DNA of 64,000 nucleotides from Mesodorylaimus sp. YZB2_4. Taxonomy: Eukaryota; Nematoda; Enoplea; Dorylaimida; Dorylaimidae. Of this stretch, positions 1-64,000 are shown one piece after another. The number at the start of each line of letters is the position of its first letter. Position 1 is the first letter of the stretch. A model generated the notes under the pieces. That model saw only the letters and a program-made list of their open reading frames with translations. It made no database searches and was not told the origin of the DNA. Position numbers and translations under genes: made by a program. The stretch lies in the NCBI GenBank assembly GCA_030248295.1, contig JASANH010000735.1, forward strand, positions 434,001 to 498,000. Direction: 5' to 3'.

Positions 1-1542
1 GAGCTGAATTATTTATCGCTCGTGGTCTACAAAATGGGGCATGACAGCAGCTGATTTTCGTCCTCAGTGCACTACTCCACGCCAAACTTCTCGTGACTGA
101 CAGCGACACCTGCTGCTACCATAAAAGGTGTCAGGCCTCGGGTTCTCACGCTATCCCTCCCTTGCACACTGAGACCTAGGGCGGTGCCAAGACACGGGTA
201 TGTACTGTACGTGGGTGGACAGGCAGTTCAGCCTGACCACGCGGTGCAATTGAGAGGCCCCTCCAATCCTTCTCTACGTCATCCCATACCTGGCCAACTA
301 TTCATCACGCCATGTCTTCGCCATGCCGTGTGTGCTCTTGGTATTGTGGTTATAAGCACTAGGCCAGCTCTGAAACCATATTTTACACATATGCTCAAGA
401 ATGTGGTGCTTGAGTATGAATAAAGTATGATATGACTGACTGCGAAGTGGGTCTTTTGATACTGAAACTGGTAATTGCATAGGTAAAACAAGCACTTTAA
501 ATGTGCGTAAAATATAGTTTCAGAAAGGGGCTCCTGCACTTCTGGCTCCGTCCGCAGGGAGCTTAGAGTCACCTTCAGGCAGCTTGCCACCAAGATTGGG
601 GTGCATTGTGCGCATTTGGAGGTACCTTCCAAATTCAAGTCATAAAAGACAGTCTTCCGAGGAGATCTCAAACTCGCACTGGTTTCCTTTTGCCGCTCGT
701 CAATTCCCCTGACTGTCAGACCTGCGATCAACAGAACACCCAATGAGTTCTGCTGTTTTGCTTCCTTCATCCAAGCACTTTCAGCAAAAAGCCAAGAACT
801 GTTGTTGGTCTATGGCACAGTCTAAAAACCAGTTTCAACCCTTGCTGGCTAGAGTTCGAGTCATCTCATCTTGGCTATTTTGAGTTAGTTGGTGCTTGCA
901 GCTGTCAACATGTACTGCATCATCCTTGTTTGTTCTGAGGGCAGTAAGCACGGAAAAAGTGCCAAAACAGTTTGTTTGCAACAGAAAATCCTTGCGGACT
1001 TGGTTTTTTGCGGTTTTTGCCTTAACTACTGCACCGACTGATCGAAATCTCTCGAAGACGGGATTAAAGGGTGTGATTTATTTAGAGATGAATGCAGTCG
1101 GTCCGTAAGACGTGTCCGTTTCATTTAGAAAGAAGTCGAAGCAAATGCATTAGAAATTAGGTTTTGATGGCCTCAGGCGCGGGCGTACACTCAATAGTTT
1201 CTAGTTCTTAGACGGTATAGCGAAAGACCTATTGGCGAAGGGAAGTGCTAGTAATCAAGTTAGCTCTCTCTGACGTTGCCTAATGCGTGCGGGAGGTGTT
1301 GTTCATTAAGTTGCATAAGTGCAAATCAATCTCGCCGTCTCAATACAAATCTTTGCGGCCATTGCAAAGAGAATATAATTTCTTCAAAGACAAATTTCTT
1401 GTCACAATGTACATTTCGAATAAGAGTATACGATCACAGTATAATCAGTCTTTAGTATCCAACCGAAGACAACCTTCTCTTGGCGGGCTATGAGCCAACC
1501 CGATGAGCAGTGCACCCCGTAATCTGGGATATGCCACTAAAG
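1..1542. other. Intergenic region with one short inverted-repeat element
   Basis: No open frame here has splice-site support or a recognisable protein. The only structure I see is a MITE-like element at about 370-523, bounded by CTGAAACCATATTTTACAC at the left and its inverted counterpart at the right. The rest is unremarkable sequence downstream of the receptor gene that ends at 1543. Confidence 0.5.
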
Positions 1543-4302
1543 TTAGTGTCGTCTGAAGAAACAGAAACGTTCAAGCGTCCTTTTGAAAGCCATGCGGAAA
1601 TCGGGGCTAAATATGGTGTAGATGATGGGATTGACGGCCGAATTGACGTAGCCGAGCCACAGAAATATACTGTCCAAGGGCTCGGGTGCAGGACAGTTCT
1701 TGGGACCACCACATAGTGGTCTTATCAGAGCCAGCACGAAGAATGGTACCCAACATACAACGAAGATTCCCTGAAACACACGACGTTTTGGCCATGAAGA
1801 AACATTAACACCACAGACTGTTCAAACATTCGGCCTACTACTGGCCTCCTAGCATATTTTGAGACCCGGTGCAGTGCAATGCACAAGTCAAACCAACCAG
1901 TGTTGCGTACGCACACTGTACTGCCAGGCAAGTGCGAGTCCTTCGAAGCGTGTATGCAGAAATGTGGGACCCTGGCAGGACCTGACGAATAGTGAGACTT
2001 ACCGTAATTATAGCCAATGTTCGACCAGCGCGTCGTTCACGACTAGATTCGAGCGTTTCTTTTTTGGAACGTTGTTTCTTACGTTTTTGGCTGACCGCAG
2101 CCGTGGCAGCAATAGCGGCCACTTCGGACGCCTTCTGAGCTGCAGCAGCGCCCCCGGACAAGGAAGTGGAAGTGAGCTCGGACTGCGAGAATGTTGAGTG
2201 CCTGGAACCACGGGCCCCCTTGGCCGCCAGCGCTGCTGAACAAGTCGGCGAGTTCAAGGACTGCGCTCGGACTCTGCTCACCGTCAACGACTCCCTCTTC
2301 TCTCGGGCGATCAAAGGGGACGGTGTCGGTGACTCGAGACCTTCCAGGGGCGAGTCGGTGTCCTCGTCAGTCATACCGGACGATCCTAAAGTGGGAGCTC
2401 CGTTACGTCGTTCCTGCACTGACATGGGCGCCGGGGCGACGATGGCCGTCGAAGGGACCGGGCCGCCGCCTTGGTACGGCAGGCGAACGGAAGCTGAGTA
2501 ATCGACGGCGAAGGCGGAGGCTGTGGAGATGTCGTCGCAACCACTCGAATATTCTTCGTTGAACGAGTAGCAAGAACTCGCCGTCGAAACAACACCCGCT
2601 CCTTTGTACACGCTCAAATGACCGTTTCGAACGGCTCGGGACTCCGGATCGACGCCGATGGCTGTCGGTTCGTTGGAGGACGGTTGGATGACCCGAATCT
2701 GAACCTGAGCACGATTCTTTTGCGATTGCGATTGCGACCGACTTTTCGGCTGAGCTTTGACCGAACGAGTAGTTGAAGATTTTTCACCACTTTTACGCTT
2801 TCGAAACGTGGAACGTCGTCGATCAGTGCCGTCTTGGTTTTGTTGTAGTGCTAGAATTTTGGCTCGCAATTGAGCCACTGTATTGCTTCGTCTTTTCACC
2901 TAAAATTGATTTTACATTTGAAAAAACCTGGCCGTTTTAAGCTCGGAACATATTTTGTATCAAAAAATCTTTGCACCTAGCCTTTGAAGACGGGCTTAGG
3001 AAAAGACGGTTGAGCTGCTTCAATATTCACTCGCTCATCACAAAGATTGCACGAAAGGTCATGTTTCCAGGCGAGTATGGCTTAGGCATTCGATCTTGGC
3101 CACTGACATCTCATGAAGAATGCAGGGCAGAGGGTGCGAGGGCGAGGGGCAAACACGTCGCGCTGGTTTTTGTCTAATAAGCGATCAGACAACGATTCCT
3201 CGTTTCTTATTGGGGAGCGCGCTCGATTTCCAGGAACTCTATCCGCGGCGGGCCTGTACAAACACAGTTTGTAAAAGGAGCGAGGTGTTGTGAGGGAGGC
3301 TGACAATTAGAGCACGCCCGCTGGGCATAATGAAATATGGGAGCGCGCCCTTCAGCCATAATTATTCCTAATCTCAGCCGTGCTGACGTCATCTGAGCGG
3401 GCTCTTAACTAACCTGCATTTGTATCCGTCGTTTGGCCGCTTTATAAATCTTCCAGTACAAAATACAAATGAGCACCAGAGGGCCGTAGAAGGCTGTGGT
3501 GGTGGAGAATATTTGGTATCCGATGGCTTGCGAAATGAGACACTCGTTCCTGACTTCGACGCGGCAAGTGAACTGCGAGTCCTTCCAGCCCAAGATGGGG
3601 GCCACGCTGACGCACAGCGAGACCACCCACACGATCAGGATCATGAGGCCGATGCGCTTCGGGGTCCTCTTTTGTATGTAAGTCACGTCGGTGATGGACC
3701 AGTACCTGCAAGGGCGGGGTGAGCAGGGTGGGCCGGGGGGTACTGTAGGCTTACCTGTCCAGAGCAATGGCCAGCAGGTGCAATATGGACGAAGTACAGG
3801 CGAGCACGTCGCTAACGATCCAGAAATCGCACATGGGCACACCCAGGTGCCACTGACGATTGATGTCGTAGAGGGCGGCCAGGGGGCTGACCAGCACGCC
3901 GACTGTCAGGTCGGCCACGGCCAGCGAGAGGACAAGATAATATTGGGCTCGTTGCAATTCCCGCTCGAGCACAATAGCAGTTATGACTAAAATATTGCCC
4001 ACGATCATGACCATGATCAATAGGCCTAATGTGAGTGCCAGGAAAACCGATTCCGCTATGCCGAATGGCTCGGGACGGTCGAGTCGTTCTTCGCAAGTTC
4101 CATTTTCTCCGCCATCTTCACTCGCCCTGATTAAAGAAGCCATTATTTTCTCGGAACTGGCCTCGCTCGTACTAAGCAAGTATCGATCCCTCATATCAAA
4201 CGATACCGATAAAGGCGAGTTGGTGGCGGCCACCGTAGCCGCCGGGGTGAGCGAGGCGAGCACGGCGGCCAGCAATGAGGTATTGGCCAGCAGAACTTTC
4301 AT
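1543..4302 (-). CDS. 5-HT1-like serotonin receptor (class A aminergic GPCR)
   Basis: Seven-transmembrane amine receptor of the plasma membrane. Exons (minus): 4302-3755, 3705-3414, 2899-2003, 1770-1543; phases agree and give about 654 aa. The start is the ATG at 4302, which opens a signal-peptide-like hydrophobic N-terminus (MKVLLANTSLLAAVLA). Visible marks: GN in TM1, LSLAVADL in TM2, the amine-binding Asp in VSDVLACTSS of TM3, DRYWSIT after TM3, CWVPFF in TM6, NPIIY in TM7, and a short tail ending near FCFFRRH. The TM3-TM5 stretch (KRTPKRIGL, ILGWKD, LYWKIYKAAKRRI) resembles insect 5-HT1 receptors, which usually couple to Gi. The third intracellular loop is very long (about residues 275-572), basic and Ser-rich. 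An octopamine- or dopamine-type ligand cannot be excluded from sequence, but 5-HT1 is the best fit. Confidence 0.85.
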
Positions 4303-7300
4303 CCTCGGCCAGCACACTTAGGAACGCATAATGCGCTTATCAGTTTATGACGCCTCCGCCGAGCGACGACCAGCACTCATCCTAATTGAACGATTGCTCT
4401 CTTCCGATCCTCGTCCTGCAACAAAACAAACCCGCTCAATCCGAGTCGGCCGAACTGGCCCGGGCCGAGTTATTCTATACAATAAGTGACACAGGCCCCG
4501 CGGGACCCGAGTCGATAATGGTCATAAAAGCATCTCGGAATGGGGCCCAGCGATCGAGCAGTTACAAGTTGCAAAAAGGGTCGTGAACTCGTCGGGCTCG
4601 GATGGAATTTGATCGATGGCCAACGCTTAGCTCCTGTCTCGGAAAATCCGTCTCCGCGCCGCTCATGCGTTTGATCAGCTTTCGGGGCGGCGGGTGCCCC
4701 GGAGACAGTGAACACGATACATCAATTCTCACGCCGCGCTGCTAGCCGCTTCGCAAAGCGTTTACTCGGGCTCTTTTCTCGGACGGTGCACAGGTTAGGC
4801 GACGACGCCGGTTGCCATCGCAATCGCGCCAGGATGTTTTCCTTATAAGGCGTATAATCGGATGTAGTAGCACAACGCAGATGCGTCTCCCGTCTCCCGG
4901 CCACCTCGCCTTGAATCGAGGCCGACACCTCGCCGCCTCTTATCTGCCCGCTACAGTGCAGTCGATAAGCCGACCTGCGCTCTCGCCAGTTTCGCACAGG
5001 TTTCCAGCGAAAATAGACACTCGCTCAGAGACCTCCTCGGGCGCCAGTCGAATAAGTGATTTATGATCAACCCGTATTCATTAGTCCTTTTTATAAAATG
5101 ATCGAAGACACTCCAAATCGTCGCCCATTGCCAGAATCGCAAAGAAAAGCGGTGGCTGGCAACAAAGCGCCATTAGGCCGCCACACCATGGAGCCAGTAC
5201 CCATTCAAACCAATCCCGCCTCCCCCCTTCGTTAGCATATTTCCAGCCAACTGAAATCACAGACACCCGCAACGAGCTCGGACAACTCGCGGAGGGACAC
5301 TTGGGCCGCGCGTCCCCCGACCCCCGCCTAATCAGGTCAAGCTCGGTCCACACAGGTGATGAGGGCTCTAATTGCTACAGGCTACGGTAGGCCGATCGCT
5401 TAACGTTGGACATTGTGGACTGTATGACGGGCCAGGGATGAGGAGGCATCGCCCTCGGCGACGGGCCTGGCCATTCTCGTTCATTAGAACGGGACCCTCC
5501 GAGTCGGCCAAGGAAAATGGCGAAGACACCGAGTGCTGGCCAAGAGCTCGGCGAGGAATACGAAGACGGGCGTGTACGCTTTTTAAGCGGAAGGCGTCCG
5601 TTCACGCTCTTTCCGGCACCCTGGCTCGAGTGAAAAGAAATGGCACACGCAAAGCTTTGAAGCGGGCTCTCAGAATCCGAATACATAAGTCTCAGATTCA
5701 TGTAGGCCCACATGCGATACACGAAGGTGCTTCTAAGGGACGGAAGAACGAGCCAGGGAAACCGACCCACCACACCACAGCCCGAACCGACATACGAAGC
5801 GGGCGCAGACGGTAAGCCGAGGCCCGCTGATTTAAATCCGGATGCCTTTCCAGAATAAAAATGTAACTAATGAATGAGACAAGTCTGACTCGCTTCGATC
5901 AATAATTATACACAATAAACGACAACCATTTCACCCACCCTCACTGTCAAAAACTTGGATGCTACTCGGAACTCGCAAGCAATCACCACGCGACCAGTTT
6001 TCCCACACAAGAAAATGATCAAGACTGCATTGGTTATCGAACGAAGACGAGCCCCCATTGCACATTCAAACTGCAAAGTGAATGACGCAAAAATAAATCC
6101 GCTCATTTTACTCGCCTATTTCGAGGATTGAAAAGACGAAAGCGAAAAGAGGATTCGCATGGCCTTAACGGGATAAGAAAGCTTAGACACGCTTTCTTAC
6201 TTTGGCCAAAGCGCCTTAGCTGAAATGAGTCAATGCACGATGGCGTGAACAAAGAAGGGAAGCAGTAAGGAGGAAGTGAAACTCTGGCTTCTCGGCTGCT
6301 ACCTCGTTTAGGCATGTCCGAGTCCTCTACTGCGCTTCTCCCCACCAAGTGTCCACTGGCAGAAGGCAGTGTTGGATGCCCGGATGACATGCTGTAGCGA
6401 GTCCCTCACCTGCTTAGGGCTCAGGGAGGAAGCCAGGGCACAAATTACTAGATACCTTGCACGGAGCCGTCAGCACAAGATCCTGATCGGCAAGCAATCC
6501 GAGTCTAACGAACAGGTTTCGTGTCGAGTCAAGGAGATAAGATTCCCAGTTGGAGACTTTGGACACCAATAAAGAAGAAAGGAGATAAAAATTCTTGTTT
6601 TTATCGTCCTAGAATCAGGCTAGCTTGAGCTCTAAATTTCCCAGTTCCAATTATTCTATGGTTATTGTTCACCACCCGTCGCCCGACGCGCCCTGACGAA
6701 TAGGATTTAGTGGCCTCGTTACAGGGCCTTCTTGGCTACCACTGCCAGCCATCTCCTCCTTTCCTAATTCTCTTCGTTACGCCCTTTCATTTTCGAATTC
6801 AAATCTCGAAAACATAAAAAAAGATTAAATTCGGAGGTGCTTTAGCTCCGGCTTTGCCAATCTACAGTAAGCACACAGTCGGCAAGCATACAGAAATTTG
6901 ATTAAAATGAAGCAAAGCGTGGCGTACAAATTATGGAAACCCCAAAAACTAGGACTCGTTAGCATGAAAAACAAAAGTTTTTAAGCAAAACTATGAAATG
7001 AGTTGGTGGCACGTTGTGACATTCGTCCTTCATTTTCACTTGGACAGCCGCACATTGCGGGCAGTGAGTGAACGCCGTCGGAGCAGGACGTGCTAGTGCC
7101 ACACACCGTGTCAGCCCGTTGCTAGTAATTGCACGGCGGCTCGTGTCGGAGTCACTGGCCGGCCTATTCTTTGCACCTGCCACCAAATTGACATTCTTCT
7201 AAGATAAGTCCGTTGACGTCAGGCGCAAATGCGGGGATAAGGTGTAATTTAAGGGAAGGCCTCTCCGCTCCTATGCTCATGATGCAATTGAGTCCGTATT

Positions 7301-9645
7301 CACCACTCAAATAGAAGCTCCATTTTGGGAAGTGAATCAACGTCAACACTTTCCTAGTATAGGAAGGGTGCATTTCGAGTCGTCCAGGGATAGGCTTAGG
7401 AATGACGCAACTGACCCGAAATAGACGAGATAAAAGGGGAAAGCAGGTAGGAGCAAGTGCCCACGCAGTGCAGTCTTGACATGCAGGCGTGGACTAGTCT
7501 CCCTGGCCGATCAGTGTGTGACCCTTGTCGATCTCCCCTGGCTGGGGGACGTCAACCCATCGGGTTGATGTTTCAGCGGAGGTATGGTCCGACTCCGGAG
7601 TTTGTGGTCCCGCATCCTCTCCCACGCCCGCCAATCGGAGGGTCGCAAGTGCACTGGTTCAAGGAACAGTTTTGCCTCCCCCCCCATAAGTCAGCAATCG
7701 GTATTGGTAGAGGACTGAACTTCTCTATGCACATCAGTCCCAGGCCCGTCAGAACCCCTTTGACGGGCGGCACGCGCGGCGAGTCAACACGGCCCGTAGT
7801 GTGTCGGCAATAAACTCAACACGAGGTGTCCGTGAACTGCATGAGGTAGCTCATGGCTTGAGCCATCCTCCGGTCAAGCCTAGTTTGCTCTGGGGCGAGC
7901 CAAGGACAAGTGTTACATGCCTACACTTCAAGCTATGCTCTGTTGGTTACAGATGGAATTCGACAGTTCGAGTCCGCGCAGGACAACGCGATGGACTGCA
8001 TGGTGCCTCGCCAGCCTGCGGGCTACCGGCCTCGTGGCCTGGTGGGTTCGGCGTCTGCCTCTCACGCCAGGTGCGCACTTACGGGTGAGTGTTCGACTCG
8101 CGGGCCGGTAAATCATTTCGTGTAAAATGTGTCCCTTCACCCTCGAGTGCGCATAAGCGTTTGGTGATGTGGTAAAACATGAACATGGTGCCTGCATACT
8201 CCAGGCTGACTCTCCTGACTGCCTGAATCCTGAATCGGCTCTCACGACCCTCCTCGAGGTGTGCGTTCATGGGTCAGACGGTTAAGCCCAGCTGAAGGAG
8301 GCTTACCAGCTGGTACTCGTGCGATTCGAGACCGCGAGTACTCTTGGTAATGCTGGAAAAGTTTAAAAAATTTGCACTGTAAGCCCAGGAGAGTGTTCAG
8401 TAGAGAGAGTGAGTGAGAGGCACCAACGTGAGCCAAGAACGAGGCGGGCCCAAAACTGGTCAGATGCATGAATGAGACGTACTGTATGCTAATGAGCATG
8501 CTTTGGCCATAAATCCCATTATCACTACAGCACATTCATTCAGTGCCGATGGCTGATTGCAAAATGCAGAATTTTCCTGGCGAGCACGGAAACGTCACGT
8601 TTATTTATTTGTAGTGGCAGCAAAAAGCAAAACAATGTGTGAGGGACACATGACACGCCATCTTGAAATTCATCTGACACAAACAAAAATCGATCCGAAA
8701 CGGCACCGTTTGCTGCCTTGGACGACTGAAGCCAGAGGATGAAGCGGGAGCAAGATACTCGAAGTATACCCTGGCGCTGTGGCAAATGTAACCCTCGTGC
8801 CTGGCGGGCCACGGCGACCTGGCTGGGAGAAATCAGCCCGTCGGGTTGATGTTACAGCCGCAGGTATAGTCGCGAGACTGCCTGCCCTACCTTGCCAGCA
8901 ACCTCCCTCCAACATCTTCCAGGCTTGGCTGAACAGGCCAGTCCACAGGTTTGTGCGCTATACACGTTGATTGCATAGCCAACCCAGCTAACCTCGCGAC
9001 CCAAGTTTAGTCGGAGTGAATCGCACCCAGGCGCGGGAGATGGGAGAGACCGAAGTCTCTGCCACAAAATCTCCGACTGGAGCAAGTCAAGACTCGCGAC
9101 TATCTACCGCTGAAACATCAACCGAAGTGGATCAGCTGACGTCTCCTGCCAGGGGAGAGTATCCATCTGCCGACCGCCGAGGTGCTGGTGCATCTGAGCA
9201 GGGTGGCTCGCGGGAGGGGGTCACTTTCCTTGAATCAGTTGAGGATGGGAAAGTGGGCGGCCAGCCAGCGAGCTGCAGTGGCCTGCTCAGGTGAGTTTAA
9301 TTTCTGTGTCATCGAGCTGCTGTGGTCATCCAGTAACCGCCCCCTGTTCTGCTTGGTGGGTCTAATTTATGCGTCATCAGTAAGGTACATCAGCATTTTT
9401 TTGCATGGGAAAGGTCTGATGGTGAGATGGTGCACTTTTCAGCGGGTGCAACCTATCCACTGGAAGGGTCAAACTTGCCTCTGACATCACCATCTACTTT
9501 GGCGCAAATAATTTCAAATTCAAGAAAGTGATCATCAGGTTCGGAGGGTACTGTAAGTGTGCGCGGGCAACGTGGATGGCGAAGCATGGCTATCAAGCCG
9601 ATTCTGACCTGATTGATCGATAAACATCCGAGATTTGATACGATA
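4303..9645. other. Long intergenic region upstream of the GPCR and YIPF6 genes
   Basis: No gene recognised. 4.3-7.4 kb is unique-looking sequence without supported exons and presumably holds the GPCR promoter and 5' leader. 7.45-8.27 kb holds a composite repeat also present at 14.75-15.66 kb. 8.83-9.29 kb holds another dispersed family, marked by CCCGTCGGGTTGATG and GAGAGACCGAAGTCTCT, that recurs near 13.9, 36.0, 41.7, 48.1 and 52.5 kb. Confidence 0.5.
7450..8270 (+). repeat. Dispersed composite repeat with tRNA-like 3' segment
   Basis: This segment shares long stretches with 14.75-15.66 kb: the CCGTCAGAA..CGGC..CGAGGTGTC block, the CTTGAG(C/T)CATCCTC(C/T)GGTCA block, and a segment with GGCGTCTGCCTCTCACGC followed by a B-box-like GTGTTCGACTCGC. 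The order GGCCTGGTGGG - CTGCCTCTCACGC - GTTCGACTC is that of a tRNA-derived SINE head. No intact coding frame is present. Confidence 0.5.
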
Positions 9646-11007
9646 ATGATGAAATCAGAGGGGCGATCGGGTGGATATGTGCAAATGTCATCAGTTGATA
9701 TCGATGAGGTATTCGAGCTTCCATGTTTTTTGTTTAAATCGAGAGATTTACCCTTTTTAGCTGCAGTTGATCCAAGATGATTCGGCGGAGTTATCGAATT
9801 TAGAAGGAAGCATTGGAAGTTCGAATGCCAGAGGCGCCAATGGACAAAGGAGTAATGATGGACGACGCGACGGGGGTGCCGGACTCGACACGCTGGATGA
9901 GCCCGTTACGCAAACCCTTGTAAGCGAACTGTTCTTCATTTTTTCCTCATGCTGATTTTCTAGGCTCACAATTATTCAGTGAATTTTGCCCACTGAAACT
10001 GCACAGCACAAGTAGACTGAGATCGGGGAATTACCACACAGTTAAATTAGCGAAAGCAGATCTGGAATCTTTCAAAGTTGAAATTATTCTGGGAGTACCT
10101 GGAACTCACTTTTTTAGAAACGCGACTTGTCAGCAGTCGGGTCGAAATTTATGCACGTTCTTTATCCGCGCCAAAGTCAATCGCTTTTGCGAGATTGGGA
10201 CCTCTGGGGTCCGTTATTTTTGTGCGTTATAATTGCTCTGTAAGTTCCAATTTCCATTTGCTAAGTTGCCGAAAAGGTTGTAAAAATTTCCCACTTTTTA
10301 GGCTCCTTCAAGAACAAGATACGCACGGTCCCGCATTCACGGAAGCATTCATAATAACATTCTTCGGTGCCTGTGTTGTGACGGTCAATGTCAAATTATT
10401 GGGTGGAACAATGTAAGTCGTTTATGGCTGCCCTTTTTCGGATTAAACGTTAAATTCTGCTGTTTAGTTCCTTTTTTCAAAGCCTTTGCGTTTTGGGATA
10501 TTGCTTACTTCCTTGCACGGCAGCTTTGATCATCTGCAAAATAATATTATGGACGACAAACCCGACGAAGCTTCTATTCGTTATTCGCCTTTTGATAACT
10601 ATCGCTGGATTCTCGTGGGCTACATTTGGTAAGATTATCTGCTATTTTCCCCCTAATCTGAAACCATACTTTACAAACCGCGTGCAAAACCGGCCTCACG
10701 GATCTACTTCTCCGCAAAGTAGATCCGTGACTAGCCTGGTGGGATAAAGTTGAAACTCGATTTTACCAATGGAATAAGAAACCAGAACACGAAAGCGCCA
10801 CATTACTGCAAGTGGTAAAAGTTGGTTTCAGAAAGGGGTCAATAGTGAGTGATATTAGGTTACTAATTATCGGCTTTTTCAGCTTCGACTGCCTTCTTGA
10901 GTGGAAGTCTGCCATCGAGGCGTAAAGGGCTGGCTATATATCCTATATTTTTATTCTACTTTGTTGTAAGTTGGTTGATTATATCGCAGACTCATTATGG
11001 TCATTAA
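9646..11007 (+). CDS. YIPF6: YIPF6-like Yip1-domain Golgi membrane protein
   Basis: Multi-pass membrane protein of the Yip1 family, which binds Rab GTPases and acts in ER-Golgi traffic. Exons: 9646-9708, 9761-9919, 10118-10239, 10302-10412, 10468-10628, 10883-11007, about 246 aa with consistent phases. Landmarks shared with animal YIPF6 are TLDEPV, the RDLSAVGSKFMHVLYP segment, LLRDWDLWGPL, KLLGG, SFFQSLCVLGYCLLP and the C-terminal AIYPIFLFYFVVSWLI. Five hydrophobic segments follow residue ~100, as expected. The first exon (ATG ATG at 9646) is less certain than the rest. Intron 5 carries a MITE-like element with a perfect internal hairpin (10696-10730). The 3' end faces the Dickkopf-like gene. 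Confidence 0.9.
10658..10831. mobile_element. MITE-like element, family 1, in YIPF6 intron 5
   Basis: Inverted ends CTGAAACCATACTTTAC at the left and a degraded GGTAAAAGTTGGTTTCAG at the right enclose about 174 bp with no coding frame. It contains a perfect 14-bp fold-back (10696-10709 with 10717-10730, loop of 7 nt). The same ends recur at 370-523, three times at 45.28-45.72 kb, and at 46604-46725, 59699-59794 and 59887-60040. Confidence 0.65.
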
Positions 11008-11485
11008 ATTATGTAAATTAAGTTTTTTTCTGCAAGCGGGTTTCTTTCTGGAAAAGGCATTTCGTGATGTTGGTAGGATTGTGATGGAATAATGTGCTTT
11101 TGGGCCTCCGCACAACGTATGATAGTTGGACGTATACTGTGCCGCGTATTGTACGTCATGCGTGTCTGCAATGGTGTAGTGTGGCTAGTAGACTGGACTG
11201 ATATCCAAGAGGGTTCGAATCTTGCTCAGGGTCAAGTTTTGTGTCTTTGTCCAAATTTACTTCCTTATTGCACGCAAATCAAGCAAGCATATTAATTAGG
11301 GTGGGCAACACGAACTATGTTCTCCATAAGATCACACTTTGCGACATTCTCCATGCCTATAGTACACGTAATGACCATGGACCCAGTGCACATATTCTAC
11401 ACGGCGAGCGAGTCATGGCAAAAAATGATGCAATTAGGCAGTCCATCCACCGGCGCAATTACGACCCACGAGCTTGGCTGCGTGC
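11008..11485. other. Convergent intergenic spacer between YIPF6 and the Dickkopf-like gene
   Basis: About 480 bp holding the 3' ends of two convergent genes. I see no repeat match, no supported exon and no clear RNA gene. Confidence 0.5.
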
Positions 11486-13023
11486 CTAGGACTGCACGCA
11501 CCGCATCTGGTTGTGGTCGGTCCAAACGTTGAACCAGTCGTCTGGTGCTGACGATCTGCAACGAACGGTATGCTCAGGGGCCAGCAGACAAGGGCCAGCA
11601 GAGGGGGGCCAGCGGAGGTGCAGGGTTAGCAGAGGAGGGGTCAGCAAAGGGTCATCAGCAGGCGGACCAGCAGAGGAGGTAAGCACTCACCTGCTCTCTC
11701 GTGATGACTCATCCGATGGTGACAATGTGGACGAGGCGGGGTCTTCTTGCCGGGCGAAACGACATAACAGACCTTGGTCGCAAGGGCACATATCGTTGCC
11801 CCAATATGGTAATCCGCCATCCGGTACGAAACAGTTTTGGCCCAATTTTAGTTTTGGTTTGCAGATCTTCTCTCCGTGTTGACGTGCACAACACAAACCC
11901 GACAGGCAGTCGCGGTCGTGGATGCAACGGGCACCTGAAAGAGAGGATTGTGCTTAGGGTGGGCGAGACACTCCTCACCGCAGTGTGGTCAGCTTTCGAG
12001 GGCTAGACATAAGCAGGTGTGCAAAAGGCCTACTTGCTGTCTCAAAAGTGTGCAGTTCAAACTGTCATTCCGAAATCACGATATGCCAAGCCGACAACAC
12101 GGGGGCACACTCAGTCACTGGTACCCAAGACCATGTCGCGTGGGCCCTGGGTACTGTTTCAGGCCCAACTAGTCCTCATGTTCCTGGCAACTGGGTTTTC
12201 CTGTTAGCCGTGCCCGGGTTTCCCGTGCCTTCGCTGGGAATGGAATCCTCGACTGTCGAGCCATCTCACAACATAAGGTCATAAATTTTGATTGTCGTCT
12301 CCGAGCAGAGAAAACTGGATGAATTTGGGGCACGGCTAACAGGAAATCACAGTGGTGGGAACTATGGGGGATTAGAGCGTGTTGGACGCATAGCTGAGGT
12401 TGTCTACAGTATGCAATGCTGCCTGCAGGTTGGAGTGGGCTAATGATACCGGCTGTCAGACGGAGCTATAGCATGCGTGCGACTGTAGCAGGTCAGCATT
12501 CATGATCGTTGAGCGTGCATTTGGTCATGAATAAGGAGTGAAGAACTCACCTCTGTGACCCGGTTTCGACGCGACTAAACACCGTCCGAACATGCAGTCG
12601 TAACCGATGGCGCACTGGGCGTCCCTACGACACAGCTGGCCCATAGTCCTGTACGGTTTGCACAGTCCGTAATGACGGTCGCAGTACATTCCCAGCTGGC
12701 ACTCGCGGTCCTCGTGGCAGTTACTGTGCTGAAATGCAAGACGGGGTGAGCTGGCAATAGGCGCGGGGGACGGGGTGGCTTACTCCGATGTGGTCGTTCA
12801 ATCGAGCATTGGGTGCCAGGTGCAGTCGGGGTCGGATATCCTTGGGATGGGCTGGCACCCGATGGTTGCCATTCGAGGAATCGAGGGGTCCGAGGGCGTG
12901 CTCATCCGAGCCACCAGTCTCCACTTGCAGGGGATTGGTCATGAATAAGTTCAAGAAGACTGCTTGGGCCTGTCGACGGCAGAGGAGGAGGAAGAGCAGC
13001 AGGTTCTGGTACGGGATGCGCAT
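11486..13023 (-). CDS. Dickkopf-like secreted protein (DKK3-type)
   Basis: Secreted cysteine-rich protein; Dickkopfs modulate Wnt signalling at the cell surface. Exons (minus): 13023-12784, 12728-12551, 11934-11691, 11555-11486, total 243 aa with matching phases. It begins with a signal peptide (MRIPYQNLLLFLLLC). The first cysteine domain runs CHEDREC..MYC..GLC..QLC..AQC..YDC..GRC. The second runs RCIHDRDC..GLCC..KICKP..GQNC..MCPC..GLLC, and its tenth cysteine (MRC) is supplied by the small last exon, which supports that exon. Spacing matches vertebrate DKK3. The first domain has eight cysteines instead of ten: CxxY replaces CxxC and CA replaces CC. Stopping at the in-frame TGA at 11687 instead would lose the tenth cysteine. 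Confidence 0.82.
12195..12347. mobile_element. MITE-like element, family 3
   Basis: About 150 bp bounded by GTTTTCCTGTTAGCCGTGC and its inverted copy GCACGGCTAACAGGAAA, lying in the Dickkopf-like gene's second intron. It has no coding content. The same ends occur at 24848-24985 (innexin intron) and repeatedly at 27.27-27.68 kb, 28.68 kb and 33.36 kb. Confidence 0.65.
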
Positions 13024-16000
13024 GGCTGGGAGGGAAGGAGGGACGAGGCCTCGTTTGGCAGCGAGACAGTTACAAGTGAGGGGCGAGGAGAGAGGCGAGT
13101 GCTCCTCCCCCCGTCGACGCCCCTAGGCCCATTATAGGATGGTAAGTGTGGCCAAGACGGGCGCCAGCCTGCACTTGATTCAATGCCCGATGTCCCTGTG
13201 TTTGCACAACAACGGCGCGTCCGGGCGTCGTCGGTCGCTAATCGTTTGGCACCTACCCCCTACTTGGCTGGCGTGTCGTATTGTCTTGGCAGTCACCCCA
13301 GTTTGGCCTGGAACGAACACTCGACCGTCCCACACACGCATCGAGAATTGGACAAACACGGCCTCGCGGGCGGGAAAGGTTGCCCCCGAATGCCTACACC
13401 TGGATCAACGAGGCCAGACGAGACAGTCTAAATAACCATTACTTAATTCCCACAATGGCACGAGGCCAGTCCCTCGTCACGGCCCCCCTGTATCCACTTC
13501 GACACTCGCAAGGAGTCCAAATTAGTATCGCCTTAATTATATCATTCTTAGTTTCGTCAAAAATGGCAAACACGGCTAACTGAGAAACGAGAGCAAGCAG
13601 TGACCGGGCCTGGAACATGTCTCGTGTGCTGGTCACCTGTCTCGCCACGCCCATAGTGCCTAGTGTATGTGTTTGGGGCCCCCTCGTACGAGCAGCACAC
13701 TCGAATAATAGCCGCAGGAAATTATTCTTTAATGGGTCTGACCGAGATCTATTCCAGAATCACCCATGAAATATGGATTTCATGAGCACAGTCTCCTCCA
13801 TAAAACTGCCTGTAGCCAGTGCGCCAACTTGTCGCATGGCACTGTTCGGAGAAGGCTAGGGCTAGGGCCAGAGCGGGCGACCCGGGTCCTGTTTCACTGG
13901 TCTTCCGTCCTCCGTTTTTGGGTAACCAGCTTTCCTTGCGGTATAGTCGCGAGGCTTGCCTCCAGTCGGAGACTTCGGTCTCGACTATCTCCCACCGCCT
14001 GGGTTCACTGGTTATGTGACGATCGTTCGGTTTATCGCACGCCTAGGTTGACTCCCTGGGCTAATACAGTTACACTGGGAAGGGGGGGGGGCAGAGGGTT
14101 GTACCGGGAAGCGGATGGAGGGGAAAAATGGATCCGTCCAGGGCCTCCCTGATTACTCTGGCCGTAGCCCCAGCGAGCAAGCTTTACAATAGCGCACACT
14201 ACAGTACACTGCAGCGCACTGGCGGGGGGGGGGGAGTATTATTGGAAAAAAGTCTGTGCTCGGATAAAAACTTTCGACCATCCAATGCTGACGATGGCTG
14301 GTCTACTCGGCCACTGCAAAGGGAGCAACTCTCGACTAAGCAAACGTGCTGGAGCAGCGCAGATGAGCAAAAATGAGCAGAGGGTTGTACCGAGTTGAGG
14401 TCCAGCTAGTGGTATCACGCGGCCGTGGGTTCTGCTTTGCAACCTTAAGCTAGCGAGCTATAGAGTGAGAGAGAGGAACTTGGGCTTGCGGCGGGCGCGG
14501 TGGTTCAGCGGTTCAGCATTCGTCTCTTCGTCTTGCTTGGGAGCGAGTGGCTCGCCACGGGCTCGATCCCCGGTGATGGAGGTCGGTTCGCGAACCGAAA
14601 ATCCCTCGCTGACCTTGCACGCCGTGGGTGACCACCCTGTACCGCCGAGGTGCGTCGAGTGGAGAGACCCGACCCAAACGAGGAGACCGTGTCAGCTATC
14701 GAGCACTGACAGGGTTCCCAGCCCACCCGCCATCGTGTAATAGGCGTGGTCTCTAGCCTTATCGGGGCACTGGTTCAGGGACCTGGTCTGCCTCTCCCAA
14801 GTCCGGCACGAGACCTGTAGTAGGCGTGTTTGGCCTGTGGAGAAGGTAGTGTATCTGGTTGCCTTAACTGGCCGCCTTATACACGGAGCAGTATGTGGTT
14901 GCCTTGACTGGCCGCCGCATACAGCGTGTCAGCTGCCTTCGTTGGCCGCTCGATACGCTCCTCGAGGCGAGGCTGTAACCCGTCGGGTTGATGTCTCGGG
15001 CACCAACGACTAGGTGACCTGCCTAGAGGGTTTTTGAGTGCATCCGCTCCCCGCGGAATCTTCTCCAATGTAGGGCTATTCCGACTATTACAGACCAAGT
15101 TCGAGTCGAGTGTCCGGTTTGGTTTGAGGACCTCGGATTAAGGTCTTGAGTCCCTGGTCCGAACTGTTCTGTGAGCACTTCGGGCTCAGGGCCGTCAGAA
15201 GCCCATCGACGTCCAGCACGTGCGGCGGGTCTACACGACTAGTAGTGCTATAGCTATAGCACGAGGTGTCTGTGGACAGTTGGCTGGTTCCTGGTGGCTT
15301 GAGTCATCCTCTGGTCAGCCCTAGTCTATCCCAGGGCGAACCAAGGATCTCAATTGTCCCAGGAAGTCGGTGTCCTGTCCAGGATGCCTTCGTGTGGATG
15401 TGCTCCCAGCGGAACACACAGACGAACGCTGCTGAGTGTGCTGGTCCCCGCGCAGCCTTGCTTAGACGGGCTGGCCAGCAGGAAAAAACGGGCATTGGCC
15501 CAAAAATATTTTAAAATGTACAGTAGAGGTCTAACTGGTGGTCCATCACACTCGGGGTCTGCCTCTCACGCTGGACTGGCGCTCTTACTGGCGAGTGTTC
15601 GACTCGCAGTCAGGTGAATCATTTTGCGTGACGTGCGCACTCGAGGGCTAAGAACACATATTTGACAGGCGGGAGTCGAAGCCTCCGCTATACTCAGTGC
15701 AAATGTCCCACCCCCGTGATTAGTATCATGCGAAGATACCGGATAAAATTGCTATTCCTCTCTGTTCTGCCCGAGCCGAACACATGCTCAAGATAGCCCT
15801 GAAGTCACTTCAACTTTTAAGGCTCCTATGCATTTGTTGCTTTAATTAGTCCCACTCACATACGATCTACGTCAAATTTCAAGACTGCTTGGTCGAACAA
15901 CTTCGCCGCAACAGAGACGAACAAACACGACATACGGCTGCAATGTAAGGCCGATGATAAAGAGCCAAAAAGATCTCGTGACGAGGTTACTCAACTAATC

Positions 16001-16612
16001 GTAGGTCAGGGACAACATCACTGAAGAAACAATTGTTTTCTGCTCATTCCCTGTCGAGATCTAGAATTTCTGCCATTTCCCGCGCACCATGTGCAGGTTC
16101 CATGGTTCAAATTTGTGTTGTCTGCTTTACGCGCGAAAATACGTAGAGAATGAAAGTTTTAGCTATAATGGAAAAGAAAAACGAATGGTATTCAATCGGT
16201 GACGATTGGATTATAGTTTTCTTCATCGATTTTAACAAACTATCAAGTTAATTTCACGCCAATTATCCAAAATACGCTAAAATCTACCTGATGCTGAAAC
16301 TCAATTTTACCAGTTCAATCACGTGAAGGCGGAATAATCCTGACCTCTCTTCTTCTCGCTTTGATTGCCTCTTCCGAGTTAAGGCATCCCTTTGTAATTA
16401 AAAATTGTTTACCTGGTAGAAATTTTGCATTTTTTGCGAAAACCGTTTTGCTCTTTGTTCTGCTCGGCTTGGTATTCTTGGATTCTTTCCGACTGACTGC
16501 AATCTGGCGTAAACAACGATTTGGAACGTTTCCAACTTTTTCGAGGTAAATTTAGTTGTCGTATCTAAAAATCGAAGGTCATCAATTTGTTTTTAGACAG
16601 GCATTATCAAAA
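13024..16612. other. Intergenic repeat-rich region upstream of TFIIS
   Basis: No gene recognised between the Dickkopf-like gene and TFIIS. 13.86-14.15 kb belongs to the dispersed family marked by GGTATAGTCGCGAGGCTTGCC. 14.49-15.66 kb is a tRNA-like SINE plus a composite repeat. Sequence from about 16.3 kb to 16.6 kb is likely the TFIIS 5' leader: a donor (CGAG/GTAAAT near 16547) and an acceptor (TTTTTAG/ACAGG near 16597) suggest a short 5'UTR intron. Confidence 0.5.
14491..15660 (+). repeat. tRNA-like SINE followed by dispersed composite repeat
   Basis: The left end has a tRNA-like head: GCGCGGTGGTTCAGCGG as an A-box-like segment and GGGCTCGATCCCCGG as a B-box-like segment about 65 nt later. 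Further right, 14.75-15.66 kb matches the 7.45-8.27 kb repeat, including GTTCGACTCGC near 15.6 kb. A direct duplication of GGTTGCCTT(A/G)ACTGGCCGCC lies at about 14.86-14.92 kb. No intact frame is present. Confidence 0.55.
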
Positions 16613-17722
16613 ATGAAGCCAGAGGAGCCGCATGTTGTCCGAATGAAAAGAGAATTGGACGATATGTTGCAAAAAAACACGTTAAATAAGAAACGCCTGA
16701 TCGATTTAATCGATAAATTATCAGCGATGCCAGTGGACACAGAAATGTTACAACGTACTCAAATCGGTCGTACGATCAATAATATTCGAAAAGCGTACGA
16801 AAGTTCCAAAGATATCAATCAAAAGGCCGTCAATTTGATTAAAAATTGGAAACATTTAGTCAAAGAAGAACACGAAACTCGAAGGAAATCGATCAGCAGC
16901 AATCACAACGACGATGGTAAAGCACCAAATTTTGTTGGTCCCGAAGTTCAAATTTCTTCACCAGAATCATCGATTAATACGATCGACGACGATCGCGATC
17001 ACCAATACTCGCCCGTGATGGCCAGCGGGGGTGGCGATGATCACGCCTATGTTCAAGCACGTACAAGGAAATCGTTGAGTAGATACGATTCGGATGGACC
17101 ACGGCCGGCAAAACTGGCTCGAAGCAACAGTTTGTCATCCAATTCGTCATCGGTATCAATTTCGGAGAATAGCGCCACGTCAAACGTGTCGAAAACTCGC
17201 GACGAAACTCGTAATAAATCGGTGGAATTATTACGTCAAGCATTGCTAAGTGGCGACGATCATCCTGCACAACCTCATCCCGATGGCAAAACTTCTTTCG
17301 ATTTGGCCGTCGAAATCGAGCGTTATATTTACGAAGAAATTGGCAACGCCGAGGATCGTCATTATAAAGCACGTATTCGAAGTCGTGTCACGAATATTCG
17401 AGACAAGAATAATCAATCGTTGCGTAACAATATTTTAGCTGGCATATTATCGACTCACCGCGTGGCTAGCATGAGCGTCGATGAATTGGCCAATGATCAG
17501 TTAAAACAACTTCGTCGATCGATCGAAGAGGAATCGATTCGAAATCGTGAGATTTCTGGTGACGTTGCGAGTCCGCGTACTGATATGTATCGATGCGAAC
17601 AATGCGGCGAGCGCGATGCGTCCTATTCGCTTAATCAAGAACGTGTGGAAGGTGATTACGAACCGATCGCTGTCGCCCAGCTCGTCTGCAACAAATGCGA
17701 TCATCGTTGGCGCGCTTATTAA
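16613..17722 (+). CDS. TCEA: Transcription elongation factor TFIIS
   Basis: TFIIS rescues backtracked RNA polymerase II by stimulating transcript cleavage. The single coding exon gives 369 aa from the ATG at 16613, just after a likely 5'UTR acceptor. It has all three domains: the N-terminal LW-type helical domain (about 1-90, IGRTINNIRKAY and LIKNWKHLVK), a Ser-rich linker, the polymerase-binding central domain (about 200-320, KSVELLRQALL, IRDKNNQSLRNNILAG), and the C-terminal zinc ribbon (about 326-369, YRCEQC ... VCNKCDHRW). The ribbon is odd: the catalytic hairpin, normally RSADEPMT with adjacent Asp-Glu, reads RVEGDYEPIA here, so Asp and Glu are separated by Tyr, and the loop between the cysteine pairs is about three residues longer. 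It faces RWDD4 tail-to-tail. Confidence 0.92.
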   Translation: MKPEEPHVVRMKRELDDMLQKNTLNKKRLIDLIDKLSAMPVDTEMLQRTQIGRTINNIRKAYESSKDINQKAVNLIKNWKHLVKEEHETRRKSISSNHNDDGKAPNFVGPEVQISSPESSINTIDDDRDHQYSPVMASGGGDDHAYVQARTRKSLSRYDSDGPRPAKLARSNSLSSNSSSVSISENSATSNVSKTRDETRNKSVELLRQALLSGDDHPAQPHPDGKTSFDLAVEIERYIYEEIGNAEDRHYKARIRSRVTNIRDKNNQSLRNNILAGILSTHRVASMSVDELANDQLKQLRRSIEEESIRNREISGDVASPRTDMYRCEQCGERDASYSLNQERVEGDYEPIAVAQLVCNKCDHRWRAY

Positions 17723-18286
17723 GGCAGCCAATCGAAACTTCAAGGGACAAAACCATGGTCAAGGATCTTTTTTTTTTTGAAGTTGCTTCCGCCAGGCTGA
17801 ATTTTTTTGCCTGAAAAACAGGCCATTTATCGCTCTTTTGCTGAGCGTACTGATTTAATGTTTTTGCTGATTTGGTGTCTTTGATTTTGATCCAGCGTCT
17901 CGCACTCGCTCAGGGTTGTGCTAAAGGGATTTCTATATTTGCATGGTTGATGCTGATTTGTTTTGTTGTTATTAATTTTTGGATGATTAATCTCAACTGT
18001 TAACACAATTCAGTCAGAAACAGTGTAGAGTGAAAAATAAAAAATGCAACAATGAAATGATTACACAAAAAAGTTAACAAGTGGGTTAAAATTAGAAAAT
18101 AAGTCCCTGAGGCGAGTTAAACTGCGCGTTGCACTTATTTTTTCTGTGGCGGAAGCAACTTGCTTTTTTGTGTTTCCTTTTACGTCGTGTCTAGAATCTA
18201 GATTATGTTCCTTAGGAGAACGAATAAGACGTAGTGACTAAATATGTATATAATTTTTGGAATAAAATGTAGAATATGGCATTTTT
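17723..18286. other. Convergent spacer with a perfect 15-bp inverted repeat
   Basis: A/T-rich 3' regions of TFIIS and RWDD4. AAGTTGCTTCCGCCA at 17780-17794 is perfectly inverted at 18147-18161, framing about 380 bp. The arms could be the ends of a small element inserted between the genes. An AATAAA-type signal lies near 18030 for TFIIS. Confidence 0.5.
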
Positions 18287-18850
18287 TTACTGTTGACCAG
18301 TTTGAGATAAATGTTTCACGACATCGACCCAATTCCATCCACGCGCTCGTTCATCGTTGGCTCCTCCACGATCCCATTGTTTTCGTTTTTGAGCCTTCGT
18401 TAATTTCTCTGCCTTTGTTTGCTTTTGTTTTCGATTCGTTTCGTCGTCGTCGTCAGAATCGAATTGTTCGTTTTTCATTTCCGTATCTACGGCGATCGAA
18501 ATCGTTTGTTTTTCCATCAGTTGATCGAATCGATCTTTGATTAATTCGATTAATGAATAGGTCATTGGCGAGCCGAGGAGTGTCTCAGATTCTGTCATAA
18601 GACATTGTAACAAGGCACTTTTTGTCACGGAATTTAAATGTTTGTTGTAGAAAACGTCCAAATTAAATTCGGGAATAACGTCCGGATAAGACGAAGGCCA
18701 ACGCAATTCGAGTAGAAATGATCGAGTTTGATCTTCGGCACCGAATAAATAATGAATTGCTTGATCAGATGTGATTGAAAAGGCCGAATCGCCGTCGAAA
18801 ATTGAACGTAAAACTTCGAGCTCTTCCGACTGTTGCTCGCACGTGCTCAT
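18287..18850 (-). CDS. RWDD4: RWD domain-containing protein 4
   Basis: Single-exon protein of 187 aa, the usual length for RWDD4; the start is the ATG at 18850. The N-terminal RWD domain (about 1-110) is marked by EELEVLRSIF, LRWPSSYPDVIPEF and MTYSLIELIKD. After an acidic and Lys-rich linker, the C-terminus carries the hallmark KAQKRKQ and RGWNWVDVVKHLSQTG, nearly identical to vertebrate RWDD4. RWD domains are protein-binding folds; the family's exact role is poorly known. The plus-strand frame over the same bases is a shadow. Confidence 0.93.
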   Translation of the reverse strand: MSTCEQQSEELEVLRSIFDGDSAFSITSDQAIHYLFGAEDQTRSFLLELRWPSSYPDVIPEFNLDVFYNKHLNSVTKSALLQCLMTESETLLGSPMTYSLIELIKDRFDQLMEKQTISIAVDTEMKNEQFDSDDDDETNRKQKQTKAEKLTKAQKRKQWDRGGANDERARGWNWVDVVKHLSQTGQQ

Positions 18851-19229
18851 TTTTGAATTTCTAGGATTCGTATGAAAAAATTTCTTTTAATTCACGCCCC
18901 GAAACATTCAAGTTTCATTAATTTTGTTTTCCGAGGACAATTACACACATATTGTCAATCCCGAAATGTCGAGCAAGTGCGAGCGAAATCCGAAAGTGCC
19001 AAATTTTTGCGCCAATTTGCAGACAATTAGAGTCTCGGTACATTTAAGCGCCAAATTCAAATTAGCTTGGCGGGTCTGACTGCGCATTGCGACTTCGACC
19101 TGTATTTCCCGCTGACTGACTAGCTCTGAATTTCATTGTTTTAAAACAACCAAATTTATTTGTACTGATCTAAAAATGGTCTATGATCCATTTTTTAAAA
19201 TATATGCATGACTATGGTTCGAAAGCGAA
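18851..19229. other. Short intergenic spacer
   Basis: About 380 bp between the RWDD4 start and the end of the next minus-strand gene. It should hold the RWDD4 promoter and the neighbour's 3'UTR. No repeat or exon is apparent. Confidence 0.4.
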
Positions 19230-20426
19230 TCAGTTGTCAACGTTATCAAGTTCGTCGATGTCGCCGGGCATTTGTTCGGTCACTTGCGTCTTCAAGTAGG
19301 CCCTGACAGCGGGAGACACCGTGTTTTGAATATCGGCTGATATTTTCTCATAAATTTCCAAAAAATCGCTTCCAGTCCAAACCAAAGAAATTCGAAGCGC
19401 TTCAGGATTTTTTCGTAACAAATTGATAACTTTATTTAAACAATCGTAAACTTTTGAAATTTGATTATAAGCTTGTTGTGGTTTGATTACTTTGATCATA
19501 TCGGACATTGTGTAAGATTTTGGTTGACTGAAATCGCCCGGTCCTCGCCACGATCCCAAAAGTAATCGATCGATACCTGTGAAAAATAATTTCGAATATG
19601 TAAAATCGGGGAAACCATCGGATTGAGGAAATGCGATTGTTGTCAATAATTCGTAATGTTGGTGTCTTTGACCAAAATTTACGTTTTGCAATTCCTTATT
19701 TAAGTCGCATGGATTGGAATCGATCGACTCTTTCTTATCGATATCGATCGATATTTTTGAATAATCTGCGCATTCTGGTTCGAAACGTACCAATAATTTC
19801 AATTGACCCAATTGATATTTGGACAATTGTTGGTAGGGACCATCGAGTAATTTTTGCCCCGGCGGTTGGGCGCATTTGTCTCGAAAACTTAAATCGTAAG
19901 ATACGAAATCGATGGGCACCACATCGGCCGCTTCGACTCGAGTTGCGATTATTGTGCGGCCAAGTCGTTCGAAATCGATTCGAAACATGCCCCCACCTGC
20001 TCCCTTCGCAAAGGCAAATAATTTGACCAAATTAATTGCATCCGTAATTAAGTCGAATTGTTGAAAATCAAATTGAGTTTTCTCTGATTCGCTGATTGAT
20101 TTAAGTGTGAGAAAAACAGGATCCAAAGGTGCCTTGGGTGACATGAGATGATTGACATCGTACAAGATGGGTCCGGTGTCCTTGTTTAAACGACCACCAT
20201 TCCACGCTTGAAGTTTTCTCGGGGCGCCGGGTATGACTAGCGTTGGTTTCGCGTCGTCGTTCGATTCGTCCAACAACCAATTATAGGAGCCTACTTGATC
20301 ATAATTTTCCAAAACAGTCGGGCCACCTTTTTGATTGAGATTAGCCAAAGGTAAAATTCCGAATGGTCTTTCATTCAGATTATCAAAAATCCAAGCAATA
20401 GCTTCGCGAGGAACATTGGCCGCCAT
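19230..20426 (-). CDS. Uncharacterised protein of a family known mainly from fungi
   Basis: Single-exon 398-aa protein from the ATG at 20426. I recognise no enzyme motif. From memory the pattern resembles a large family of fungal hypothetical proteins, often mislabelled geranylgeranyl pyrophosphate synthetase: SYNWLLDESNDDAKPTLVIP early, DTGPILYDVNHLM followed by PLDPVF, FDLITDAINLVKLF, a core with RIDFERLGRTIIATRVE, and GQLKLLVRFEPECADY. The family's function is unknown to me. There is no signal peptide or membrane segment. The C-terminal third is helical and acidic at the end (GDIDELDNVDN). Whether this is an old eukaryotic family or a fungus-to-animal transfer needs a tree. Confidence 0.75.
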   Translation of the reverse strand: MAANVPREAIAWIFDNLNERPFGILPLANLNQKGGPTVLENYDQVGSYNWLLDESNDDAKPTLVIPGAPRKLQAWNGGRLNKDTGPILYDVNHLMSPKAPLDPVFLTLKSISESEKTQFDFQQFDLITDAINLVKLFAFAKGAGGGMFRIDFERLGRTIIATRVEAADVVPIDFVSYDLSFRDKCAQPPGQKLLDGPYQQLSKYQLGQLKLLVRFEPECADYSKISIDIDKKESIDSNPCDLNKELQNVNFGQRHQHYELLTTIAFPQSDGFPDFTYSKLFFTGIDRLLLGSWRGPGDFSQPKSYTMSDMIKVIKPQQAYNQISKVYDCLNKVINLLRKNPEALRISLVWTGSDFLEIYEKISADIQNTVSPAVRAYLKTQVTEQMPGDIDELDNVDN

Positions 20427-20503
20427 CTCTGACGAGGGCACTACTCGAAATAAGCACTGACTCAGCCCTCTTTCCGCAAAACCAGCGATGCTTACGAGCG
20501 GAT

Positions 20504-20762
20504 TTAAGCTGGGTACGAGTTGAAGTTTAGGAAATTGCCTGGAGACTCGTCAGCTATGAAGTAGGAGCTGGGAGGCGAGGTCGTCAGCTGTTCCAGATGC
20601 ACAGACATTTCCTTTGTGCTTATATTCTTGCTAGTTCTGACTGAGCCAGGCTGGAATTGTGCACTAGTTTTCATGTAGTTTGATGACGATGCAAACTGAA
20701 TTTCTGGCAAGCATATGCAAAGCAGAAAAATGACTATTTTTTTGGTTTGGGTTATCTTTGCC
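20504..20762 (-). CDS. Possible small secreted protein (last exon)
   Basis: Weak call. An open frame of about 86 codons starts just after a good acceptor (GTGTTTCAG/TGGCAAAG). If the upstream exon ended in A, the joined start would be ATG-Ala-Lys. The first residues (AKITQTKK then IVIFLLCICLPE) look like a signal peptide, followed by about 60 Ser/Thr-rich residues. It ends about 80 nt upstream of the next minus-strand gene's start. No homologue recognised; it may be chance. Confidence 0.25.
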
Positions 20763-23700
20763 ACTGAAACACCAGATCTTTTCTGATTGCAAGGATTGAA
20801 GGGCAGTTCCTCAAAAAATTTGCGTCCTGGCAGATAAATAGGTAAATGCTAACAGAAAAATACGAACCCAAAAAACATGGGAATGCCTTCGATTTCAGGT
20901 CCATCGGTATCAAATAATTGGCTCGTTTTGAAAGCAGTCATAAAACGACACGAAAACCTAAAAAGTACTCGTCGAGCACAGTTTTTCACATTTTCTACTT
21001 CTGAATAGACCCAGTTTTTCACAGATCTCGTACGATGCGAAGTTTAAATTTCCCGCTGACTGTAAGCCGCTTATGACAGCTTCCCATGGACGAAAAGTTC
21101 CTCGCTCAAGTTCGTGCGCAATGCGTCCCGCTTTTGAAAGCTTTTAGTAGAGTAGCTAATGTCTGCTAGCAGAGGTAAAAAAGTGAGTTATGGGGTTATG
21201 ATAGGTGGAAGAATCGAATGGAAAGATCGATCTGACGATCAACTGATCGAACGTGTCAGTGATCTATCTTTTTCAAGAAGATATTTTAACACCATACTTT
21301 AAATATCGTCAACCTTAGAGAAGTAGGTGGCATCGTATAATGTATGGTGTGATCTAACTGATTACTGCATGTACAAAAGACTGAGTAACAATATCAAACG
21401 AGTCATTATATTAATTTTGAGCAAACACCCAGCATCCGAAACTGGGGGGGGGGGGGTGTAGCCCCCGTGACCCCCCTCTAGGCTAGACAAATTGTCAGTT
21501 TTGTAATGTTAAAATTTTGAAAAATGGGTCTGACCCCTTCTCTAGACAAGCCAAAAATTAGTGACCCCCTTATGGGAAAGCTAAGGAAAGCCCGACCCCC
21601 CCCCCCATCCTCGATGAGCCAAAAGTTGGTGAGCCCCACCGCAATCCTGACCCAGCCGCGACTTTTGGCGGGGCAGGGTCTGGACCAAGGGTGCAAGCAT
21701 ACAGGGTCAAGCTATAAAGTACAAGTCGCATTCTCAAAGTAAAGAAACATCAGCGAAAAGAGGCTGCTCGGTAACTTTATAGGAGTCAGCTCGCTGATAA
21801 TCAAATATTTTTAAATTTGCCGCGCCTACTGATGCTCAGGTGCAAAAACCTTATGACAGTCGGGAGGTAAACTTGGCTAGCGCAGTCAGAGATTTGAGCG
21901 AATCGCCTATCATTGAGTTTTGCTTGCGCGGAATAACCGATACTCAAGGAGCTGTAACAACATTATCACAGAGGACTGAACAGAGTGCCGGCCAGACTGT
22001 CGGACTTAAAACTAGTGCCCTGCTAGAAGACGGGGACGCTGCAACCAACGTGAGACCTTCTCTGTCGAATGAATATTGCTGCCTGCAAACCGTGTGCGCA
22101 AGCAACGGAATGCAGTACGACCACAGGGCTCAGGCTGAGCAGGGTTGGTTCAGGTTTCAAAACCTTAAAAATAGTTTGAAAACTGTGCGAAAAACCTGCG
22201 AAAATCGGGGAAAATGGGAATCTTTGAGCCAAAATCAGCGAAAACTAAAAAATTGCATTCCAGGGTTCAGTCGTGAAAATTCAAAAAATAATTTTGATTT
22301 TTGTCTAGAAAACATGTAAAAATCAGGGGAAAAAATAATCTTCCAGGGAAAACTTAAAGGTTGCATTTCGAGTTTTCAAACTGGGAAATTAGGAAATTTC
22401 AATTTCTGCCTGGGGTTTGGCAAAATCATCTTACGAACCTTATTAATGAAACAAGTTTATAACGCATTGGTAAAAAATTTGTGTTTTTGCTTCCTTGACC
22501 CCCCTTTTAAGGCCCCAAAAAATTTTAGACCCCCTGTCTGGCCAAGGGCTAGGTTTCGGATGCTGCAAACACCCAAAAAGATGAAGCAGTCTTAGCAGCT
22601 TGTTTGAAATCCAGCTGGAATACACTTAAAATCCAGTTGTAATCCGCTAGGTATCACTCGTGTACTCGCACTGATAAATCCACTTGGATTCCAAGAGGAC
22701 CCCTCATCCAACTGGAACAAAATGGATCCACTGGATTCCTGGTGGATTTTACACATCCAGCTGGATCGATCTGGACTGTGGTGGATCGAGGAATCTGGGA
22801 GAATACCAATAACTTATGGCCACTTTTTGAAAAGAAGCCTAATTAAAGCCATAAATCAGGAAAATTGTCAGTAAAACCGGCGCACAGGTTTTAAATGTGG
22901 GGCATTTTGTCTTTACAGAATTGTCATAAGCGGATTGAAGCGGGAAATTTAAGTTTTGCGACGTACGAAGTCTGCAAAATGGTTTCTGAATTTGTGCCAA
23001 CAGAATGAAAAATGTGGACAATTAAAACGAAACAAGCCAAAAAATTTTGTCAGCCTAGGACTGCAGAAAACGAGTTCCTAAATTTGAATTCCCGCGCACT
23101 GATTCTCAGGCAAGTAGTCGCTAGCGGCTAAAATGTGCGCAGAAATTGTTTTCCTACATCCAAATTATAGTCAAAAAACTCCTGGCCAGATGGTCAGGCG
23201 ATGAGAGAAAAGTCCAAAATTGTTTTAAGCTGAGAAAGTGGATGATCTTTCTGTGATCCTTATCTGAAGCTAAGAAAGAGTGGCTGCTCTTTAAAACGCG
23301 TTTAGGCGGGTTTAAGTCGTCAAGACTAAATTAGGATAAGCCGATTTGTCGATTGCCGAGTCGGAGTTGGAGCTTTCGGCAGATTGTCACAGCTTGGAAC
23401 ACTAGTTTGAAAAACATTATGCGCGATTGTAAAATGCTGCCTTGCCTTACTTCAGTATGAATGCGCGGGAAATACAAATCGTTTGCGATTTTCAATATTT
23501 TAGGGAGGGTAGGCGCTGGAATGTGGGGCTCCAGGTTTCTACGCTTTGTGGCTTGATGTCAGTCCAGGTTGATAAGGTTATTTTTAGTTAGCGGCATGCA
23601 TACTGTGCATACTCAGCTATCAGCAAAAGACTAGTTTTATTAGGCGCTAGCGGCCTTGTCGGAAGAATAGATTAGTTTATGAGCGGAATCTGCCTCAGAA

Positions 23701-23788
23701 AGTAAATTTTTAAAAGCGATTTGTGTAAATATTTGATTTGATAGCAAAACTAAACACGTAAGATTTAAAAGAGCCTAGCATGCCCCCA
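20763..23788. other. Intergenic region with repeat fragments
   Basis: No gene recognised. It contains a G-run at about 21446 and a C-run at about 21598, solitary ends of MITE family 2 (AAATTTCCCGCTGA near 21050; the CATAAGCGGATTGAAGCGGGAAATTT region near 22925), and a block at 22580-22800 rich in variants of TCCAGCTGGAT and CCACTGGATT that forms many short inverted and direct repeats. Related wording occurs at 36.93-37.15 kb. Confidence 0.45.
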
Positions 23789-25398
23789 TCACACCATCAC
23801 TTCCAGCTGGTCTCTGATCACCTGCACTCGTTTCTCTTCTTCCCTTCGATACCCAGCGTACAGCATTTTCACCGTTTCTTCCACTGCGTGCTGACCAGCG
23901 CATGATCTGATCCGATACAGAACCAACATGGTATCCGGGGTCATAATCGAATATAAAAATCGATTATCCAAAATTGATCCGTTCGATTTTGATCGATTAT
24001 CATAGCACTCTAAAGCACGTTCGATAAAGCTCTTTCTCGCTTGTGTTACGAACAAGGCCAGACACCAGGATAAAGTGCTGGCAGCTTGGCAGACCAGGGC
24101 CGATGTAAGCCACAGGGTCAAAATTAGGAACAAGCAGCCGAACAACGTGTTCAGGCCGAATATGCAACGGTAATCGTGAAGAATAGTTTTGGAACTCGGT
24201 GAGCCTGGCACGGTACAAATGAATTCAGTGGGGAACAATTCGTGCAGGACAAATGTTCCGGGGTGGCTGGTTGTTCCGGATACGACTGCTACCAGAATGG
24301 AGCCAATCGCTTCGAACAGGCTGTGATTGCGGGCCAGGGGGAAGATGGTGTGCACAAGGCGCATGTTAAAGGTTAGGATTGAGATGGAGCTAAATTTTAG
24401 GAGAAAATGAGATAATAAAGGACTGAATAGAAACCTGCGACATTTCTCTCTTTTGCTGGCCATATTTTGGAATCGAGGACTGTCATTTGACAGTTTCCTT
24501 TTCAAGATACCGTTGGCTATGGTGGAGCAGACGGTAGCACTTTCTGATGTGACTTGCTCCAGTAGGTTGCGAGGGCAGCACAGGATCCGAAATAGATTGG
24601 GTGAGAGGGCCAACAGGGCGGCCAGCATGAGCATGTATGGAACGTATGGTGCCCAGTCCAGAATATAGTCAGGCACTCGCGGGGCCATCGCTGATTTCAA
24701 TGCCGGCGGCATGGATAACTGAAAGCAGAAAGGGCTAGCAGTGTCTTGTCTTGCGTACAATGGATAAGGACTGGCTGGTGCGTGTGGCCCGACTGCAGGT
24801 TGGGCGGGGGCAGGGCGAATAGCTAGAATACTCGAGTTTGGGGAAAGTGTTTTCCTGTTAGCCGTGCGCTCACAACTGGTCAATCCTAGTTGCGGGTGGC
24901 AGGGAAAATTGGGTTATCAAAAACATGACATTCTAAGTTTTGAATGCCTGATCTTAACAGATGAATTGCACGGCTAACAGAAGACAGGGCGGCTCGAAAA
25001 GGAGTCGGATCTAGTGTCAGTGTGCGTCTCACTGTAAAGGTCACCAGTCCCCACAGGCCCCCAGAATAGGGACCATGACCCCCGCTCACCATTGGCTCCT
25101 CGCTATGCGAATAGAGTGGCCGTGACGAGCAGGCTTGTTCCGCGTAGTGCAGCGGAGGCAAAGGGACCAAACTGAACTCAGCTCCAGATGGAGCGCGACA
25201 ATAAAGCAGTCGTCCAGAATTCATTCGGTGATAAGTAAGCATGGCCGCCGAAAATAGGAGCAACGATGTGAGCACGTGTGCAATTCGATCCGAGGGGTCG
25301 TCGCTGCGAGAACACAGCCAATTCATCCAGCCTAACATGCTTCCCTGATGATACCAAAGAACGCCACCGACCGGGCGTGCACTGGATGGGACTAACAT
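23789..25398 (-). CDS. Divergent innexin (gap-junction/hemichannel protein)
   Basis: Innexins form gap junctions in protostomes and other non-deuterostome animals. Exons (minus): 25398-25090 and 24718-23789, 412 aa, the normal innexin length. The first exon has DDPSDRIAHVLTSLLLFSA followed by YCRAPSGAEF, matching the innexin pattern of a DDR segment, TM1 and GKPIQCW.PAEF. The second exon has DYILDWAPYVPYMLML (the position of the family YYQWVP motif) then TM2, a loop with LFPTEFICTVPG and YRCIFGLNTLFGCLFLIL (where typical innexins have FPTVTKC and CVLPLNIFNEKIF), and a helical C-tail with DTMLVLYRIR. The hallmark YYQWVP is replaced by LDWAPYVP, so it is a diverged member. The intron holds a family-3 MITE. 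Confidence 0.7.
24848..24985. mobile_element. MITE-like element, family 3, in the innexin intron
   Basis: 138 bp bounded by GTTTTCCTGTTAGCCGTGC and inverted GCACGGCTAACAG, entirely within the innexin intron (24719-25089), with no coding content. Confidence 0.65.
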
Positions 25399-26494
25399 GC
25401 TAGCCGCCCATTCTGATCTTCATCTCGGTACACCCTGGCTCGTCGCAACGAGATTCTGATAACGCCTAAACTCCGTTTTTATACCAGCATCAGCTCATGT
25501 TGTAGCAGAAAATGTGCTTGGCTTCCACTTGGCCCCGTCATGTAGTGCTTCACACTGCTAGCATAAGCCTTCCCCAAACAGTCAATAGGTCGGAATCTAC
25601 GCCCCGCCAATCGTATAGTTGCTGTCATGACCACGAGGAGGTTGCTATTATCCATTCTAGATCGCCCCCCCCCCGCGCTCCTGGAGTGCCACTTCCCCTT
25701 TCCCACCCGCAGAAGACTGGTACCCTAGACTATCATCCACATACACAAGCTGGCACTGGAGTATCACTACAGGCACTGTAGAGGGTGAGGCCACGAGGTG
25801 ACACCAGAGTATCTCTGACTCCTGTGGCATCCGTTGTTCGCAACTGACGATGAGGAAACTGTTCGCTTCTGAAACTTACTTTTACTCATTACTGTGTAAT
25901 GTAGCCATCTTGACAGACTTGGCCTCTACAGCTCTTCAATGCCACTTTGCCTTTACTGGAGCCAATTTCCAAACTCCTGCTGGTGTGTAAAATATAGTTT
26001 CAGACTAGGGCTTATGGAACGGACTTCTCCAAAGGAAAAGGAACGGAGCTTAGCAATGTCAAATGCAAGCCCACGACATTTACTGGTTGACTGTGAAAGA
26101 GTCAACCAGTAAATGTCGTGGGTGAGTTGACTTTACACGAGTAAGCCCAAGTCTAAAACCACCAAGAATGCTTTATTTGCCTTCCTTCTGTGACGTGTCG
26201 AAAGGCAAGGCTTCACTTTGCGGCATTGAGCCCACTATGAGACCCAAGACTAGAAGACTTTTTCTGGGTGCGTAAAATATGGTTTCAGGTAGAAGTTTGC
26301 CAGGTTGAAAATCGTGGGTATGCAGTTCTGGAAGACAAACTAACAAAACTTGTCAAAATTTCACATTTTAATTACATTCTCAAATATTTATGTCGAATGC
26401 TTTACATACAAGAGAAAAGCAAAGCAAACATAAAGCGTTCATGTACTGATCGGAGTGAGATCCACAAATGTCAGCTTGTACAGACATGTCCTCG
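25399..26494. other. Intergenic spacer with a perfect 23-bp fold-back
   Basis: Lies between the innexin start and the receptor kinase 3' end. It carries two direct copies of a family-1 MITE end (GTGTGTAAAATATAGTTTCAG near 25984 and GTGCGTAAAATATGGTTTCAG near 26269), and between them the hairpin at 26070-26122. A poly-C run sits near 25665. No supported exon. Confidence 0.5.
26070..26122. repeat. Perfect 23-bp inverted repeat with 7-nt loop
   Basis: The arm at 26070-26092 (CCCACGACATTTACTGGTTG plus ACT) is the exact reverse complement of 26100-26122, separated by GTGAAAG. RNA from either strand would form a fully paired hairpin. Perfect pairing suggests a recent fold-back event, or a small-RNA precursor under selection. 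Confidence 0.75.
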
Positions 26495-29400
26495 TCAGGG
26501 GCTGATATAGCTAACGTTATCGATGGCCATGGCAGACGCTGGTTGTTGAATAATAGTTGGAGGATTGGACTGGATTGCAGCCAGGGGCGATATCTTACAG
26601 TATTCCTGGGGAGGCAAGACGGGCAGCAGATCAATGGCGGCAGCGCCGGGGCTGAACTCGACGTAGGGACTAGAGTGCTTGTTCATTTCGTTTAATGTCC
26701 GCTTGATGTGAGCGAATGACGGACGATGGGTGGGCGAGTGAGCCCAGCACTGTAACATCAGCCGATAGACCGAGTCCGAACACGAGCTTGGCTTGTCCAG
26801 CCGACTCCCATTCTCCAAGTAACGAAGAAGGTCCTTGTCCGCCACGGTTGGGTAGGGAAAACCGCCTGAAATGGACCAGTAGTTGTGAAGTCCACCGCAC
26901 TCAGCACCCGCACATACCCAAAGTGCAGATCTCCCAGAGCACAGTTCCGTAGGCCCACACATCGCTCTTGGTACTGTAGGTGTGATCTCGCATGGCCTCG
27001 ATTGAAAGCCATCGCAATGGGATACGACCCGATGTGGTTTTCACATAGATGCCCATCCGGGACAGACCAAAATCAGATATCTTCAGGGTCTTGCCATGAC
27101 CGACTAGAATATTGCGGGCTGCTAAATCGCGATGAGTTATGTTCAGTTGTTCCAGATGGTTCTGAAAGGTCAAGGCACCTTATTCTGAGTCTCCATAGCT
27201 GAACTGCGCCAATTTTTTCCTTTCAGTTCTTTTTTGTGGCAAGCAGTGGGTTTGTTGGGGTGTTATTTAAGTTAGCCGTGCATCACACTTCCTCTGCGGA
27301 CTGCTGCTGGAAAACTTGATTTAGACTGTCGCATAACAATTAAATGCTGCTTGCACAAGCCCCAGGCTTATTTGGTGCTCTTCAAGTTAGCTGTGCAACA
27401 TACCCCCTGCTGAGACAAGCAGTCAGAGGGGGCTGCTGCTGATAAACTTGATGTAGCCTGCCAGATAAGGATGCCGCTTCACATAAATCCACGGCTAACA
27501 GGAAAACCTTCAAGAGATCGTCGATCAGTGGCAGATGGACAGGGCTAACGGAAAACCACGGCCTTTGACCAATTACCAGTTAGCTGTGCACCAAACTGCA
27601 GTCGCAGGGTAGACCTGCTGATACTTGATTTAGACTGCTGGATGAATTCTGCTTCACATGAATACACGGCTAACAGAAAGAACGGGGCCCCAAGGGCACA
27701 ACTTCTGTACAGCACGGAAACCCGCAACCTTGGCCCACTTACCATCCCGCACGCCACCTGATATGCAAAGCTTTGTAACTCGGCCGGGTCCAAACTGTAG
27801 GTCAGTTGCTGATTGAACTCGTGCACAGCACTAGGTATGGCTGCCGCGTGCACATTGTCTTCCTGATCCTCGTCAGCGAACGGGATCGGATAGTCATCTC
27901 CGCCTTCGTACACGGACACGTTGTCGCTGTTGCCCGAATAGAAGGCACTGCGTGAGGGAGAATGGCCTGAAATGGAGTCGTGCAGACGCGTGCCCTATGG
28001 CTATAGTGGACTGAGCATACTGTGGCCGAGCGTGATGGATCGTGCTAATGCCGAGTTCGATCCGATCAGTGACCTGACGGCGGCATTGATCTCGGCATGG
28101 GTCATGAGCGGGTGGGTGTTCAGTTGCATGATATAGTCACGTTCCAAACTGATGCGATATTCCTCGATTTGTTTCTCAAACTGAAAGAGAGCATATGGCG
28201 TGGCCACTCGGCAAATATCTGCTGGTCTTACCTCCTTTCGTAAAGTCCTCAGATATCGTAGCAGATCTCCGTAAGGCACGTACTCCATGACCATGCAGTG
28301 CGGGTACTGCAGGGTGCAGCATCCGTACATGGCCACGATATTGGCGTGCTGACCGACTTTTTTCATGATTGCGATCTCTTCCAAAAATTCGAATCGTTCT
28401 CGCTCATCGGCATTGGCTAAAAGGCAAAAACAGTTTGAATTTCGAAAGAGGTATAAAAAAGCATGGAAAAGCAAAAGGCCTGAGAGGGAATCGAACCCGT
28501 ACTCCTTTAGTTGCCTAGCATGGCATTGCACTAGCACCATCAGTAGCGTGTCGAGATAATAGCGAGTGGGGACGGGGGGGGCGTTTCGACTGGATGGCTG
28601 AAAGGTTTAGAGGACTAGTGCCTCAACTGTGGACCAGGCCAGTTAGCCTGCTGGATGAATGCCGCTTCGCATGAATCCACGGCTAACAGAAAGAACGGGG
28701 GCCCGAGGGCACAACTTCTGGACTGGCACGTCAGGTCAGTCAGTTTCGCCAATGTGAGCACTAATCGTAAGCTGGAAGTTTCTGTAATTCAAGCGTGCCC
28801 TCCCAAACATGGTTGAGCTATACGCTCCACTGTGCTGGCTCCACTGCAAAGACTGGGGGCGTCGCACTGGAGTCCCAGGCCCTATGCTCAACCATATGTT
28901 TTCCTTGAAAACGATCGGTCCAGGTAAAAGTCAAGCAATTACCTTTCAGCTGCTTTATAGCCACTTGATTCAATCCAGACGAATTATTTATGGCCAAAGC
29001 AGTGCCCAAATAAACCAAACCAAAAGCGCCCTGTCCAATCACACGGCCTGCAACGAATAAGTTGCCTAGGACTGTGTTCCTGAACAGTGTACAGGACTGC
29101 AGAGCACATACCCATGGATAATCTTTCATAGGAAATCTCATACTCGTCGGCCAATCCTCGAGCCCTAGCATCGATAATTTCCTTCTCTGTGTAGAGAATA
29201 TTCGTTTCCATGGATGGACTGGTCGATCTGGAAATCGAGATTGCATGCAGGATGTGTGTGTGCACTGCACCCACAGGGTCGCGTGACACACGGATCCGAT
29301 GGGCACTACTGGATACTTACGCATGGGAGAGAAGAGTCCAAGGAAATTGCACTAGTCGTTCGAAATATTGTTGTTTTTTCAACAATTTTTGTCTTCTGGC

Positions 29401-32064
29401 CGCGTAGAATTTACAAATAGCGAAAGCCGTAATGATAAGGCATAGGACAATGATGATGGGCAGGAAGGTCATGAGGAAATATTCGTCGCGAGTGTAAGCT
29501 GGCATGACAGTGCCCACCGAAATGGTTGGCGATGTGGTCACGTGGGGGTCGGCCGGGACGGAGGGCAGAGTATTGTTCAGGGTCTCGCCATGCTCGTCTT
29601 CGACCGGGTGGGAACTATGGTTCGAATGGGCTGGCACGGCCGAGGTGGAATTCGAGAAAGCGGTTACAGTAGGACTGATAGCATCTTTGACACTGGCCCG
29701 AGTTGACACATCGATCGGGTCCGTACTGGCTACAAAAAAAGAGACACGTCGGGAATGTCGATGCTAGCCAGCAGCAGCTAATTTAGTGCCTCATTTCCTA
29801 ATGCACAGGTCTGGCCACGTTTTGTGTGGCAAAGACGAGTCTTATCTCTGTTTTCCAAATGAACAATGAGAGAGGCCAGCAAGTAAGCCTCAAGTTGAGG
29901 GGGTGAACAGAAGGTGCAAGAAATCAGACAATTTCAAAGTTTTAAAGTGTCAACAATGGAGACCAAAAGTTGAAGGCTTTCGGAGAAATCACGAGGAGGC
30001 CAGTCTGCTTGCATTCCTTCTGTTTTCTGGAAGAAATGAAAACACCCGCAAAATGAACAAACTCATAACTGGTAGTCGACTATGTATTACCATAATTTCA
30101 AGCAGGTGAGATGGGGTGCAGGTTGCACTCATAGACTGGATTTGTGGTGGCGACAGCATAAAATCGCCACCAACATAATCTGTCGCAGATAAACAGTCAC
30201 TCAATCGACTGACTGTTTATCGACTGATCAACAATCGATGAGTTGATCGGTATATTATCGATCAACTCATCAACTCATCGACAGTCAATCAATCGATCGA
30301 TTGAGTGATTGTTCATCGACTGATCACCAATCGATGAGTTGATCGGTATATTATCGATTGATCAGTGATCGATCGATGCAATGATTTATTGATCATTGCT
30401 ATTCATATTAGTATCAGACGTACCTATGGGTGCATTGGTCGGCGATGTGAACACGAATTCCTTTTCAATCGGTTCGCTCTTGCACATGTGTTCGTTCATT
30501 GCGAAGATCTGCGAAGTATCATAAAAATAAGTGGCAAATTTTTGCAAAAATTTTTAAGCTTTGCATACTTGTATTTTGTACTCTGCGCCGTCCTTCACGT
30601 CGGGCAGGTCGGCCGAGTAGTCGATTTGGTCCTGAAATATGGAGCAGTGCTCGTATGCCTGGCAATAGCACTGTGGTCAGTACCTGGCTAGCTAAGACAG
30701 TCTGATTCCAGGGTCTCCACTTAAATAACTTTTTCCACGGAGCTACAGTAGGCTTTCGAAACAAGTCGGCCAACATGACTCGAAACTGGACACTTTGCGT
30801 TTTCTGTTCGCCAGGGTCATTGAAATTCTCATCGGAAATATTATATCGCCATTTGACCTTGGCCATGTCGAAATGCGTTGCGTGGTCGGTGTAAAACTCG
30901 AGTTGCACATCCGAGGGTGGTCCCAACTTCCTTTGATCTGAACATGAATCAGCAGTGATTCAGTGCAGTCATCGAGGCCAAGACGGGCCTACTTTTACAA
31001 CTACAGTATCCATCAACGCACGATGGCACTTCGAATTTCTCCACCAGAGTGTACTTCGAATCGCCGTAGGGATAAGGCTTTGAGCGTAACTCGACACGAT
31101 ATACGCATCCGTAGTCGATGGTCAGTGGTTGCAAGCCGGGCAAGTGGGCCGGGATCTCCCACGATGTGGCGTCCTGAAACCATAGGTGACCCTAAGATGG
31201 GGCCGGTTTCACAATCACCTAAGACGTTAGGACATGCCATAGCTGACTGTGGAACTGGCTCAAGATTGCAAAATGATCACAAGGCCAAAACGATCCTGAG
31301 ATGACTACAAGACTATGCAGACTAGTAAGATTACCATAGGAATATTGTGAGTGTAATAGCCAGGAAATAAGGCTTCGCATCTTTTCTCAACTGGAAGGAA
31401 ACTCAGGTAGAATCCTTCACGCAATGAATCTGAAAGAAACAAGGCTGGTCAGGGGGACAAGATGGGCAGTCTGGGCCATACCACTGTTAGCTTCCCAATA
31501 GACCGTAGCACGCAGGTATTTCACGTATCTCTCAATCTGCACATTCCAAACAACCACCATATTCTTTGGTCTGTCAGGATATTCTGAAAATGAGGGGTTT
31601 CTCACAGTGGAAATGCCTTTGTTTGGCGACCCTCACTTTTCGTCGGTGGTAATGTCGTGTCGGGGACTATGCTGGTAAGAACGACCGGGGATCGTGTTTG
31701 CGAGTAGCAGCTTCTTAGACATTCTTCGAACAGGGCCTGAAGAAGAGGTGGGTCAGGATGCGAAATCTCCCAGAGCTCGATTGGTGCTGCTACAAAACTG
31801 CGGGCCCGCAGGGGGGCAAAAGAATCAAAAGTGGAATGGCAGAGGGGCAATCCAGTCCAGCCGAGGCCAGAGTGGAGTCCCCTAGCACCTTCAGGAAGTG
31901 GACCCTGCGCCCACATTGCACACTGCCCTTACCCAAGTTCCAATGTGATCGCATTGAGCGTGGCAAGAATGTCGGAGCGGTTCCCCGGCCGTGGGGGGCT
32001 CGTCCAGAATGACACTGGGTAACAGCACAATGAAAATGAACCAGGTCGACCGGCACGAGAGCAT
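26495..32064 (-). CDS. Receptor tyrosine kinase with Fn3-like ectodomain and long kinase insert
   Basis: Single-pass receptor kinase. Sixteen exons (minus) with consistent phases, about 941 aa: 32064-31933, 31736-31637, 31583-31482, 31429-31335, 31173-30993, 30937-30684, 30631-30569, 30508-30424, 29729-29321, 29227-29112, 29047-28943, 28416-28232, 28180-28021, 27966-27743, 27161-26918, 26865-26495. The signal peptide (MLSCRSTWFIFIVLLP) is followed by a roughly 400-residue ectodomain with a small Cys segment and fibronectin-III-like stretches, a Ser/Thr-rich stalk, and the TM segment FLMTFLPIIIVLCLIITAF. The kinase has IGQGAFG, VAIK, the helix-C Glu, HRDLAARN, DFGL and SDVWAYG. An insert of about 110 residues precedes FAYQVACGM. 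The activation loop (SRMGIYVKTTSGRIPLRW) recalls Tie/Stitcher-type kinases. The tail has YCKI and SYISP tyrosine motifs. Family assignment beyond RTK is uncertain. Confidence 0.85.
27240..27700. repeat. Cluster of family-3 MITE ends in an RTK intron
   Basis: The ends GTTAGCCGTGC / GCACGGCTAACAG occur at least five times in both orientations (about 27272, 27391, 27489, 27543, 27667). The stretch CACGGCTAACAGAAAGAACG at 27665 is repeated with longer flanks at 28678 in another intron of the same gene, so pieces were copied within the gene. Confidence 0.55.
28475..28550 (-). repeat. tRNA-like SINE head in an RTK intron
   Basis: Read on the minus strand it has an A-box-like GGTGCTAGTGCAATG and a B-box-like GGGTTCGATTCCC about 45 nt apart, but I cannot fold a convincing tRNA with an acceptor stem. 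It lies inside intron 11 of the receptor kinase. Confidence 0.4.
30185..30385. repeat. ATCGAT-rich palindromic tandem block
   Basis: About 200 bp, almost entirely built from GATCGAT, TCGACTGATC and CAATCGATGAGTTGATCGGT units. A roughly 50-bp unit (TCGACTGATCA then CAATCGATGAGTTGATCGG then TATATTATCGAT) occurs twice, separated by an inverted partner. It sits in intron 8 of the receptor kinase and would form extensive cruciforms. Confidence 0.7.
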
Positions 32065-34239
32065 GGCCAAATATGGTTCTAGTGATGGGGTAAATGGGGG
32101 ACGGGGATCATGACAATGTAATTCGATACGATCTTCGGTCCTGCTGACCACGATCGGAAAGTAGGATCTAGAAAAATAAGATCAAGTTCAGACAAAGTGT
32201 TCACACCAACAACTCCGAGTGTTGACGCGTATCGTATTCGTGAGAGCTAGCATTTGAGAAAGTCGAGTTAAAGAAGCTTTCAAAACGTCTTTGCTTTTGG
32301 GTCGCCTTTAAATCTTTACATATTCAAGTCGGGCGTCTGTTGGCGCGAGGAGCTGCCACCCGTCCAATATTCGCAGTTACGTCGTTCATAAAGTCCAAAC
32401 CTATTTCTTGCTCGAACCACCCAAAAGTTGTGCGACGACAGTTGGCGCCGCCACTGAAAGCCTAGTCAATCGCGGAGCGAATAAGGCCCAGAAATTTCTC
32501 TGCTCACTCAAATACTAAAGCAACCTATCGAAAATTAAAATTACTCCTGTGCACTGGCCGCTTGTACTAGCAGCTCTGGAATGAAAAATCTTGGACTTTC
32601 TTCTTGGACTACTCGCAACGAGCTTGCCACTCCGTCAATCCCCTCCGTGGACGGGCTGGACAAATGGCCGGGGGAAGTCAGAGATGATGAAAGGGCATCA
32701 GTTGTCGACGAGTGGACACAACAGTACATGATATCAAGTGGCTTATTGCTGCGTCTGCTCGCACAGTGCCGCCATTCCGACTCAAATCTCATCCCAGTCA
32801 AAAACCAGGCTGCTCCTTTTTGAATAAAGAATCGGACGTCCTGCAAGTGGCCGACTGAATGAATAAAAGACATCAATGATTCGGCGTACAAACACACACG
32901 AAACAGTAAAAACCTTGCATTTCCCGACAGCTGCTTTCCCGCACACTCCTTCAAATTTATGATTTTTGACGGAAGGTAAAAACATGACAAGAGGAAAGTA
33001 TATAATAAGCGGAATAATGGTGGTTTCTGAAATATCTCGTCAATGCCGCGAGAAAATTGTTGGAAAAAGTTAAAACATGATCGAAAATGGGATGCTAGCA
33101 CAATCAATTTTGAGTTTGTGTTTCTCTGTTAACGTTAGCCCTGTTTTGCACTACCTTCTTCGACAGCAGATCCTGACAAGATTCTTGATGAAATGTCAGA
33201 GAAGCGTAGGGCTAAAATACAGTAGCTTTTTAGAGTTGATACACACACATTAGTTGAGAAAGGCACGATTGGGCTTGTCAGCGGGCGATGTGGATGTGAT
33301 GTATGATAGGCCACTGACCATGACACGACCCTGACTTGGTGTTTTGTGGTGCGGCGTACTTTTGTGTTAGCCGTGCGACCTGTGCAACTGATATTCACAT
33401 GATCAGTGACGGTCAAACTTACGATTAGACTGGTCAGGAGACCCCCTAGTACGGTGGGTAACTACTGATCAGTTACGGATCAGGTCCCTGGTGGCTCCGG
33501 TACGTGTGGAATGTGCGGTCAACACGATAAAACCCCCGACAGGGGCTGGTTGTGCTGAAGTTTGTAAGACCGGCCGCAAGCCTTGGCCCCACCTCGGATC
33601 AACAGGACCCTGGGGCTTGCCGATTGTTGTCCATGTCTAAGACCAGCCACGATGTCTCTGTTGTTCTTGTCGAAATGTATTGGCCACAGGGGAAAGTGAA
33701 GGACAGCTGCGCGCTCCGACGGCAAGACCAGTTTGAGTGGACAACGAGAATAAGACAAGGCTTGCACCGAGCAGCTTGTAAACAACACCAAAGTTTCTGA
33801 GGAATGCGACTACCTTGCAAAATGCCCGACAGGAACAGCCGTCTCAGAGATGACCATCATATTCTTACTAACAACAGAGACGCTGCTGTCACTTATACTC
33901 GTCTGTCGAAGCACCTGCCACGGGCGTCCTAGGCAGTGCGGGGGGGCTTTGCATAAACTGCTTTCAGTCAAGTACACACCAGGCACAGTAGATCCACCTG
34001 ATCAGGTAGCTCCCTTTGCATTGCACCTGCACTCGAGTCCGTGCTGGCCGTACTTACTGGCATCATGAATGGTCAGCCATTTTATATCGCACAAGCTACT
34101 TCGAACTGCTTTCAACCTGGTATTGCGTGGACATAAGGCACTTTGATCTTTGATCCAAGCCAAGGGTAAGGCACGGACCCGGGACCAGTTAGTCATAACC
34201 CTAATCTGACCTTTGTCATGTCGTGTCATTTTTTATCCA

Positions 34240-34520
34240 TAGCCAAGCACTCCAGGGCTATGCTCGGCACCGGGGTCGTGGCCTAGCGGGTCGGGGCACC
34301 GGGGTCGTGCCCCGGTGGGGTGGGGTAGTGGGATTGTCAATTATGTGTTCCTTGGCCCCCGAGTGTGCCTTATGGTGCTTGGCTATGGATAAAGTATGAC
34401 ATGACATGATGGACTAAGGAGCACATAGGTTGACAATCATTTTTTACCCAGGCGGGAGTCGAACCCTCCCTTCCAAGTGCGCACTTAGCGTGAAAGGCAG
34501 ACGACTACAGCTAGGCCGCG
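34240..34520. repeat. tRNA-derived SINE copies in opposite orientations
   Basis: The 3' tail consensus CATGTCATACTTTATCC, followed by TAGCCAAGCA, appears at about 34220-34250 (minus) and inverted at 34378-34405. The head read on the minus strand near 34450-34520 gives GGCCTAGCTGTAG and GGGTTCGACTCCCGCC, the A- and B-box arrangement of a tRNA-derived SINE. Other copies: 41.37-41.48, 47.46-47.62 and 55.55-55.62 kb. Confidence 0.6.
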
Positions 34521-34810
34521 ACCAAGGCCGTGATTTGTGTTTTCTTTCAGCCGTAAGCTAAATATAAGATGTACAGTTTTCTCTGCCACAAAGCAAAACG
34601 GCAGTAACAATTGATTTCTTATCATGACCTGATAACCCAAGGTACCCAAGGTAGCATGCCTTTTAATGCTTTGACACTTAAATCCTGAGCCCGTGATGCA
34701 TTGTAGCGCATAAATAACAAGCAGAGCACATGGTTATATTAACAAACACACTTAAAGTGCATGTTTTACCATATTGTGATCGACTGGGCTCGTATGACTG
34801 CAGGTAGACA

Positions 34811-34895
34811 CCGGATCAGGTCGGGTTGAACCCGACCCGACCCGACCCGACCCGAAAGTCTCTGACCCGAAATTTCGGGTCGGGTTGACCCGAAT
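34811..34895. repeat. CCCGA pentamer array
   Basis: Tandem GACCC/CCCGA pentamers (GACCCGACCCGACCCGAAAG core) flanked by inverted pieces reading TCGGGTTGAACCCGA and TTTCGGGTCGGGTTGACCCG. A second array lies about 0.95 kb away at 35767-35880, with the same CCCGAAATTT and CCCGAAAGT variants. Confidence 0.7.
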
Positions 34896-35766
34896 TCGTC
34901 ACAAGTAGTTGAAGTTCCGCGCGATAAAAACCATTCACAAATCATCAGAACGTGGTGGCGTTGGTGTAAAGGTGACTGTGAGAAAATATGAGATGGAGAC
35001 ATCTCACGCACGCGAATCTTCATCTTTTGTTATTCCCGTTATCCTTAGTAAATGCAATAACATTCCTTCATATTTCCCACAATAGTGGTCAAATAATTGT
35101 TTAAAAACCGTAGATCTAAAAGCGACGCGGGTCTGTCCACTGGAGACAAGATTTAACCAATCCGAATAATAGGCGTGAAAAATAGAGACAACTGTGTCAT
35201 AACTTTCGGAGTCTGAGACAGCTTATCCTTGGTTAAACAAAGAAATACCTAAATATATACGAGCCCCAGGCTAGAGTTGTGCTTACAAAGTCATATTGTG
35301 CTGGTCAATAGCTCCTGTCAGAACCTCCACTACTGATGGAGGGATGTGAGGGTACCTATCACTTTTGAACACAGCAAACTGTTTTGCAATGCTAACATGG
35401 ATGGTGGTCAAGGAGGCTATTATTGGTACATATTTGGTTTTTGGGTACAGACTATACTGCTCTTCCAGCCACATATACCCAGGAAGTTATGTCGTATTCA
35501 GGAATCAAACGTGATTATACACCCCTACGATGTAGATACCCCTACGACCTGCTAAAAGTTATCAATTCCTTCTTATGTTAGAGTATGGCTAGTTTCACTC
35601 ATTCATCAGAGTTGGCAAGAATGTTTATGAGAACTCTCACATATCCTCCCTTTGAAAGATTTTGTGCATGCATGCATGAAGCATATACTGCAAATCCTGG
35701 AGTCGAACAACTACGAAAAGGTTTCTGTAGCTGCTTATTGAAGTAACTTGCAAAATTTCTGTATTT

Positions 35767-35880
35767 TTGACCCGTTTGACCCGATCTTTCAAAAGAGTGA
35801 CCCGACCCGACCCGAAATTTTGCTGACCCGACCCGACCCGACCCGAAAGTTCCTGACCCGATCCGGGGTCAAACTGCAGG
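35767..35880. repeat. Second CCCGA pentamer array
   Basis: GACCCGACCCGACCCGAAAT and GACCCGACCCGACCCGAAAG blocks separated by TTTGCT, ending in GACCCGATCCGGGGTC. The wording is shared with the 34.81-kb array. Looser versions of the same motif occur at 48.36-48.44 and 49.31-49.40 kb. Confidence 0.7.
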
Positions 35881-38582
35881 GAGTGACCGGTGGTGATTTT
35901 GCACCACGCCAAAAGACCCCGGGGCAGCCAGCCGAGTCTTCTGAACTCTAGCTGACCTTGCACGCCAGGCCGTGGGCGACTCATCCGGTAGGCACCGCAT
36001 ATAACCAAGCCAGGCAGGCGTAGGAGGGAGTGTGGCCGAGCAAAGTCGATGGGACAAACCCTCCAACTGGACCAGCCAAGTCTTGCGGCTATAAATAGCG
36101 GCTGAAACATTATCTTTTCCCAGCCAGGGGGAGATACTGTAGATCTTTCTCCCACGCGCCATGCTCCACCAGGCACGAGGGTTACACGTCGAGGTGCTCC
36201 GAGTGGAGACTCAAGCCAAACGAGTAGACTGTCCCGGCTGTCGAACACTGACGGGCTGGGCTCGCAGCCCACCCATCGTCCGAGGAAGTTGTTGTCGAGT
36301 TCAGGATGCCCTCGCGTGGAGGTGCTTGAAGTGGAGACACGCAGAGGGAAGCTGCTGTGTGTGGTGGTCCCCGCACAGGCTCGCTTAGGGAGTCACTGCT
36401 GGCCGGCCAAGCAAATGGGCTTAACCCCTAGTTGGTCTCACTGTTTGCAGCATCAAGTAGCAACTGTACGATGCCTATGCTAGAAGATAGTTCTTCCTTT
36501 CGTACGATTCATGTTTCAATTGAAGTTATTATTGTTTTTGGGCCCTTTTGGGGGGTTTCCCGCCCCCCTTTAGAACCCCCTTATCCCTATTTATAATTTT
36601 TTTGGCACCCCTCCCCCCCCCTCCACCCTATCACCCCCCCCACTTTTTAAAAAATAGCTGCTTGGTGTCGAAGATATAAAAACACCCCTTAGCCCTGTGT
36701 TATAACATGCGTTGGGTCTGTGGACCCAAGAGTTCGACCAACTACGGGTTAAAGCCCACAATACAGTTTAAAAAACCCAAGTCTTCGACCGTCCACGGCT
36801 GAAACATCACCCTGGCGGGTAACGCTCCCAGCTGCCAGCTCCATGCAACGAATGGATTGCCAGACGACAACACCAAACGCTAGCAAATCGTGTGAGTCCA
36901 GTTTCTCTGAATGCAACCAAGGACAGTTCCATAACGTTGGAAAATCCAGAGTGGTTGCATGTGGATTGCATGCTTTCTTCTAGGATACACCTGGTCCAGC
37001 TACCCAATCTCCAACCTGACCTCCACTCCTGGCCTTCCACTCTTGATCCATGGCCAGATCCATGTGGAACCTTAACAAATCCTGAATGGTTCCATGTGGA
37101 CTGCAGGATTTCATATGAATCCACGTGCGTGGCGTGGAAATTTGAATTCCATATAGACCCATCCTGCAAACGCGTGGAAGAGGAATCGATAATGAAGGGA
37201 CACATTATCCACGAACTGGGGGGCAGGCCAGCTCAATTTTACGCCAACACATTTTCATGTGTGATAACATATCATGGTGAAATGGACACGGCAGGAACTA
37301 CCGCGAAACTGAAAAAGATGGCGTAATGAGTTGAAGTGTCCACTCTTATACGCATGGCCGTATAGTTGGCGTGGTTTTATGCACGGCCCCATGATTTATC
37401 AGACCGAAAACACTGCCTTCTTATTGCAAGCATTGGCATATGTGCTTCTACCAGGGTAAAACTTGGGTCAGCGCAACCACGCTTCGTGTACTCTCGATCA
37501 AGCGCGTGGTCGCCCATGACGTTCTCCTCATTCCCCTAAATAGGAAGTAGTTGGACGCAGAACGACTTCTAATCGCAGATGAGGTCACGAAATGCAAACA
37601 TGTCACTGATATTCAGTCCTAATCGCGTATGAAAGCGTAAATTATGTTGGCAAGCCTGCAACGAGAACATTTCTCTCTTCGCACGACCATCAGTCTTTAG
37701 TCCAGTCCACGTTTTAAGCGAATGACGCTTACGATCAGTGCACACGGCTGTTTGTGAATTTTTATCACGGAAACAGTCCTCTGTGCAAAGTTTGCTCCGT
37801 TTTGTGCCTGGGAGCTGCCTCGGACGCCCACTCGGTGTAAGGTCCATCAGCCTAAGCAGCGAGCGCCTTACGCTTATCCGATTTTCTATGTCGATCGAAT
37901 AAGCCGTTGGAGCCTGCTTACAGTATACGAGTATGTCACGATAAAATAACATCGTCTGCTCCTCGAATAAGCAGCTTATTTCATGACGCGCGAGCCGAGT
38001 TTTTAGACATTTTATGCGTACATTGAACACGCGGAGTGCCCTGCTCATAAACAAGCTAATTAGCTGTTTTTCTGCCGTCTACAACAAAACTCACAATTTC
38101 ATCTCGCACTGCTAATTACAACCTGTAAAAACACCCGTTCGCAACAGGTGTCACATAACAATCGTCATATTCACAAATAACCTAGTACGGATGGTAGCAG
38201 GGAAAAATGAGGCCGAGACAACATCGGGATTAAACTTCTCGTATGAACGAGGTTCGGCTTAAACCGTCATCTGATCCCTGCCGACGCAACATCCTGCTGC
38301 TACTAGTTGGAATTTCCGTTTCCGAGCATCATACAATTTCCCACATTTCGCACATTGGCCGCAGGCTAGTTGTGCCAAGCACAAATCAAGACGTGGGGAG
38401 CACTGACCCAGGTTTTCTAATCCGACAGCTTTCAAGTTTCAAATAATTTTGAAAATGGCGGTAAACGCAACTAGCCTGCGCATAGTGTGCGCAAGGCGGG
38501 AAATCGCATGAAGCGCGCGAAAAAGACATTTGAAAATTTAAAATGATGTTTAGCAAAAAAACAAAGAATATAAAATTTTGTG

Positions 38583-40117
38583 CTACATCAAGTTACATGT
38601 GGTTGATTTTTTCGTCTGACTAAGCTCTTTTCTAATGGACGTCGCATTTTGACTGGCATTCAAACTGAAACGACCACTGCGAGTTTTCTCATCAATCAAT
38701 GCCAATAGTTGGGACCAAGGCGGTCGATCTTCGGTCGATTGACATTTATGAATATAAAACATTTTCCCTCGATTATTTAATAATACTTCACCGCCTAATT
38801 GATAAAGATCTTTCTTAGAGTCGTCCAATAATTGAGCATCATTGGCTTTCATAGCCGAAGCTAAAATACAACGTTCCGATGTACGGCACATGTTCCAAAC
38901 GGAAATTGGAAAATGAAAAGCTGCGATAAATTCGCCTCGTTCGTCGGCCAAGACGGGCAAATTCAAACCAATCAATTGACGCCATTTTTTACCCCCTTCT
39001 TTCGTACCCTTACACACAACGACCACATTGCACAAACGTTGATGAAATTCGTCCACTTGACTATGTAAGTCTAACACGTATCGTTCACTAATACGTCATC
39101 CGAAGAAGCGAACCAGGACAAAGAGAGTGAAATTTCCATATTTATGATTTAGACAAGAATTAAGCGTTATTTCGCGTTCGGTATCACAATCGATAAGTCG
39201 TAGTTTTTCTGAAAAAAACCTTTTAGAGAATCGTAATAATAGCAGCAGCACTCTATAGCATCTCTAGTGATAAGAGGCAGATCTTATTAGAAAAAACGGG
39301 AAGAGAAGCTGCATCGAGAAGGGAAGCCAGAGGCAGTCAAGAATAGAACAGAGGCAGCATACCCGTTCGTATGGCGGAAAAAAAGAAGAGAAAGCAGCGA
39401 AACGTACTTGTAACCTTACCATACTCGAAATTTTCCCTAGTTATTAAACTTTTGCTCTGACTACTCAATGAAAGATCGATCAATTTTAGTAACTGGTCCC
39501 ACGATGTTTCCACTTTCTCCAGTTGGTGATCTGGAAAACACAAGCTTCAGTGCTTCAACTACAAAGAAACACTCGGCACGCTTACTTTCATTGAGTCCTA
39601 CTCTTTTACACAATTCATCGATTTGTTCTCTATTTTGAACATTCAGCTTATCGAAGGCGATGGCGTACGGTTTGACCAGCACATCCACGAAATCTACGTT
39701 CCGAAAGTATTGTACGATAGCATTTCGCGATGTGCCAGTTCCATTTTCGACGCTGCTCTTTTCGGCATCGCTGAACATATTCTCGACATTGACGCGAGTT
39801 GCGTCAATTTCTTTGCACAACTCTATCAAAACGGAGGTTAAGCATTCTAGACTGGGCGAGATAGGTCGCGGTATGGACTTGGATCGAGCGGCCATTTCGG
39901 TCTTGCTCGTCGATTGGTCAATGGCCGAGGACGGTACGTGGATGGAACATTGCGTGCCTGCATCGGCGCTCACGACGGGTGCCATGGCCGTCGTCGAGCA
40001 ACTATCCGCTTTGCTCGAACTCGAAGAAGCCGACGAGATGAGCGGAGGAAAGCTCGAGGCGAGATTAAGATCCTCCGCGATGACGTGCCCATTCTCAGCC
40101 CATTCTTGTCGGTACAT
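38583..40117 (-). CDS. Candidate selenoprotein: PRXL2/SelU-type thioredoxin-fold protein with N-terminal extension
   Basis: Three exons (minus): 40117-39586, 39530-39420 and 39208-38583, all junctions phase 1. Reading through one in-frame TGA (39096-39098) gives 422 aa with the TGA as residue 252. The C-terminal domain (about 215-380) follows AhpC/TSA-like PRXL2 proteins (SelU family): KLRLIDCD..ITL, the strand FTLFVLVRFFG, then UGA-Arg-Ile-Ser, ERYVLDLHSQV, NVVVVCKG, LNLPVLADERGEF, and LGGEVLLNNRGKMFYIHKC..DRPPW. In Cys relatives the active site is FLCxxC; here the first Cys position is UGA and the second is Ser. The N-terminal roughly 220 residues, with a low-complexity Ser/Ala start, match nothing I know. 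SelU-type proteins are thought to be redox enzymes. The alternative, a nonsense-mutated gene, is less likely given the exact position. The start ATG at 40117 is tentative. Confidence 0.75.
39096..39098 (-). other. In-frame UGA, probable selenocysteine codon
   Basis: TGA follows TTC TTC GGA and precedes CGT ATT AGT in an otherwise open 626-nt exon. It aligns with the first, redox-active Cys of the PRXL2 CxxC motif. There is no room for an intron around it: the frame is coding on both sides, and only about 14 nt separate the UGA from the nearest downstream AG. I did not find a convincing SECIS by eye. Confidence 0.7.
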
Positions 40118-40531
40118 GATGACTCGTTTAATTAATTGCTATAGCGACGATGACCTGCACCAGCGAAATGCTCTCTGATATTTGCCGTTTCTATGAAGAA
40201 ATGAATTGGAAAGACGCTATTTTCCACGAGCCTATGGGCGGTAAAGTTTAGACATTGTTCCACATGGGAAAATCCATCTTTGGCGCGCACGCCTTCCAGT
40301 TAACGAGCTTTGATGGAAGAAGGCGTGCGAACGACGCCAGTTCACCCTCCGCCCATTGACGTCAATGAAGTGGGGATCGGAAAGGACAGGTTCGAATTGA
40401 CCTGTGCCATTCACTCGCTAGTCGAGCACCTGAAACGTGACGTGGCTGGCTCGTTGGAAGAAGTGAACTGGTCGATTTCTAGGCCTAATGAGGCCCGACA
40501 GCAGGCAATCTGATAAACACTGCATTGATTA

Positions 40532-42303
40532 CTATTCGCGTCTCCTGTGGCTCGCATCGATAAGCAATACCGGCTCGCAGTCGCTGATAGCGAAGCGGGC
40601 TTGTGGCCCGGGAAAAGATGAGGCGGGGATTGACAATGCCCTCGTTGGGGTCTTGATAACCTGCCTTCTTCCATCCCTACCATTTCCGACCTGTCTGCTG
40701 GACCTAATTTGAGCTTGAGCTAAAGAAACTGACAAACTATAAGTTCAAAAATGAACCAGCTTCAGCATTGCTCGAATTCCACCCGACTCGGCTCCTGCGG
40801 CCTTTCAAATCTAGCTATGAACATGATCAAGATACAAACACAAACACTTGAACCTTGGCCAATCTAGCGATTCAGTGTAAAATTTGAGTATACTGCGTCT
40901 TGGTTGGTCTTCAATCATATGGCCATTTCTCTTTCACTATCTCACCTGGTGATGCCCAAAGTTCACCCCGCCAGCAGGCCATAAACTGGAAGAACTCTGG
41001 CGGAACAGAAATGTCGCGATCGAATACTGGCATCAGCCTGGCGTAGGACGTGTCCTGTCACAATTAGGGATTGAGACAGTGGCGAAGAGATAGCGGCAAC
41101 CACCAGTTCCCCTCTGGGACCCCGTTTTGTGGGTCTTCGACTGTGGTCGACCTTACGATTAGATCAACACACGACCAAGACGGTGTCATGGTTCCAGTGC
41201 ACTCGTCAGATCGTGGTACTGGTGCCTGGAGCGTAGATTGCTGCAACCAACGCACCCAGGCGGCAGAAGACACAGGACACTGTAGACACGGCTGCATGCT
41301 GCTGATGACTGTGCCAACACGAGTTTTCGAGCTAAAATCTACTGCATCTAGTGACAGCGCCGTCGAAGACTCATGTCATGTCATGTCGTACTTTATCCCT
41401 AGCCAAGCACTATACAACACACATTTGGCAATCATTTTGTACCGAGGCGGGAGTCGAACCCTCCCCTTGTAAGTGCAACTGGTGTATGGTGCAATCACTG
41501 CATAAAGACTCTTCGTCTCACCAATACAAGGCGAGGCGAAAAGTCCTGATTGACTGAGACTTCGCGCGGCTCATCATCAGCTTGCAAGCTCATTGTACTC
41601 ACGATGGTGAATCAACCTGGAACTGATTGTGAGTCATGCTGCGCGGTGTCAGTCAGGCTGGGCACCCAGGTGGCGGCAGATGTGAGAGACCGAAGTCTCT
41701 GGGAAAAGGACCTGCGAATGGAGGGAGGCAAGCGTCGCGACTACACCTGTCGCCCAAGTGGTTGACGGCTACCAGCCAAGGGAGATCGATCTCCCAGCCG
41801 CCAGCAATGCATCACAATATTCTAGCCCAAAATTCTTGTCACAGCCTCTCCTTGTCGCGGATTGGTGAGCAACCGCGAGTGATGTAAAGAAGGACGATAG
41901 ATGATACTTTACACCCACTAAGCTATGGTTATCGTGTTAGGACGCAGCAACAGGGGCCTTTTCCGCTATACTGTCATAGTGTACGGTCGGTTCGAAACAA
42001 GTCTATATATATATACGCTAGTTTCGTTACGCATTCCCCGCAAACAAGGCACGCGTCCGTCACCAACGACTACCGATTCGCGTCACTCCTAAACTGAGAT
42101 ACTTCGAGTGGGCCCCTTACGTTCTTCAATGATTTGGCGCAAAGGTTGAAGTGTGAGATCGATTTTTCTGCAAGAAAATCGCTTATAGCTCGTTTCAAGT
42201 CTCGCAAACCACCGTCTGTGATCCGTCTATTTATTGGAATGGCAGTCAATCTCAATTTAGGAAAGATTTTGGCAAGAATTTCTGCCGGACTATGAAGATC
42301 CCC
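40532..42303 (-). CDS. 3' part of an unrecognised multi-exon gene
   Basis: I do not recognise this gene. Four candidate exons (minus) join in phase: about 42303-42121 (start uncertain; AEILAKIFPKLRLTAIPIN, then GGLRDLKRAISDFLAEK), 41279-41157 (AAWVRWLQQS, DECTGTMTPSWSCVDLI), 41054-40946 (SYARLMPVFDRDISVPPEFF, then MACWRGELW) and 40719-40532 (a basic, Ser/Pro-rich tail ending IDASHRRRE). Donors are GTAAGG, GTAAGG and GTGAGA; acceptors CTACAG, TGACAG and TTTAG. The roughly 0.8-kb first intron holds SINE copies. More 5' exons must lie above 42.3 kb. The first exon may belong to a different gene. Confidence 0.4.
41378..41480 (-). repeat. tRNA-derived SINE copy
   Basis: Read on the minus strand: B-box-like GGTTCGACTCCCGCC, then the tail matching GGATAAAGTACGACATGACA. 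Same family as 34.24-34.52 and 47.46-47.62 kb. Located in an intron of the unrecognised gene. Confidence 0.55.
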
Positions 42304-43524
42304 TTATTGGCACATCTTACTGTCAGTTGATCGGTGTCCTGATTCCAGCGAATAAAGATCGTTTCACAGGCATCGGACATTGCAAGATTTGAATTTCCCG
42401 CTTCAAGCCGCTTATGACAGATTTACATAAATAACTCCATTACAGCCTGTGCTCAAGTTGGCTGTATTGTCAGAAATTTTCTGTTGACAGTTTTCTTGAT
42501 TTATGGCAATTGGCTTTATTTGTCAAAAATGGCCTGAAGTTGTCGCTATTCTGTAAAAAAGCTGTCAAGAGAGGGACGCGCTCAAGCTTCGAAGTGAGGA
42601 GCTTTTCATATAAAACTGTCATAAGCGGCTTGCAGCGGGAAATTTAAATTTTGCTGCGGGAGATCTGTGAGCTGGTGTAGTTCTTATTTGTCGATACGAT
42701 TGATTCTTCCTTGTATCCGAGATCAACCTTGCCACATTATTGCACAGGTGTGTAAAATATGGTTTCAGATTGGGTTTTATCACCAGCTTTTTGAACATAA
42801 TCTTCATACTCGACTATGTCCGCGTGTGACACACTGATTCAGTGTAACCACTGCCTGGTGGGATGTGTTTCAGCCCCAGGTGTAACTTTAGTCGCAAGAC
42901 TTGCCTTGGTCCAGTAGAAAGATTTTGTCGCACCGACTTTGGTCGGTCGCATTCTATCCTATGCCTGCCAGGCGTGGTTGCTAAGCGGAATAAGCAAGCT
43001 CAGCAAGCTCAGCAAGAGTACTAGTGCACTGGCGATCAAGTTGCAGAGCAGTGCAGATGTATACTGACTGCACCATTTGCAAACTAAACATGCTGAAGAT
43101 CTGAACTGAAGTGCACCAACTTGACTGGCAGTGCAGTGCTGACTAGTTGGCCTGTCAGTGTTGCTAGCCTAGAACCACGTGTGCAAGGCACGTAATCTGG
43201 CCCAGTTATGCTTTGGCGAGCACCCTCGTGCATTATCATCCCATCGACCAGCACATTGTTTACATTTATGCTCATCCAAAACAGCTCGATGTTTGCGCTA
43301 GTGGTTCTCCTGATGAATTTACGTTCCAAAAACGCACTCATCATTGACGAATGATTTTAAAGCGGGTCAGATGGTCGATTTGCTTGGCAGTTGTTATCGT
43401 CACGAGTTGAGCAAGCCGCGAACTTCCAATGCGCAGACGACTCAGCAAAAGGCCACGCACCTAACCGAGTGGCAACAGGCGAGGAGTGCAGCAGGTGCCA
43501 GTCGGCTCGTCATCCGGTGCTAGG
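42304..43524. other. Intergenic region with a family-2 MITE
   Basis: Contains the family-2 element at 42382-42654, a solitary family-1 end (GTGTGTAAAATATGGTTTCAG near 42748) and a dispersed repeat at about 42.85 kb. A minus-strand open frame at 43084-43344 looks mildly protein-like (FLERKFIRRTTSANIELFW), but I could not find a convincing donor for it. Confidence 0.45.
42382..42654. mobile_element. MITE-like element, family 2
   Basis: About 270 bp bounded by long inverted repeats: GATTTGAATTTCCCGCTTCA then AGCCGCTTATGACAG at the left, and CTGTCATAAGCGGCTTGCAG then CGGGAAATTTAAAT at the right (about 35 bp, few mismatches). No coding frame. A second full copy is at 56231-56446. Confidence 0.75.
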
Positions 43525-46075
43525 ATGAAGGCTATTCTCATACTAGCTGCCACTTTTTCGGTCGTTTGGGGAGGCAGTCTGCCGCAACCTTTCACCGAAC
43601 ACTGCATCGTGGGCGAGAAAAACTTGTATCCACCACCGGAAAACACAAGTGTGCCTTTGTTCACTGTCGATTTGGACAAAGATCCAGTGGAAAGATGGAC
43701 GGAGATAGCCAGGACGTACAGTTCACAGATCAGTGATTTGGTTCAAGTAAGGAAACAATCAGATTCAGGGTCAGGTGTCGTCATTTACTCTGGTCTGACT
43801 CGATCACCCTGAACCCCGCTCTGACTGACTGGCTTCCGCTGGGGCATCGCATAGGGCCCATGCGAGAATGCTAGTTTGCGTCAAAAAGAAGGACAGGTCT
43901 CATCAATTTTTGGGTCAATCTCGTCGTTTGCCATCCCCAGACTCTCACATTCCATACCTGGTCCACTTGTCGCAAAGGGAATTTGAAATAGTGACATGGA
44001 TGTACCACCTCGAAGTAAAGTATAGCAGGCATGGGGAGGACCCGCGAGATGGTCGGGGCTGTGGTAGCAGGTTCGACATGCATGACAGTCAAGCCCGGCA
44101 GCGGGCAGTGGTTTGGGCACTAATAGTTGCTTTCTGGGCGAGCCAACCAAGCCGCCTGGGTGGTGTAGTGGTGGAAGGCGTGTGTCACAGCTTGCTTGGC
44201 GGAGCTGGACACCAGTCGACCCTGAGTTCGACTCTGGCCGTCTGAGAACTTGGTCGAGTCCTGCGCCTCGCACGCCTGGCGGTGGGTGCCTCACCCTTCA
44301 ATCCTCCAGGAGAGGCCTTGTGGGGCGGGAGGCTCTCTAATCTAGGTCCCCTCACGGAGCGCAGTCTACGCTATGTGGGTATGGTTACCGCACAGGGTAG
44401 CCGGCGACATGGCGGGGTAGCGACTAACACGCACCCTTGCCCGGCACGCATCCCGGATTGACCCTAGTCGATGGCAAGCCCGCGGCCAAAAATCGACCCT
44501 CCCCTGCCCCAGACGCAAGCTGACCCGCTCTCTTTTGCTTACTTGCCATCAGATAAATGGGTGGACTGATTCTATCATCTGATCCTGGCGACAGATGTGC
44601 TTTTCAGGGCGCCAAAGACTTCATCGCAGCATTTTTGGGCGGGAAGATAGTGGACTCTTTGGTCAAGGAGCTGGGCAATTTGGACGACAAACTACCCCAA
44701 CCCTACGCCGATGAACTGCGTGGCATATCGAACGTGACTGGGGTGCCCCTGGGAGAAATAGTGCTCTACAACATCTTCTACGAAGTCTTCACTGTGTGCA
44801 CATCGATCGTGGCCGAAGACGAGCAAGGCAAATTATATCACGCCCGCAACCTGGACTTTGGTCTCTTCTTGGGCTGGAATGAGAAAACGCACGATTGGGC
44901 CATCACCGAACGACTCAGAAAGACCATCGTCAATGTGGAATGGAAAAAGGGCGGGAAAACAGTTTTCAAATCAGTCAATTTCGCTGGTTTTGTGGGTGTG
45001 TACAACGGGGTACGACCACAAAGATTCACGGTCACGGCTAACGAACGGTTCGACCTGAAGGACGGGGGATACATCGGCATACTCAAGTGGCTGATGGGCG
45101 ATCGATCGGCTTCTTGGATGACCTTGCTGGTCAGAGAAGTCATGGAGAATGCCGACAGCTATGACGCCGCTGTCAGCCAGCTGTCCAACACACGCCTCAT
45201 GGCGCCCGTTTACTACATCGTGGGTGGCAACTCCTCGGGTAAGGACACCTGTACCAGCACACAACCGCACGAAACCTGCACCTGAAACTACATTTTACGC
45301 ACAGCACAAGCGAAAGAATATTGCTCTTCCAAATCAGAACCGAAAGCGCTACATTCTTGCGCTGTGTAAAATATGGTTTCAGATCGAGGTTATCTTCAGA
45401 ACTTATTTCAGGTAAATGCACCACCATTGTCCGCTCCCAAAACCCACGTCTGAAACCATCTTTTACAAACAACACAAGCGAAAGAATATTGCACTTCCAA
45501 ATCAGAACCGAAAGCGCTACATTCTTGCGCCGTGTAAAATATGGTTTGAGATCGAGGTTACCTTGAGAACTTATTTCAGGTAAATGAACCATCATTGCCC
45601 GCTCCCAAAACCCGCGTCTGAAACCATATTTTACACACAACACGAGCGAAAGAATATTGCAGCTCCAAATCAGAACCGAAAGTACTACATTCTTGCACTG
45701 CGTAAAATATGGTTTCAGATCAAGGTTATCTTGAGACGATTGATTTCAGGTCAAGGTTCCATCATTGTCCGCTCCCGAGCCGAGACCCTGGACGTGGTCA
45801 CATTGAACACATCCGATCCGAATGGCTGGTACGTCCTGGAGACCAATTACGATCCCAAATCCAAACCATTGTTCATCGACGATCGTCGCACTCCGGGCAA
45901 CGAATGCATGCAAAGACTGGGCAGGAAGAATGTGGGATTCGCAGGCATATTCAACGTGCTCTCATCGACGACCAACCTGAACAAGCTGACCGCCTACACG
46001 ACCCTGATGCAAGTCGATGCGGGTACCTTGGAAACGTACATTCAAAAATGCGAGGACCCATGCTGGGCGTTCTGA
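43525..46075 (+). CDS. ASAH1: Acid ceramidase
   Basis: Lysosomal N-terminal-nucleophile hydrolase that splits ceramide into sphingosine and fatty acid. Exons 43525-43746, 44608-45238 and 45750-46075 give 392 aa, about the human length. It has a signal peptide (MKAILILAATFSVVWGG), the conserved prodomain/alpha-subunit region, and the catalytic Cys in FTVCTSIVAED (about residue 138), where the precursor normally self-cleaves. HARNLDFGLFLGW carries the active-site Arg and Asp. Also seen: VNFAGFVGVYNGVRP, APVYYIVGGN, LETNYDP, DDRRTPGN and the terminal CEDPC. The first intron contains a SINE (about 44.15-44.30 kb). The second contains three tandem MITE-plus-exon-start units. An AATAAA lies at about 46141. 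N-acylethanolamine amidase is the alternative in this family; the match to ceramidase is closer. Confidence 0.92.
44150..44300 (+). repeat. tRNA-like SINE in ceramidase intron 1
   Basis: The A-box-like GGTGGTGTAGTGGTGG and B-box-like GAGTTCGACTCTGGCC are about 55 nt apart. The downstream sequence is non-coding. It lies wholly in the 861-nt first intron. Confidence 0.45.
45239..45749 (+). repeat. Tandem units (MITE plus exon-start copy) in ceramidase intron 2
   Basis: Three family-1 elements (45282-45382, 45450-45550, 45618-45718) alternate with copies of the sequence at the real exon 3 start. TTATTTCAG then GTAAATG(C/A)ACCA and CATTG(T/C)CCGCTCCC occurs at about 45408 and 45576; the true exon 3 at 45750 reads TTTCAG/GTCAAGGTTCCATC then ATTGTCCGCTCCC. 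The unit is about 168 bp and the copies are highly similar, so the amplification is fairly recent and leaves decoy acceptors in the intron. Confidence 0.75.
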
Positions 46076-46176
46076 CCCTAGTCACGTGACCTCCTTAGTT
46101 TCCCCTGCATTATCTAAATTTGGATGACTCATAAGTACACAATAAAAATTATGCAAATAATCTTTGCAAATCAGCA

Positions 46177-48019
46177 TCAACTCTCGATATGTTCATCAGG
46201 AGCAGCAGCAGAATACAGTCCCAACTCATCACACAATTGCCTGACAGCTATCAAAAACTCAACAGTTCCCTTGCCATATTTAGCCGAAATTGGAAACAAG
46301 GGCAAATCGCATCGATTTTTCAATTTATCGAATCGTTTTAAATTAACTGGCAAATCCATCTTGTTCGCGACCACCATCGAGGGCCTCTTTGACAAGCCCG
46401 CTTGATGCTTTTCCAGCTCAGCATTCAACGAGTGAATTTGTTCCCACGGTTCATCGCTCAACGACAAATCGATGACGTAGGCCAAACAAGCGCATCGTTC
46501 AATATGGCGAAGAAAATCGTTCGATTCGTAGGCGCCAGGCACGAGACCAGGAATATCAGCCACTAAAAAAGGAAGATTTAGGGCCTTTTGCATTTAGGCA
46601 AATCTGAAACCATATTTTACGCACCCAATGCAGGCTTGCAACTTCGATTGCTGCTTCACCTGGGCGGTTTCCCCTCTCCAGATAGATGCCACATTATTGC
46701 ACGGGTGCGTAAAGTATGGTTTCAGATTAGGTTTACTCACCGGCTATTTGAATATAGTCTTCATACTCGACGATGCCCACGTGTGGTTGCATTGTGGTGA
46801 AAGGATACGAGGCGACTTTCGGTCTTGCGCGCGAGATTGCTCGAAGAAAAGTCGACTTGCCAGCATTGGGAAATCCAACCTGAAAAAACCTACTCCTATG
46901 CTAATATGCATGTAAGAGGAAGAACACGAATTCTTACCAGACCAACTTGAGCCATGGTCCTTAACTCGACCGAATAGAATAAATTCTCGCCTGAGGCACC
47001 TTCTTCGGCGAATGCGGGCGCGCGATATTCATTGGACAAGTAGAATCTGTTTCCATGACCCCCGGCGCCACCTCTGGCCGCCACGAACATGGCACCTTCC
47101 TTGTCCAATTCACTCACAATTTCGGCCGTTTCCATGCGCCGAAAAATTGTACCGACTGGCACCTAAAAAAGAAGGCCTCGTTGCTAATGGACAAGAAGCT
47201 TACTCGATTCACCCACTTTGACTTCCAGTGGCTTCGCATTGGCGCCGTAGCAGTTCCTCGGCCTGCCATCAGTGCCGTCGGGTGCTTCGATCGTTTCGGG
47301 AAGATGATTCAATGCTCGAACGCTGCGATCGGCTGCAGAAAAATCAGAATTAGCTTCTTATCATCATACCTAAACTCTCATGGCACTCGAGGGGGAAGGG
47401 ACACACAGAAATGACTTGTCGAACACTCGCCCATGACTACGCACCCGGTGTGAGAGGCAGACGCCTCGTGTCATGTCATACTTTATGCCTAGCCAAGCGC
47501 CATACAGCGCACTCGAGGGTTAATGAACACACAGACCAATAATCACTTTTTACCCCGGCGGGAGTCGAACCCTTCCCTGTAAGCGTGAGAGGCAGACCGC
47601 TAGGCCACAACCCGGGCCACGAGACGGTCCGGGTGGGTTAAACGTCTGGGTGACAGTAAGTGATCCCACACAGTCGCCAGGATCAACAGGGTGCACACCC
47701 CTACAGTAGTGTCTAGCATGCTGGCCACACCTCTGTGCCACTCGGAATGGACTGGTACAGTAAAGTCAGTCAGTCAGTCAGTCAAAGTAGGTCTCCCCTT
47801 ACCCACGAAGATAACATGGCCTCCATTTCCTCCCTCGCCACCATCGGGGCCGTTCCAGGGCTTGCACCAGACGGCTGAAAATGACAAGGCGCCATTGCCT
47901 CCTTTGCCGCCGATCACATTCACATTGCAATGATCCACGAAACAGCGATCCTGAAATGAGGGTCCAAATGATGAATACACCAACAGCGACGCCACTGGCC
48001 GGCAATGCGATGGGTGCAT
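46177..48019 (-). CDS. MTG2: Mitochondrial ribosome-assembly GTPase MTG2 (GTPBP5, Obg family)
   Basis: Obg-family GTPase needed for mitochondrial large-subunit assembly. Exons (minus): about 48019-47803, 47332-47217, 47162-46938, 46879-46741, 46562-46177, about 360 aa. The Obg fold is clear: [57 protein letters not shown]. The G domain has G1 [10 protein letters not shown]3 DIPG, G4 NKMD and G5 ISAK. Just after G3, the usual Gly-Leu-Gly segment before FLRHIERC is missing: the sequence goes GAYESN directly to DFLRH. The N-terminus is uncertain; the ATG at 48019 gives a short basic/Ser leader that could target mitochondria, but an upstream exon is possible. Intron 4 is largely filled by a family-1 MITE. 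The gene is convergent with acid ceramidase, about 100 bp apart. Confidence 0.88.
46604..46725. mobile_element. MITE-like element, family 1, filling MTG2 intron 4
   Basis: 122 bp bounded by CTGAAACCATATTTTACGCA and inverted TGCGTAAAGTATGGTTTCAG. Outside the element only about 15 nt remain to the donor (GTGAGTAAACCTAAT) and about 40 nt to the acceptor, so most of this 178-nt intron is the element. Confidence 0.75.
47460..47620 (-). repeat. tRNA-derived SINE copy in MTG2 intron 1
   Basis: Read on the minus strand: GGCCTAGCGGTCTGCC then GGTTCGACTCCCGCCGGGG, and after about 90 nt the tail GCATAAAGTATGACATGACA. This is the cleanest head-to-tail copy of the family in the window, about 160 bp. Confidence 0.65.
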
Positions 48020-51000
48020 ACTTGGTGCACAGTGTTCTAGTGTGTAGCCTGGCGGGCCTGGGAGAGAGTGTGGCTGAGCGAAGTTGGCGGGACAAAAACT
48101 CCAACTAAAGCAATGCAAGCCTTGCGACTATGGGCCATTTCACAGGCACACACTGATATCAGTGCGGGAGTGGAAGCTGTTCCGAGTAGCCAGGATGATG
48201 AGTGCTAGAGTGTGGTCCCTGACCGTATATGGAACACTGGTTCTGGGCTCCTCATTTTGGATTGCGAACGCTAAGGATCGGCTTCGAGAAAAGCTTGCGA
48301 ATAAAAATGGTGATTGTGGAGTCGCTGAGGAGAAGCTTGGTTTGTAAGGAAGCCAGCATCGACCGACCCGTGTGTGAGGTCACCAAACCGACTCGACCCG
48401 AACCGATCCAGAACCGACCCGATCCACCCGACCCAACGTTGTATTGCGCCCACTCATTTGTTTTCTGGCATGATGCATTGTTTCTTCAATCGATAACAGA
48501 CACCAGCAGTCAGGAAGAAGGGGCTGACGGATTTCGGACAAAAACGGAGAGGGGGAGGAGGAGGAGAACTTTAAGACTAAGTTAACGTGCTCGTCCCTTG
48601 CCTCATGCTGTCTGAGGCGACAGCGTAGAATTTCACAAATTTTTACTGTCAAACAGCACCTGCAATATCCCGTTTTGCTTCTAGACTTGACTTCTTAGAG
48701 TGGAAGGTGGCCGCCATGAGGACAGCTTTTAAATGTTTTCGGGCTGGGCCCCCCACCTACACCAATTTCCTTTGATTTTGCCAGTTGCCAGCCAGCAGTC
48801 ATAATGACGGGTGCGGCAGTGTGTGAGGCGATCAACTCACATGGCAGGCTCCCTCTGACGGCCTCACTTGGAGCTGCTCCGCTGGAGCATCGCCGCCGAG
48901 GGCATTCTGCGCCAGAATCGGCGTTTCCGTATGATAGAGGCAAGAACGGAGGGCCCCGACCGGCAATTAGGACCAGTTTTCTCAATCGAGGGCACCACTT
49001 CCATCTCCAATTGAATTCCTGGTGAATCGCCCACAGCCAGCTCTCTGAGAACGGGTTTCCTAAACTGACGTCTTCAGCCAGAATAGAACTGAGGCGTTTC
49101 AGTCAGGGTTGCCCCCAATCAGCCTCTCACAAACCAAATGAGCCCCCGCGCTCCTATGTGGACAGAAGGTGGATGGGGTCGAAACTTGCAAAAAAAACGT
49201 CGATGTCATGCGTGCGCGTGCGTGTCCAGTGGGTTGAAGCGTCGATCCTGGCCCTGCAGGAGGACATGACTGGAAGCCAGAGAAAAAATTTTGGCGGGAA
49301 TTCAAAATTCCGATCCGGCCGACCCACAGCTTCGGTCGGTTTCCCCAAACCGATCCGGCCCGGATCGGCGGGTCGGTTCGGCCCGGTCGGTGGGTCGGTC
49401 GATGCTGGTAAGGAAGATAGAGCTGGGTTCAGAATGCGATTGCCCAGTTTACCTACACTGGCCAGTCCTGCATGGGCACCCAAACCCGTACCCATACCCG
49501 TAAGGGGGTACGGGTATTCGTTCTTTTTTAATTTTTTTTAAATTCATATTTATGACAGCGCTGTAAATTTAAATCTTATGCATTTTGTGACTGTTTTCAG
49601 CGAAGCAGTTCTGATGTCTGCTATTTTGAGGCTAGTTGTGACTACTGTTGATACCATATCCAGATCTATATCTAACCGATATCCATATCATTTGACATAT
49701 GGATATGGAAATCATATCCAAATCTACTATCTCCTGTGGGAATGAACACGCGGCACATGAAGGGCGTGTTTACATATTATATCTTTTCACAACCAAGATA
49801 TCGATCAAAATATACGGATATGTTAGCGTTTTTGAGATTTGAAAATTGTTGTGCACTGCAAGACGCCATCCGCGGAGGACGGCAAGACAAGCGGTGGGTG
49901 TCACCCGACACGACTGGCTGACTGACTTCTTGCTTATCTGTCCAAGCTCCTATCAAAGCAGCGACAAGAAAAATTTCAAAAAACAGATAAAATGATGCTA
50001 TAAAAGCTGGATTTAAGTGAAAATTTATCTGGGATATAAAACTGCAGTAAAGAGCATCTTCAGCTAGAAAACTGTGAAACAAGGCAGAAGAAAAGATGAA
50101 CGAGTATTTCTAAGCTTCTAAGAGGGGGCGAAGGGAAAAAAGCTCTGTACTTGCACATAATAGATATGCACCAGTGCAGCAACCTTGACCCCTTGCAGGA
50201 TCCAAGTCACTTTCACTCTCAGGTCAGCGGCTCCTTAGATCAGGACAGCAGTGTCGGTTTGATGTAGGATAGCACTTTCTTGTGTGGCCTGCGACTCACC
50301 ATCAGACACGTCTCATCGAATTGTGAAACTGGCTCCTGCACACAAACTTGCTTGTTTTATGTGCAGTAGTTGTTGTTGGCCTCCTCCAGACAAGCTACAC
50401 TGGCGCTCAAATGAAAAGCACGCTTGGTGGCAGAGTCACGAATCGAGGTTCAGGGGGGCACCTGCTCATTCCAGGTAGACTCATTCCTCATTCCTTATCA
50501 AGTTAAACTTGGTTACTTTCTCCAAAATGAATGCAGTTTCACTCAGAGTTTTATCCTGTCAGGTTTTTGTTAGCTTCTTCTTTTCCTTCTTCTTCTTAGT
50601 TCTTGCTTCACTGCAATCCCGAGCAGCCAGGCTTTAAGCTTCAGGCTTTTAAGTTTAAATTGAGACGCCTATTTCCGAAGGAACAAGAAAATCAATGTAG
50701 ACACTCAAAAAAGACATTATGCAGGCTTTTGGCGCTAAAGAATTTGGCCCAGATTACTGCTTTAAGAAAGTCCTTTATCTTGCGATAGAGTATAAACTTT
50801 TGCATGAAAATTGATCAAGTTTCGTTGAAAACTCTGGTTTTCTGTAATTATTTTCATGAATTGATTACTTTTCTGTTTTTATACTTCATTCGAACATTTA
50901 TCGAAAAAGCGGGTACGGGTATGGGTAAGGTACGCCGGGTACGGGTACAGAGGTCGTCCAGCGGGTCATACCCGCACAGGACTCTGACCCTGGCCCTGGT

Positions 51001-51928
51001 CACAAGTTTGACTGGATAAGGATGAGTGAGGCGAGGCTGGTCAGCACACGATACAATGAGAAGTGAAGGTGCCATGCAACTGGCTATATGACCCTACATT
51101 GAAGAAGGTATGGGCAGCGGGTGGTCTCAAACACACTCCAGGCGGGCCCCCTCGGCGTAGGAGCCAGACACATCAACCCGACGGGTCTCTGCCTCGCCTG
51201 GACAGTGTCTCGGGCGACCAACGAAGGCGAGCCAATACGCTGCTCCGTGTGTAAGGCGGGCAGTCAAGGCAGCCTTACCCACAGGCCATGCAAGCGCACA
51301 CAGCGTATCAGCTGGCTTGTTGCGGCAAAAACCCTCGGGTTGATGATGAGAGGGTACTTGAGACCATCCTCTCCCCACGGTATCTTCTTCAATGTTGGCC
51401 TATCGAGCTCACTACACTGGTGACAGTAAACGAGACCTGCTGTGCTGGTGGACTGCGGTCGAGACCACAATCGGTTGGGTCCAGGGCCACCCTGGCTCCC
51501 TATTACCCACCCATCCACACTAGCTCTTACCGAATCACCAACCGCCCTGGCCTTCCTCGGCAGCAACGGCATGATGCGCCTTCTCTCGTTGGCGGGATTC
51601 TTACTGGCAACCGTGCTGCAGCATCGCCAAGCACTGACCAACAGCAGGCCACCACGAAATAGTCTGACTTTCATCGTCCACTGCCCTGAAATGACCCACT
51701 TACTCCTGAAAACCGAAACCACCCAGGAAAGTACTTCCGATGGAACAGACATTCAGACAAGCAACCACCAGCACGTCTGATTGATTGTTAGAACAAGGCA
51801 GTGAAATCACAATAATCGAGACCAGACACGACCCCGAGCTCGATTGCCATTCATTCAATGCTCAGCACGATTAACAAAGTAACAACTATAAAAATCATCA
51901 CAGCCTAGACCTATGGCGGGCCAGCACC
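48020..51928. other. Intergenic region, repeats and low-complexity sequence
   Basis: No supported gene. 48.05-48.13 kb is a dispersed repeat. 48.36-48.44 and 49.31-49.40 kb are CGACCC/GGTCGG-rich. 49.48-49.51 and 50.91-50.98 kb carry GGTACGGGT-type repeats. 49.66-49.72 kb has ATATCCATAT/ATATGGATAT hairpins. 51.1-51.4 kb is the CCCGTCGGGTTGATG repeat, reversed. The open frames here are chance or repeat-derived. Confidence 0.45.
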
Positions 51929-54110
51929 CTACTCTCGAGTGATCCCATTCCAACCAACATCGCTCCCTTGCAAGTTCTGGAATTTGATCAGGATCCTGAA
52001 AATTCAAACTGTAAGGAATTGGAAAGTGAGCGGGGGCGGGAACGGGGATGAGAAAAAAGTTTCTGAGTGTCAAAGTCCGCCCATCTGTTAATTTTTTGGC
52101 ATGTTTTTAGGACCTGCATGCAATTCACCCGTGCTTCTATTGCGGATTATCAGAGACAAGAACACTCTCAGTGGGAAACCTGGCCAACCTATCGGCTAAG
52201 TGTGGGGAATGTTTTAAGGGCGAATCCCCAAAACACATTTTCCAGGGACGGGGATTGGGCCCCAGTCAAACACGTGCAAACAGTGGCGCTGCAAGTCGTA
52301 GGAGCATAAACCCCATTATTTTCCAGACCGAAAACATCGGACCTTCTCCCGACTCGATGAGAAGGCACCAAGCTAACGTAAGAGACCCGAGGTTATACCC
52401 CCTGCCTGCATGAAATGACCGCGCAGTTTCACTGTTGAGTTGCGGGCCGGCGGGAGACGTGAGAGACCAAAGTCTCAGGGACAAGAAACTCCAATTGAAG
52501 GAAGGTCCCGACTATACCTGCTGCTGAAACATCAACCAGGGGGGTGACGTTTCCCAGCTATCGATCTCCCAACCGCCAGAAATGCTGGTTACGGGGGCGA
52601 AACCCAAAGCCAGTACGACCCGGACGGACTTTCCTAAAAGCTGCTGCCGACGGCTGGCCATGACTGGTCCAGGTTCTTTGAAAGGCCGGCCGCAACCCCC
52701 GCCTTCCCTGACTCACGATCAGTGAGTCAGTGAGTCACCACCGTTCGGGTAGTTAATTACAGCAGGAACGAAGGTCAGGCCTGCCTTGGTGATTTGAAGG
52801 ACCAAACCCACCTCGAAAACCTAGGGTCGGCCTGTCATAACTCATCAGGAGGGTCAAGGGCACTTGGATGATCCTACAGTTCGCAGTTCTACTGCTGACC
52901 CTACATCTCTGAGGCCACGACCAGCTGCCAAGCCCTATACATAGCCCGCCAGCCCCAACGCACCTCTCCTTCTTGATATGCAGCTCCTTGGAGACATGGT
53001 CGCACAAGGTTGCCGAAAACTTTTTGTTCGATTCCGGGTTGATGATAGCGATCGAGGATAGTGTGATGAAGGCGGTTGGTTCTTCCGAGCACCCGTAGTA
53101 CATATCTTGGGCACTTTTACCAATGCACATGATTCGCTGAAATAAGTACATATGCGAAGGAGGGCTCCCATCTGGGGCCTGCAGTGCCCTCACTGCACCG
53201 ACTTCGTCATATGCGGGACAAGCTGGCCAGGAAGATACCGCCCATGGTCTCAAAAACACTCCAAGCATGCCTAGTCCTGCCCAAAAACATCAACTCGACG
53301 GGTTTCTGCCTGGCCTGGAGATGCCAAATGTGACAGAGTGATGATTAGGCACTGGCCCAAAACCTGTTTTTGCTCGTGTTTCATGTACTGTATATATGAC
53401 TAATGGGCAGAGTTGGTGGTGATCTCGGGAACAATACACCTGCTTAACCTTATGCTTATCGCGCTAGGATTGCAGTAAGTTCCAACCCGAAGATACTATT
53501 CCAACAAGGATACAGCAACCGAATCCACTCTCCCCCCACACACACCAGTACACATGACAGGGGTGTCTACACTAGCGCCCTACCCACCAAGTCTTATTCT
53601 AGGCACGCTTTGGCAAGTCCACCCTAAGAGAAACTTAGGGACAACACATTTAGACCCAGGAAGGAGTCGAACCCTCGCCTCGCCTTTTGTTCGTGAACAC
53701 CACAAGCACAAGCTGTCGGGATCCTACAACAGGTGGTACCCCACCAGGTACGGGCATTCAGTCTCCGAGAATTTCATGCTTGGCTCGATGAAAGCTTTCG
53801 GCAGAAACCCGTTGAGTTGATATTTCACCTAAAACTATAAGATTGCCAGGAACGTTTTAAGACCCTGCTATCTTTCCAAATGTGCAGCATGCCCCAACAT
53901 CCTGCACATCAGAGCATTCTTGCCTTCGCCTACAAACATAACTTGCAACAAGCCCATCTGTGCCCACAATCAAGCCCCCCCCCCCCCCCCCAATCGCACA
54001 CTGCTTACATCTTCGGGCTTATTGGTCACTGCCGCCAGAAGCTTGGTCGTCCGGGGAAGGAAGCCAGCGGGAAGCTTGGCGACATTGGTCCAAATGAAGA
54101 AGATGGGCAT
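51929..54110 (-). CDS. MIF-family protein, copy A
   Basis: Macrophage migration inhibitory factor/tautomerase family, small trimeric proteins. Exons (minus): 54110-54009, 53136-52964, 51995-51929, 113 aa, with the same phases (0, 2) as the two neighbours. Starts MPIFFIWTNV, so Pro follows the initiator Met as the tautomerase base. The Lys of NKPED matches Lys32 and the SSIAII segment covers Ile64. It ends SDVGWNG, the hallmark C-terminus. Differences: CSEEPTAF lacks the usual GG, and ILIKFQN lacks the Tyr of VYINY. No CxxC motif. The gene sits tail-first after copies B and C and is the most diverged. Confidence 0.85.
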
Positions 54111-54394
54111 CACGGAATGGATCGATCCTGAAACAAATACCACCTCAATCCCCACCCAAACAGGCAATCTCCAAAATAGCATTTCGATATCACGTCAATC
54201 CAACACCGTCCCACAAAATACCCCAAATGACATTTTATTCTTCCAATTATTCAAATCCAATAAATTCTATGCTCCTACCAAATATTCCAATGTAAGTGCA
54301 CGGCCAATAAACTGAAAGAAACTTGAGAAAATGATCAAAGAAACCATGTTTGCCCAATCTACTACGTGAAACACTATCACCCACTCGATCCTGT

Positions 54395-55755
54395 TCACAA
54401 CAATCCTTCGAATGTGGCCCCATTCCAACCAACCTCAGATGGCTTCGGGTCAATGAAGTTCACGTAGAATCTAAGAAAACCAAAATATGGACTTGCTTCT
54501 GCAAAAACTGACCTTTCCTGCCTATGCCCCCTCTTCCCTGGAGTACACATGTCCTCTGCCGTTCAAGTACACTGCTGAGTGTTTGGCCAGAGAGCAAATA
54601 GCGCAGCACAGAACATCTCAATCGATCAATGGTGACTGGCCATGCTGGCGAATGGGCAGTGACCAGAACACCTGTCTGCTTTATGTTTCACCAGTCAACC
54701 ACAAGTCGGTGAGTCCTGCTCATTGTCAGATGGCCAGTTTTAGGAGAGAATTTGGCCGACTTGAGTCACATCCAGCGACTAGCTGCGGCTGAAGCCAGGG
54801 GTATCGATTACTCTCCCACTCGTCATGGCCTGTCAGGCACGAGGGTTACACATGGACCCACAGGGAGCCATGGGGAAAGGATCCACGGGACTCATCATGG
54901 CGGAACCATTTTCGCCTCAGCGTCATTCTTTGTCCAGGTTAAACTGCAATAAGCCCCTGACTATCCTATCGCACATTCCTGCAGGGCCCTAGCCTCGCCC
55001 ACTTGTTTGTGACACTAACTCCACCACTGCCACGGCTATTGTATCATGTGCAGAAGGCGGTGTCGCTCGATACACTCTCTCTAGGCCAGGCAGAAACCCG
55101 TCGGGTTGATGCCTCAGCAGCTAGGACACCTGCCTGGACTGTTTTTGATGCCATCCGCTCCCCGCAGAATCTTCTCCAATCTAGGGCCATTACATATGCT
55201 TTGCAATAGAACTTTGCTCACGCAGTGCTAGTCCCCTCACTCCAAGCTTGGTCCTAGCGCCCACCCCCACACTAACCTGATCCAGACCAAATCTAGCAAT
55301 CACAGCCCAGAGATTTTCAAGATTTAGTTTCCCAGGCCGCCCCAGCAGAGACTCACCTGTCTTGTGGGATGCCTAACGAGTCGTGCAAGTGCTTATACAG
55401 CACAGCAGCGTGTTTCTTGTTGGCTTCCGGTCCCAAATGTCCAATCGATACCAACATGGCGTACCCGCACGGGTCCGAGGTGCCACCGAAATACATGTCC
55501 TGGCCAGCCTTCACTTGTACAATGACATACTGAAAAGAGAGTCATGTCTTATTTTATCCGACACATACTGGACAATCATTTTGCATTGAGGCGGGAGTCG
55601 AACCCTCCCCCGCAAGTGACCCTGGGCATCCAAACCCTACGACTTACTCCTTCCGGTTTATCCAACGTCTTCGCAACTAAGGCGCTAGTTGTTTTCAAAA
55701 AATCCGTCGGAATTTTTTCCTTTGGAACGTTGGTTTCGATAGCAAAAATTGGCAT
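54395..55755 (-). CDS. MIF-family protein, copy B
   Basis: Exons (minus): 55755-55648, 55529-55357, 54470-54395, 118 aa. Starts MPIFAIETNVP (catalytic Pro after Met), with the LDKPEG Lys, the canonical MYFGGTSDPCG and VSIGHLG core, and the end FYVNFIDPKPSEVGWNGATF, very close to typical animal MIF. Intron 2 is about 890 nt and repeat-bearing; a SINE tail/head lies at 55.55-55.64 kb in intron 1. This looks like the most conventional, probably active, member of the trio. Confidence 0.9.
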
Positions 55756-55963
55756 CCTTAAAATTTCTAAAGGAATACTTGAAAAATTTTTTAGAAACAG
55801 ACCATAAACTCGACAAAGATATTGAACAGATGAAAACTGCTTCATAAAAGAACAAGCAAATTCAGAAAAACCTTTTATTTAAAAAACAGGCTAATTATTT
55901 AGCACCTACTAACAACTAAAAATATAAGAAATGAGCACAAAAATTTGTCCCCATCCTCGTTCT

Positions 55964-57280
55964 TCACCCTCTGGTCGTCCCATTCACTGCAACATTACTC
56001 GGTACCAAATCATTGAACCAAATCATGAGTCTAAAGAGAAGAATATTCCACGAATAATTACAATGTTTCGATTCAAAACCGAAATCCCTGACCGGGAATC
56101 GAACCCCTGACAGTGAGTTCAGGTGGCACCTGGTTCGATTCCTTCTCAAGGGAAATGTTTTGTATTCCAGTATGAGCACAATTTGTAGCTTGGAACATGG
56201 AATAGACGATTCCGCAGGCATCGTAAAAACGCAAGATTTGAATTTCCCGCTGCGAGCCGCTTATGACAATTTGACATAGACGAAAAGTTACTTTCAAGCC
56301 TGTGCGCTAGTCGTATTGACAGACAGTTTCCACAATTTTTCTTTTCAAAAAGTGGCCAGAATTCGTTGCTATTCTGTACAAAACCTTTTAAGAGCGTGCA
56401 GTCCGGAACTGTCATAAGCGGCTTGCAGCGGGAAATTCAAATTGTGTGTTCGAAATCTGTGAGTCTATTCTAAGCTTTTCTACTCAAAAATAAAGATTGC
56501 ACTTGGATAAAATTTGATCCGACTGAGGTGAGGCCAGAGAGAAGTCTTACCGATTTTTAGGAATTCCCAAAGCCGACTCGAACAATTCTGCCAGCACGGC
56601 CGAATGACTTTGATTTTGTTCGGGAGATAATTGTCCGATCGAATTTAAAACGGCGTGAGCGCACGGAGCATCGGATCCACCGAAAATGACGTGTTCTCCA
56701 GATCGAATTATCACCATAACACGCTGAAAAAAGACTTGCAGGAACATTTTTTTATCCGCCAGCCTGTTCGTGGGCGCAATGCATTTATAGAAGGACATTC
56801 GGAAAATCTGGGTCGCCGATAAAAAAGTTTGTTTGAAGTCAAGATAACATCGGAAAGAGAAGAAAGAAAATTATTTTTCTATCCAGTATCGGCGGCAGGC
56901 ATCCAGGCGAGCAGTCGTACTTACGTTAGCCTCCAAGATAAACCGGTCAGCGATAACGTGCTGAACAGGGCATATGTGCACTTGTCGACCCGGGACTAGG
57001 AGGGGAGGATACACAAATAATTTGAAATTTTGAATTTCAGATGAATGAATTCCAAGTAAAACGCGATTCGCATGCAATGACACAAAACGGTTAGTGGTAG
57101 AAAATTGTATGATAGGAGTTACTTGACAGAAAACGGAACCGGAAGTTGCTCCAGTCTTGTAAACAAACTTACTTCGGCCGGTTTGGACAAAATTTTTGCA
57201 ATCGTATCCGTAATAGTTTTTGCAAATCCAGGAGGGAATTTCGTAGAAGAAACATTAGTTGTGAGAATAAATATGGGCAT
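55964..57280 (-). CDS. MIF-family protein, copy C
   Basis: Exons (minus): 57280-57173, 56723-56551, 56030-55964, 115 aa. Starts MPIFILTTNV (Pro after Met), with the LSKPAE Lys, the VIFGGSDAPCAHAV and NSIGQLSPEQN core, and the end IWFNDLVPSNVAVNG. The terminal VGWNG is VAVNG here. Intron 2 holds a complete family-2 MITE (56231-56446) and a pair of opposed B-box-like sequences at about 56.09-56.15 kb. The start lies head-to-head with the A-T-R-SDR gene, 443 bp away. Confidence 0.9.
56231..56446. mobile_element. MITE-like element, family 2, in MIF copy C intron 2
   Basis: About 216 bp bounded by GATTTGAATTTCCCGCTGCG then AGCCGCTTATGACA, inverted at the right as TGTCATAAGCGGCTTGCAGC then GGGAAATTCAAAT. 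Same family as 42382-42654. Confidence 0.75.
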
Positions 57281-57723
57281 TTCGTTTATTTATTTTAGAA
57301 AGAAATCCTGCACTGAACGTGCCGAACGAAAAGAGCGACCCGATGCCAGTGTCAAGATATCAAATATGCGAGTTCCCGCTTCTAGCAGAAACGACATGCG
57401 CATCAGTAAGAGTTGTCTGCTATAACCGCGAAACATTTTCGAGCAGCTGTTGAGTGCGTGCGTTTGTTCTGGGAATTATCAGCTCGTGTGGTTTCGGCTC
57501 GTCACGAGAGCTAGGACACGGCAGTCGCTTGGCGCCAGTATGTTCGATAAGAAAATGCTTGTGTGTGACCTTTGTTATCGAGTGAACGGGTGTTTAATGG
57601 GAGCTGGAGTCGGTGAGATAAAAGAGCAGTCATTCTGGGTCCAGGCGCGCAGCTACGTGCGGCCTGGTAGAGCGGTGGTAACTTGCATTCCAACGGCGAA
57701 AGAGTTCGGTCTAGTTTGAAAGA
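57281..57723. promoter_or_regulatory. Head-to-head intergenic region between MIF copy C and the A-T-R-SDR gene
   Basis: 443 bp separate two divergent start codons, so both promoters must lie here unless 5' non-coding exons reach further. I see no clear TATA box. The open frames in it look like chance. Confidence 0.4.
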
Positions 57724-60700
57724 ATGGCGGTTAATGGATTCAACTCCATCGAAAATGCATTTGATTACGAAAAGCAAGGCTGCTTGCACGAAATGTACCA
57801 GCGGCAAGTGCAAGCTACGCCGGACGCGGTCGTGGTCGTGGCGCCGCCGTCCAGTGATAATGGCAAGACTACGAGTTATACTATGCGCCAACTGGACCAG
57901 TATGTTGGATTATTGTCGAGGTATCTGCGGGAGAAATGCGATGTGGTTGCGGATAGTTGCGTAGGAATCTACATGGATAAATGCCCCGAATACGTCATCA
58001 GCTACGCGTCTATATTGAAAGCCGGTGGCGGATATATGCCCTTGGATTTATCTTATCCGAAATCTCTACTACGATCGATTTTGGACGAATCTCTCCCGAA
58101 AGCAATTTGTACGAAACCTGAATTTGCTTCCGTATTCGAAAATGGTACGTGACTTGTTTATCTGGCTTCCATCTTGGCTAGCTGTTGTTTATTACAGAAA
58201 GTCTTCCTATTATTGTGTTGGATGATGGCTGGCCTAGTCGTCTTGAGAAAGAACTGCAAACGACGAAATCCGTGAAGAATTCTCCGAAGAAAGTCACGTT
58301 GGACAACTTGGCGTATTTGGTCTACTCGTCGGGCACTACTGGAAAACCGAAGGGTAAGTATGAGGCCAGGGCGACCCCGCTTGAAATTGTGGGAATTTCC
58401 GGCAAGCTTTTATGAGTCTTCTCCCTGCAGGGAACGATTTATGTTGATTACTTGCGCGGATCAGTCTCAGTTGACGGGTCGCCTGGGCTGCGAGTAGTAA
58501 CGGGCGTAAATAATGAATCAAAGCGGCCTTTTTTTCAGGCATGCTTTGTCCCCATCGTGGATCAGTCTTTTCCTACCACTGGCGGCATGTGGCGTATCCA
58601 TTTCTGCCCGACGACCGAGTGGCGTGCAACGTGTTCTTCGTGTGGGAAATGTTTCGGCCAATCCTGAAAGGTATGATCTCATGGCTGCTGTTTGAGTGCA
58701 CCTGTTCGGGCTACACTGAAACACTGTAATGCGCTGTTTCAGTGTAGCCATCGCCGCGAGGGGACTCACATCAGCCTGTCGAGTTGATGTTTCGCTGGTC
58801 ATTGGCTGCTTGAAATCAGAGATGGCTGTTATGTTTCGTGTGGTGTGGTGTGAGCTGGCCATGGGGTTACCTCATCAGGTGTCTAGATTCACTGTTACCC
58901 CTTCCCAAGTACCCACTGGTTGTTTATATCTTATCAGACGTTCGGGTATAATCACTCCTATTGCAGGTATTCCCATGTACATCATACCGGACGACGTGAT
59001 CTACGATCCAGCCCTGCTTTGCCGATTCCTCGGAAAACATCAGATCACGCAAATCCTGTTCACGCCCTCGCTCTTTGAAGCTGTATTGAGTACACAATCT
59101 GCGCCTGTCATCGAAGATGCTTTTCGATCCATGAGGTAGGTGCAGCTTTGCAATGTGCTGGGCTCGCCTTGAACTGAGAAGCGTGGGGCCATACCTGTCA
59201 AGATGATCAGGCACCAAACAAGTCGAAAGACTTCCTGCTTCCAGGCATATGCGGTAACTGATTCTCATGCAGCTCACAAGACGTGTCAACAGGCAAGAAT
59301 AGTCCCGTTGTTTCAGGCAAGTGTGGTTATGCGGGGAAGTGGTGACCGTGACTTTGGTACGACGAGCCAGCCAACTGCTGCCCAACGTACAGCTGGTCAA
59401 CCTCTACTCCATATCCGAATGTCACGATGTGGCCGCAGTGGATTTGTCGGATTGGTACAAAAGCTGCGCGGTAAGAATGGCAAAATTTCATTTCTGAATT
59501 GCAATTTGAATGAGAAAATGATTTTTAGGATTCACTAAAGGATCCGAAAACGGCAAGGAAATTCGCTCCAGTTGGGAAGCTGCTGCCGGGAGTAAAAGTG
59601 GCAATGATGGACGAAAAAATGCGGCCGCGGCCCATCGGAGTATCTGGCGAGGTTAGTCAGTCACTCACTATCAGTGAGTCTAAGCAAGGATGCCTTTTGT
59701 GAAACCATATTTTGCGCACCCTTCGCTGCCCTCTAGTCTTCTATTCTGGTTTATCAATCCTTCACAAGACCAGCAGCGTAAAGTATAATTTCAGACATGG
59801 CTGGTCTGGCTGGGCCTACTGACATGTGATTGGAGCACGTATGCCTTGCACTGTTCCTATTGCTTACTGTGGCCGTTCAGTGCTCTCTGAACCTGTATTT
59901 TACACACAGATGTAAAATTCTGGCATTTTGAGTCTTCTTGACTCCAAAGTCAGTTTCACATTCATCTTGGCATGTTGACGTACCAGGCACACAACTGTCA
60001 CGCTGTACGATTGCGATGGGTGTGTAAAATTTGGTTTCAAATAGACGGCTGTACCTAACAGTGCTTCATAGATCTTCGTCGGTGGGCCCTGTTTGGCCCT
60101 TGGTTATGTCAATCGACCCGAAATCAATGCCAAAAAGTTTTTGGCCGCTCCCAAGGAACTCGTACCGCAAGTTGGAGCTCGATTATATCGAACAGGAGAT
60201 TGGGGGTATTTACTGGCCGATGGTGATTTGGAGATTTGCGGTCGGTGTGATACTATGGTCAAAGTGCGGGGGTATAGTATTGAAATACAGGTATGACAAG
60301 CCAGCTACTTGCCGTTGCACTCTATGACTGAGGGACATTCCAGGCCATCGAAGCGGCATTGGTGCTCATGGAGGGCGTGAGTGCGTGCGTGGTGGTGACG
60401 AAGGGCGAGGAGGGCGAGGACAAGTACCTCGTGGCCTACGTCGTCCTGCGCGCTCAGAGCGGCCTGACCAGGAAACACATGCGCAACGGGCTCAAGAGCA
60501 AGCTGCCCTTCTACATGATCCCCAGCTACTTCGTCATTTTGCCACAGTGAGTCGCGCACTGCCTTCGCAGCAGGCCAGCATCGACTACTCTGTCTTGCAG
60601 ACTGCCGCTCTTGCCCGCCAGCAGCAAGGTGGACAAGAAGGCCTTGCCCGAAGTGGATCGTGTGCGCGACGTGATCGAGCCCGAGGCCTTGCCGAGCACA

Positions 60701-63700
60701 CCGACCGAGACGGCGCTGGCCAAACTGTGGGCCGACGTGCTGGGTTTGTGCACGGTCGACATCCACGACAGCTTCTTCGACCTCGGAGGGTAAGCGGCCT
60801 GTCGTCTCGCCAGGGGGCAAGACCAAGAGTCGGTGTTGCAGGCACTCTCTCTCGGCAACCAAGCTGCTCAACCTGCTCAAGGCGGAATTCGACGTCAGCT
60901 TGTCAGTGCGCGAACTGTTCGCCGAGCCGACGGTGGCCGGCCTGGCTCGAATCCTGGACGGGCGTCGCCTCGATCCCACATCCGGGGCCTACGAACGGTC
61001 CGTGGTCGACCTGGTGGCGGAGGTTGAGCGGCACGACTACAAGAATTGTGTGTGAGTCACGAGGCTTGTGATTAGCTCCTTGCCTGTCCCATAAAGACAC
61101 CTCGTTTCAGGATGGACCTACACCTGAGGGCGTTCTGGCGTTCCCTTCGTTGGATGGACCGTTGGAATCGGGGCTGTGTGCTGCTGACTGGTGCCACTGG
61201 ATTCCTGGGCTCCTTTTTGCTCAGGGATATTTTGCGCAAGACGAAGGTAAGACAGTTCTTCCTCCTGAGTAGTCTCTGTTCCGAGTGCCGTGTTTCAGCT
61301 GCGAGTGGTGTGCCTGGTCAGAGAGTCGTCCGAGACGTCCGTGGAGGCCAGACTTTGGAAAGCGTTGATGGAGATCGGGGCCAAGGACGAGGCCACGCAG
61401 CGAGAATTCAGGAGTCGCGTTTTGGTCTTCAAAGGTGAGGCGAGCGGGTGGGATGACCCCAGTGCAAGCAGTCCTGTGAACCGGCAGTAAGCGAGGGGGA
61501 AAGCCCCCAACATCACGTTTGCCATATCGTGTCATTTACTACCACCAAGCATTATGAAATGAATTCAGGGGTGGGGCACACAAAAATATGGGATGATGCC
61601 GTATTTAGGAGACCCCAGAGGCCCGCTGGACGGTGACGGGCATTACATTTGAAATGCTGTTTTTTCAGGGGACGTGGAGCTGACGTCGTTGGGCATGAGC
61701 GAGGACGACTACCAGTACTTGACATACGACATCGACTTCGTGCTGCATGCTGCCGCCTATGTCAACTTGGTCTATCCGTACTCGGTATGCCGCTAGAATG
61801 CTTTGCTAAGGGGTGGGTGCAGGTCGTGGAAGGTACTGCGCCATGTGTTAGAGAGTGGGGAAGTGGAAGACAGTCGATCAGGGCAAGAAAAAGGAACCCA
61901 ATCTAAACCCATACTTCATAAACCAGGCACAAGGATGTGGAACTTCTAGTCTGGCAAAAGCCAACATGAAGCTGGAACTGATTTTAACTAGTGCTTTCCA
62001 GCAGAAAAGAGTAGAGAGAGGACAGGACGTACGGTGGCTAAGCTGACGGTTTTGTCTTTTGTCTTTCAGGCACTGCGAGGCGGAAATGTGGCTGGCACTC
62101 AAAATATTCTGGCTTTCTGCTATGCAAACAAGGTCAAGCCGCTGCACTACATCAGGTGAGAAACTAGTAGGATGCCACAGCTGTGGCTCACATGCCCTCA
62201 CGAGGGGGCGCACCCACCATACCACTGTGTTATAGTACCGATGGCGTATTCCCCCATGGCATGGAGAACTGCAGCGAGGATACGAACGTGGACGAAGTGT
62301 GGCCCAAACTGGCCGATGGGTATTCGCAGTCCAAGTGGGTGGCCGAGCAGCTGGTGCTCCGGGCCAGACAACGAGGTCTGCCGACTGTCATCTATCGCCT
62401 GGGTGAGTTGTGTCTGCCCTGACTATGACTGACGTGACAGTACCCACCCTGCAGGCAACCAGGCCGGAGACTCGAAAACGGGGGTGTGGAACCCGCAGGA
62501 CTTTACGTACCTGATGCTCTACGGATGCACCTACGTCGGAGCAGTGCCTGAAGTGAGCTCGGCCTTGTGCGGACTATTCACCAGTTGAGCACAGCCCGTT
62601 TCAGCTGGACTGGAAAATGGAGATGACGCCAGTCGACTTTACGACTGGCACTATTTTGGACCTGTCGACAACGCACTTTACCAAAAGTGTGGGCAAAATA
62701 TTTCATCTGATCGACGTGAATGCGCCGTCTTGCCAGTAAGCACACATTCTTATCTCGTCTGGCAGACCTTACATAGGCCCCCAGTGCAAAATGCAAGAGG
62801 GGGTGTCGGGGAGCAGTCTTGTTGTTTACCTTATGCTGGCATATTCCACTGTGCCCTGTCTGAGCATCGATAGGAGACTAGGGGGGTTTCCCAGTGCAAA
62901 GTGAGCCAAAACCTCTTTCAGGAACGTATTCTCGTGGTTTGAAACTGAACTGAATAAACACGGTGGTGTCACTTTGGAGCGCGTGTCGTACGATGAGTGG
63001 GTCGACCGAATCAAATCGGACTTGGAATCGAATCAAAACGGGAATGGGCAGTTGAAGTTGCTCGAACGGTTATTGGATTGTGCGGTGAAGTAAGTTGGGC
63101 ATTTCAGGAAACCCATTCTCAGAGAGCCCGGCTCTGGCTCTCAGGGACTCACCAGGAACCACCAAGTGGGGGGGTACGAGTAAGAAAACTAGTCCTCCAA
63201 CACTAGTCTGGACGGGTCCTGCCTTCTCTCTCAGTATCATCTTGGCATGCTGATGCTGTCACAGGAGGCGGAGGCGCTCCAGGCAACCTGCCGTGAGAGT
63301 TGGTCGCCATGACTGCTGGCCAGCAATTGGCAAACCGATTTGGAGGGGAACTGGGGCGGCGCGGAGCCCTACCCGAGAACCTGTTCGCACAAGGGCTACC
63401 ATTCCACTTCACTAAGTGACGCCCACAAGTGAAGAGTGATGTTGCAGGTGAACTCCCCCCCCCCCCCCCTCCTGACTGTGGGTGTCCTTTATCGATGGTG
63501 AATCGAGTCGGTTCAGTGCCCTCTCACCTGCTGAGTTTGATTACGGAAGTGTTTGGTGCGGGGTACACGGCCTGCTGTTTTGCACAGAATGGGATGCCTT
63601 TTTCAGGGACGCTTCGTATTTCTCAGCATTGAGTACATATACTCGAGCGGGCACTGACGCCTTTATGAGTCAAATCGGGCGCAAATACCCGCTCGTTGAT

Positions 63701-63960
63701 GACAAGTACATCCAACATGCAGTCAAACACTTACTTAATACTGGCCAGCTGGAGAGGCCGAAAGGTGCGACAGGTATGCGGTGGACAGTTCCTTTGACTA
63801 ATTTTGAAGTAATGCAGATTGTTTTTTTTTTAGCAAAACCGCTGACGGGTATGGTTTGCCTAGTGACTGGTGCCAGCGGTGGTATCGGGGAAGCCATCGC
63901 TAAGATCCTGGCTGTGGACGGGGGAGCCAAGGTGACGTTGCTCGCTCGAAGGACTGACAA
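57724..63960 (+). CDS. NRPS-like A-T-R-SDR carboxylate reductase (ATRR type), 3' end beyond window
   Basis: Multidomain enzyme predicted to activate a carboxylic acid as acyl-AMP, load it on a phosphopantetheine arm and reduce it. Twenty exons so far, phases consistent, about 1,100 aa: 57724-58144, 58198-58353, 58539-58670, 58967-59135, 59317-59470, 59529-59651, 60072-60290, 60344-60546, 60601-60789, 60842-61051, 61111-61246, 61299-61434, 61669-61784, 62070-62155, 62236-62402, 62455-62552, 62605-62735, 62922-63089, 63607-63764, 63834-63960. The adenylation domain (about 20-550) has YSSGTTGKPKG, NLYSISECHD, YRTGDWG, the GRCDTMVKVRGYSIE motif and the Lys of SSKVDKKALP. The carrier domain has FFDLGG-HSLSATKL (Ser about 591). 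The thioester reductase has LLTGATGFLGSF, HAAAYVNLVYPY and YSQSK. The final SDR begins VCLVTGASGGIGEA. This order equals fungal glycine betaine reductase; the substrate here is unproven. Confidence 0.88.
58709..58749. repeat. Perfect 15-bp fold-back in ATRR intron 3
   Basis: GGCTACACTGAAACA at 58709-58723 is exactly inverted at 58735-58749 with an 11-nt loop. It is intronic, between exons 58539-58670 and 58967-59135. Confidence 0.7.
59699..60040. mobile_element. Two family-1 MITE copies in ATRR intron 6
   Basis: 59699-59794 (GTGAAACCATATTTTGCGCA to inverted GCGTAAAGTATAATTTCAG) and 59887-60040 (CTGAACCTGTATTTTACACA to inverted TGTGTAAAATTTGGTTTCA) lie in the 420-nt intron between exons 59529-59651 and 60072-60290, and make up about 60 percent of it. 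Confidence 0.7.
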
Positions 63961-64000
63961 GTAAGTCGGGTGTCACAGGCGGGATGTGCTCATGCTGTCA

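Follow-up and report, generated by a model that had tools for sequence, protein, structure and literature searches.

A gene in the window (the whole 64 000-nt stretch of Mesodorylaimus sp. YZB2_4 DNA analyzed here) very likely encodes a selenoprotein in which an in-frame UGA is read as selenocysteine (Sec). It represents a single-Sec variant, with the active-site motif UxxS, in a four-gene family resembling SelL, and not a new kind of system. The gene lies at positions 40117-38583 on the minus strand and is modeled as three exons encoding 422 residues, with U at residue 252 (Table 1). The exon boundaries of this predicted model were set from splice signals and the reading frame. The introns flanking exon 2, GTAAGC...CCAG and GTAAGG...TTTCAG, have GTAAG donors and CAG acceptors, and the acceptor preceding exon 3, TTTTTTTCAG, terminates at 39209. 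The sole match in a Pfam search with exon 1 scored 14 bits, below the cut-off of 27; by eye, the N-terminal stretches of the window gene and of its paralogues on contigs C82 and C50 resemble each other.

Table 1. Features of the window gene and its 3' UTR
Feature	Positions	Strand	Description
Exon 1	39586-40117	minus	ATG start, 177 codons + 1 nt; N-terminal region without recognized domain
Exon 2	39420-39530	minus	111 nt, linker
Exon 3	38583-39208	minus	Prx-like domain (PF13911; best curated family NF040769 SelL_rel_redox), ends at TAG
In-frame TGA, selenocysteine reading	39096-39098	minus	Residue 252 of the 422-residue model; residue 37 of exon 3
AGT (Ser), second motif position	39087-39089	minus	UxxS; TGA there (UxxU) in two paralogues
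C-terminal CNLM, CaaX-type motif	38586-38597	minus	Paralogues: CVIL, CVLV, CSIL
SECIS element, form II	38222-38276	minus	AUGA core (38270-38267), helix II, AA in apical part, mini-helix, GAUG

The frame of exon 3 reads KLRLIDCDTEREITLNSCLNHKYGNFTLFVLVRFFG-TGA-RISERYVLDLHS, i.e. TLFVLVRFFG-TGA-RISERYVLDL, and contains exactly one TGA (39098-39096) and no TAA or TAG until the TAG at 38585-38583. An earlier sequence-only reading of this DNA had placed a single in-frame TGA on the catalytic cysteine position of this exon, followed by 170 open codons up to a normal TAG, and the frame scan bears out both statements. The probability of 169 open codons, calculated from the stop-triplet frequency of the window's minus strand, is 1.3e-3, so the open length by itself counts as modest evidence only. 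That reading had also proposed that a coding fold continues past the TGA. In agreement with this, the exon 3 protein (with X at the TGA) matches PF13911 (AhpC-TSA_2; E 3.1e-11, 44.1 bits, cut-off 27) over exon 3 residues 46-154, all beyond the TGA, and it also matches PF00578 (E 5.3e-6). In all six pairs of the paralogues described below, divergence is greatest at third codon positions both before and after the TGA, with the part before the TGA comprising only 36 codons. A PDB search yielded no sequence match.

The TGA would not specify any residue if an intron removed it or if it were a true stop that ends a 251-residue protein. Exon 3 does offer sites for such splicing, with 26 in-frame GT..AG pairs (40-400 nt) that span the TGA and 14 in-phase AG sites past it, the most pyrimidine-rich at 38794 (9/12) and 38860 (8/12). 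However, none of the 26 spanning pairs has a GTRAG donor, and joining of the exon 2 donor to one of the 14 later acceptors is unlikely because the conserved active-site region would be deleted. The residues flanking the TGA are moreover conserved on both sides in the four genes described below, and the downstream codons diverge as coding sequence, which makes both a spliced-out TGA and a 251-residue product very improbable.

When the genome to which the window belongs (145 Mb in 1067 contigs) was searched with PF13911, five places matched: the window gene and loci on contigs C82, C50, C135 and C22. Four of them (window, C50, C82 and C135) carry TGA at one aligned position, with the motifs RFFG-U-RIS in the window gene, RFYG-U-YTS on C50, RFYG-U-GA-U on C82 and RFFE-U-SS-U on C135. 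UxxS, which the sequence-only reading had recognized in the window gene, is thus found in two genes (window and C50), and UxxU in the other two. In a genome search with NF040769, the matches on C82 and C135 each contained two stops and those in the window and on C50 one each; all were TGA. These six in-frame TGAs fall at the two motif positions, and the matched stretch is free of TAA and TAG in all four genes. The NF040769 match on C22 contained no stop; the PF13911 match there crosses introns (two TAG and two TAA inside), and by eye the gene encodes a PRXL2-like protein with Cys. Domain identity to the window gene is 57% for C50, 40% for C82 and 44% for C135. The C-termini of all four proteins fit C-x-[LI]-x (CNLM, CVIL, CVLV and CSIL), and the cysteines at exon 3 positions 59, 65 and 155 are invariant among them.

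A young pseudogene, in which a nonsense mutation has struck a former Cys gene, would likewise show one in-frame stop and be open elsewhere. Against this, the stop is shared by four copies that have diverged to the identities given above, in two of them the other motif position is a TGA as well, a SECIS follows each of the four genes, and the divergence after the stop is of the coding type. We consider a pseudogene extremely improbable.

The sequence-only reading had named 37.5-38.6 kb as the region in which to look for a SECIS element. By eye, the 3' UTR of the window gene contains ATGAC...AA...GATG with a mini-helix. We built a covariance model, R1, from four SECIS elements outside the window, namely one after each UxxU paralogue (C82 and C135) and one after each of two thioredoxin-reductase-like genes; the four were aligned with N placeholders in the loops because MAFFT gapped or misplaced helix II. 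The window candidate was known by eye before the R1 structure was drawn, and it was kept out of the training set. In a scan of the 64 kb on both strands with filters off, the first-ranked R1 match was 38276-38222 (21.3 bits, E 0.012), inside the region named by that reading, with the runner-up at 11.4 bits. Its core lies 312 nt past the TAG stop and 825 nt downstream of the UGA.

R1 was also run on 15 further loci, where it recovered two of its training elements as well as eight that had been held out, the latter at 17.0-27.4 bits; the best score among the five remaining loci was only 9.7 bits. The held-out matches adjoin a SelT-like gene (L018), Rdx genes (L014-L017), a SelS-like gene (L006), SPS (L019) and the C50 paralogue (L011). 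The names SelT, SelS and TrxR reflect recognition from reading frames and not profile calls. Among the Rdx loci, L016 and L017 have similar scores and could be close copies of each other; the Rdx match in L017 showed no TGA. In an alignment of 12 elements including that of the window, which leans towards R1 because it was fitted to R1, 92.5% of cells are paired, 49 cells show two-sided changes (15.4, sd 3.1, in shuffles), and covariation is 0.910 (0.244, sd 0.041, in shuffles). One of the five shuffle measures is weak: pairs showing a two-sided change number 10 in the alignment versus 7.8 in shuffles, and 33 of 500 shuffles reach the observed value. Folding z-scores (-1.19 for the window element, -1.19 to -1.93 for four elements) are unremarkable and were therefore left out as evidence.

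The Rfam SECIS models gave no match at positions 36000-41000 up to E 10, where seven weak non-SECIS matches were returned. The genome-wide RF00031 search, in which 134 of 2823 candidates were scored, gave five sites that do not include the window site. The strongest of the five (39.1 bits, above the gathering score) lies just past the coding end of the C82 paralogue. Four of the five adjoin genes recognized as selenoproteins, and the fifth (L007, 22.5 bits) does not.

Some of these loci have features of their own. In the C135 paralogue, a TGA (L012 1357-1359, minus strand) apparently also serves as the true stop after CSIL, 16 nt ahead of the start of the SECIS model match (1340); a single mRNA would therefore have two UGAs read as Sec and one that ends translation. 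The frame of the SelS-like gene, named by recognition (L006 1360-1460), ends in GGGGGUG followed by TAA, with the SECIS soon after. Two thioredoxin-reductase-like genes on C1 (L004 and L005), likewise named by recognition, have a SECIS and frames ending in NCUS and KCUS; the usual tail of thioredoxin reductase is GCUG.

The genome also contains three components of Sec synthesis and insertion that the sequence-only reading had listed for checking, tRNA-Sec, eEFSec and SepSecS. We found a tRNA-Sec on C75 (76.4 bits), domain III of eEFSec on C3 (111.3 bits), and SepSecS on C64 in seven colinear pieces covering 27-388 of 389 profile positions; we take the stops inside four of the seven pieces to be introns. 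SPS is present on C283 (L019) as four colinear pieces, each below the whole-protein cut-off, with an R1 match after them. The piece covering profile positions 207-310 includes a single TGA (frame SGR-U-SKF), which presumably does not coincide with the known Sec site of SPS2 and probably belongs to an intron. Pieces resembling PSTK on C68 are weak, the best scoring 33.1 bits against a cut-off of 382. Three of the five Rdx matches in the genome have one TGA. Together with the TGA in three paralogues and the SECIS at 38276-38222, the machinery supports the earlier proposal that the UGA specifies selenocysteine.

The family was assessed with curated profiles and with prokaryote relatives. NF040769 is the top NCBIfam match for all four genes, at 71.4 bits for the window gene, 88.4 for C82, 66.7 for C50 and 60.4 for C135, all below the cut-off of 120. 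The sequence-only reading had described the domain as PRXL2/SelU-like; PRXL2-like remains apt given PF13911, but SelU fits less well as a family name, because NF040769, a SelL-related profile, is the top curated family for each of the four genes. Judged from these sequence comparisons, the window gene probably belongs to the SelL-related family and not to SelU.

SelL (SELENOL), which carries two Sec residues, is a selenoprotein found in fish, invertebrates and marine bacteria. It has been described as Prx-like (PMC2398784), and a table in PMC3473315 gives one gene each for Amphimedon, Trichoplax, Nematostella, Capitella and amphioxus. According to the description in PMC3316567, its two Sec are two residues apart and one SECIS serves both. 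Both features, a double Sec and a SECIS, are seen in the C82 and C135 paralogues. The window gene differs from SelL in being UxxS, where SelL itself is UxxU, and in having four copies in this one genome. A selenoprotein of the SelU/PRXL2 family would also fit the window gene in that PF13911, a PRXL2-type domain common to SelU and PRXL2A-C, is matched above its cut-off, all NF040769 scores fall short of that profile's cut-off (60-88 of 120 bits), and SelU, with Sec or Cys at this position, is reported to occur with Sec in invertebrates (PMC3473315). This assignment is nevertheless unlikely: NF040769 ranks first in all four genes, two copies have the double Sec published for SelL, and the PRXL2-like Cys gene on C22 matches NF040769 far more weakly in the genome search (23.3 bits versus 44.9-73.4 for the four TGA genes, a partial comparison because C22 is split by introns).

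The prokaryote set comprised 40 genomes, drawn from 40 of 117 stretches that matched a 16S probe pattern which we take to be of Planctomycetes type; by title, several belong to other phyla. NF040769 had matches in 18 of the 40 genomes at 1e-6, six of which exceed the cut-off. The best 13 of 33 match rows were aligned with the four paralogues. These rows, of domain length only, are 14-24% identical to the window protein; they share with it the domain and the TGA column, which holds TGA in eight of the 13 rows and Cys in the other five. Six of the eight TGA rows (L150, L151, L153-L157 and L159) are UxxC, one is UxxT and one UxxF, and this variation in the second motif residue suggests that the partner residue is unconstrained. 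After two of the 13 rows (L160 and L169) were dropped, a profile-profile comparison of the four paralogues with the prokaryote rows gave a probability of 99.0 (E 2.1e-18). In searches with the four-gene alignment, no confirmed relative was found in assembled-genome contigs (91 pattern matches) or viral contigs (129), and plasmids gave only three weak archaeal redoxins.

The prokaryote rows also bear on whether the UGA could be read through with an ordinary amino acid, giving a selenium-free protein. Such read-through would not be expected to place the TGA on the redox Cys column, where TGA also stands in eight of the 13 prokaryote rows, in a genome with SECIS elements and Sec machinery, and we give it a very small chance next to insertion of Sec.

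In a tree of the 17 rows, rooted on the prokaryote rows as an outgroup with a long branch and with three of 14 inner branches starred, the four paralogues form one clade (100/100). The window and C50 copies group together (100/99), C135 joins next (95/77, a fork short of full support), and C82 lies outside. Since the two outer copies are UxxU, the simplest history is a single replacement of Sec by Ser in the ancestor shared by the window and C50 copies. The ancestral motif would most likely have been UxxU, with the second Sec replaced by Ser in that common ancestor.

Sec-containing relatives with comparable features have been described elsewhere. A bacterial AhpC/TSA pfam13911 selenoprotein listed in a table of PMC9312934 has the same Pfam family and UxxS motif as the window gene, likened here by description. 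Also compared by description, the AphC.like proteins of sponges are multi-copy Sec-containing Prx-like proteins of animals, reported in PMC3473315 as known only from sponges. In contrast to a sponge origin, a COX1 copy in the window's genome reads sensibly under the invertebrate mitochondrial code. To our knowledge, that code is not used by sponges. In this copy, on C73, 10 TGA codons are taken as Trp, and AGA/AGG as Ser and ATA as Met give a sensible reading; this suggests a protostome animal, a judgement made on one copy in a large contig. It is the one almost full-length match among 15 COX1-like matches on assembly contigs (C73, C273, C741, C47 and others; L028), which we regard as mitochondrial insertions or assembly joins.

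We propose that the host Sec machinery decodes the UGA at residue 252 as selenocysteine, directed by the form II SECIS in the 3' UTR (38276-38222). The Sec would take the place of the attacking Cys in a Prx-like fold, as predicted from the profile matches. A lone selenolate would then most likely attack a peroxide or a disulfide. There is no Cys or Sec three residues on, and the oxidized selenium would therefore have to be resolved elsewhere. By analogy with 1-Cys peroxiredoxins, it would most likely be regenerated by another conserved Cys, for which the invariant residues at exon 3 positions 59, 65 and 155 are candidates, or by an external thiol.

C-termini of the CaaX type are linked to prenylation by a general motif rule. 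The C-x-[LI]-x ends of all four proteins accordingly suggest prenylation, and a prenyl anchor would place the proteins at the cytosolic face of a membrane. Among the matches listed in a literature search for SelL or selenoproteins with prenylation or CaaX, nothing relevant appeared, which does not imply absence from print. We give the catalytic and anchoring steps of this mechanism about an even chance of being right. More tentatively, and with somewhat less confidence, the four genes may constitute a prenylated, membrane-anchored SelL family in which two diselenide-capable UxxU proteins stand beside two one-Sec UxxS peroxidases or reductases that use a different resolving partner. Diselenides are hard to reduce, and it has been speculated that aquatic organisms possess systems for this (PMC2397514). 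Compared with the published descriptions cited here, three features are unusual: the co-occurrence of UxxU and UxxS copies, the size of the family (four genes) and the CaaX ends common to all members. Having sister genes of both types side by side in a genome would make it possible to compare one- and two-selenium active sites inside a single cell. A gene caller that takes TGA only as a stop would be expected to shorten all four proteins.

Three other domain matches in the window lie on the plus strand. An apparently single-exon TFIIS-like gene is found at 16556-17719 (TFIIS_M, E 3.4e-27), and a piece of an AMP-binding domain at 57715-58149 (E 6.6e-17). A choloylglycine-hydrolase-type domain (CBAH) spans 44557-45282 (E 8e-13), and at the end of its frame begins a tandem array (45272-45775) of three copies of a 168-nt repeat, of which copies 2 and 3 are 89% and 71% identical to copy 1.
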